Positions 1 to 36,044 of a DNA stretch of 36,044 nt are shown one piece after another (positions within the stretch are counted from its first letter, which is position 1; the number at the start of each line of letters is the position of its first letter). The stretch is from the NCBI GenBank assembly GCA_025363015.1, contig JANYEQ010000030.1, positions 1-36,044 on the forward strand, in the 5' to 3' direction. The stretch is from Bacteroidota bacterium. GTDB taxonomy: Bacteria > Bacteroidota > Bacteroidia > B-17B0 > Aurantibacillaceae. The notes under the pieces were generated by a model that worked only from the letters and a program-made list of their open reading frames with translations, ran no database searches and had not been told where the DNA came from. A program made the translations under genes and the position numbers.

Positions 1-56
1 CAAATTTTTGTTAATTATTAATCTGTTAAATAATTTGCTAAATGCCCAAACGTATT

Positions 57-342
57 GGTATGGGGTGTTACACTACTGGTTTTAAAATTTTGCACGCGTG
101 GGGTTTACTAAACCTATTGGTATAGGGTGTTACACTACTGGTTTTAAAATTTTACAAGCGTGTGGCTTAGTAAACTTATAGGTATAGGGTGTTACACTAC
201 TGGTTTTAAAGTTTTACAAGCGTAGGGCTTAATAAAACTACTGGTATAGGGTGGCGCACTACTGGTTTTAAAATTTTACAAGCGTGTGGTTTAGTAAAAC
301 TACTGGTATAGGGTGGTGTACTACTGGTTTTAAAGTTTTACA
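57..342. repeat. 62-bp tandem repeat array, about 4.6 copies
   Basis: Units begin at 57, 119, 181, 243 and 305, an exact 62-bp period; the last unit is cut off near 342. Each unit holds a GGTATAGGGTG box, a CACTACTGGTTTTAAA box and a TTTTACAAGCGTG box. Copies differ by scattered substitutions and keep the same length. Because 62 is not a multiple of three and every frame meets stop codons, the array is not coding. The array ends about 200 bp upstream of the next gene. I do not recognise the repeat family. Confidence 0.93.
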
Positions 343-549
343 GTAGTTGTACTTATTGCTATGCATAATTTCTTAAAAAATGTTAAGCAACGTAACTTTT
401 ACTTAATTTTTGCGTTAAAGTATTTAACAACATAAAATAGAATGATTAAAGTTTTACTAAGGTAAGCAGTTTATAAAAAAAAATCTTAAAAGTAAATTAC
501 ACAAACCGTGTAGCTGCCGCCCCACTTTTAAGAACAAACCTAATATAAA
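343..549. other. AT-rich gene-free stretch with an inverted repeat upstream of the FN3-like gene
   Basis: No credible coding region is visible between the repeat array and the gene at 550. The stretch is AT-rich, apart from a short GC-richer patch around 506-524. That patch lies inside an inverted repeat: a 9-bp arm at 485-493 (CTTAAAAGT) pairs with 524-532, and a smaller 5-bp hairpin sits inside it at 498-502/508-512. The right arm ends 17 bp before the start codon. Read on the minus strand, the structure is followed by a run of T, so it could terminate leftward transcription; it could also be a leader structure for the gene at 550. No clear TAnnTTTG promoter was found. Confidence 0.4.
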
Positions 550-1152
550 ATGAAAAATGTAATTATTGCGCTACACTTTAGAAGTTACAGCGCACCCCAA
601 CAAACCGTATTTGCCGATAAGGTAATTGCTTCGCTTACAGGCAACACGGCTTTTCCAAGCCCTTACCCAACTGTGGCAATGCTTACTACAAAAAATGCCG
701 ATTTAAAAGCGGCTATTGCCAGTGCCAGTTTAGGTGGTTTAGATACCACTGCAGATGTGTACGCCAAACAACGCGAACTATTACGTAACCTAAAAGCTAT
801 TGCTGCTTATGTAGAGTTTGAAAGTAACACTAACGAAGTAACAGCCCTAAGTAGTGGTTTTGATTTAAAACAAAGCGCTACTAAAATTGCAAAATCGTTT
901 AGTGCTAAACATGGTATATTAAGTGGTACGGCTGATTTAGAAACCAAAGCCGGCAGTAATTGTGGCTATATATGGCACATGTGTTTAGACCCCCTGAGCA
1001 GTAATGATTGGGTACAACAAAAAATTACAATGCAAAGCAAAACTACCCTTACAGGGCTTACCCCCGGCGTTAAGTATTGGTTTAGGGTAGCTCTAATAAC
1101 TAAAGATGGGCAACAAAGTTGGAGCGACCCCTACATGTTACTAGTAGTTTAA
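550..1152 (+). CDS. Small fibronectin type III-like protein, function unknown
   Basis: This 200-residue protein has no signal peptide, so it is probably cytoplasmic or exported by an unusual route. The N-terminal part (about 1-105) is helical and Ala/Leu-rich and matches no family I recognise. The C-terminal part (about 110-200) looks like a fibronectin type III domain: a strand ending in a Tyr-Ile-Trp segment, then LTGLTPGVKYWFRV (about 168-181), the typical L-x-P-G-x-x-Y-x-F-R-V pattern of FN3 F strands, then a W-S-D-P closing strand. The gene stands alone on the plus strand, preceded by a tandem repeat array and followed by a strong hairpin. FN3 domains usually bind proteins or polysaccharides, but no ligand can be inferred here. 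The ATG at 550 is the first plausible start. Confidence 0.8.
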   Translation: MKNVIIALHFRSYSAPQQTVFADKVIASLTGNTAFPSPYPTVAMLTTKNADLKAAIASASLGGLDTTADVYAKQRELLRNLKAIAAYVEFESNTNEVTALSSGFDLKQSATKIAKSFSAKHGILSGTADLETKAGSNCGYIWHMCLDPLSSNDWVQQKITMQSKTTLTGLTPGVKYWFRVALITKDGQQSWSDPYMLLVV

Positions 1153-1167
1153 AACATAATATGTATT

Positions 1168-1213
1168 TTAAAATTAAAGCCTTTCAATTAAATTTGAAAG
1201 GCTTTAATTTTAA
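1168..1213. terminator. Bidirectional terminator hairpin between FN3-like gene and folB
   Basis: A perfect 20-bp inverted repeat (arms 1168-1187 and 1194-1213, core AAAGCCTTTCAA / TTGAAAGGCTTT) has a 6-nt loop. A/T-rich arms on both sides supply a U-rich tail in either direction, which suits two convergent genes. The folB stop codon (complement of 1210-1212) lies inside the right arm. Confidence 0.8.
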
Positions 1214-1566
1214 TCTTTTATTTCAACACTTACTTTTTCTACATTACCATTCATGGGTGGTAATAGTTTTGTTAGCTTAACGTGTAAATGTGTAATGGTT
1301 AAAAAATTAAATTTTATTTGCGTAAAAATACGTTCGCATACGTGTTCAATTAATTTACTGCGTATGGCCATTTGTGTTTTACTAATTTGGTAAATAGCAC
1401 AATAATCAATAGTTTGGCTGAGGTCGTCTGTTTGGGCCGCTAAGGTAAAATCGGTAGTCATGTAAACATCTACAATATAATTACCACCAATTTTTGCTTC
1501 TTCATCTAAACAACCATGATAGCCGTATAGCTTTATTCCTTCAATATTAATGTTGTGTTGTGGCAT
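1210..1566 (-). CDS. folB: Dihydroneopterin aldolase
   Basis: FolB cleaves 7,8-dihydroneopterin to 6-hydroxymethyl-dihydropterin and glycolaldehyde in folate synthesis, as a cytoplasmic homo-oligomer. The 118-residue length is normal. Family landmarks are visible: the GYHGCLDEEAKIGG segment near 15-28 with the pterin-binding Glu about 22, the DDLSQTIDY segment (47-55) with its conserved Tyr, and KLTKLLPP near 97-104, where Lys100 matches the catalytic lysine. It lies 7 bp downstream of the fused E1 gene on the same strand and is probably cotranscribed with it, although the two pathways are unrelated. The start is an ATG. Confidence 0.95.
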   Translation of the reverse strand: MPQHNINIEGIKLYGYHGCLDEEAKIGGNYIVDVYMTTDFTLAAQTDDLSQTIDYCAIYQISKTQMAIRSKLIEHVCERIFTQIKFNFLTITHLHVKLTKLLPPMNGNVEKVSVEIKD

Positions 1567-1573
1567 TATGTAT

Positions 1574-3574
1574 TTAGTAATTTAATAAATGTATCATTTT
1601 TTGTTTAAAACGTTCTTTAGGTAAAAAATTAATCTCTAAGTCGGCATTCATGGGTACGGGTGTATCTAAACTACCCTCGCGCATTACAGGTGCATCTAAA
1701 TACTCAAAGCAATTTTCGGTAATTAAAGCGGCTATTTCGCCACCTATACCACCCGTTAATGTATCTTCGTGTAGTATCATAACTTTGCCTGTTTTTTTTG
1801 CAGAGGTATAAATAGCTTCCGTATCTAAGGGCGCTAGGGTTCTTAAATCAATTAAATCTGCACTTACATCGGTATTTTCATTTAAATAATCTAATGCCCA
1901 ATGCACGGCTAAACCATAACTTACAATGGTAACATGGCTGCCTTCTTTTACTAAGCGGGCTTTGCCAAAAGGTATGGTGTAATAATCTGTTGGTACATCT
2001 TCGCTAATACTGCGGTACAAGCCTTTGTGTTCAAAAAACATAACGGGGTTAGGGTCTTCAAAAGCGGCTAACAATAAACCCTTAGCATCACTTGGAAAAG
2101 CAGGGTAAGCAATTTTTAAACCTGGTGTTTTAAAAAACCAAGCTTCGTTACTTTGGCTATGAAAAGGGCCTGCAGCAACACCTGCGCCTGTTGGCATACG
2201 CACCACCACATCGGCATGTTGCCCCCAACGGTAATGGCTTTTTGCAAGGTTATTTATAATTTGTGTCATCCCTTCGGTAACAAAATCGGCAAATTGCATT
2301 TCCACCATGGCTTTGTGTCCGTTAATAGATAAGCCAAAGCCTGTACCTAAAATAGCACTTTCGCACAGGGGGGTATTGCGCACTCTATCTTTACCAAATT
2401 CTTCTACAAAACCATCGGTAATTTTAAATACGCCTCCATACTCGGCAATATCTTGCCCCATTAATACTAAGTTAGGGTGCTTTTGCATGGCTAATTTCAT
2501 AGCATTACTAATAGCATCAATTAAACGCATATTAGTTTTTAAATCATTACTTGGTGTAGCATTGCTTACAACAAATGGCTTATATAATTCGGTAATTTCT
2601 TTTAATGTATTTGGTGGTGGAAGCGTTTCGGCAAAAGCCAACTCTAAACCAGCATCAATTTCGGTTTTTATTCCTGCTCTTATTTTTTCAATAATATCAT
2701 CTGTTAAAACACCTTCGCTAATTAAATAATTTTCAAATGTATTTACAGGGTCTTTACGCCCCCATACATCAAACAATTCTTTAGGTACATATTTTGTGCC
2801 GCTGGCTTCTTCGTGTCCACGCATACGAAAAGTTACGCATTCTAGTATTACAGGGCGTGGATTTTCGCGTATACTTTCGGCTAAATTTTTTACTGTTTCG
2901 TAAACTTTTAAAACATTGTTTCCATCAATACTTACACCTTCAATACCGTAACCAATGGCTTTATCGGCAAAGGATTTGCATTTAAATTGTTCGTTACTGG
3001 GGGTACTTAATCCATAGCCATTATTTTCTATTACAAAAATTACGGGTAAATCCCATACGGCAGCAGTGTTTATACTTTCGTGAAAATCGCCTTCGCTAGC
3101 ACCACCATCGCCACTAAATACAACGGTAACATGTTTATTTTTTTTTATTTTGTTGGCTAATGCAATGCCATCGGCTACGCCTAACTGCGGGCCCAAATGC
3201 GAAATCATTCCTACAATTTTATATTCTTGTGTACCAAAATGAAAACTTCTATCGCGCCCTTGCGTAAAGCCACTTGGCTTGCCCTGAAACTGTGAAAACA
3301 AACGGTTTAATGGAATGCCGCGTGTGGTAAATACGCCCAAATTACGGTGCATGGGTAAAATATATTCATCGGTATTAAGTGCTGTTGCAACACCTACCGA
3401 AATGGCTTCTTGCCCTATGCCGCTAAACCATTTTGATATTTTACCTTGACGAAGAAGTAACAACATTTTTTCTTCAATCATACGCGGTTTAAGCGTGTTT
3501 TTATACAAGGTTAAAAGGGTATCGTCTTTGTGTTTCTTACGATCAAATTTTACGGGTGTTTCGGCGGTTATCAT
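1574..3574 (-). CDS. Fused 2-oxoacid dehydrogenase E1 alpha-beta (branched-chain type)
   Basis: This is the thiamine-diphosphate-dependent E1 component of a 2-oxoacid dehydrogenase complex. It decarboxylates the 2-oxoacid and transfers the acyl group to the E2 lipoyl domain. Alpha and beta subunits are joined in one 666-residue chain. The alpha half (about 1-335) carries the ThDP motif, GDGGASEGDFHE at 155-166 and ENNGYG at 183-188. The beta half (about 345-666) shows MGQDIAEYGGVF, the ESAILGTGFG segment and GPFHSQSNEAWF. The HSQSxE segment resembles branched-chain E1 beta more than pyruvate E1, so 2-oxoisovalerate and its analogues are the favoured substrates, but a pyruvate role is not excluded. 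No E2 or E3 gene is in the window. It leads a two-gene unit with folB. Confidence 0.93.
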   Translation of the reverse strand: MITAETPVKFDRKKHKDDTLLTLYKNTLKPRMIEEKMLLLLRQGKISKWFSGIGQEAISVGVATALNTDEYILPMHRNLGVFTTRGIPLNRLFSQFQGKPSGFTQGRDRSFHFGTQEYKIVGMISHLGPQLGVADGIALANKIKKNKHVTVVFSGDGGASEGDFHESINTAAVWDLPVIFVIENNGYGLSTPSNEQFKCKSFADKAIGYGIEGVSIDGNNVLKVYETVKNLAESIRENPRPVILECVTFRMRGHEEASGTKYVPKELFDVWGRKDPVNTFENYLISEGVLTDDIIEKIRAGIKTEIDAGLELAFAETLPPPNTLKEITELYKPFVVSNATPSNDLKTNMRLIDAISNAMKLAMQKHPNLVLMGQDIAEYGGVFKITDGFVEEFGKDRVRNTPLCESAILGTGFGLSINGHKAMVEMQFADFVTEGMTQIINNLAKSHYRWGQHADVVVRMPTGAGVAAGPFHSQSNEAWFFKTPGLKIAYPAFPSDAKGLLLAAFEDPNPVMFFEHKGLYRSISEDVPTDYYTIPFGKARLVKEGSHVTIVSYGLAVHWALDYLNENTDVSADLIDLRTLAPLDTEAIYTSAKKTGKVMILHEDTLTGGIGGEIAALITENCFEYLDAPVMREGSLDTPVPMNADLEINFLPKERFKQKMIHLLNY

Positions 3575-3580
3575 TTAGTA

Positions 3581-3617
3581 TAGTCGTTAGAGGTTAGTCA
3601 GTAATGTTTAGTTAATA
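3581..3617. repeat. Dispersed spacer repeat, copy 1 (upstream of E1)
   Basis: The spacer directly upstream of the E1 start contains TAGTCGTTAG, then AGTCAGTAATGTTTAGTTAA. The same two blocks recur in the same order upstream of efp (25957-26010). The sequence looks like degenerate heptamer-type spacer DNA. Confidence 0.6.
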
Positions 3618-3645
3618 GGAGATTTTGTTTTAGGATAATTTAGTG

Positions 3646-4359
3646 TTATTCAACTGTAGATGGTGCATTGCTAAATGTGCTATTTGATTTGTTATTTATT
3701 AAAATATTAAAACCAAAACCAATATTTATCCAGCTCATAAAATGGCTGTTATTAGCTTTACTAACGTCTTCAAACTGATTAAAGCGCGGGGCTTTAGGGT
3801 CAAACTTAGTAAATAAGGTTGTGTAGCTTAGCATAATAGAGAAACTTAAATTATTTTCAACTAAAAAATTTACGCTTACTTCGGGCTGAACATAAGGTGT
3901 AATAAATACTTGGTTACCATAAGGCTTATTGCTGATGTTGGTATCTAAATTTACATTAGCGTATTTACATTGCATTACCCCCGTGTTTATAGAATAACTC
4001 ATGTATCCTTTGTCCGAAAAGAATTTGTCAAAACCTAGTTTTAAAAAACCAGCATTGCCTGTAATACGTGTATTATAGGGTACGCTATTGTTAAAATATT
4101 GAAACTGTAAGAATTTATTATTTTGAAAATGCGAAATTTGATAACCTAAGCCTACATAATAATTATTAAATACACGTGCATTAAAACTTAGGTTAGCCTC
4201 AAAAACCCCATTAAATGCAGTGCGAAACATTTTACTATTGATGGTACGAGGAATACCAACATTACCACGAATAGTAAACCTTGCATTTTGTTTATCTATT
4301 TTTTGAGAAAAACAAAATGTATTAATTACACTAAATAATACTAATAATAGCTTTTTCAT
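3646..4359 (-). CDS. Secreted outer-membrane beta-barrel-like protein, unknown function
   Basis: A 237-residue protein with a clear signal peptide (MKKLLLVLFSVINTFCFSQK; cleavage near residue 18). The mature part has many alternating hydrophobic/polar strands with Tyr, Phe and Asn, such as NNYYVGLGYQISHF, and a strand near the C-terminus, MSWINIGFGFNILI (about 208-221), after which a short polar tail follows. This is the look of small 8-10-strand outer-membrane barrels in Bacteroidota. No catalytic motif is visible. It is upstream of the E1 gene on the same strand with a 71-bp gap, so a shared transcript is possible but not shown. The substrate or partner is unknown. Confidence 0.8.
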   Translation of the reverse strand: MKKLLLVLFSVINTFCFSQKIDKQNARFTIRGNVGIPRTINSKMFRTAFNGVFEANLSFNARVFNNYYVGLGYQISHFQNNKFLQFQYFNNSVPYNTRITGNAGFLKLGFDKFFSDKGYMSYSINTGVMQCKYANVNLDTNISNKPYGNQVFITPYVQPEVSVNFLVENNLSFSIMLSYTTLFTKFDPKAPRFNQFEDVSKANNSHFMSWINIGFGFNILINNKSNSTFSNAPSTVE

Positions 4360-4442
4360 TAATGCCTTAAAGATAATGCTTTAATGAAAGAATAAAAACG
4401 ATTTTTAAATTTATTAATGAATAGTGTTTAAATTATATATTA

Positions 4443-4450
4443 TAAATTTG
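4443..4450 (+). promoter_or_regulatory. -7 box (TAAATTTG) giving a near-leaderless glycosyltransferase transcript
   Basis: TAAATTTG matches the Bacteroidota -7 consensus TAnnTTTG exactly. Its G lies only 7 bp before the TTG start at 4458, so the predicted transcript would begin within a few bases of the start codon. No convincing -33 box is visible. Confidence 0.55.
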
Positions 4451-4457
4451 CTTAACC

Positions 4458-5426
4458 TTGGTAACCTATAAAAAGATATTAATTATACAAACTGCATTTA
4501 TTGGCGATGCCATATTAGCCTCTAGTATGGTTGAAAAAATGCATCACCATTTTGCTAATGCTAGCATTACAATATTGGTGCGTAAGGGTAACGAAGCGGT
4601 GTACAGTAAGCATCCATTTTTAAAAGAAACCTTAGTTTGGAACAAGCAGCAACAAAAGTTTAAAAATTTATTTAAGTTATTATTTACCATTCGAAAAAAT
4701 AAATACGATTGCGTTATTAACTGCCATCGTTACGCTAGTTCTGGGTTTTTAACCGCCTTTAGTGGGGCTAAATTTATGGCGGGTTACACCCAAAATCCGT
4801 TTTCGTTTTTATTTAATTTTACCGTAAAACATAGTATTGGAAATGGTTTGCACGAAACGGAACGTTACAATCAATTAGTACAAGATTTTACAGATACCAA
4901 CGTTTTTAAACCAAAATTATACCCTAGTGAAGTTGATGAAGCAGCTATTAAACCTTATTTTACACAAAAATATGTGTGTATGGCGCCAGCTTCGGTATGG
5001 TTTACAAAACAATTGCCTATTCAAAAATGGGTGGAGTTAAGTACTAAAATTGATATGACCACTACCATTTATTTGTTAGGTGCGCCCAACGATGTTGATT
5101 TATGTAATACCATAAAACAACAAAGTAAACATTCTAATATACAGGTATTGGCTGGTAAATTATCATTACTACAATCGTGTGCTTTAATGAAGCATGCTAA
5201 ACAAAATTATGTAAACGATAGCGCACCTTTGCATTTAGCATCGGCTGTAAATGCGCCTGTTACAGCATTTTTTACAAGCACGGTGCCCCAGTTTGGTTTT
5301 GGGCCGTTAAGCGATGATAGTAAAATTATAGAAGTTAAAAACTTAGCGTGCAAACCTTGTGGTTTGCATGGGTATAAGGCTTGCCCGCAACAGCATTTTA
5401 AATGTGGTAATTTAATGGAGGTATAA
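4458..5426 (+). CDS. Glycosyltransferase family 9 (heptosyltransferase-like)
   Basis: A GT-B fold glycosyltransferase of family 9, which adds heptose or related sugars to LPS or another surface glycan on the cytoplasmic face of the inner membrane. The N-terminus KILIIQTAFIGDAILAS (6-22) is the classic start of the family, with Asp17 at the catalytic Asp position. The C-terminal half has APASVWFTKQLP (176-187) and NDSAPLHLASAVNAP (253-267), the sugar-nucleotide binding signature. The Cys-rich C-terminus (C298, C301, C309, C316) is also typical of family 9 members. The start is TTG: an in-frame stop lies at 4443-4445 and no ATG or GTG precedes the conserved N-terminus. It is monocistronic; its stop is 1 bp from the convergent Omp28-like gene. 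The acceptor sugar cannot be told from the sequence. Confidence 0.9.
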   Translation: MVTYKKILIIQTAFIGDAILASSMVEKMHHHFANASITILVRKGNEAVYSKHPFLKETLVWNKQQQKFKNLFKLLFTIRKNKYDCVINCHRYASSGFLTAFSGAKFMAGYTQNPFSFLFNFTVKHSIGNGLHETERYNQLVQDFTDTNVFKPKLYPSEVDEAAIKPYFTQKYVCMAPASVWFTKQLPIQKWVELSTKIDMTTTIYLLGAPNDVDLCNTIKQQSKHSNIQVLAGKLSLLQSCALMKHAKQNYVNDSAPLHLASAVNAPVTAFFTSTVPQFGFGPLSDDSKIIEVKNLACKPCGLHGYKACPQQHFKCGNLMEV

Positions 5427-5427
5427 A

Positions 5428-6279
5428 TTACCTAATTTTTACTTTTTCAACTTGAAGCACTTCTCTGGTAGTGGCATCAGAAACAAAACCTACAACATAA
5501 AGTTGTTTATCGTTAAACGTGCTATTAATACTAAAATTAGTAAACGATGTGCTTATTGAATCGTTTGCTGCAATTGGGGCATTTTTTAAAACTGTGCCCC
5601 AAGACCCATTAATATCGCCACGTAGCATATTCATAAATACATAATTTGGAATAACATCTGGGTTTTTGGTGTAATCTTTTTGCGGCCCAATAATACTATC
5701 TTCGGTTATTACTAAGGTAATTACTGTATTACTAGCATAAGGAGTTTTAAACTTTGCTTTTATAGCAGTATTTAAAATTCTAGTTGCAGCATCATAAGTT
5801 GGGGTTAAACTTAATTTTAAAATATAGGTATCGTTTAATGCTAAACCTGTGTAAGTAGACCAAGCTGTTTCTTTTTTAACTAAACCGCTACCATAATCTT
5901 TTCGATTTATCATGCCATTAGGATTACCAAGTCCATTACTAATATTAAAGCCCGAAGCACCATTCCAATCAACACCTGCTTGTGTGGTGTAGGAGGTTGG
6001 AAAAGTGGGCGGAAATATTTTAGCAAAATCGCCTGAGTGCACGGCAATAGCAATTACTTTACCAGGGTATTGGTTAATTAAAGCTTCGGCTTGTGCAGCG
6101 GCTGGTGGGCAATTGCCACATTTTTGCCCAGTATAATCTTCAATTAAAACTTTTCTAACATTGGTATTTGTGGTGGGTGCAGGGGTAGTGCTACTATTCA
6201 CAATGGGGTTTGTTACTTTATCGCAACTTGTAAAACAAATGGCGATTAGTGCGGTACTAATTAAAATTAATTTTTTCAT
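5428..6279 (-). CDS. Omp28-like lipoprotein with thioredoxin-like CGNC motif
   Basis: A 283-residue lipoprotein of the Omp28-related family. The signal peptide ends in an F-T-S-C lipobox with Cys19 as the lipidated residue, followed by a Thr/Pro/Asn-rich linker (23-40). Residues 42-60 (KVLIEDYTGQKCGNCPPA) resemble a thioredoxin-like active site with CGNC at 54-57. The remainder is beta-rich, including the GDINGSWG segment. It is probably anchored to the outer membrane and might act in thiol redox or as a receptor accessory; family function is not settled. It follows the DUF6029 gene by 49 bp on the same strand, and the two probably form an operon. The start is an ATG. Confidence 0.87.
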   Translation of the reverse strand: MKKLILISTALIAICFTSCDKVTNPIVNSSTTPAPTTNTNVRKVLIEDYTGQKCGNCPPAAAQAEALINQYPGKVIAIAVHSGDFAKIFPPTFPTSYTTQAGVDWNGASGFNISNGLGNPNGMINRKDYGSGLVKKETAWSTYTGLALNDTYILKLSLTPTYDAATRILNTAIKAKFKTPYASNTVITLVITEDSIIGPQKDYTKNPDVIPNYVFMNMLRGDINGSWGTVLKNAPIAANDSISTSFTNFSINSTFNDKQLYVVGFVSDATTREVLQVEKVKIR

Positions 6280-6328
6280 GGTGGTATTAATTTATTAAGT
6301 AAATATAGTAAAAAAATAGCTGGCTTTT

Positions 6329-8086
6329 TTAAAAACTACTGGTTATTGAAATAGCAAAGCCATTACTTGCAGGTACAGTTCTACACACGCCACCTACACA
6401 AAAAATACCTGCACGTTGCTTGCCATAACTAAAACTAATGCGGTGTGGCCCATTGCTATAGCCAGCAGTTATCAATAAATAATGCAATTGTAAATTTTTT
6501 ACAGGGTTACCGTAATTATATTGATCTAAAACAGCAACAAAAAAATGCGAGTTTGGTGTCCACTCTGCTAAGGCTGTAGCCCAACTACCTAAATTTAAAG
6601 TATCTTTATTATCTCTAAACAAGCCTTGGGTTTCTAATCGAATAGTGCCATTAGATTTGTATTTATAAGTAATATCAATAACGCCAATATTAGAAATTAT
6701 ATTGTTGTATCCTGCATTCTTAGACCCAAATTGAACAATGTTTTTATTATAAAATTGGTTAGCATACATAAAAGTAGCCTTTACTTTTTTAGAGAATTTT
6801 TTATTTATCTCTACAAAAAAATCGTGATAATAATCAGAACCTCGCGCTATGCCAAATGTATTGTACGACGATGATTTGGTAGTAAATGTATTTTTCGAAA
6901 AATAATCGGTTTTATATAAGGTTGAATTAGTCGTACTATCATTTACCCCAATTTGTTTTAAACCGCTAGCGTGCGAGTAGTTTAAGGTAATTTCGGTACC
7001 ATATTTTCCACCTAATAAGGTTCCCTTTTTAAACTTGTATTGCAATTCGGCTAAGCCACCAACTTCGCCAACAGGCTGCGTGGCATAAGGGCTGTAAGCA
7101 GGCATTAAATAGGTATGTTGTTTGGTTGTGGCTGGTAAATAGTTTATTAATAAGTTAGAAAGTGTGGCATCTCTATCACTTCTATAACTCATATTATCTA
7201 TACGTTTTAATTGTACTAAAAACGAAAAACCGTTGGTAGCATACGAACTGGATATAAAAGCCGCATCGCCTTGTTTGTAGCTATAATAATTTTTACCACC
7301 AACTGTTACTGCGTTTGCTGCGCTAGGGTCGTTTTCTTTAATAACATATTCGCCATAAAAATTAAAACCTTCTCTAATAATATTTATACGCCCACCGTAA
7401 CTACCAACGTTTTCGGGCAGTTTAAAGTTGGGGTCTTGGTCGGCTTGGTATTTGCTAACAAAACTACCGCCTAAAATGACTTTGGTTTTAATATTTTTTG
7501 CTAAGGAATCTAACAATTCGTTTACGTTTAATTCGCCATCAAAACCGCGCACAATGCCTTGCCCAACGGTAAAAAAACTGCGTTGCTTACCAGCCAGTGC
7601 TTTAAAGGTAAAACCTTTGTAAGGGTTAGAAATAACGCGAATACCATCTAACGAATTATCGTACAACAAACCGGGCTCATAATAAGTTCTAAATAACAAA
7701 CCGCTACCAAACTGCTCGTAAATATTACCAATGGTAATATCTAATAATTTATCTTGGTAACGTACAAACCTATTGGTAATACCTTGGCCTTTGTAACGGC
7801 TATCAAATCCTTGCATAACGTTGTTGTAAGCCTCATAACGTACACCAGCACTAAATTTATCTTTTTGGTAATTTATATTTCCATAAGCGTTTGATAGCAT
7901 TTTTTCGGGCACTTTGGGCGCACCAATTAAACTATCGGGGGTATAATATTGTGCATCTATCTGAAAATTACCATGTATAGAGCCCGCATCGCTGGATGAG
8001 TTTTGAGCCTTACCTTTAAATGGGTTTAGGCACAATAGTATTAAAAAAGTAGCTACAAGGCTACTTTTAATGAAGCGTTTAATCAT
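6329..8086 (-). CDS. DUF6029-like outer-membrane beta-barrel protein
   Basis: A 585-residue protein with a signal peptide (hydrophobic core about 10-20, cleavage after the KGKA of residues 24-27). The mature chain starts with IHGNFQIDAQYY and goes on as repeated amphipathic strands. It includes the YEQFGSGLLFRTYYEPGL region (about 120-137), which I associate with the DUF6029 family, and ends in a strand closing with Phe (SITSSF). This points to a large outer-membrane barrel. Function is unknown; pairing with an Omp28-like lipoprotein hints at a joint envelope complex. The gene probably leads this two-gene unit and lies 131 bp from the yidC stop. The start is an ATG. Confidence 0.85.
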   Translation of the reverse strand: MIKRFIKSSLVATFLILLCLNPFKGKAQNSSSDAGSIHGNFQIDAQYYTPDSLIGAPKVPEKMLSNAYGNINYQKDKFSAGVRYEAYNNVMQGFDSRYKGQGITNRFVRYQDKLLDITIGNIYEQFGSGLLFRTYYEPGLLYDNSLDGIRVISNPYKGFTFKALAGKQRSFFTVGQGIVRGFDGELNVNELLDSLAKNIKTKVILGGSFVSKYQADQDPNFKLPENVGSYGGRINIIREGFNFYGEYVIKENDPSAANAVTVGGKNYYSYKQGDAAFISSSYATNGFSFLVQLKRIDNMSYRSDRDATLSNLLINYLPATTKQHTYLMPAYSPYATQPVGEVGGLAELQYKFKKGTLLGGKYGTEITLNYSHASGLKQIGVNDSTTNSTLYKTDYFSKNTFTTKSSSYNTFGIARGSDYYHDFFVEINKKFSKKVKATFMYANQFYNKNIVQFGSKNAGYNNIISNIGVIDITYKYKSNGTIRLETQGLFRDNKDTLNLGSWATALAEWTPNSHFFVAVLDQYNYGNPVKNLQLHYLLITAGYSNGPHRISFSYGKQRAGIFCVGGVCRTVPASNGFAISITSSF

Positions 8087-8217
8087 TTAACAAAGAAAAA
8101 ATAAAAAATGATTAAAACAAAATTTTTATTGTAAGCACATAATTAATTTTTATGTTTTAGCAACGCTTAGTTTGCGCCCTTTAATCCTTCATTTTACGGT
8201 GCTAACCCTCTTAAAAT

Positions 8218-10107
8218 CTACTTTTTCTTACTGCCAATTTGTTGTTGCTGGCGTTGTTTTGCCATATCTTCTAAGCGTTGGGCAAAACCACCTTTTTTAG
8301 TAGGTTTTTTCATGTTGGCTTCTAAGGTGGCTCTAATGCTGCTATCTTTAATAATAAATTTCATAGCGTAGTTTTGTAAAAAGGTAAACATATTTGCTAA
8401 AAAATAATACCAACTTAAACCTGCAGCATACTTATTCATTACCGCTAAAAATATTACGGGCATAAAATACATCATAAATTTCATACCGGGCATTTGTGTA
8501 TTTTGCTGTGGCATTAAACTACTATTCATGTAGGTGTAAATAATGGTACTTACAAACATTAAGGCGGCAAATAAGCTTACATGGTCGCCATAGGCCCAAC
8601 TAATAAAAGGTATTTGTCCAAAATTTAAAACAGTATCATAAGTACTTAAATCATCGGCCCATAAAAAACCTTGTTGGCGCAACTCAATAGCAGCGGGTAA
8701 AAAAGCAAACAACGCAATTAAAATAGGAAATTGAAGCAACATAGGTAAACAACCGCTTAATGGATTAACCCCCGCTTTTCGATACAAGGCCATTTGCTCC
8801 TGTTGTTTTTTCATAGGGTCGGGGTTCTTTTCGTACTTAGCGTTTAAAGCATCGGTTTCAGGCTTTAATACGCGCATACGCGCCCCGCTCATATAGGTTT
8901 TGTAAGCAATTGGTAGTAAAATTATTTTTACAATAAGGGTTAGTATTAAAATTACTATCCCCATATTAATGCTACCTAAATTATTAAATAATGGTATTAC
9001 CATCCATTTATTTATGTAGCTAAAGATGCTCCAACCAGTAGGTACAATTTTTTCTAATTCGTTACCATAGTCTTTTAACGTGTTGTAATGGTTTGGACCA
9101 AAATAAAATTTAAAGCCAAATTTTTCGTTTGGTAAATGTTTGTAAGGTATGCCTAACTCCGTTGATACGGCTTTTACAACGGTGGTTGAATTTGGGCGTT
9201 CGCCTAATTTTACAAAACTACCGCCTTTTAAAAATTCGTTATCGGCAATAATAGTAGCATTAAAAAATTGTTGTTTAAAACTTACCCATTTAATATCTGC
9301 ATCGTTAAGTTCTTTTTCTTCACTTTTAAGTGGGCTAATGTTATCGGGGCTATTAATGGTTTGTTTGTAATAAATGGTAGCCGCTTCTTTTTCTTTACTA
9401 ATATACTGTTCTTGGCTTGGGTAAAGCATTTTCCAACTTAATTGTAATTGGTCTTCGGTTTGCGAAATAATGCTTTGCATGCCTACAAAATGTATTTCGG
9501 AAGTTACGCTATAATCCTTTGGTTTTAAGGAATACGATAACTCAATATAACTTTCGGGCTTACTGGTTTCTAATTTTAAAACAATGCTATTGGCTGTTTT
9601 TGTAGCCGATTTAAAATAAAAACTATCGGTTTTAAAAAACCGCGAACGATCGTATGCGTTTAGTAATAACGAAAAATTTAAACTATCGTTATCAAATAAA
9701 ATTAGTGGCTCTTTTTTGCCAGAGCGATGGTAATTTTTTAATTCAACTTTTACAATTTGCGCACCTTTATTTAAAATAGTAGCTTTTATGTTTTCGTTTT
9801 CAATAGTAAAAAACTCAGGCTTACCAGTTGTAGCAGGTGTAAAGTCTTTATAATAATCGTTTGCTTGGGCGGCTTTGGCCGAATCGCTTAATACAACTGC
9901 AGTGGCTTGTTTTAAGGTATCACTTACTTTTGTAGCTGCATTTACCTTAGTCAACTCCTCAACTTGTACTTTTTGCTGTGCTAATTCTATCGAATCTTTT
10001 TGGCGTTTACGGTTAGCTATTTGCTCTTTACTAGGGCCACTTACAAATAACCAAACTCCTAAAATTGCTGCAATTAGGCCTAAACCTATTAATGATTTTT
10101 TATCCAC
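8218..10107 (-). CDS. yidC: Membrane protein insertase YidC
   Basis: YidC inserts proteins into the inner membrane alone or with Sec. The 629-residue length fits Gram-negative YidC. TM1 is at about 5-22. A charged linker is followed by the periplasmic P1 beta domain (about 90-345), then the conserved five-helix core (about 365-585). Core landmarks are YMSGARMRVLKP (405-416), where Arg412 matches the groove arginine region, AGVNPLSGCLPMLLQFPI (445-462), and a final SWYYFLANMFTFLQNY segment. The C-terminus is basic, as expected for ribosome contact. The start is GTG, giving the typical MDKKSLIGL N-terminus; no ATG is available. It diverges from lpxK across a 161-bp spacer. Confidence 0.97.
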   Translation of the reverse strand: MDKKSLIGLGLIAAILGVWLFVSGPSKEQIANRKRQKDSIELAQQKVQVEELTKVNAATKVSDTLKQATAVVLSDSAKAAQANDYYKDFTPATTGKPEFFTIENENIKATILNKGAQIVKVELKNYHRSGKKEPLILFDNDSLNFSLLLNAYDRSRFFKTDSFYFKSATKTANSIVLKLETSKPESYIELSYSLKPKDYSVTSEIHFVGMQSIISQTEDQLQLSWKMLYPSQEQYISKEKEAATIYYKQTINSPDNISPLKSEEKELNDADIKWVSFKQQFFNATIIADNEFLKGGSFVKLGERPNSTTVVKAVSTELGIPYKHLPNEKFGFKFYFGPNHYNTLKDYGNELEKIVPTGWSIFSYINKWMVIPLFNNLGSINMGIVILILTLIVKIILLPIAYKTYMSGARMRVLKPETDALNAKYEKNPDPMKKQQEQMALYRKAGVNPLSGCLPMLLQFPILIALFAFLPAAIELRQQGFLWADDLSTYDTVLNFGQIPFISWAYGDHVSLFAALMFVSTIIYTYMNSSLMPQQNTQMPGMKFMMYFMPVIFLAVMNKYAAGLSWYYFLANMFTFLQNYAMKFIIKDSSIRATLEANMKKPTKKGGFAQRLEDMAKQRQQQQIGSKKK

Positions 10108-10244
10108 TTAAAATTAATTTTAAAGGCGTAAATGTACAATAATTTGATGTAATGATTTGTAAAGATTTTTAATAATTAAGAAACTTTAGCAGTTAAAATA
10201 ATAGCCTAATTTCTATATCTATCAATATTGTTGTTGGTTTCAAA

Positions 10245-10252
10245 TATTTTTG
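10245..10252 (+). promoter_or_regulatory. -7 box (TATTTTTG) for the lpxK operon
   Basis: TATTTTTG matches TAnnTTTG and lies 16 bp before the lpxK TTG start, predicting a leader of about a dozen bases. TTG triplets at 10228-10236 are nearer than the usual -33 distance, so the upstream element is uncertain. Confidence 0.5.
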
Positions 10253-10268
10253 CCATTTTTAACGCTGT

Positions 10269-11354
10269 TTGAACAGGCTTTTAAAAATAGCACTAACACC
10301 TTTTGCCTTGCTATATGGTTTTATAACCTATGTACGCAACCGCCTGTACGATTTAAATATTATAAAGCACACCTGGTTTGATATACATACCATTGGCGTT
10401 GGTAATTTAGCCGTTGGGGGTGTGGGCAAAACCCCATTGGTAGAGTATTTAATTACGCTTTTATTAAAGGAAGAGCCTAAAATAGCAACACTTAGCCGAG
10501 GGTACAAGCGCAAAACAAGCGGCTTTTTATTAGCTACTAGTACAAGCACGGCTTACGATATTGGCGATGAACCCCTTATCTATAATACAAAATACCCCAT
10601 ACAAGTAGCCGTTGATAGCAATAGAGTAAATGGAGTAAAAAAATTATTACAATTAAAGGACGCGCCAAAAATAGTGTTGTTAGACGATGTTTTTCAGCAC
10701 CGTGCCATTAAATGCGGACTTAATATTTGCGTGAGCGATTATAATAGTTTGTATTTTAACGACGAGATGTTGCCCGCAGGTACTTTGCGCGAATACAAAA
10801 CAGGTATTATTAGAGCCGATGTCATCATCATCAGTAAAACCCCCGATCGTACTTCGGCTGTTGAGATGCGTAATATTTTAAAAGATATTAATCCAAAAGC
10901 CCATCAAAATGTATTTTTTAGTTACCTAAAGTATGGCGAGTTATACTCTATCACCAATCAAAAACAAACAATTGATACCCTAAATGATTTATTTCGTTTT
11001 CGTGTAATATCTTTTGCAGGTATTGCCAATGCTACACCTTTTGTAAATTATTTAAAAGAATATAGTGCCGAAGTAAGGCATTTACCATTTTCTGATCATC
11101 ACGATTTTGTTTTAAAAGATTTAGAAGACATTGAGCGCTATTACCAAAGCCTTGAGGGTGGAAATAAAATATTAGTTACTACCGAAAAAGATATGATGCG
11201 ATTAAAAAACCCAATTATTTGGGATATTGCCAAACGAATGAATATTTTTGTACTCCCAGTTGAAGTTACATTTAAAGAGAAAGAAGAAGAGTTTAATAGT
11301 TTAATTTTAAAATATGTTAGAGCAAATAAAATTTACCACGCAAAGTATTCTTAG
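10269..11354 (+). CDS. lpxK: Tetraacyldisaccharide 4'-kinase LpxK
   Basis: LpxK phosphorylates the 4' position of the lipid A disaccharide at the inner membrane. The 361-residue chain starts with a membrane-associating helix (LLKIALTPFALLYGFITYVRNRLYD, residues about 4-28). Then follow the Walker A region VGNLAVGGVGKTP (44-56), SRGYKRKTSG (76-85), GDEP (99-102), the LLDDVFQHR motif (137-145) and LPAGTLRE (168-175). The start is TTG; the protein begins exactly where family members do and no ATG lies nearby. It is the first gene of a plus-strand operon and overlaps the next gene by 41 bp. With the glycosyltransferase it indicates an LPS-type outer membrane. Confidence 0.96.
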   Translation: MNRLLKIALTPFALLYGFITYVRNRLYDLNIIKHTWFDIHTIGVGNLAVGGVGKTPLVEYLITLLLKEEPKIATLSRGYKRKTSGFLLATSTSTAYDIGDEPLIYNTKYPIQVAVDSNRVNGVKKLLQLKDAPKIVLLDDVFQHRAIKCGLNICVSDYNSLYFNDEMLPAGTLREYKTGIIRADVIIISKTPDRTSAVEMRNILKDINPKAHQNVFFSYLKYGELYSITNQKQTIDTLNDLFRFRVISFAGIANATPFVNYLKEYSAEVRHLPFSDHHDFVLKDLEDIERYYQSLEGGNKILVTTEKDMMRLKNPIIWDIAKRMNIFVLPVEVTFKEKEEEFNSLILKYVRANKIYHAKYS

Positions 11355-12132
11355 TAAAACAAACAATTTTAAGCCCCAATTTGGCATTATATTAGGCACT
11401 GGTTTAGGCGGTTTAGTAAACGAAATTAAAGCAGAATTTAGTATCCCCTATTCGCAAATACCCAACTTTCCGGTTAGTACTGTTGAGGGGCATAGCGGCA
11501 CATTAATTTTTGGAGAATTAGGCGGTAAAAAAGTAATGGCCATGCAAGGGCGTTTTCATTTTTACGAAGGTTATACCATGCAGCAAGTTACCTTTCCGGT
11601 TAGGGTAATGAAAGAGTTGGGCATACACACCTTAATTGTAAGTAACGCTAGTGGCGGTATGAATCCAGCGTTTGAAGTGGGCGAATTAATGTTGATTAAC
11701 GATCACATAAATCTTTTTTCTACCAACCCATTAATAGGTAAAAACATAACGGAGTTAGGTCCCCGTTTTCCAGATATGAGCGAGGCTTATAAAAAAGAAT
11801 ATATTGAACTTGCTTTAAAAATTGCAAAAGAAAACAATATTAAAGTAAGCCAAGGCGTTTATGCAGGGCTTAGTGGCCCTTGTTTTGAAACCCCAGCGGA
11901 GTACCGTTATATTTGGCGCATAGGTGCCGATGTAGTAGGTATGAGTACCGTACCCGAAGTAATAGTGGCCAAACACAGCGGTATGAATTGTTTTGGCATT
12001 AGCATTGTAACTGATTTGGGTGTGGAAGGTAGCGTACAAAACGTTAGCCACGAAGAAGTACAACACATTGCAAAAGCACAAGAACCCAAAATGAGCTTAA
12101 TAGTTAAAGAATTAATTAGGCAAATAAATTAA
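11314..12132 (+). CDS. punA: Purine-nucleoside phosphorylase (trimeric type)
   Basis: Splits purine nucleosides with phosphate to free base and (deoxy)ribose 1-phosphate in the cytoplasm for purine salvage. The 272-residue chain shows the trimeric PNP/MTAP family motifs: IILGTGLGG (25-33), VEGHSG (57-62), MQGRFHFYEGY (77-87), VSNASGG (109-115), SGPCFETPAE (187-196) with the purine-contacting Glu, and VGMSTVPE (208-215). At the position of the human PNP Asn that favours 6-oxopurines it has Asp (TD at 233-234), as in MTAP-type enzymes, so the substrate range may include 6-aminopurines; this is inference. The ATG at 11314 is inside the lpxK reading frame, giving a 41-bp overlap and likely translational coupling. 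Confidence 0.93.
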   Translation: MLEQIKFTTQSILSKTNNFKPQFGIILGTGLGGLVNEIKAEFSIPYSQIPNFPVSTVEGHSGTLIFGELGGKKVMAMQGRFHFYEGYTMQQVTFPVRVMKELGIHTLIVSNASGGMNPAFEVGELMLINDHINLFSTNPLIGKNITELGPRFPDMSEAYKKEYIELALKIAKENNIKVSQGVYAGLSGPCFETPAEYRYIWRIGADVVGMSTVPEVIVAKHSGMNCFGISIVTDLGVEGSVQNVSHEEVQHIAKAQEPKMSLIVKELIRQIN

Positions 12133-12140
12133 TTTTAAAA

Positions 12141-13385
12141 ATGGCTACTGTTTTACCTTTTAAGGCATTGCGCCCCGCAAATGATAAAGTACATTTGGTT
12201 GCTTCGCGAAGCGTAGATGGGTATAATACCCCCGAACTTAAAGATAAATTAACCGCCAACCCTTACTCGTTTTTACACGTTATTAATCCCGATTTTAACG
12301 ATGGCATTAAAACAAAACCTGGTAGTAAAGAGCGGTTACAAAAAGTAAAAAAAAGGTTTAAGCAATTTATAAGTCAAAAAATATTTTTACAAGAAGAAGG
12401 CGCTTGTTATTACCTATACCGCCAAATAAAAAATGATAATACTTACATTGGTATTATTGGCTGTACCAGTATTGATGATTATATAAATGGCGTTATAAAA
12501 GTACACGAACAAACATTAACCCAACGCGAAGAAAAATTAAAAGATTATTTAGAAGTATGCGAATTTAACGCTGAGCCTGTTTTGTTTTGCTATCCAAATA
12601 ATGAATTAATAGATGCCTTGTGCTTAGATGTAATGACGTATAGAGCCGATTACGATTTTACTACCACCGATACAGTAAGACATACCTTGTGGGTAATAAA
12701 TAAACAAAAATCGGTAAAATTAATTACCGAACAGTTTGCTGCTATACCCGCTATATATATTGCCGATGGGCATCATCGCTCAGCATCAGCTGCCTTGTTG
12801 GGCAAACACCGTAGACAAAATAATAAAGCATACACTGGTAAGGAAGCCTATAATTATTACTTAGGAATTTTTTTTCCAGAAAATCAATTAAAAATATACG
12901 AATACAATCGCTTTGTAAAAGATTTAAATGGCTTATCGGTTAAAGAACTCATACAAAAAATAACTAAAAGTTTTGATGTAACAGAAATTAACGACACTAT
13001 TTTTAAACCCACAAAACAGCACCAACTATCAATGTACATAGATGGAAAATGGTATAAATTAGTGGCTAAAAATGGTGTTTTTAAATCTGATAATCCGGTG
13101 GGAAGTTTAGATGCGTCTATACTTACCGAACATATTTTATACCCTATTTTTAATATTCACGATTTAAAAACTGATAAACGTATTGGTTTTGTGCCTGGTA
13201 TAAAAGGTGCACAAGCCTTAAAGCAAGTGGTAGATGAAGGTAAAGCTGCCGTGGCTTTTGGCTTATATCCTGTAACTATGCAACATTTAAAATGGATAGC
13301 CGATACCAATAATATTATGCCACCAAAAAGTACCTGGGTTGAGCCCAAAATGCGAAGTGGCTTGGTGGTGTATAGTTTTGATTAA
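12141..13385 (+). CDS. DUF1015 family protein
   Basis: A 414-residue cytoplasmic protein of the DUF1015 family, whose activity I do not know to be established. Recognisable parts are the N-terminal PFKALRP segment (6-12), the NPYSFLHVINPD segment (40-51), the YIADGHHRSASAAL motif (206-219), which is the family hallmark, and a C-terminal FGLYPVTMQHLKWIAD region. The ADGHHR motif could coordinate metal or phosphate, but this is a guess. The gene starts 8 bp after the PNP stop and ends 27 bp before pfkA, so it sits inside the lpxK-PNP-DUF1015-pfkA operon. Members of this family are common in Bacteroidota. The start is an ATG. Confidence 0.9.
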   Translation: MATVLPFKALRPANDKVHLVASRSVDGYNTPELKDKLTANPYSFLHVINPDFNDGIKTKPGSKERLQKVKKRFKQFISQKIFLQEEGACYYLYRQIKNDNTYIGIIGCTSIDDYINGVIKVHEQTLTQREEKLKDYLEVCEFNAEPVLFCYPNNELIDALCLDVMTYRADYDFTTTDTVRHTLWVINKQKSVKLITEQFAAIPAIYIADGHHRSASAALLGKHRRQNNKAYTGKEAYNYYLGIFFPENQLKIYEYNRFVKDLNGLSVKELIQKITKSFDVTEINDTIFKPTKQHQLSMYIDGKWYKLVAKNGVFKSDNPVGSLDASILTEHILYPIFNIHDLKTDKRIGFVPGIKGAQALKQVVDEGKAAVAFGLYPVTMQHLKWIADTNNIMPPKSTWVEPKMRSGLVVYSFD

Positions 13386-13412
13386 TTTTTTTTATACTTT
13401 AAAAACAATTAA

Positions 13413-14384
13413 ATGATTAAAAAAATTGCAATATTAACTTCAGGTGGCGATTCGCCCGGAATGAATGCCTGTATTAGAGCCGTGGTGAGAACCGCAAAAT
13501 ATAATAATATTAATGTAATAGGTTTTTTAAGAGGCTACGAAGGCTTAATTGATAATAATTTTATAGAGTTAAAAACCGAAAGCGTTTCGGGTATTATTAA
13601 CCGAGGCGGTACTATTTTAAAAACTGCCCGCAGCCAAAGGTTTACAACCCAACAAGGCTTGGCACAAGCCGTTAAAACTATTCATAAACAAAGTATTGAC
13701 GGGCTTGTAATAATTGGTGGCGATGGCAGTTTTAAGGGTGCAGAGGCGTTAAGTAAATATATAAAAATACCCCTAATAGGCTGTGCAGGCACTATTGATA
13801 ATGATTTGGTAGGTACCGATTATACAATTGGTTACGATACAGCTATTAATACTGTTGTAGAAGCCGTTGATAAAATTAGAGATACTGCCGAAAGCCACGA
13901 CAGAGTGTTTGTAGTAGAAGTAATGGGTCGCGATGCGGGTTTAATAGCCTTACGAAGTGCCATTGCGTGTGGTGCAGATGCATTACTTGTACCCGAAGTA
14001 AAACAAGATACCCTAGCCCTCATAAAAAAAATGAAAAGCTGGCGCAGTACCAAAAGCAGTAAAATAATTATTGTGGCCGAGGGAGATGAAAGTGGTGGCG
14101 CTTATAAAATAGCCGAACTTATAAAAAAACACCACCCAAAATTTGATTTGCGTGTAAGTATTTTAGGGCATATACAACGTGGTGGCAACCCTACGTGTAT
14201 GGATAGAGTGAATGCAAGCATGGTGGGTTTTGCTGCAGTAAAGGCATTAATAGCTGGTAAAAAAAATAAAATGGTGGGTATTATTAATAAACAAATTGTA
14301 TTTACACCTTTTGCAAAAGCTGTAAAACATAACCAAACTTTAAATAAAAATTTAGAAGAATTAATTGAGGTATTAAGCAGTTAA
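13413..14384 (+). CDS. pfkA: ATP-dependent 6-phosphofructokinase
   Basis: Phosphorylates fructose 6-phosphate to fructose 1,6-bisphosphate, the committed step of glycolysis. The 323-residue length is standard. Motifs are LTSGGDSPGMNA (8-19), IIGGDGSFKGA (100-110), CAGTIDNDLVGTDYTIG (124-140) with the catalytic Asp in TIDND, VVEVMGRDAG (about 167-176) and LGHIQRGGNP (about 249-258). Gly in GGDGS and Gly before TIDND are the ATP-type residues; pyrophosphate-dependent enzymes have Asp and Lys there. It is the last gene of the lpxK operon and is convergent with the SRPBCC gene across 34 bp. The start is an ATG. Confidence 0.97.
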   Translation: MIKKIAILTSGGDSPGMNACIRAVVRTAKYNNINVIGFLRGYEGLIDNNFIELKTESVSGIINRGGTILKTARSQRFTTQQGLAQAVKTIHKQSIDGLVIIGGDGSFKGAEALSKYIKIPLIGCAGTIDNDLVGTDYTIGYDTAINTVVEAVDKIRDTAESHDRVFVVEVMGRDAGLIALRSAIACGADALLVPEVKQDTLALIKKMKSWRSTKSSKIIIVAEGDESGGAYKIAELIKKHHPKFDLRVSILGHIQRGGNPTCMDRVNASMVGFAAVKALIAGKKNKMVGIINKQIVFTPFAKAVKHNQTLNKNLEELIEVLSS

Positions 14385-14418
14385 AAAAGTAATTATTAAA
14401 AAATAGGGTTTACTTATT

Positions 14419-14829
14419 TTACAACTTTAATTCGCTTAATTTTAAAGCCATTGTATTTACTAAATTAAGCAACGCTTTTTCGGCCATTGATTTAATAAAG
14501 GGATTTAAATCGCCCAATAAATCTATTTTACATTGGCCTATTTCATTTTCATTTCCAATAAAATAAACTTTTAAGCTAAAATTAAATTTAGCTAATCCTT
14601 CGCTCGAAAATAGTATATAATTAAAAGGTGTTTTTTCAATTAATTTAACCGTTAAAGGGGTAATGCCTTTAATGTTAAACGAACATTGCGAATCGGTAAA
14701 CACAAAGTTTTCAATTTTATCATTTGGCAAAATGGCATTAAAGTTTTTAAAATCAATTAAAAATTCAAACAAATTTTTTAAAGTAGTTTGTGTAGTATGT
14801 GTATTGCTATTTAACGTAAATGCTCCCAT
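14419..14829 (-). CDS. SRPBCC-like (START/polyketide cyclase-like) protein
   Basis: A small cytoplasmic protein of about 136 residues beginning MGAFTLNSNTHTTQTT. The layout of helices and strands (NLFEFLIDFKNFNAILP, then strands containing CSFNIKG, a PFNYILFSS turn, and a long C-terminal helix) fits the SRPBCC lipid/ligand-binding fold. No catalytic residues are evident. A longer in-frame start at 14874 exists, but the ATG at 14829 is preferred: it overlaps the pyrE stop as TAATG, indicating translational coupling, and it matches where the fold begins. The link with pyrimidine synthesis is unexplained. Confidence 0.75.
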   Translation of the reverse strand: MGAFTLNSNTHTTQTTLKNLFEFLIDFKNFNAILPNDKIENFVFTDSQCSFNIKGITPLTVKLIEKTPFNYILFSSEGLAKFNFSLKVYFIGNENEIGQCKIDLLGDLNPFIKSMAEKALLNLVNTMALKLSELKL

Positions 14830-15482
14830 TATTTTACAACTGTTTGTTGCCAAGTAGCAGGGTTTAAACGCCAATTGTTTAAACTCTCTACATCTTTTTG
14901 GCTAATGTAATTTTTGTGTAAAGCCGTATTAATTAAGGCTTGGTAATTGCTTAATGTTTTTAAATGGCATTTAGCAGTTTTAAAGTTTTGCTCGGCATCG
15001 GCAAAGCCATAGGTAAAAATAGCGGCCATACCTTTTACTATGCAGCCCTTTTCTCGCAGGGCTTCTACTGCTTTTAAACTGCTTCCACCGGTGCTAATTA
15101 AATCTTCAATTACTACTACGTTTTGTCCACTTTCTACATCGCCTTCAATCATATTGGTTAAGCCATGCTTTTTTGCTTCACTTCTAATGTAAATAAATGG
15201 CAAGCCCATTTCTTGAGCTACTAAAGCACCTTGTGCAATACCGCCAGTGGCTACGCCTGCAATTACATCAGGTTTTGCAAACTGTTGGTTTATGGTTTCT
15301 ACAAAGTGTTGGCGTATATAGGTGCGTATAGTAGGATAGGATAGGGTTTTACGGTTATCGCAATAAATAGGCGATTTCCATCCACTGGCCCATGTAAAAG
15401 GGTTTTCGGGTTGTAATTTTACCGCTTTTATTTGTAATAAAAATTCAGCAATTTTATACTCTGGGTCGTTAAACGAAGTCAT
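14829..15482 (-). CDS. pyrE: Orotate phosphoribosyltransferase
   Basis: Joins orotate to PRPP to give orotidine 5'-monophosphate in pyrimidine synthesis. The 217 residues include the N-terminal substrate region WASGWKSPIYCDNR (31-44), GVATGGIAQG (76-85), the mobile-loop SEAKKHG (101-107) and the PRPP-binding motif VVVIEDLISTGGS (122-134). The gene diverges from the Nudix gene across 43 bp and has a promoter immediately before its ATG. It is translationally coupled to the SRPBCC gene downstream. Confidence 0.97.
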   Translation of the reverse strand: MTSFNDPEYKIAEFLLQIKAVKLQPENPFTWASGWKSPIYCDNRKTLSYPTIRTYIRQHFVETINQQFAKPDVIAGVATGGIAQGALVAQEMGLPFIYIRSEAKKHGLTNMIEGDVESGQNVVVIEDLISTGGSSLKAVEALREKGCIVKGMAAIFTYGFADAEQNFKTAKCHLKTLSNYQALINTALHKNYISQKDVESLNNWRLNPATWQQTVVK

Positions 15483-15486
15483 GCTG

Positions 15487-15519
15487 CAAAAGTAGATTTT
15501 GTTTTAACTATTAAAGCAA
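15487..15519 (-). promoter_or_regulatory. pyrE promoter, predicted leaderless
   Basis: On the minus strand TACTTTTG (15494-15487) matches TAnnTTTG, with a TTG -33 element at 15519-15517 and a 22-bp spacer, inside the accepted range. The G of the -7 box is only 4 bp from the pyrE ATG, so transcription should start at or next to the start codon. Confidence 0.6.
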
Positions 15520-15525
15520 CATTTT

Positions 15526-16140
15526 ATGAACAAAAAAATATATTTTAATAATAAGTTTTTAGAGTTTTTTGATACAGGCATGCAATTAGCAAGCAATGAG
15601 CAAATTAAAATTTATAATACACTAACAGAAAACAGTTTGTTCGAAATTGAGCAGTTGTTTTTAAACGAAGCTCATACTACAATTATAAAAATTAATTATT
15701 TTTATTTTAGCACGGTACTTAATTATTTTAAAAATAAATTTAAGTACATTGAAGCCGCTGGGGGTTTAATTAAAAAACAAAATAATTACTTATTTATTTA
15801 CCGCTTAAACAAGTGGGATTTACCCAAGGGAAAATTAGATAAAGGCGAAACCATTGAACATGCTGCCATTAGAGAGTGTGAAGAGGAATGTGGAGTTAAA
15901 GATTTAACCATTACAAGACAACTACCATCTACCTTTCATATTTATTTTTACAAAAATAATTGGGCTATAAAGCAAACGTTTTGGTTTTGTATGGATACAA
16001 ATTATAACGAAACACTAATACCACAAACCGAAGAAAACATTACCGATGTAAAATGGTTTACAAAAAATGATATTGATACTTTTGTTTTAAAAAACACCTA
16101 TTTAACTATTACCGATGTATTAACGGAGGGTTTGGTATAA
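15526..16140 (+). CDS. Nudix hydrolase
   Basis: A 204-residue protein with a complete Nudix box at 102-124 (pattern G-x5-E-x7-R-E-x-x-E-E-x-G, with Gly102, Glu108, Arg116, Glu117, Glu120 and Glu121). Nudix enzymes hydrolyse nucleoside diphosphates linked to another moiety, using Mg or Mn. The segment IEAAGGLIKKQNNYLFIYRLNKWDLPKG leading to the box is typical of the fold. An N-terminal extension of about 70 residues has no recognised domain; similar extended Nudix proteins are common in Bacteroidota. The substrate is not predictable. It diverges from pyrE. The start is an ATG. Confidence 0.92.
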   Translation: MNKKIYFNNKFLEFFDTGMQLASNEQIKIYNTLTENSLFEIEQLFLNEAHTTIIKINYFYFSTVLNYFKNKFKYIEAAGGLIKKQNNYLFIYRLNKWDLPKGKLDKGETIEHAAIRECEEECGVKDLTITRQLPSTFHIYFYKNNWAIKQTFWFCMDTNYNETLIPQTEENITDVKWFTKNDIDTFVLKNTYLTITDVLTEGLV

Positions 16141-16193
16141 TTTCGAAAAACTTAAAATAAGGACAGTAAGTGACAGAAAAATAAAATACCAGC

Positions 16194-17720
16194 TTATTTT
16201 AACTCATTAAAATTTACGATATGTAAGTATTGGTCTTGTACAAAATAAATTTTGTTTTTAAAAACAAAACAAGGCACGTTAATATTAAAGGTAAATAGCA
16301 ATTCGTAATTTTTACTAATGGCAATGGTTTTATTGCCTTGGCTAAGTAATTTATTAGTGCCAATAGTAGTGTTTAGTTTATATAATTCGGTAAAGTGGTA
16401 CTCGTACTCTACATTGTTTTTTGCAACGCCATATACTTTATCGTTATCAGTTCTAAAATAAATAACGTTATCGTTTATAAAATTTAAGGGTACATAAAAG
16501 CCTTCTTTTTCTACAAAGTAAGTATTGCCATCAATAAATTCTACAAATTTACCAAACTGTTTTTCGGTAATTTCAATAATCGATTCTAAGGCGGTAGTTT
16601 CAATATTAGTTTGTGCAATATTAGTTTTGTTGGCAAAAATAAAATCGTTTTTATAGGTGCAGTAATCGGCTAAGTTTACTAGTGCCGAATTGTTTTTATA
16701 ATTTTGTACTCCCGTCAAGGCATTTACACTCATGGCAAAGGCTTTGCCATACATTACGGCAAAATCATTATACTGTGCAATGCCAGTGTTAAGTAAAACA
16801 ACATCGGTATTTACTTTAGAAAGTAACATTTGCGAGGTGGCGTTTTCATCTAAACTAGTGTCCCAAAGTATGGTGCCACTTTTGGTTAAACACATTAATT
16901 TTTGTTTGCCTGCAAAATATATTAAGGTATCGGCTACTACAATGTTTGATGAAAGACCTGTAATTTGCGCTTCAATGGTTGAGGTAGTTATGGCATTAAA
17001 TTCTTTTTTTATTTTAGCATTATTTACCGATGAGTAAACTAAAGCTTTGTTATTTTTTTGAACCGTATTTAATGTTTTAAACCAAAGTAAACCTGTATGT
17101 GTATTTAGGGCATACAAGCCATTAGCCGCAATTAAAAGCGTGGTATCGTTTAGGTATTTTATATCGTTAATGTTTTGTTGTGGCGGGATGTTGGCTTTCC
17201 ATTTTAAATTACCATCTTGCAAATTAATACACATTAATTCTTGATTATTAGCGGGGTTGTACATTAAGCCCGCATTGCTTTTTTGTAAAGTATAAATTAC
17301 TTTTGCTGGAAATTGAAATTGCTCGTAGCCATAGGTTTTATTATATCGGCTAGTTTTTTGACTATTAGATGCAAATAAATAATCGTTATCTAAATCAATA
17401 TCAAATTGGGTGGTGTTATTAAACCATTTTAACGAATCGGTATTAGCGTTAATTGCCAAAAACATACCAATATTAGTATATAGTTTTCCTGAAGGGTCTT
17501 TTTTTCGGGTAGTGATAAATACTTGGCTGGATAGTGTATCTATTTTTAAATTATAAATTAAATTATTAAAACTAAATGTTTTTGCAGTAAGTGTATTTAT
17601 ACTTATAGCAGATGTACCAATGGTTGTAGTGTAAATTTTAGACGAATATGATTGCGCTTTTAAATTACAGATTGTGAATTGTAAACTTATTACTAAAATA
17701 ATAACTATTTTTTTGTTCAT
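16194..17720 (-). CDS. Secreted PQQ-type beta-propeller protein
   Basis: A 508-residue protein with a signal peptide (hydrophobic core about 5-17, cleavage near AQS at 22-24). The mature part has repeated propeller blades of the BamB/quinoprotein type, seen as short aromatic turns: TDSLKWFNN, DGNLKWKANI, HTGLLWFKTL, SGTILWDTSL. It lacks any recognisable enzyme motif and probably acts as a binding scaffold in the periplasm or on the surface. It is the last gene of the YfiR operon, 9 bp after the phosphatase gene, so a role as ligand-sensing or output partner of that system is plausible. The signal peptide is encoded by a simple-repeat-like sequence. Confidence 0.83.
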   Translation of the reverse strand: MNKKIVIILVISLQFTICNLKAQSYSSKIYTTTIGTSAISINTLTAKTFSFNNLIYNLKIDTLSSQVFITTRKKDPSGKLYTNIGMFLAINANTDSLKWFNNTTQFDIDLDNDYLFASNSQKTSRYNKTYGYEQFQFPAKVIYTLQKSNAGLMYNPANNQELMCINLQDGNLKWKANIPPQQNINDIKYLNDTTLLIAANGLYALNTHTGLLWFKTLNTVQKNNKALVYSSVNNAKIKKEFNAITTSTIEAQITGLSSNIVVADTLIYFAGKQKLMCLTKSGTILWDTSLDENATSQMLLSKVNTDVVLLNTGIAQYNDFAVMYGKAFAMSVNALTGVQNYKNNSALVNLADYCTYKNDFIFANKTNIAQTNIETTALESIIEITEKQFGKFVEFIDGNTYFVEKEGFYVPLNFINDNVIYFRTDNDKVYGVAKNNVEYEYHFTELYKLNTTIGTNKLLSQGNKTIAISKNYELLFTFNINVPCFVFKNKIYFVQDQYLHIVNFNELK

Positions 17721-17729
17721 TTTGTTATT

Positions 17730-19511
17730 TTAAAATTTTACACCAATTACAAGTACATCGTCTACTTGTTCTTGTTCGCCTTGCCAATTGTTTAGCGTTG
17801 TGTTTAGGGTTTCTTTTTGTTTTTTTACATCAAGCGGTGTAATAGATTTAAGGAGTTTTCTAAAACTACCCACCATAAATTTTTTACCTTTTGGACCTCC
17901 AAATTGGTCGGCATAACCATCGCTAAAAATAAAGAGTTGGTCGTTTTTCTGTAGCTGTAATGTGTTGTTTGTAAAGTTTTGTTTTTCGCCAATAAATTTA
18001 CCAATAGGAAATTTGTTGGCTTCGTGTTGCAATAATTCTCCGTTTCGTACAATATATAGTGGGTTAAAAGCGGCGGCGTATTGTAATTCTAAAGTATCGT
18101 AATTAATGCAACACAGGGTCATATCCATACCATCTTTGGTATCGCGCCCGCTGTTATTAGCATTAAGGGTATTTATAACGCCTTCGCGTAGGCTATTCAT
18201 AATTTCGGCAGGACTTAATTTGTTTGAATGGTTAATAATATCTTGTAAAATATTATGGCCTACTAAACTCATAAAAGCGCCAGGCACGCCATGTCCTGTA
18301 CAATCTACAGCTGCAAAATATACTAAATTATTTTTCTTTACAATCCAATAAAAATCGCCACTAACAATATCTTTAGGTTTATAAAGCACAAATGAGTTGG
18401 GTAATACTTCATCTACATAATTTTGCGGTGGCAATATGGCTTCTTGTATTCGTTTGGCATAGTGAATGCTATCGGTTACTTGTTTGTAAAGTATTTCAAG
18501 TTCTTGATTTTTACCTTCAATTTCTTCTTTTTGGCGCACTACTTCTTCAGTACGTTCGGTAACTTTTTTCTCTAACGAGCGCTCGTTTTCGGCTAAATCG
18601 TTACGCATTTTTAGTAACTCATGCCCAAGGCTATCGTCTTTGCTTAAAGGTTTATACTCTGCATTAAAATTACCAGCTCCTGTTTGTTTTGCAAACTCGG
18701 TAGTTTGATTCATGGATTGAACAAGGTCGTTAAGGGCATTTCCCATTTCACCAATTTCATCGCCACGGGCTTTAATGCGCTCTTTTGGTAAAATGCCCAA
18801 GCCCATAGATATTAGCATTTTTTTTAGTTGCTGAACAGGTTTTGTAATAGAGCGTGTGGTAAAAATAGCTACAAAAACACCGCCAATAACTAAGGCAATA
18901 CCTAATAATTGTACAAAGCGTTGTAAAAAATTTATAGAGCTAAACATTTTATCTTTTACATCTTCGGCAAAGTTTGTTTTTAAATCTATTAAGGTATTTA
19001 GTTTTTTATATATTTCTTGTATGCTTAGTTCAGAGTCTTCAAAGGTAAAACGCGCAAACGAAATAATGTTGGCATCTTCGTACGATTCGGTAGAAATAAG
19101 TTTACCCATAATTTCGGTTTGGTAAACTTTAAAAAGAGTTTCTATTCGTGTAAAAATATTTTTTAATTGTTCGTTTTCATCTTTTGTCCAATGTGCCGAA
19201 AGGATAACTAAAGCGGCACGTTTTTTTGGATAATCAATGGCAATGATGTTTCGTAATTCTTCTCTAAACTCAACATCGTTAAAGCTTTTATTGTAAAACC
19301 ATTTTGAAATATCCGTGTGCGAACGTTGAAGTAAAAGGTTTAATTCTTTAAGCGCTACTACGCTTGGCGTAACTTGGCCTACCATAGTTTCGGTACGTTG
19401 TTTGCTATCGTTTAGGGTTACAACGGTAAGTATAAATGCCACCATTGTGAGTAAAATTAAAGTAGCAAATCCTAAGCCTATTCTTCTACCTATTGTAAAT
19501 TTCATGGCCAT
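17730..19511 (-). CDS. HAMP receptor with PP2C/SpoIIE phosphatase output
   Basis: A 593-residue inner-membrane signalling protein. TM1 lies at about 11-33. A helical periplasmic sensor resembling a four-helix-bundle MCP domain spans about 34-196, TM2 about 198-218 and HAMP about 219-272. A coiled coil runs through about 300-350 and a PP2C-type SpoIIE phosphatase domain through about 355-593. Phosphatase metal-binding motifs are intact: DIVSGDFYW (381-389), DCTGHGVPGAF (403-413), GMDMTL (461-466), FSDGYADQFGG (529-539) and VDDVLV (583-588). Such proteins dephosphorylate Ser/Thr, classically on anti-sigma-factor antagonists. No STAS or HPK-like partner is in the window. It starts 2 bp after the TPR-like gene; ATG codons at residue 1 and residue 3 are both possible. 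Confidence 0.93.
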   Translation of the reverse strand: MAMKFTIGRRIGLGFATLILLTMVAFILTVVTLNDSKQRTETMVGQVTPSVVALKELNLLLQRSHTDISKWFYNKSFNDVEFREELRNIIAIDYPKKRAALVILSAHWTKDENEQLKNIFTRIETLFKVYQTEIMGKLISTESYEDANIISFARFTFEDSELSIQEIYKKLNTLIDLKTNFAEDVKDKMFSSINFLQRFVQLLGIALVIGGVFVAIFTTRSITKPVQQLKKMLISMGLGILPKERIKARGDEIGEMGNALNDLVQSMNQTTEFAKQTGAGNFNAEYKPLSKDDSLGHELLKMRNDLAENERSLEKKVTERTEEVVRQKEEIEGKNQELEILYKQVTDSIHYAKRIQEAILPPQNYVDEVLPNSFVLYKPKDIVSGDFYWIVKKNNLVYFAAVDCTGHGVPGAFMSLVGHNILQDIINHSNKLSPAEIMNSLREGVINTLNANNSGRDTKDGMDMTLCCINYDTLELQYAAAFNPLYIVRNGELLQHEANKFPIGKFIGEKQNFTNNTLQLQKNDQLFIFSDGYADQFGGPKGKKFMVGSFRKLLKSITPLDVKKQKETLNTTLNNWQGEQEQVDDVLVIGVKF

Positions 19512-19513
19512 GG

Positions 19514-20419
19514 TTATTTATCTAATTTAATGCCTAAATCTTTGCACTTTTTAGCAAACTCATCTACTTTTGGTTGGTTTGATAAAATTCTATAAATATA
19601 ATATAAGCCTAATACAGAGGAATGATTTTTCTCATCGGCCTGGTAGGCTTTAAGCATAAACTGTTCGGCTTGTTTGGCTAATTTAATAGCGTTTTCTTGT
19701 ATAATATCTAATTGTGAAATATCGGCACCATAATCTAAACTCTGAATTAAATCAGTAGCTTTATTGCAATACATAATTCCCAAGTTACGGTTTGCGCTAG
19801 GGTTATCTTGTTGTAACTCTAACACTTTAAATAGGGCAATTTTTGCAGTTTCTTCAGCTTTGGTATTGTTTTTATCTTTTCCAAATAAATCAGAGTAAAT
19901 ACTGCCAACTGCCGAGTAGTACTCAATATCTTTACTTAATAAATTTGCTTTTGGTTCGGCTAATATAAATACTTCTTTGTATTTACTATAGGCAATGGCA
20001 CTTCGTTTTTCGTTTACTGAATCTTGTAATAAATTTTTTGCTAAGTTGTAGTAGTTGATAGATATGCTGGTTAATAATTTTTTGTTATTGGTTTCGTAAT
20101 CGGCATCGGGTTTTAAACTCATTGATGTTTTAAGTGATGATATAATGGTATCACGCAGGGGCGAGTATAGTTTTTGTTTATCGGTACGTTTGTAAATTTC
20201 AAAATAAATAAACGCGCGGGTTGTCCAGCTAACAAAATCGGCTTTTGTTTGTGTGTGCTGTATTACGCTATCAATAGCTAATTTGGCCACATCAACACTT
20301 TTTGTATTAAGCAATTGCTGGGCTCTAATTAGTTTATCAACTTGCGCAAAACCATGGCTACTGCACAGCAAAAGTATGCTGGCAACGATGGTTTTAACTA
20401 TGTAACGCAAATGTGTCAT
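19514..20419 (-). CDS. Secreted TPR-like helical protein
   Basis: A 301-residue protein with a signal peptide (hydrophobic core about 10-19, cleavage near FAQ at 24-26). The mature chain is almost all helical with TPR-like spacing, for example a YYNLAKNLL helix, an AIAYSKYKEVFILAEPKA pair, NPSANRNLGIMYCNKATDL and a QFMLKAYQADEKNHSSVLGLYYIY pair near the C-terminus. It probably acts as a periplasmic protein-interaction module. Position between YfiR and the HAMP-phosphatase, with gaps of 10 and 2 bp, suggests that it belongs to the same signalling complex. No enzyme motif is visible. The start is an ATG. Confidence 0.82.
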   Translation of the reverse strand: MTHLRYIVKTIVASILLLCSSHGFAQVDKLIRAQQLLNTKSVDVAKLAIDSVIQHTQTKADFVSWTTRAFIYFEIYKRTDKQKLYSPLRDTIISSLKTSMSLKPDADYETNNKKLLTSISINYYNLAKNLLQDSVNEKRSAIAYSKYKEVFILAEPKANLLSKDIEYYSAVGSIYSDLFGKDKNNTKAEETAKIALFKVLELQQDNPSANRNLGIMYCNKATDLIQSLDYGADISQLDIIQENAIKLAKQAEQFMLKAYQADEKNHSSVLGLYYIYRILSNQPKVDEFAKKCKDLGIKLDK

Positions 20420-20429
20420 ATATTATTTT

Positions 20430-21008
20430 TTAATCAACGTTTATGGCTAAGGCTTTAAAATCGTCGTTTGTTTTTAGTCCACTTTTTACTGCATTGTTTT
20501 TGTGATATTCAAATTTTAATTTATTTTCAATTACTACAAAATTTATACTAGAGCCCTGCTTGCAAGCGCCAGCCGTTTCGCTTACTACCAAAGCGCCTTT
20601 ATTTTTATGTTTAGATGCTACTTCGCTTACTGCTTTTGGCACATCATTTAATACATAAATAATTTGCGATGAAATACTAGCATCAAAAGCAATGGAGTTT
20701 TTAATTTCAATATCTTGGGTACCTACCTTTTTTTTGCCCGATAGTCCTTTTAATTCGGTAATTAAATTATCGTTTTTACCAATTACATAAATTATAAAAT
20801 TGCCTTCCTTTTTTTTATCGGGCCACTCAAAATAGCGCGTAAAATTGTATAAAAAAACGGCTTTAATTTTTGAGTTTGTATCAAAATTTGAAGGTTGCTG
20901 AAATCGAAACGAAATCAGGCAAAATAGTACTACTAAATATTTAAAGCTTTTTTGCAGTTTTTTATTAAAAAGTGAATTACAAATATAACATTTGAATTTA
21001 ATTGGCAA
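20430..21008 (-). CDS. YfiR/DUF4154 family periplasmic protein
   Basis: Residues from about 47 on match the YfiR (DUF4154) family: KIKAVFLYNFTRYFEWP (47-63), FIIYVIGKND (71-80), an IIYVLNDVP strand and a GALVVSETAG segment. In Pseudomonas YfiR is a periplasmic repressor of the membrane diguanylate cyclase YfiN. Here it heads an operon with a HAMP-phosphatase. The start is unclear. The longest frame opens with TTG at 21008, but that TTG is at the right distance to be the -33 element of a consensus promoter whose -7 box lies inside the frame (20987-20980). If so, translation starts downstream; the CTG at 20957 would give a compact signal peptide, QKSFKYLVVLFCLISF. The end coordinate is secure. 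Confidence 0.85.
   Translation of the reverse strand: MPIKFKCYICNSLFNKKLQKSFKYLVVLFCLISFRFQQPSNFDTNSKIKAVFLYNFTRYFEWPDKKKEGNFIIYVIGKNDNLITELKGLSGKKKVGTQDIEIKNSIAFDASISSQIIYVLNDVPKAVSEVASKHKNKGALVVSETAGACKQGSSINFVVIENKLKFEYHKNNAVKSGLKTNDDFKALAINVD
20980..21008 (-). promoter_or_regulatory. Promoter of the YfiR operon
   Basis: On the minus strand TTG (21008-21006), an 18-bp spacer and TATATTTG (20987-20980) form a consensus Bacteroidota promoter. It lies inside the longest YfiR reading frame, implying a downstream translation start. Its -33 element is back to back with that of the divergent sigma-factor promoter. Confidence 0.6.
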
Positions 21009-21031
21009 TTGTTGTTTATTTGATAATTTTG
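21002..21031 (+). promoter_or_regulatory. Promoter of the sigma/anti-sigma pair
   Basis: TTG (21002-21004), a 19-bp spacer and TAATTTTG (21024-21031) match the consensus. The predicted start of transcription is near 21036, leaving a leader of roughly 14 bases before the TTG start codon at 21050. Confidence 0.65.
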
Positions 21032-21049
21032 CTTTAAATTGTAATTAAT

Positions 21050-21637
21050 TTGGCTATAAACTCTAAATACGCAAACTATACCGATAACGATTTAATTAAC
21101 GATTATGTACAAAAAAACGATAATTTTTTTGTAGGGGTTTTGTACGAACGTTACGGGCATTTAGTTTTGGGTTTAAGTATTAAGTATTTAAAAAATAAAG
21201 ATGAAGCCCAAGATGCTGTTATTCAGATTTTTACCAATCTACTTAGCGATTTAAAAAAACATAAAATACAGTATTTTAAAAGTTGGTTGTATGTTTATAG
21301 CAAAAATTTTTGCTTAATGGAAATACGTAAACGCCAAAGTTTACTTAAAAAAGAGTTACAATTAAAAGAAAATGTGCATTTGGTTATGGATTTTTCTTCA
21401 GATGAACATCTAAAAGAAAAAGAAGCTCAAATTGTAATTATGGAACAAGCCATTGAGTTACTTAATAATGAACAAAAAACCTGTATTGAATTGTTTTATT
21501 TAAAAAATAAATCGTATGTCGAAATTGAAGAACTAACAGGTTTTACTAATAACGAAGTGAAAAGTTACATACAAAACGGTAAACGAAATTTAAAACTAAA
21601 AATGGAAGTATTAATTAATGAACAACAACCCAAATAG
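21050..21637 (+). CDS. RNA polymerase sigma-70 family factor (ECF-like)
   Basis: A 195-residue sigma factor. Region 2 (about 30-95) includes YERYGHLVLGLSIKYLKN and DAVIQIFTNLL, then the IRKRQSLLKKE basic end. Region 4 (about 133-185) has the LLNNEQKTCIELFYL helix and the helix-turn-helix around YVEIEELTGFTNNEVKSYI. No region 1.1 or 3 is seen. The start is TTG: an in-frame TAA lies at 21035-21037 and region 2 begins too near the start for a later ATG. It overlaps the next gene, a membrane protein, by 20 bp, the usual arrangement of a sigma/anti-sigma pair. Its promoter is the ordinary type, not an ECF type, so it does not look autoregulated at that site. Confidence 0.92.
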   Translation: MAINSKYANYTDNDLINDYVQKNDNFFVGVLYERYGHLVLGLSIKYLKNKDEAQDAVIQIFTNLLSDLKKHKIQYFKSWLYVYSKNFCLMEIRKRQSLLKKELQLKENVHLVMDFSSDEHLKEKEAQIVIMEQAIELLNNEQKTCIELFYLKNKSYVEIEELTGFTNNEVKSYIQNGKRNLKLKMEVLINEQQPK

Positions 21638-22880
21638 TAATTTAAACGATTTTTTAAATAAAAATAAACAAAATCTAACAGATGATTTTGAGAAAGATGC
21701 TTTTGAAGGATTTGAAACTTTAAATAGCCAACAAGATGCCTTTGAATTAAAAGCAAGTTTGGATAAAAAAATTACCCAAAAATTATTTTCAGAAAAAAAA
21801 GAAACTAAAAAAATAGTATGGTATGCTGCTGCGGGTTTATTTTTAGTAATAGGATTCAGCGTTTTTTTTATATTAAATAATACAAACACTATTGTAAAAA
21901 ATAACAATGTATCGTTAATAACAGAGCCAAAAAATGAAGAAACTAAAACGGAAGAGAAAAGTGTAGAAAGCATTTTGCCTTTAGAAATAGAAAAAAAACA
22001 AGCCGATGCTATTATTAAAAAACAAAACAATTTAAATAAAATACAACAATTGAAAGGCTTAGAACCTAAAATACTAGCCAATAAAACTGCCGAACAACAA
22101 TTACCCAAAAAAGCAAGCGATATTGATTTAGATAATTTGAGCAAAGCAAAAAATACATCGCCAAATGGCTTAACAACTTTACCTGCAAGTACTGTAAAAG
22201 CAGACGCTGATGATAGACTATCGTTTGCTAAAACGCCCGTTACCGTGGGTGGAATTAAAGATAAAGAAGGCGATGCGGCAAAAGACGAAGTAGTGTTAGG
22301 TGAGACAAAAACTACAAGCGGAAACACAAAAAATATGGCAACTAATACGCCATCAAACGGATACGGAAAACAAAATTTAGAAAAAGAATTTAAGACGAAG
22401 TTAAAAAAAGAAAGCGCCAGAGAAGAAACTAATGTAGGAACATCACTTAAAAAAGAAAAAACTAAAAGTAGAGCTGTTGTAAAAGAGGAAAAGCCATCTC
22501 AAACAAGCGCCGTAAGTGCAGCGGATATAAACCAACAAGCAGGCCCCGAAAATTATAATGGAGATGCAGAGGCAAAAGAGAAAAGCATAGATGCTAAAAG
22601 TAGTAATAACCAATGCTATTACAATGGTGGGCAAAACCAACTATTAATAGATGTTGCTGAGAAATTAATGGCTAAAGGTGTAAACAAAAAATTTGATGCT
22701 ACACTTTTAATTAACGAAAAAAAGCAAGTAGATAAGGTGATGTTTACAAATCAATATAATTTAACGGCTAATGAAAAAACAAGTATTGAAACTGAACTTA
22801 AAAACCTTAAAAATTTTAATTTTTACATTAACCCAAGTACTAAAGTTTTATACGAGTATAAATTAGAGTATAAACCTTAA
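21618..22880 (+). CDS. Membrane-anchored anti-sigma-like protein
   Basis: A 420-residue single-pass membrane protein. The cytoplasmic N-terminus (1-65) contains a DDFEKDAFEGFETL motif (22-35) and a conserved ASLDKKITQKL helix, both of which I associate with Bacteroidota membrane proteins encoded next to sigma factors. TM is at about 66-86. A long, Lys/Glu/Asn-rich, low-complexity periplasmic stretch (about 90-320) follows. A compact C-terminal domain (about 328-420) with two strands (KKFDATLLINEKKQVDKVMF) resembles a TonB-like C-terminal fold. The 20-bp overlap with the sigma gene supports an anti-sigma role, which is inference; no zinc-binding anti-sigma motif is present. It is convergent with murF-alr, 8 bp apart. 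Confidence 0.8.
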   Translation: MNNNPNSNLNDFLNKNKQNLTDDFEKDAFEGFETLNSQQDAFELKASLDKKITQKLFSEKKETKKIVWYAAAGLFLVIGFSVFFILNNTNTIVKNNNVSLITEPKNEETKTEEKSVESILPLEIEKKQADAIIKKQNNLNKIQQLKGLEPKILANKTAEQQLPKKASDIDLDNLSKAKNTSPNGLTTLPASTVKADADDRLSFAKTPVTVGGIKDKEGDAAKDEVVLGETKTTSGNTKNMATNTPSNGYGKQNLEKEFKTKLKKESAREETNVGTSLKKEKTKSRAVVKEEKPSQTSAVSAADINQQAGPENYNGDAEAKEKSIDAKSSNNQCYYNGGQNQLLIDVAEKLMAKGVNKKFDATLLINEKKQVDKVMFTNQYNLTANEKTSIETELKNLKNFNFYINPSTKVLYEYKLEYKP

Positions 22881-22888
22881 GCGGTGGG

Positions 22889-25336
22889 TTATTCATATAC
22901 ATAAATACGTTTTACGCGTGCCGAAACACTAGTTAGTACCTCGTAGTTTATAGTATTTAAGGCGGAGGCTAATTGGTTTATTTGTTGCGTGGTTTCAAAA
23001 ATTAGTACTTCATCGCCTTCGTTACAATTAATGGTTGTAACATCAATCATACACATATCCATACAAATATTACCAATAGTTTTACAAAAATGCCCATTAA
23101 TGTAAACACCGTGTTTACCATTGCCTAATTGTCGGCTAAAGCCATCGGCATAGCCAATGGGTATAACAGCAATGGTGGTATTGTTTATAATTTTACCATT
23201 TCGGTTATAGCCAATGGTATCATTTTTTGTAACGGTTTTAAGTTGACTAATTTTTGTTTTTAAAACACCTACATTTTCTAATTTAGTTTGTTCATTAGCA
23301 TTAACGCCAAGGCCATACATACCAATGCCTAAGCGCACCATATTAAAATGCGCCTGTTTAAAGCGAGAGATAGCACCCGAATTACAAATATGTTTTAAAG
23401 TGGTGTAGCCAATTTTATTTTCGAGCTGAGAACTTATTTTAGTAAATAAATTTATTTGCTCATTTGTAAACTCATCTAGGCTTTGGTTATCACTAGCAGC
23501 TAAATGCGAAAAAATAGAAACAATTTTTAGTTGCTGTTGTTTTTTTAATTCGGTAATTAATTGCTCAATATTTTTTTCTTCAAAGCCTAAACGGTGCATA
23601 CCAGTATCTATTTTAATATGCACAGGATAAGGCTCTGTAATGCCCAATTGGTCAAGTTTTAAAATAAATTCGTGTAATAATTTAAAGCTGTAAATTTCGG
23701 GCTCTAAATTAAAATTAATAATATCATCTAGCGAATCGCTTTCGGGGCTCATGACCATTATTGGTAAATTAACTTGCGATTTACGGAGTTCTACACCCTC
23801 ATCGGCATAAGCAACGGCTAAATAGTTAATGCCAATATGCTCTAATGTTTTTGCAATTTCAATACTGCCACTACCATAACCCATGGCTTTTACCATTGCC
23901 ATAATTTGTGTATTAGGCTGTAAAAGGTCTTTAAAATAATTTACATTATTGGTTAATTTATTTAAATTAACTTCAAAAACAGTATCGTGGCTTTTTTGTT
24001 GTAGTAATCTACTAATGTTTTCAAAACCAAAGCTACGCGCACCTTTCAGTAAAATTGTAGCATCACTAAATTGATGATTGATAATTGGTAATTGATGAAT
24101 GAAAGAGTTAGTATCAGAATAAAAAAGAGAATTGTTTTTGAACAAAAATTTATTTATAGAAATATTTTTACCAATGCCAACTACTAAATCTATTTTATTT
24201 TGTTGAAATAAATGGGCTAATTGAGTGTATAAATTTGTGGCTAAAACACCCGATTGTTCAATATCTGAAATAATAACTATTTTTTTTGAACGGCGATTTT
24301 GTTGTTGTAAAAAATTTAAAGCAATGGTAAGCGAATCTAAATCAGAATTGTAATAATCGTTTATTAGTAATGAATTATTAATGCCATTTTTAATTTCTAA
24401 ACGTAAGGCAATGGCTTGTAATTGATTTAATTTTTGTTGAATACTGGTTTCATTAAATCCTAATTGAAAAAGTACGGCAATGCAAGTAGAATAATTAGCA
24501 ATAGATGCAGCATCGGTAAATTTTAATTGAAAGCTGTAATCTTTAGTATTGCTTTTTATAAGTAAACAGTTTTTAGAAATACTAAATTGTAAATTAGCAT
24601 CGGCTTGTTGCGAAACAACTATTGTTTTTAAAAGTAGAGTAGGGGGGATATTATTTTTAGTTAGTCCATTAACAATTATGTTTTTACAATGTTGAACTAA
24701 TTTTAATTTTTCTTCAATTTTTTGTTCTTTATTTTTAAAACCTTCATCATGAGCCGAACCAATAGATGTAATAATTCCCAGCGTGGGTTGAATAATGTTT
24801 TGCAAATTTTCCATTTCGTTGGGTTGCGAAATACCAGCTTCAAAAATAGCTAAGGTATGTGAGGAATTTAAATTTAAAACACTTAGTGGCACACCAATTT
24901 GCGAATTAAAACTTTTTGGGCTACGGCAAATACTAAAATCAGATTTTAATAATTGATACAGCCACTCTTTAACCACCGTTTTGCCATTACTACCCGTAAT
25001 GCCAATTACTGGAATATTGAATTGTAAACGGTGATAGGCAGCTAATGTTTGTAAACTATTTAACGAATTTTTTGTAACAATAAATGTTATATTTTTGTTA
25101 GTGATGAATGTATAATCAAATTCATTTTCGGTAATTATAAAACTGTTAACCCCTTTTTTAATTAAATTGTTAATGTAATTATGGCCGTTGTTACGATTGG
25201 TTTTAATGGCAATAAACACCGTATTTTCAGCACTTTGAAGCGCACGGCTATCGGTTAAAAATAAACTGGGTTTATAATCATTTGTACCAACAAATGTGCT
25301 ATTGGTAATTTGTGCTATTTGATTTAGGGTATACAA
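22889..25336 (-). CDS. murF: Bifunctional MurF ligase / alanine racemase
   Basis: An 815-residue fusion. The N-terminal half (about 1-447) is UDP-MurNAc-tripeptide:D-Ala-D-Ala ligase, with the TDSR segment (28-31), the ATP loop GITGSNGKT (112-120), FEAGISQPNEM (165-175) and NDYYNSD (326-332). The C-terminal half (about 450-815) is a PLP-dependent alanine racemase, with the Schiff-base Lys483 in MVKAMGYGSGS (481-491), HIKIDTGMHRLGF, MVRLGIGMYGLG and PIGYADGFSRQL. The fusion supplies D-Ala and ligates D-Ala-D-Ala for peptidoglycan, and is well known in Bacteroidota. The start is TTG, producing the usual MYTLNQIA start. Residues 412-423 are encoded by simple-repeat-like DNA. Confidence 0.96.
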   Translation of the reverse strand: MYTLNQIAQITNSTFVGTNDYKPSLFLTDSRALQSAENTVFIAIKTNRNNGHNYINNLIKKGVNSFIITENEFDYTFITNKNITFIVTKNSLNSLQTLAAYHRLQFNIPVIGITGSNGKTVVKEWLYQLLKSDFSICRSPKSFNSQIGVPLSVLNLNSSHTLAIFEAGISQPNEMENLQNIIQPTLGIITSIGSAHDEGFKNKEQKIEEKLKLVQHCKNIIVNGLTKNNIPPTLLLKTIVVSQQADANLQFSISKNCLLIKSNTKDYSFQLKFTDAASIANYSTCIAVLFQLGFNETSIQQKLNQLQAIALRLEIKNGINNSLLINDYYNSDLDSLTIALNFLQQQNRRSKKIVIISDIEQSGVLATNLYTQLAHLFQQNKIDLVVGIGKNISINKFLFKNNSLFYSDTNSFIHQLPIINHQFSDATILLKGARSFGFENISRLLQQKSHDTVFEVNLNKLTNNVNYFKDLLQPNTQIMAMVKAMGYGSGSIEIAKTLEHIGINYLAVAYADEGVELRKSQVNLPIMVMSPESDSLDDIINFNLEPEIYSFKLLHEFILKLDQLGITEPYPVHIKIDTGMHRLGFEEKNIEQLITELKKQQQLKIVSIFSHLAASDNQSLDEFTNEQINLFTKISSQLENKIGYTTLKHICNSGAISRFKQAHFNMVRLGIGMYGLGVNANEQTKLENVGVLKTKISQLKTVTKNDTIGYNRNGKIINNTTIAVIPIGYADGFSRQLGNGKHGVYINGHFCKTIGNICMDMCMIDVTTINCNEGDEVLIFETTQQINQLASALNTINYEVLTSVSARVKRIYVYE

Positions 25337-25352
25337 TTTTATTTAAAATAAA

Positions 25353-25375
25353 AAAGCGAGAATAGTTCTCGCTTT
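25353..25375 (-). terminator. Intrinsic terminator after efp
   Basis: A 10-bp stem (25353-25362 with 25366-25375, AAAGCGAGAA / TTCTCGCTTT) and a 3-nt loop, followed on the minus strand by TTTTTTATTTT. It lies between the efp stop and the murF-alr start, so murF-alr probably has its own promoter or depends on read-through. Confidence 0.85.
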
Positions 25376-25386
25376 AAAATTAAGAT

Positions 25387-25950
25387 TTACTTTTTAATCC
25401 TCTCAACATAATCGCCAGTGCGGGTATCAATTTTTACCCAATCGCCTTCGTTAAAAAATAGAGGTACACTAATTTCGGTTCCAGTATCAAGAGTTGCTTT
25501 TTTTAAAGTGTTGGTGGCTGTATCGCCTTTCATACCTGGTTCGGTATAGGTTATTTGACATTCTACAAAAGTAGGAGGTTCGGCAATAATAACATCGTCG
25601 CCCTCAAAACTTATTTTTACTTCCATACCCTCTTTTAAAAATTTAGAACCGCTACCAAACAACATTAAGGGTACATGTATTTGTTCGTATGTTTCGTTAT
25701 CCATTACCACTGCAAATTCGGCTTCGGTATAAATAAATTGCATTTGGCGATATTCTACACGTACAATTTCTACACCTTCGCCACTTCTAAAGCGATTTTC
25801 GGTTTGTTTACCATTTTTTAAATTACGCATTTTAGCTTGGTAAAACGCACGTAAATTACCAGGGGTACGGTGTTGGTAATCTGTAATTTGTACTAGTTCG
25901 CCGTTAAAACGGATGATTGAACCTACGTTAATGTCGCCTGTATCTGCCAT
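25387..25950 (-). CDS. efp: Elongation factor P
   Basis: EF-P binds between the ribosomal P and E sites and relieves stalling at polyproline. The 187-residue length and three beta domains are normal: an N-terminal KOW-like domain (1-65) and two OB domains ending in VPLFFNEGDWVKIDTRTGDYVERIK. The loop that carries the modified residue reads HRTPGNLRAF (27-36). Aligned to the usual PGKGxAF, the modified Lys position is Asn32 and an Arg sits at 34, so lysylation by EpmA is not possible here. This subtype occurs in some Bacteroidota. It is downstream of accA with an 88-bp spacer and followed by a terminator. Confidence 0.96.
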   Translation of the reverse strand: MADTGDINVGSIIRFNGELVQITDYQHRTPGNLRAFYQAKMRNLKNGKQTENRFRSGEGVEIVRVEYRQMQFIYTEAEFAVVMDNETYEQIHVPLMLFGSGSKFLKEGMEVKISFEGDDVIIAEPPTFVECQITYTEPGMKGDTATNTLKKATLDTGTEISVPLFFNEGDWVKIDTRTGDYVERIKK

Positions 25951-25956
25951 ATTATT

Positions 25957-26010
25957 TAGTCGTTAGTTTTTAGTCAATTGTTACTAGTCAGTAATGTTTT
26001 GTGTTAATTA
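25957..26010. repeat. Dispersed spacer repeat, copy 2 (upstream of efp)
   Basis: Contains TAGTCGTTAG, then TAGTCAGTAATGTTTT and GTGTTAATTAA, the same blocks as upstream of the E1 gene (3581-3617) in the same order and orientation. Both copies lie just upstream of a minus-strand start codon. Confidence 0.6.
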
Positions 26011-26038
26011 ATTGGCTTATTGCCAAATTATTCAATTA

Positions 26039-27004
26039 TTATGCTTCCATTAAATCGTGTACTACTCCCATTGCCGCAAATTTATCAATGCGTTGGCTTA
26101 TGCGGTCTTGAGGTTTTAATTTATTTAATGTTTTCAAGTGTTTTAATATTTCGGTTTTTACAATGGCAAACATTTCTTCTTGATTACGGTGAGCACCGCC
26201 AACGGGCTCATTTATCACACCATCAATTAAGCCATTGTTATTCATATCTATAGATGTGAGTTTTAAGGCTTCGGCAGCTTGTTCTTTAAAATTCCAGCTA
26301 CGCCACAAAATACTACTGCAACTCTCGGGGCTAATTACCGAATACCAGGTGTTTTCTAACATTAATACCTTATCGCCAATACCAATGCCTAAAGCACCAC
26401 CACTGGCGCCCTCACCAATAATTATGCAAATTACGGGCACTTTAAGTTGAGTCATTTCTAGTAAGTTACGAGCTATGGCTTCGCCCTGGCCACGTTCTTC
26501 GGCTTCTAAGCCGGGGTATGCGCCTGGGGTATCAATAAATGTTACAATGGGTTTGTTAAACTTTTCGGCTAATTTCATTAAGCGTAAGGCTTTGCGGTAA
26601 CCTTCGGGGTTAGCCATACCAAACCTACGTATTTGGCGCATTTTGGTGTTAATACCTTTTTGTTGCCCAATAAACATTACGGTTTGTCCATCAATTTCGC
26701 CAAAACCGCCTACCATGGCTTTATCATCGCCTACGGTACGGTCGCCATGCAGCTCAATAAATGTTTTGTTACTTACATAATCTATATAAGCCAGGGTATA
26801 GGGCCTATCAGGGTGGCGACTAACTTGTACGCGCTGCCAAGGCGTTAAGTTGGTATATAATTCTTTTGTTTTTTGAAGTATAGTAGCTTCCAATTCTTTA
26901 ACTTTATCGTCGAGATTAACTTTACTTTTAACGCTTACGTCTTTAAGTTTGTCTAATTCGGTTTCTAAATCTTGAATTGGTTTCTCAAAATCTAAGTATG
27001 TCAT
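26039..27004 (-). CDS. accA: Acetyl-CoA carboxylase carboxyltransferase subunit alpha
   Basis: The alpha subunit of the carboxyltransferase that makes malonyl-CoA for fatty acid synthesis; it works with AccD in a heterotetramer. The 321 residues include an N-terminal helical coiled region (about 1-55), [13 protein letters not shown], the [16 protein letters not shown] segment, [26 protein letters not shown] and the oxyanion-forming [15 protein letters not shown]. It heads the accA-efp unit. An upstream -7 box is present at 27026-27033. The start is an ATG. The partner accD is not in the window. Confidence 0.97.
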
Positions 27005-27025
27005 TTTTTGTAATTAGTTAGGGTG

Positions 27026-27033
27026 CAAAGATA
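27026..27033 (-). promoter_or_regulatory. accA: -7 box (TATCTTTG) for accA
   Basis: On the minus strand TATCTTTG matches TAnnTTTG, 21 bp before the accA ATG. No TTG is found at the expected -33 distance, so this is only a partial promoter match. Confidence 0.4.
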
Positions 27034-27107
27034 TAATTTTTTGAAAAATATAGATTTTATATATCTTACTGATTGCTAGATTATTATGTAATTTGTTAAT
27101 AACAAAA

Positions 27108-27135
27108 AAGCAAGAAATAGGCGTATTTCTTGCTT
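27108..27135 (-). terminator. Intrinsic terminator after the GIN-domain gene
   Basis: An 11-bp stem (27108-27118 with 27125-27135, AAGCAAGAAAT / ATTTCTTGCTT) and a 6-nt loop, followed on the minus strand by TTTTTTG. It is about 25 bp beyond the stop of the gene ending at 27161. Confidence 0.82.
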
Positions 27136-27160
27136 AAAATTTAAATAAATTGTTTTGCGG

Positions 27161-28612
27161 TTAAAACGGAATTAATCTAATTCCAACAGCAAAAGGGTAT
27201 AATTGTGCGCCTTGATTTGCTTTAAAAAGCGATGTTAAACTATATTCGGCAAATACGGTTACATTTTTATAGCCAATATTTACGTGTGCTTTTGCGCCAA
27301 AGGGACTTAGGTTATAATTATCTTTTTTAATTTTGGTAATATCAAAGTTTTTTTGCTCTAACTCTTGTTTGGTTCGTGAAGTAATTAAATACTGTGCAAT
27401 AACACCCATTGCAATATGAAACGATTTATTGGGATTATTACTGGTATTAAACTCTAATAATAAAGGCACTTGTAAATAAGCACAACGTAGTTTGTTTTTT
27501 TTGTAAGTGTAGGTATTTGTTGTATCAATGGTGCCCCAGGTAAAGCTACTATCGGCATTAAGGTTGGTTTTATTATTAAATGAGTAGGAGTGAAAATCGA
27601 TACCAAAACCGGTTACAATTTTTACGTTATTTTTATAAATATTAAACTGTCGTTCGATTAAATTTAATTGAAAATTAAAGCTGCGAGAATAATTTAAATC
27701 CATAAAATTATATTGTTTATCAAGGGTTAACGAATTATTATAGTTTAAATAACCATTAACGCCCATCGAAAAACCGTGCCAGTGCTTAAAGTCATCAGTA
27801 TCTATACTGTTATACTTTTTAATCGTATCGTTATTACCGTTGGCTATATTTATAACAATTATTTTTTTATTTTTTAAGTTAAAGGTAGTTGTATCGCCAT
27901 TATTTGCAATGTTTGAACCTTTTTTTGAAGTGCCATCATCTAGTATTTTTGTAATGGAAGAAGAGGTAGAAGCTTTAGCAACAATATCAGTTACATTGCC
28001 TTTTACTTTTATGGCACTTGCGCCATTTGCATTTGCTATTAATTTATCGGTTACAAAAATTTTAGCGGTAGAAGCACCTGTAGCGGTAACATTTGCATTT
28101 TTAGAAGTGAGGTTATACGATTTTAAGGTTGATGCGCCAGATATATTTGCTGATAAATTGTTAGTTGTACCACTTAAATTTAAGTCGCTTGCGCCACTCT
28201 GAGTTATTTCGGTATAATTATTTTGTAATACTAATTTAGCGTCGCTTGAGCCCGAGATGGTAATACTAAGACTGTCTTTTGATAAAGTTGTAGTAGATTT
28301 AATACTTGATGAGCCACTTATTTCTATATCGTTTAAACTATTGTTACTTACATTTACAATAATTGGCGAGTAGGTATTGCCAGTTGTATAAATATATAAG
28401 GTGCCATTTTCAATCTTTGTAAAAAGATTATCAAATTGTTTGGCAATTGTGTTTACTTCTAATTTTAAAGTATCGGAGTTGGTGTAAACAACATCTGTTG
28501 CACCCGATATTTTAATTTTAGTAAAGTTTGTAATTGTGCGCTTTTGAATTTCTTGCGCTTTAGCAAAAAAGCTTGCAGTTAAAAGACTTATTGAAAGGAT
28601 TATGGTTTTCAT
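27161..28612 (-). CDS. GIN-domain (DUF2807) protein with C-terminal outer-membrane barrel
   Basis: A 483-residue exported protein. The signal peptide ends at about AKAQ (17-20). Residues about 25-215 form a right-handed beta-helix-like head GIN domain (DUF2807), with repeated SG(S/A)S and DLNLSG-type turns (EISGSSSIKS, ITISGSSDAKL, TQSGASDLNLSG, ATGASTAKI). After a linker, residues about 265-483 look like a small outer-membrane barrel (GVNGYLNYN, LRCAYLQVPLLLEF, and a terminal strand ending in RLIPF). Head-GIN proteins are suspected adhesins or envelope-stress products; function is not settled. Its ECF-type promoter closely matches the one before the neighbouring sigma operon, so it is probably a target of that sigma factor. 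Confidence 0.88.
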   Translation of the reverse strand: MKTIILSISLLTASFFAKAQEIQKRTITNFTKIKISGATDVVYTNSDTLKLEVNTIAKQFDNLFTKIENGTLYIYTTGNTYSPIIVNVSNNSLNDIEISGSSSIKSTTTLSKDSLSITISGSSDAKLVLQNNYTEITQSGASDLNLSGTTNNLSANISGASTLKSYNLTSKNANVTATGASTAKIFVTDKLIANANGASAIKVKGNVTDIVAKASTSSSITKILDDGTSKKGSNIANNGDTTTFNLKNKKIIVINIANGNNDTIKKYNSIDTDDFKHWHGFSMGVNGYLNYNNSLTLDKQYNFMDLNYSRSFNFQLNLIERQFNIYKNNVKIVTGFGIDFHSYSFNNKTNLNADSSFTWGTIDTTNTYTYKKNKLRCAYLQVPLLLEFNTSNNPNKSFHIAMGVIAQYLITSRTKQELEQKNFDITKIKKDNYNLSPFGAKAHVNIGYKNVTVFAEYSLTSLFKANQGAQLYPFAVGIRLIPF

Positions 28613-28647
28613 ATTAAAATACTATTTGTTTGTTTATTTAAGGGTAA

Positions 28648-28674
28648 GACGGATATAACTATTAAAAAGTTACA
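28648..28674 (-). promoter_or_regulatory. ECF-type promoter of the GIN-domain gene
   Basis: On the minus strand TGTAAC (28674-28669), a 17-bp spacer and CGTC (28651-28648). Flanks match the sigma operon promoter: an upstream TTTTCAATGCG and a downstream CTTAAATAA. The predicted leader is about 30 bases. Confidence 0.75.
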
Positions 28675-28691
28675 GCGCATTGAAAATAAAT

Positions 28692-29945
28692 TTATTTTTT
28701 TTCAATGCTAATAGAATTAAACGCTAATAGATAATTGTTTGTAGATTTTTCGTTGCCTTTAACAGCTTTTATACCAAGCCCATTTAATTGTTTAGCAATT
28801 GTAACAGCACGTTTCCAAAAATTATTTTTTTGTGATGGCGGAGTAGGGCTAAGCTCATCATTATCTTCTTCAGAGGCTAATAAGGTTGTTTGCACAGTAG
28901 GTTCGGTTACTAAATTTGTTGCTGTTGCTATAGTATTTAAGCTTATAGTATTTGAAACAACAGCATTAGTAGTATTTGTATTTATGATACTATTAGTATC
29001 TTTTTTAAACACAGTACTGTTTAAGTTAGTATTTGCAATTGGGCTTGTATTAATATTATTTACAAGAGTTATTTTTAAAGAATTATTTTTAAATGGTTTA
29101 ATTGCAGTTGTTGTATTATTGTTTGTTGCCATTAAATTTTTATTAATAGGATTGTTAATTAGCGTTAAGGAGTCAACTACTTTTTTTGTTTTACTAACGT
29201 TAATGTATTTATTGTTTGGGTTAACAGCAATTTTAGTTGGATTATTGGTAGTTGAATTAAAATAAAAATTTAATACAAAACCTAAGCTTATCAACAATAA
29301 TAAACCTGCAGCAATAGCGCTAATGGTATTAAAATTAAATAGTGCAATTACTTTTGCATGTTTTTTAAGTTCGTTTTTAGTTGGATAAATAACAGATGAA
29401 TCTGTAATTAATTTTGTTTTTTGTAATTGAGTAACTTCTGTTTGTAAAACTATATTTGTTTTTAATTCGGTTTCAAAATTTATTTTTTCGATTTCTGTCA
29501 AATTATTTTCAATATAATTTAAGGCAATATTATTTAGAATTAAATCATTTTCGGTTTTAAGTAAATTGCTTTTATTTAGCGTTAAATTTTGCTTTATAAA
29601 TTTTAAATTTGTTTTTTTATAAAGCTCAACTTCTTTTGCTAATGGTGTATTTGTAGTTAATTTTAATTCAAAATTTAATTTATCTTGTTTTGATAAATTT
29701 CCCTCTATGTAATTTAATAATTCTTCATTATAAATATCTTCGGGTGTTTTAAATAGGCTTGTTTTATTTTCAAAATTTAATGAACTAGCCTTAAAACTGG
29801 GCAATTCATCCGCATAAAAATCAATATTTAATTGAGGGTTAAGTAAAGCAAAGGTTTTTAACTCCACCAAATCATCCGTGTTTAAATTACCATCAAAGTA
29901 ATCTAACAAAAAGGCTTCGTAATTATGTAAGTTTATTTTTTGCAT
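28692..29945 (-). CDS. Anti-sigma-like membrane protein with triplicated N-terminal domain
   Basis: A 417-residue single-pass protein. The cytoplasmic half carries three related helical units at about 9-43, 74-117 and 138-180, each opening with a [LI]-x-x-Y-[FI]-[ED]-x-N-L core (LLDYFDGNL, LLNYIEGNL, ALNYIENNL) and continuing into a helix with Leu/Phe-Glu pattern. This resembles the anti-sigma N-terminal domain (YxxGxLs type) without zinc-binding Cys/His. TM is at about 205-227. The periplasmic part is Asn/Thr-rich and disordered, with a short conserved-looking end (FWKRAVTIAKQLNGLGIKAV, residues about 375-394). The start overlaps the stop of the ECF sigma gene as TAATG, so the two are coupled and it is the likely anti-sigma factor. 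Confidence 0.85.
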   Translation of the reverse strand: MQKINLHNYEAFLLDYFDGNLNTDDLVELKTFALLNPQLNIDFYADELPSFKASSLNFENKTSLFKTPEDIYNEELLNYIEGNLSKQDKLNFELKLTTNTPLAKEVELYKKTNLKFIKQNLTLNKSNLLKTENDLILNNIALNYIENNLTEIEKINFETELKTNIVLQTEVTQLQKTKLITDSSVIYPTKNELKKHAKVIALFNFNTISAIAAGLLLLISLGFVLNFYFNSTTNNPTKIAVNPNNKYINVSKTKKVVDSLTLINNPINKNLMATNNNTTTAIKPFKNNSLKITLVNNINTSPIANTNLNSTVFKKDTNSIINTNTTNAVVSNTISLNTIATATNLVTEPTVQTTLLASEEDNDELSPTPPSQKNNFWKRAVTIAKQLNGLGIKAVKGNEKSTNNYLLAFNSISIEKK

Positions 29946-30430
29946 TAAATAACGGCTTCTATTTTACCAATGTAATTTTTTAAAAAGGTACGTGCTCTAA
30001 AAATATAAACCTTTACTTGACTTTCGGTTAAGCTGGTAATTTCTCCAATTTCATTATAATCATAACCTTCGTAATCGCGAAGCAATAAAACTGTTTTTTG
30101 TATTTCGGGAAGCAATTCTAAGCCAATATTTAAAATTTCTTTTAAATCGGTATATTGATTGGTATGGCTATGTTGATTAAAGTTTACCTCACTAAAATTT
30201 GCTTTTTTTGCATTTTTTCGAGTTGTGTCAACTAAGGTATGGTAAGCGGCGGTAAATAAGTACGATTTGGCTTTAATGGCTTCAATTGTGTCTACCTTTC
30301 GCCACATTTTTTCAAAAGTATCTTGTACAATATCTTTGGCTTGGTCTTTATCTTTAATGTGTTTTATAATAAAGCGATACACGCCATCGGCATGATTTTC
30401 AACACAGGAGTTATAATCGGATAAAGTCAA
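29945..30430 (-). CDS. ECF sigma factor
   Basis: A 161-residue extracytoplasmic-function sigma factor with region 2 at about 13-75 (VYRFIIKHIKDKDQAKDIVQDTFEKMW, then YLFTAAYHTLVD) and region 4 at about 98-152 (LLPEIQKTVLLLRDYEGYDYNEIGEI, then the ESQVKVYIFRARTFLK helix). The start is TTG; there is no ATG close to region 2. A TGTAAC-N16-CGTC promoter stands directly upstream, the classic ECF type, so the gene is probably autoregulated. It is followed by a coupled anti-sigma-like gene and then a GIN-domain gene with a matching promoter. Confidence 0.94.
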   Translation of the reverse strand: MTLSDYNSCVENHADGVYRFIIKHIKDKDQAKDIVQDTFEKMWRKVDTIEAIKAKSYLFTAAYHTLVDTTRKNAKKANFSEVNFNQHSHTNQYTDLKEILNIGLELLPEIQKTVLLLRDYEGYDYNEIGEITSLTESQVKVYIFRARTFLKNYIGKIEAVI

Positions 30431-30445
30431 CTTATTTAAGCGTAT

Positions 30446-30471
30446 GACGAAGTTAGAACAAAAAAGTTACA
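30446..30471 (-). promoter_or_regulatory. ECF-type promoter of the sigma operon (autoregulatory)
   Basis: On the minus strand TGTAAC (30471-30466), 16-bp spacer, CGTC (30449-30446). The run beginning at CGTC reads CGTCATACGCTTAAATAA, against CGTCTTACCCTTAAATAA at the GIN gene promoter. The TTG start codon at 30430 is 16 bp from the -10 element. A related upstream element, CGTATTGAAAA on the plus strand, is present at 30506-30516. Confidence 0.78.
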
Positions 30472-30557
30472 GGCGTATTAAAAATAGTACTAAAAATTAT
30501 TGTAACGTATTGAAAATTAAAACGATAAAAATAAAATTTTGTATAAATAGTATCCCA

Positions 30558-31118
30558 TTAAAGATGAACGTTAATGTTTTTATAATCATCTAACGCTTTT
30601 ATTTCGTTAATAATTTTAGCATTCCATTCGCGCTGTTTTTCGGCATTTGTACTCCCGTCTGTATCGTTATCATATATATCTTGGTACTCATCCATTTGTT
30701 TATCTATTATATCGTACAAGGCGTACAACTTTTGTTCTAACTCATTGTACGAGGTATATTTTACATTTTTACACAGTTTACGCAACTTTCGTGCGTATAA
30801 TTCTACAATATCAAAATGTTTTTGTTCGTGAGCTAGCACGGTTTTATCAATCCAATTTTTATTTTTCCAACTACTATAATAAAAAAATACTGCTTTTATA
30901 ACTACGTTGTAGCCTGTATTGGTTTTATCAATGTCTAAATAAATATCGTAGCTGGTACTGGCAACAGCCATGCGTTTTTCTGGCTTCCCTTTAAAGTCGT
31001 CCCACGTTAAAGGTTTATTATCTTGCCATAAAATATAATCGGTTTGACTTTTATATAAAGCTATGTTTAGGCAAAACACAACCAATAAAATTGTTTTTTT
31101 ATAATTAAAATAAAACAT
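30558..31118 (-). CDS. DUF922-family secreted putative metalloprotease
   Basis: A 186-residue protein with an N-terminal hydrophobic segment (about 9-22) that is likely a signal peptide. It has the DUF922 hallmarks: WQDNKPLTWDDFKG (31-44), a central strand VVIKAVFFYYSSW and HEQKHFD (97-103), which supplies a HExxH-like zinc site (His97, Glu98, His101). The family is annotated as predicted zinc-dependent proteases, but activity is mostly inferred. It stands alone between the ECF operon and the divergent transporter. The start is an ATG. Confidence 0.87.
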   Translation of the reverse strand: MFYFNYKKTILLVVFCLNIALYKSQTDYILWQDNKPLTWDDFKGKPEKRMAVASTSYDIYLDIDKTNTGYNVVIKAVFFYYSSWKNKNWIDKTVLAHEQKHFDIVELYARKLRKLCKNVKYTSYNELEQKLYALYDIIDKQMDEYQDIYDNDTDGSTNAEKQREWNAKIINEIKALDDYKNINVHL

Positions 31119-31214
31119 AAATACAAAACTTTGCTTGTATTAAAGTTATTATTTTTATCTCATATTTGAAATAATTTATAATGGTTATTGTTTTAATTTA
31201 TAATTTATTCACAA

Positions 31215-32093
31215 ATGTTTTTTATTATTCTTACCATATTATTTAGTGTTTTTTTATTAATTGTATTTAAGTTATTTCAAAAATATACTGTAAATACCTT
31301 TGTAGCAATAGTTATAAATTATATAACTGCGGTAATTACAGGCATTTTATTTTTAAACACAAATTATAATTTTAACACGGTATTTAATTCTAATTGGCTT
31401 GCAATGTGCGTTCCGTTAGGTTTTTTATTTGTTAGTATTTTTTATTTAATTTCTCAAACGGCTCAGCGTATCAGTATATCTACGGCCAGTATTGCTAATA
31501 AAATGAGTGTGGCGATGCCTGTTTTATTTTCGGTTATTTTTTTAAACCAACACTTATCTTTTTTAAAAATTATGGGTATTGGTTTGGCATTAGTAGCCGT
31601 ATATTTTGCTACTAAAACACCCAAAATCCAAAAAACAAATACTAATTTATTGTGGTTACCCATAGCTGTTTTTATTGGTAGTGGTTTAATAGATATTAGT
31701 ATTAACGCTACAAATGCGTATTATATTAAATCGCCAAACGATAGTGCTTTATTTAGTATTACCACTTTTTTAACAGCATTTTGTATAGGTAGTTTAGTTA
31801 TAATGTATCAACTTTTTATTAGCAAACAACAAACAGTAACTACTATTTTTAAATTAAAAAACATAGTGGGAGGTATAGTTTTAGGCATACCCAATTACTT
31901 TAGTATTTATTTTATGTTTAAGGCACTAGATGCAAATGTGCTGAGTAGCGCACAATTATTTCCAATATTTAATTTAAGTAATGTTGTACTATCGGCCATT
32001 GTTGCTTGGCTAATGTTTAAAGAAAAACTATCCACCGTTAATATTATAGGTATTGCTTTGGCAGTACTTTCTATTGTTTTAATTTCGTATTAA
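31215..32093 (+). CDS. DMT-superfamily (EamA-like) membrane transporter
   Basis: A 292-residue integral membrane protein with about ten predicted helices, in two EamA-like halves. The first half includes ASIANKMSVAMPVLFSVIFL and the second PNYFSIYFMFKALDANVLSSAQLFPIFNLSNVVLSAIVAWLMFKEKLS, the typical family helix with a Pro. The C-terminus is the usual LSTVNIIGIALAVLSIVLIS helix. DMT transporters move metabolites or drugs; the substrate is unknown here. It precedes the M42-like peptidase by 17 bp and is probably cotranscribed. Confidence 0.9.
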   Translation: MFFIILTILFSVFLLIVFKLFQKYTVNTFVAIVINYITAVITGILFLNTNYNFNTVFNSNWLAMCVPLGFLFVSIFYLISQTAQRISISTASIANKMSVAMPVLFSVIFLNQHLSFLKIMGIGLALVAVYFATKTPKIQKTNTNLLWLPIAVFIGSGLIDISINATNAYYIKSPNDSALFSITTFLTAFCIGSLVIMYQLFISKQQTVTTIFKLKNIVGGIVLGIPNYFSIYFMFKALDANVLSSAQLFPIFNLSNVVLSAIVAWLMFKEKLSTVNIIGIALAVLSIVLISY

Positions 32094-32110
32094 CATTAAA
32101 TATTTAAAAT

Positions 32111-33052
32111 ATGCTATCTACTGATTATAAAACCTTAAAACAAATGTGCGCTATTGCAGCGCCAAGTGGTAACGAAGTACCTATGACGCAGTTTGTTTTA
32201 AACTACGTAAAACAACATGCTAAAAACTGGAAAGTTAAACCAAAAGTAATTTTTGGCAATCAATTACACGATAGTATAATATTAATTTTTGGAAAACCCC
32301 GAACGGCTATTTTTGCACATATAGATAGCATTGGCTTTACGGTGCGTTACGATACGCAATTAGTTAAAATTGGCGGTCCTGTTACTAAAACTGGTTTCGA
32401 ATTGGTTGGTGCAGATAGCAAAGGTGCACAAGATGTAAAATTACATATAATTGAAGATAAAAAAACGGGCCTAAAAAGTTTGCATTATAAAGCTAGACGT
32501 ATATTTGAACGAGGAACAGAATTAACCTTTAAGCCTATTTGGAATGAGGATGAAAATTTTGTACAATGTTGTTATATGGATAATAGATTGGGCGTTTTAA
32601 ATGCTTTAAAAGTTGCCGAAACGTTAAAAGATGGCGCTATTGTTTTTAGCACCTATGAAGAACACGGGGGAGGAAGTGTACAGTTTTTACAGCGCTATTT
32701 ACAACAAAATTATAAAATAAATAAAGGGCTAATTTCTGATATTAGTTGGATATCTGATGGGGTGCATTTTGCAAAAGGCCCAGTAATTAGTATGCGCGAT
32801 GCCCTTATACCTCGCCGCAGTTTTATTAATAATATAATTGCAATAGCTAATAAACACAAATGTATGTATCAATTAGAGGTTGAAGGGAGTGGTGGAAGCG
32901 ATGCTAAAGATTTGCAAATGGCCGATTATTTATGGGATTGGTGTTTTATTGGTGCTGCCGAAGAAAACGTACATACACCTTTTGAAAAAGTTCATAAAAA
33001 AGATATTGAAGGTATGGTTAAGTTATACCAAGTATTAATGAAAGAACTTTAG
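32111..33052 (+). CDS. M42-like aminopeptidase/metallohydrolase
   Basis: A 313-residue cytoplasmic enzyme of the M42 (glutamyl aminopeptidase/endoglucanase M) type, which trims N-terminal residues with a two-metal centre. Ligand positions are visible: His70 and Asp72 in FAHIDSIGF (68-76), Asp157 in MDNRLG (156-161), the catalytic Glu183 with Glu184 in TYEEHGGG (181-188), Asp210 in SDIS (209-212) and His288 in ENVHTPFE (285-292). The length is shorter than most M42 members (about 340-360), and the EEHGGG motif is a variant of EEVGxRG. It lies downstream of the transporter. Confidence 0.85.
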   Translation: MLSTDYKTLKQMCAIAAPSGNEVPMTQFVLNYVKQHAKNWKVKPKVIFGNQLHDSIILIFGKPRTAIFAHIDSIGFTVRYDTQLVKIGGPVTKTGFELVGADSKGAQDVKLHIIEDKKTGLKSLHYKARRIFERGTELTFKPIWNEDENFVQCCYMDNRLGVLNALKVAETLKDGAIVFSTYEEHGGGSVQFLQRYLQQNYKINKGLISDISWISDGVHFAKGPVISMRDALIPRRSFINNIIAIANKHKCMYQLEVEGSGGSDAKDLQMADYLWDWCFIGAAEENVHTPFEKVHKKDIEGMVKLYQVLMKEL

Positions 33053-33303
33053 TAAAATATATAAAACTAAATTTTTTAGGTTTTATATTTAAGCCTAATT
33101 CGTCGTTTTAAAATAAGCATTAGTCGAATATTGTTTTATGATTTAGTATATTTATTGCCTGAGATGTAACAATAGTAAGGATTTAGTAATTATATACGAT
33201 TATTTATAAAAAATGCCCTTATTTTTAAAATCTAAGTAATTAGTAATTTCGTAAATTCAATTATAATAAGTTAAATAATAATCGCTTAATAAATTAATTA
33301 CAA
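33053..33303. other. AT-rich spacer before the cupin gene
   Basis: 251 bp with no credible coding region. A weak imperfect hairpin near 33061-33086 (AAAACTAAA / TTTAGGTTTT) could end the upstream transcript. A TGTAAC at 33165-33170 lacks a CGTC partner. TAATTTCG upstream of the cupin gene is a one-mismatch version of TAnnTTTG. Confidence 0.35.
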
Positions 33304-33915
33304 ATGGATAACATCACAGAATATATAGAATCTGGCATTATAGAGATGTATGTTCTGGGCTTAACCACTCAAGATGAAACGAATCAAATTAATGAATTAG
33401 CAGAGCTTCATGTTGAAATTCGTAACGAAATTGAATTTATAACGGAAGCCTTACAAGTTTATAGTTCTGAAAACACGCCACCATTAAACCCAAGTTTAAA
33501 AATATTTGTGTTGGCCTGTATTGATTATTTGGAGCGTTTAAAAAAAGGCGAAGTGGTAGATATTATCCCTCAATTAAATGAAAATTCTAAAATAGAAGAT
33601 TATAAAAAATGGCTGGATAGAGAAGACATCACCCTTCCTACCAATTTTAGCCAAGTACATGCAAAAATTATTGGGCTTACACCAGAAATAACCACCGCAG
33701 TACTTTGGATAGAAAGTATGACAGCACCAGAAATTCATGATAAAGAATACGAAAAATTTTTAATAGTAGAAGGTACTTGTGATATTATAATTGGTGATAA
33801 AGTACATTCATTAGTTGCTGGCGATTATCTTTCTATTCCTTTATATATTTCACATCAAGTAAAAGTAACTTCGTTAGTGCCCTGTAAAGTAGTATTACAA
33901 AGAGTTGCTGCCTAA
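33304..33915 (+). CDS. Anti-sigma N-terminal domain fused to a cupin
   Basis: A 203-residue cytoplasmic protein. Residues about 5-45 ([37 protein letters not shown] region) match the RskA-like anti-sigma N-terminal pattern Y-V-L-G-L-x-x-x-[DE]. A helical linker (about 60-105) is followed by a cupin barrel (about 112-203), with [16 protein letters not shown] (150-165) and [15 protein letters not shown] (172-186). His145 and His184 sit near the usual metal positions. The plan recalls ChrR, where a zinc anti-sigma domain is joined to a cupin, but the N-terminus here lacks zinc ligands. No sigma factor is adjacent. Its stop codon overlaps that of the convergent DUF255 gene. Confidence 0.83.
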
Positions 33916-35948
33916 ACAAAATTAATTTTAATTAAATCGTAAGCTTCACTTACTAATTCTGTTGGTAGTTTGCATGTGTTATTTTGGCAAACATAAATTA
34001 ATGTTTTATTAGTAACACACCTATTTTTTAGTAAAGGCAAATTGTTTTCATTTTGGCTTATAGCAATAACAGTATTTATTAGTCCATGTTTGTAAAGTTC
34101 TTGTAGTTTTGTATTCGCAGTCTTGCCAATAACTGCTACTTCTTTAAACGGATATGTTATATGTAATGCCAAGCAACCCCAATTACTGTAACCAGCGCCA
34201 TAATGGGTTAAATCATCTATTACTAAATTTAGCATTAATTGCGATTTTTGTATCCATTCATTTTTACCAAAATAAGTACCGAGATAAAATAAATTTAGTG
34301 CCATTTGTGAGTTGGAAGCGGGGATAACATTATCACTGGTTTCGGTAGTACGTGCAATTAATTGTAAAGATGAGTTATTGGTATAAAACAAAAATTGGCT
34401 ATTGGGATTTTTAAATTGTGTTAAGGTAAGTTCACATACATTAAATGCTTTTTGCAAATAACTTTCATCGGCTGTAATTAAATAGCAGTTTATTAACGCT
34501 TCAATGGTAAAAGCATAATCATCTAAAAAACCATCAATTTTACTTTGTTCGTTTTTGTAGGTACGAAATAATTGATTGTTACTTTGAGTTAATTGTGTAG
34601 TAATAAAATTTATACTTTTTAGCGCAATTGTTTTATAATTTTCGTTCTCAAAAACTAAATAGGCTTTTGCAAAAGCACTGCACATTAAGGCATTCCAACT
34701 GGTTAGGGTTTTATCGTCTAAACTTGGTTTTGCACGTAATAAGGCTTGTTGTTTTAAAATTAATTTACAAGCGTTTATTTTTTGTTCAAGTAATGTGAGT
34801 GTTAAATTATATTTAGTTAATAGTTGTGCCGTGTTATTACTTCGCATTAAAATATAGTTGCTATGTTCCCAATAACCCAGGTCGTTTACATTGTAATAAT
34901 CGGCAAATAATTCAAAATCGTTGCCTAAGTAATCTTGTAAATCTAATTTATTCCACACATAATATTTACCTTCTTCGCCTTCGCTATCGGCATCGTAGGC
35001 GCTATAAAAATAACCCTCGGTCTTATACCATTCTTGCTCAATAAAACTTAATGTATCAATTACGGTTTGTTTGTATAAATTATTTTTAGTGAGTGTAAAT
35101 GCTTCGGTATATAAACTTACGAGTTGAGCATTATCGTACAACATTTTTTCAAAGTGTGGTACTTTCCACAACGTATCAGTGCTATAGCGAGCAAAACCAC
35201 CGTGCAATTGGTCGTAAATACCACCCTGCGCCATTTTTGTGAGGGTTAAATTTACATGATTTAAAAGTTCGGTATCTTCTTCTAAAATGGCATAACGTAA
35301 TAAAAATTGATAATTATTGGGTAGTGGAAATTTTGGTGCTTTGTTGGGGCCGCCTTCGGTGTTATCCATTCTTTTTTTCCAATTTTTTATAGAGTTTTGT
35401 AAAACTGTTTTATCAATTTTCTTATCTGTTTTTTTTTGAGTAGTAATTAATTCGGCTTGATGTATGCCATTAGTGAGGTTATTGGCATACTCTATTATTT
35501 TTTCGGGTTTGTTTTTATGTAAATCAACTAAGTTTTTTAAAATATTTATCCATTGTTGTTTTTGAAAATAGGTGCCACCATAAACGGGTTTTCCATTAGG
35601 CAACGTAAAACAGTTTAAGGGCCAACCGCCTTGCCCTGCCATTAATTGTACGGCTTGCATGTATAATATATCTACATCGGTACGCTCCTCTCTATCTACT
35701 TTTATATTAATAAAATGTTGGTTCATTATTTCGGCAACTTCGGTGTCTTCAAAACTTTCGTGTTCCATTACATGACACCAGTGGCAGGCGCTGTAGCCAA
35801 TACTAATTAAAACTAATTTGTTTTGTTGTTGTGCTTTTATAAACGCCTGGTTGGTAAAAGCTTCCCAATTTACGGGGTTGTAGGCGTGTTGTAGTAAATA
35901 AGGACTTGTTTGATGTATTAAACTATTTGGTTTTTTAGTTGCTGGCAT
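33912..35948 (-). CDS. DUF255 / thioredoxin-domain (YyaL/SSP411-type) protein
   Basis: A 678-residue cytoplasmic protein of the YyaL/spermatogenesis-associated protein 20 type. The N-terminal [19 protein letters not shown] (8-26) and the thioredoxin-like CHWC (55-58) in [16 protein letters not shown] are the family signature. The remainder (about 185-678) is a helical (alpha/alpha)6-type barrel, with [19 protein letters not shown] and [14 protein letters not shown] segments like those of N-acylglucosamine 2-epimerase relatives. Function is not established. The length is normal and the start ATG is at 35948. The gene is convergent with the cupin gene, overlapping by 4 bp at the stops. Confidence 0.92.
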
Positions 35949-36044
35949 TAAAGTATAATTTATATAAAACTAAAAATACTAAATATAAATTTAAGTAAAC
36001 TTTAAATAATATTTAAAATTTTACGAGTTTAAATACTTTACTTT

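Follow-up and report, generated by a model that had tools for sequence, protein, structure and literature searches.

An ECF sigma factor of Bacteroidota that very probably activates its own operon and the gene for a neighbouring outer-membrane protein

In a computational analysis of a 36,044-nucleotide stretch of Bacteroidota DNA (hereafter the window), we found an ECF sigma factor that, judging from its promoter sequences, very probably switches on its own operon together with a neighbouring outer-membrane protein, an arrangement that we also saw in many related bacteria. The minus strand carries three successive genes: an ECF-type sigma-70 factor of 161 aa with a TTG start (29945-30430), a 417-aa anti-sigma candidate (28692-29945), and an exported 483-aa protein that joins a GIN domain to an outer-membrane beta-barrel (27161-28612). 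The sigma factor shows the short ECF layout in Pfam, with Sigma70_r2 at residues 10-74 and Sigma70_r4_2 at residues 104-150, and scored 68 bits against NCBIfam TIGR02937 (cut-off 42.9). Its best-scoring named sigma model was NF058625, the PG0214/GFO_1088 family of ECF sigmas, at 105.7 bits, which is below the cut-off of 130 and leaves it outside that family. The exported protein belongs to the GIN family by its DUF2807 match (residues 29-206; 116 bits against a gathering score of 24.2) and carries OMP_b-brl_2 at residues 279-462, and its predicted structure gave Foldseek matches to the solved GIN-type proteins 4opw, 3pet, and 3lyc.

ECF promoters have an AAC-type -35 element and a CGTC-type -10 element, and a promoter of this type, with a 16-17 bp spacer, stands before the sigma gene itself. 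On the minus strand, the candidate sigma-operon promoter (30446-30471) is made up of TGTAAC (30471-30466), N16, and CGTC (30449-30446), and the candidate GIN/barrel promoter (28648-28674) of TGTAAC (28674-28669), N17, and CGTC (28651-28648), the latter in the extended form CGTCTTA. A sequence-only reading of this DNA had placed both sites here, on this strand, and had put the gene starts at 30430 for sigma (the TTG) and 28612 for GIN/barrel; all of these positions proved correct. The best explanation overall, and one we hold to be highly probable on the sequence comparisons below, is that the ECF sigma factor encoded at 29945-30430 recognises both sites as promoters. The window contains exactly two copies of TGTAAC-N16/17-CGTC, a number that none of 100 shuffled windows reached. 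Since the window (32% G+C) and the regions upstream of both promoters (77% A+T) are A/T-rich, runs of T and A come cheaply, and a chance resemblance is conceivable on these grounds. Such an accident is extremely improbable, however, given that only 0.09 copies are expected in the window, that GTAAC and CGTC recur across species with variable spacers, and that the extended motif was found in each of the 33 sigma-bearing genomes of the genus and in none of its 7 sigma-less ones.

We aligned 32 sigma promoters and 28 downstream promoters from the genus, where the core was fixed by the search pattern and the spacer and flanks were free. Conserved throughout were an A/T-rich stretch, (C)TGTAACTTTT, GTAAC-N16/17-CGTC, CGTCTTA(C), and an A 12 positions beyond the C of CGTC (+12). 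The A/T-rich stretch covers about -20 to -10 relative to the G of GTAAC, a T directly precedes GTAAC in 29 of 32 sigma and 27 of 28 downstream promoters, the four positions next to that T are mostly T, and CGTC is mostly followed by TTA. The A at +12 is present in 28 of 32 sigma promoters and in all 28 downstream ones. Spacer length is N16 in 31 of the 32 sigma promoters and is split among the downstream promoters (N17 in 16, N16 in 12); spacer sequence varies in both sets, and GTAAC and CGTC recur. The sigma promoter of the window is itself unusual in having CGTCATAC in place of CGTCTTAC, the form seen in most others. The conserved A at +12 is the probable transcription start, which would put the predicted +1 of the sigma promoter at the A at 30437, with a 7-nt leader to the TTG, and that of the GIN/barrel promoter at the A at 28639, with a 27-nt leader to the ATG.

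The same alignment bears on how far the two sites of the window resemble each other. The flanking strings reported in the sequence-only reading are literally there at both sites, with the upstream string offset by one base relative to TGTAAC. Its description of conservation over about 55 bp was too strong and overstates what selection keeps, since the parts conserved across the genus are shorter and the upstream string is kept there only as A/T-richness. Between the two sites, the first 17 downstream bases include 12 matches (about 0.0006 among random pairs from the window), and upstream 6 of 12 ungapped positions match, which is not unusual (0.10 among such pairs). Because the upstream flanks are no more alike than those of random pairs, we rejected the idea that the two sites are a duplicated promoter.

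A clear sigma orthologue (E below 1e-45) is present in 33 of 40 genus genomes, and the next sigma matches stand at 1e-15 or weaker, bar one fragment of an orthologue already counted. GTAAC-N16/17-CGTC precedes sigma in 32 of these 33 loci, ending 9-45 nt from the sigma start; the locus where no motif was found before sigma, in G017, holds the most diverged orthologue of the genus (52% identity). In a wider set consisting of the best 80 of 123 GTDB loci, some of them from Sunxiuqinia strains, the motif lies within 120 bp of sigma in 71. Twenty of these loci are the same contigs as genus genomes already counted, each with the motif before sigma; the remaining 60 include 59 with upstream DNA, and GTAAC-N15-18-CGTC was found within 120 bp of sigma in 51 of them and was absent in eight. 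Scoring up to 12 candidates in each of 296 Bacteroidota genomes sampled across the phylum, we found an orthologue at E below 1e-25 in at least 13 of them, the window's own genome included; by this count, the sigma module is widespread but far from universal in Bacteroidota. All 12 distant orthologues (37-53% identity) have GTAAC followed by CG at 15-18 bases under a relaxed pattern, and their -10 reads CGTC exactly in three, CGTA in seven, CGTT in one, and CGAT in one. Since every distant member keeps GTAAC and the -10 varies, autoregulation through a GTAAC-type -35 looks old, with a -10 that has drifted.

The motif likewise precedes all 32 GIN/barrel starts examined in the genus, namely 27 of 27 in sigma loci (27 of the 33 loci gave a GIN/barrel match) and five on other contigs. 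Together, the counts before sigma and before GIN/barrel support the original proposal of autoregulation plus control of the GIN/barrel gene, and the upstream comparison in relatives that it had suggested shows the motif recurring before both genes with variable spacers. In G008, G019, and G020, the GIN/barrel gene and its motif lie well inside a contig that has no sigma gene, and the gene is thus truly apart from sigma. G016 and G034 were rejected as further unlinked cases because they look like assembly breaks in which the genes may adjoin: a C-terminal piece of sigma lies at the end of the GIN contig in G016, and sigma runs to the contig end in G034. In G010, the motif lies near a contig end, and the C-terminal part of GIN is on another contig.

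Alternatively, only the sigma site might work, with the GIN copy a by-product and GIN mainly read through from the sigma operon. Read-through is possible because a consensus scan found no terminator-like hairpin between anti-sigma and GIN; the scan returned four terminator-like sites in 26900-31300 versus 1.8 in shuffles, among them a hairpin with a 12-pair stem and a T-rich tail on the minus strand just past the GIN/barrel stop codon (27108-27135). Also in line with read-through, in three of the wider loci (L197, L210, and L213) the anti-sigma is immediately followed by a GIN-type gene, and there is no second motif. However, the GIN site stays with its gene in genus loci with 1.1-3.8 kb between anti-sigma and motif, it is kept in the three genomes where GIN is far from sigma, and GIN paralogues elsewhere in G007, G022, and G030 carry it too. 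As the upstream flanks of the two sites are also not close copies, we regard this alternative as very unlikely and take the second site to be a probable promoter in its own right.

A second motif behind the anti-sigma was found in 50 of the 75 loci with a delimitable anti-sigma (from the best 80 of 123). The gene behind it encodes a GIN/barrel protein, a barrel without GIN (L172, L181, L182, and L203, on which Pfam was run), or GIN without a barrel (L150), so the partner protein is variable in its parts; at three loci, no gene was found behind the second motif. The other 25 of the 75 had no second motif; three of them are the loci with a GIN-type gene named above, and others have unrelated neighbours.

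Across the genus, the extended form GTAAC-N16/17-CGTCTTA gave 110 matches, spread over all 33 genomes with the sigma and missing from the 7 without it, a comparison that is uncorrected for relatedness and in which the absences from three sigma-less genomes are weak because these are 60-73% complete. The reversed control gave 50 matches in sigma-bearing and 2 in sigma-less genomes. The 110 comprise 30 sigma promoters, 31 GIN/barrel promoters, 3 sites before GIN paralogues, and 46 others. Because sigma promoters sit in the total, we looked at these 46 separately: they occur in 22 of 33 sigma-bearing versus 0 of 7 sigma-less genomes (Fisher p 0.002, relatedness uncorrected) and are not above the reversed control (50) in number. 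For this reason, match numbers alone were rejected as proof of extra regulon members, and what supports the extra sites, as far as sequence goes, is their position and recurrence. Of the 45 examined, 39 have an ATG frame of 90 codons or more no further than 170 nt away; the six that do not include the GIN-side site close to a contig end in G010. A strict form, GTAACTTTT-N12/13-CGTC, gave 92 matches versus 37 for its reversed control in sigma-bearing genomes and 1 versus 4 in sigma-less ones. TTA, which is outside the strict query, extends 23 of 32 gene-preceding strict matches versus 1 of 14 others (Fisher p 6e-5), in a test that covered 46 of the 93 strict matches with known promoters excluded.

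In the sigma-less genomes, including the three incomplete ones, the target gene too was mostly not found: six of the seven gave no GIN/barrel gene, and in the seventh, G012, about 107-115 codons of it survive, with neither sigma nor anti-sigma in the 9 kb examined. In a DUF5686 tree of 30 genomes, the four sigma-less genomes do not group together, and sigma absence needs at least three changes relative to motif-bearing rows, a level that shuffled labels likewise reach in 142 of 500 trials.

It is also conceivable that another ECF sigma, or several with overlapping specificity, reads these promoters. Each genus genome has 2-18 sigma matches, orthologue included, and in Flavobacterium psychrophilum a CGT-box is possibly common to several ECF sigmas, according to the accessible part of PMC9723704. 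Yet neither the motif nor WAAC-N15-18-CGTC was found before any of 40 other ECF genes (hand-picked from the upper non-orthologous matches, some skipped, with three from sigma-less genomes), and the motif stands at this sigma's own gene in most sampled loci. Sigma-less genomes moreover keep ECF-like matches, but the extended motif is in none of the seven. We therefore consider it unlikely that a different ECF sigma is responsible and favour the sigma encoded beside the two sites.

The motif searches used exact patterns and so will have missed weaker sites. In the window's genome (3.3 Mb), GTAAC-N16/17-CGTC has 18 copies versus 36 for the reversed control, and 7 of the 18 fall within a 41-bp tandem repeat. 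The 11 non-repeat sites include three that are intergenic, 13-35 nt before a same-strand gene, and seven inside reading frames; the remaining one, C53:39552, lies where we could make out no clear gene. A motif that is common genome-wide with no link to this sigma, which would have spoken against the sequence-only reading, was looked for and not found, with 3 of the 11 non-repeat sites in a gap before a gene. Treating every match as part of the regulon was rejected, since 7 of the 12 copies of TGTAAC-N16/17-CGTC are in the 41-bp tandem repeat and others lie within genes. As a side observation on the controls, a reversed pattern that outnumbers the forward one in this genome (36 versus 18, or 11 without the repeat) may overstate chance.

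The three copies in gaps before genes precede sigma, GIN/barrel, and a CarboxypepD_reg plus DUF5686 protein (C126). In a comparison covering 30 of the 40 genus genomes, one of them without upstream DNA, DUF5686 orthologues keep the motif in 11 of 25 testable sigma-bearing genomes, with CGTT or CGTA in two more, and in 0 of 4 sigma-less genomes, a difference that alone is not significant. The regulon gains at least a third candidate member, the DUF5686 protein, which is of outer-membrane type.

In relatives, the 39 genes behind extra matches were clustered by BLAST, and Pfam, run on one or two members of each cluster, supplied the family names: CarboxypepD_reg_2 (10), UppS (5), serine hydrolases (PF00144; 5), ABC ATPases (4, named via L289, a strict-motif match outside the count), and DUF5686 (3), followed by three pairs and six singles. 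Behind UppS in both G001 and G002 comes a BamA-type gene that encodes five POTRA domains; G002 additionally has two OmpH (Skp) genes after this pair. One further match in G002 precedes a parvulin-type PPIase gene whose SurA_N match is below the cut-off. Because UppS-BamA, OmpH, and SurA-like genes are outer-membrane assembly genes, the system likely serves outer-membrane homeostasis, although in the genome of the window the exact motif was not seen at any UppS, BamA, OmpH, or SurA-like gene. RpoE of enterobacteria also controls BamA-, UppS-, OmpH-, and SurA-type functions, and the motif in some relatives precedes just such a UppS-BamA-OmpH set and a SurA-like gene. As in RpoE-RseA-type operons of enterobacteria, an ECF sigma and a membrane anti-sigma candidate share one operon here, and the promoter elements are of the AAC type (-35) and the CGTC type (-10). 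The likely role of the sigma is comparable to that of RpoE. Unlike in RpoE-RseA, the anti-sigma candidate has no Pfam match, contains tandem helical repeats, and has a long disordered tail, and a separate promoter would serve the GIN/barrel protein.

The 417-aa protein has no Pfam or NCBIfam match, and its assignment draws on an AlphaFold2 model (overall pLDDT 63.7) and an alignment to the anti-sigma factor RslA. The model has three helical repeats (about 9-35, 68-112, and 140-177), one membrane-type helix (residues 205-229), a stretch of about 135 aa (residues 237-370) with pLDDT below 50 nearly throughout that we read as disordered, and a C-terminal module formed by a helix (376-389) and three strands (395-416). 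The second repeat (residues 68-122) aligned with RslA over 54 residues at rmsd 3.6 with a VIA-align Z of 5.5, where Z under 8 can reflect a common arrangement; the next rows stood at Z 3.3. This comparison covered only Foldseek's own candidates, for which Foldseek alone gave E 4.5 or worse. A profile search against the PDB matched only neurexin, over the membrane-helix region (E 0.0096), which we judged spurious. Conservation is highest at the N-terminus (NYEAFLLD-type). The C-terminal module (residues 376-417, at 28695-28820 on the minus strand; delimited by aligned C-termini, with model pLDDT about 64-69) is also well conserved within the genus and can still be recognised, in a different form, in other groups. 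On this model, we infer that the protein is a tethered inner-membrane anti-sigma. No clear long fusion to a barrel was found when the phylum sample was searched with the anti-sigma alignment; one weak match fell within an 895-codon frame.

In the mechanism that we propose, one promoter would express sigma and anti-sigma together, giving positive autoregulation with a built-in reset, a second would express the exported GIN/barrel protein alone, and the third genomic copy would probably express the DUF5686 outer-membrane-type protein. At rest, the RslA-like helical repeats of the anti-sigma may hold sigma at the inner membrane; an envelope signal sensed by its long periplasmic tail would release sigma, and outer-membrane and surface proteins would then be made. 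More tentatively, we can imagine a two-piece trans-envelope sensor, a possible but rather doubtful arrangement in which the conserved tip of the disordered tether docks on the co-regulated barrel and faulty assembly frees sigma. Freed sigma would then raise production of the barrel and of outer-membrane biogenesis factors. Docking of the C-terminal module on the barrel is our hypothesis for how the two pieces would meet.

The Das/Dma systems of Bacteroides offer a comparison. There, as described in the accessible text of PMC13088901, an ECF21 sigma is paired with a dual membrane-spanning anti-sigma that has its own C-terminal beta-barrel, together with an N-terminal sigma-binding region, one membrane helix, and a long disordered tether. 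As far as that text describes Dma, the system in the window resembles it in belonging to Bacteroidota and in having a sigma-adjacent anti-sigma with one membrane helix (205-229) and a long disordered tether, and differs in that the barrel is not in the same polypeptide but is a separate gene (27161-28612) with its own promoter. The window may hold a two-piece version of Dma systems. In Flavobacterium psychrophilum, the accessible text of PMC9723704 describes a promoter motif, SM6, with a CGT-box as -10, whose targets include an ECF/anti-sigma operon and an ABC-type ATPase; those listed are mainly T9SS parts, band-7 proteins, and a rhamnose gene, and, unlike here, no GIN/barrel or DUF5686 gene is among them. 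The same text assigns an envelope-stress set that includes Skp to sigma-54.

In kind, an ECF operon that regulates itself and an adjacent target is nothing unusual. Distinctive here are the base-level definition of the promoter, the likely outer-membrane regulon in relatives, and the unusual combination of a tethered anti-sigma candidate with a separate barrel. Many Bacteroidota ECF sigmas have no known promoter or regulon; in the present case, the promoter can be defined base by base, likely start included, and the target list is short enough for direct testing. B. thetaiotaomicron, for example, has 50 ECF sigmas, many of unknown function, according to the accessible text of PMC12596196. If the outer-membrane biogenesis targets of the relatives are real, this sigma is a candidate driver of an outer-membrane response under ECF control in the phylum, of which we found none in the literature searched, with most subscription papers outside reach. 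The two-piece sensor, if true, would be a Bacteroidota counterpart of the RpoE response and, in its logic, a split relative of the Dma proteins. Literature searches found nothing relevant for the motif sequence, no experiment on this system, and no paper linking the GIN domain with ECF; for DUF2807 with ECF, the search returned an iron-response study with a DUF2807 gene in a table.

In distant orthologues of the ECF sigma gene (L410, L411, L413-L417 and L419, all loci of related genomes), we found that TGTAAC is retained 5' of the gene and that CGTC is replaced by CGTA in seven loci and by CGTT in one. It is possible that this -10 change occurred together with change in the sigma factor itself. 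Since tandemly repeated units of ~41 bp contain TGTAACCCGAAAATATAATTTGGCGTC or close variants, they account for seven false matches to the promoter pattern (TGTAAC-N16/17-CGTC); in the window's own genome (G000), this repeat lies at G000:C13:54544-54734 (L001) and G000:C17:22182-22331 (L005).

The candidate anti-sigma protein (window 28692-29945) is predicted to carry three mutually similar helical repeats in tandem. Their copy number varies among relatives, with, for example, one repeat fewer in the anti-sigma of L142 and additional sequence in those of L144 and L152. Behind the second promoter, 3' of the anti-sigma gene, four related loci (L172, L181, L182 and L203) encode a barrel protein without a DUF2807 match, which makes the GIN head optional. 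In G012, a genome without the sigma gene, a short leftover of the GIN/barrel C-terminus is found (L403:2387-2707), perhaps representing a target in decay once its regulator was lost.

Window 22889-25336 combines a Mur ligase middle domain and alanine racemase in a single frame, fusing two cell-wall enzymes. In G003, another genome, a motif-bearing ABC ATPase gene is followed by a gene (L407:974-4672) whose 1233-aa product combines ABC-2 membrane and M1 peptidase domains.
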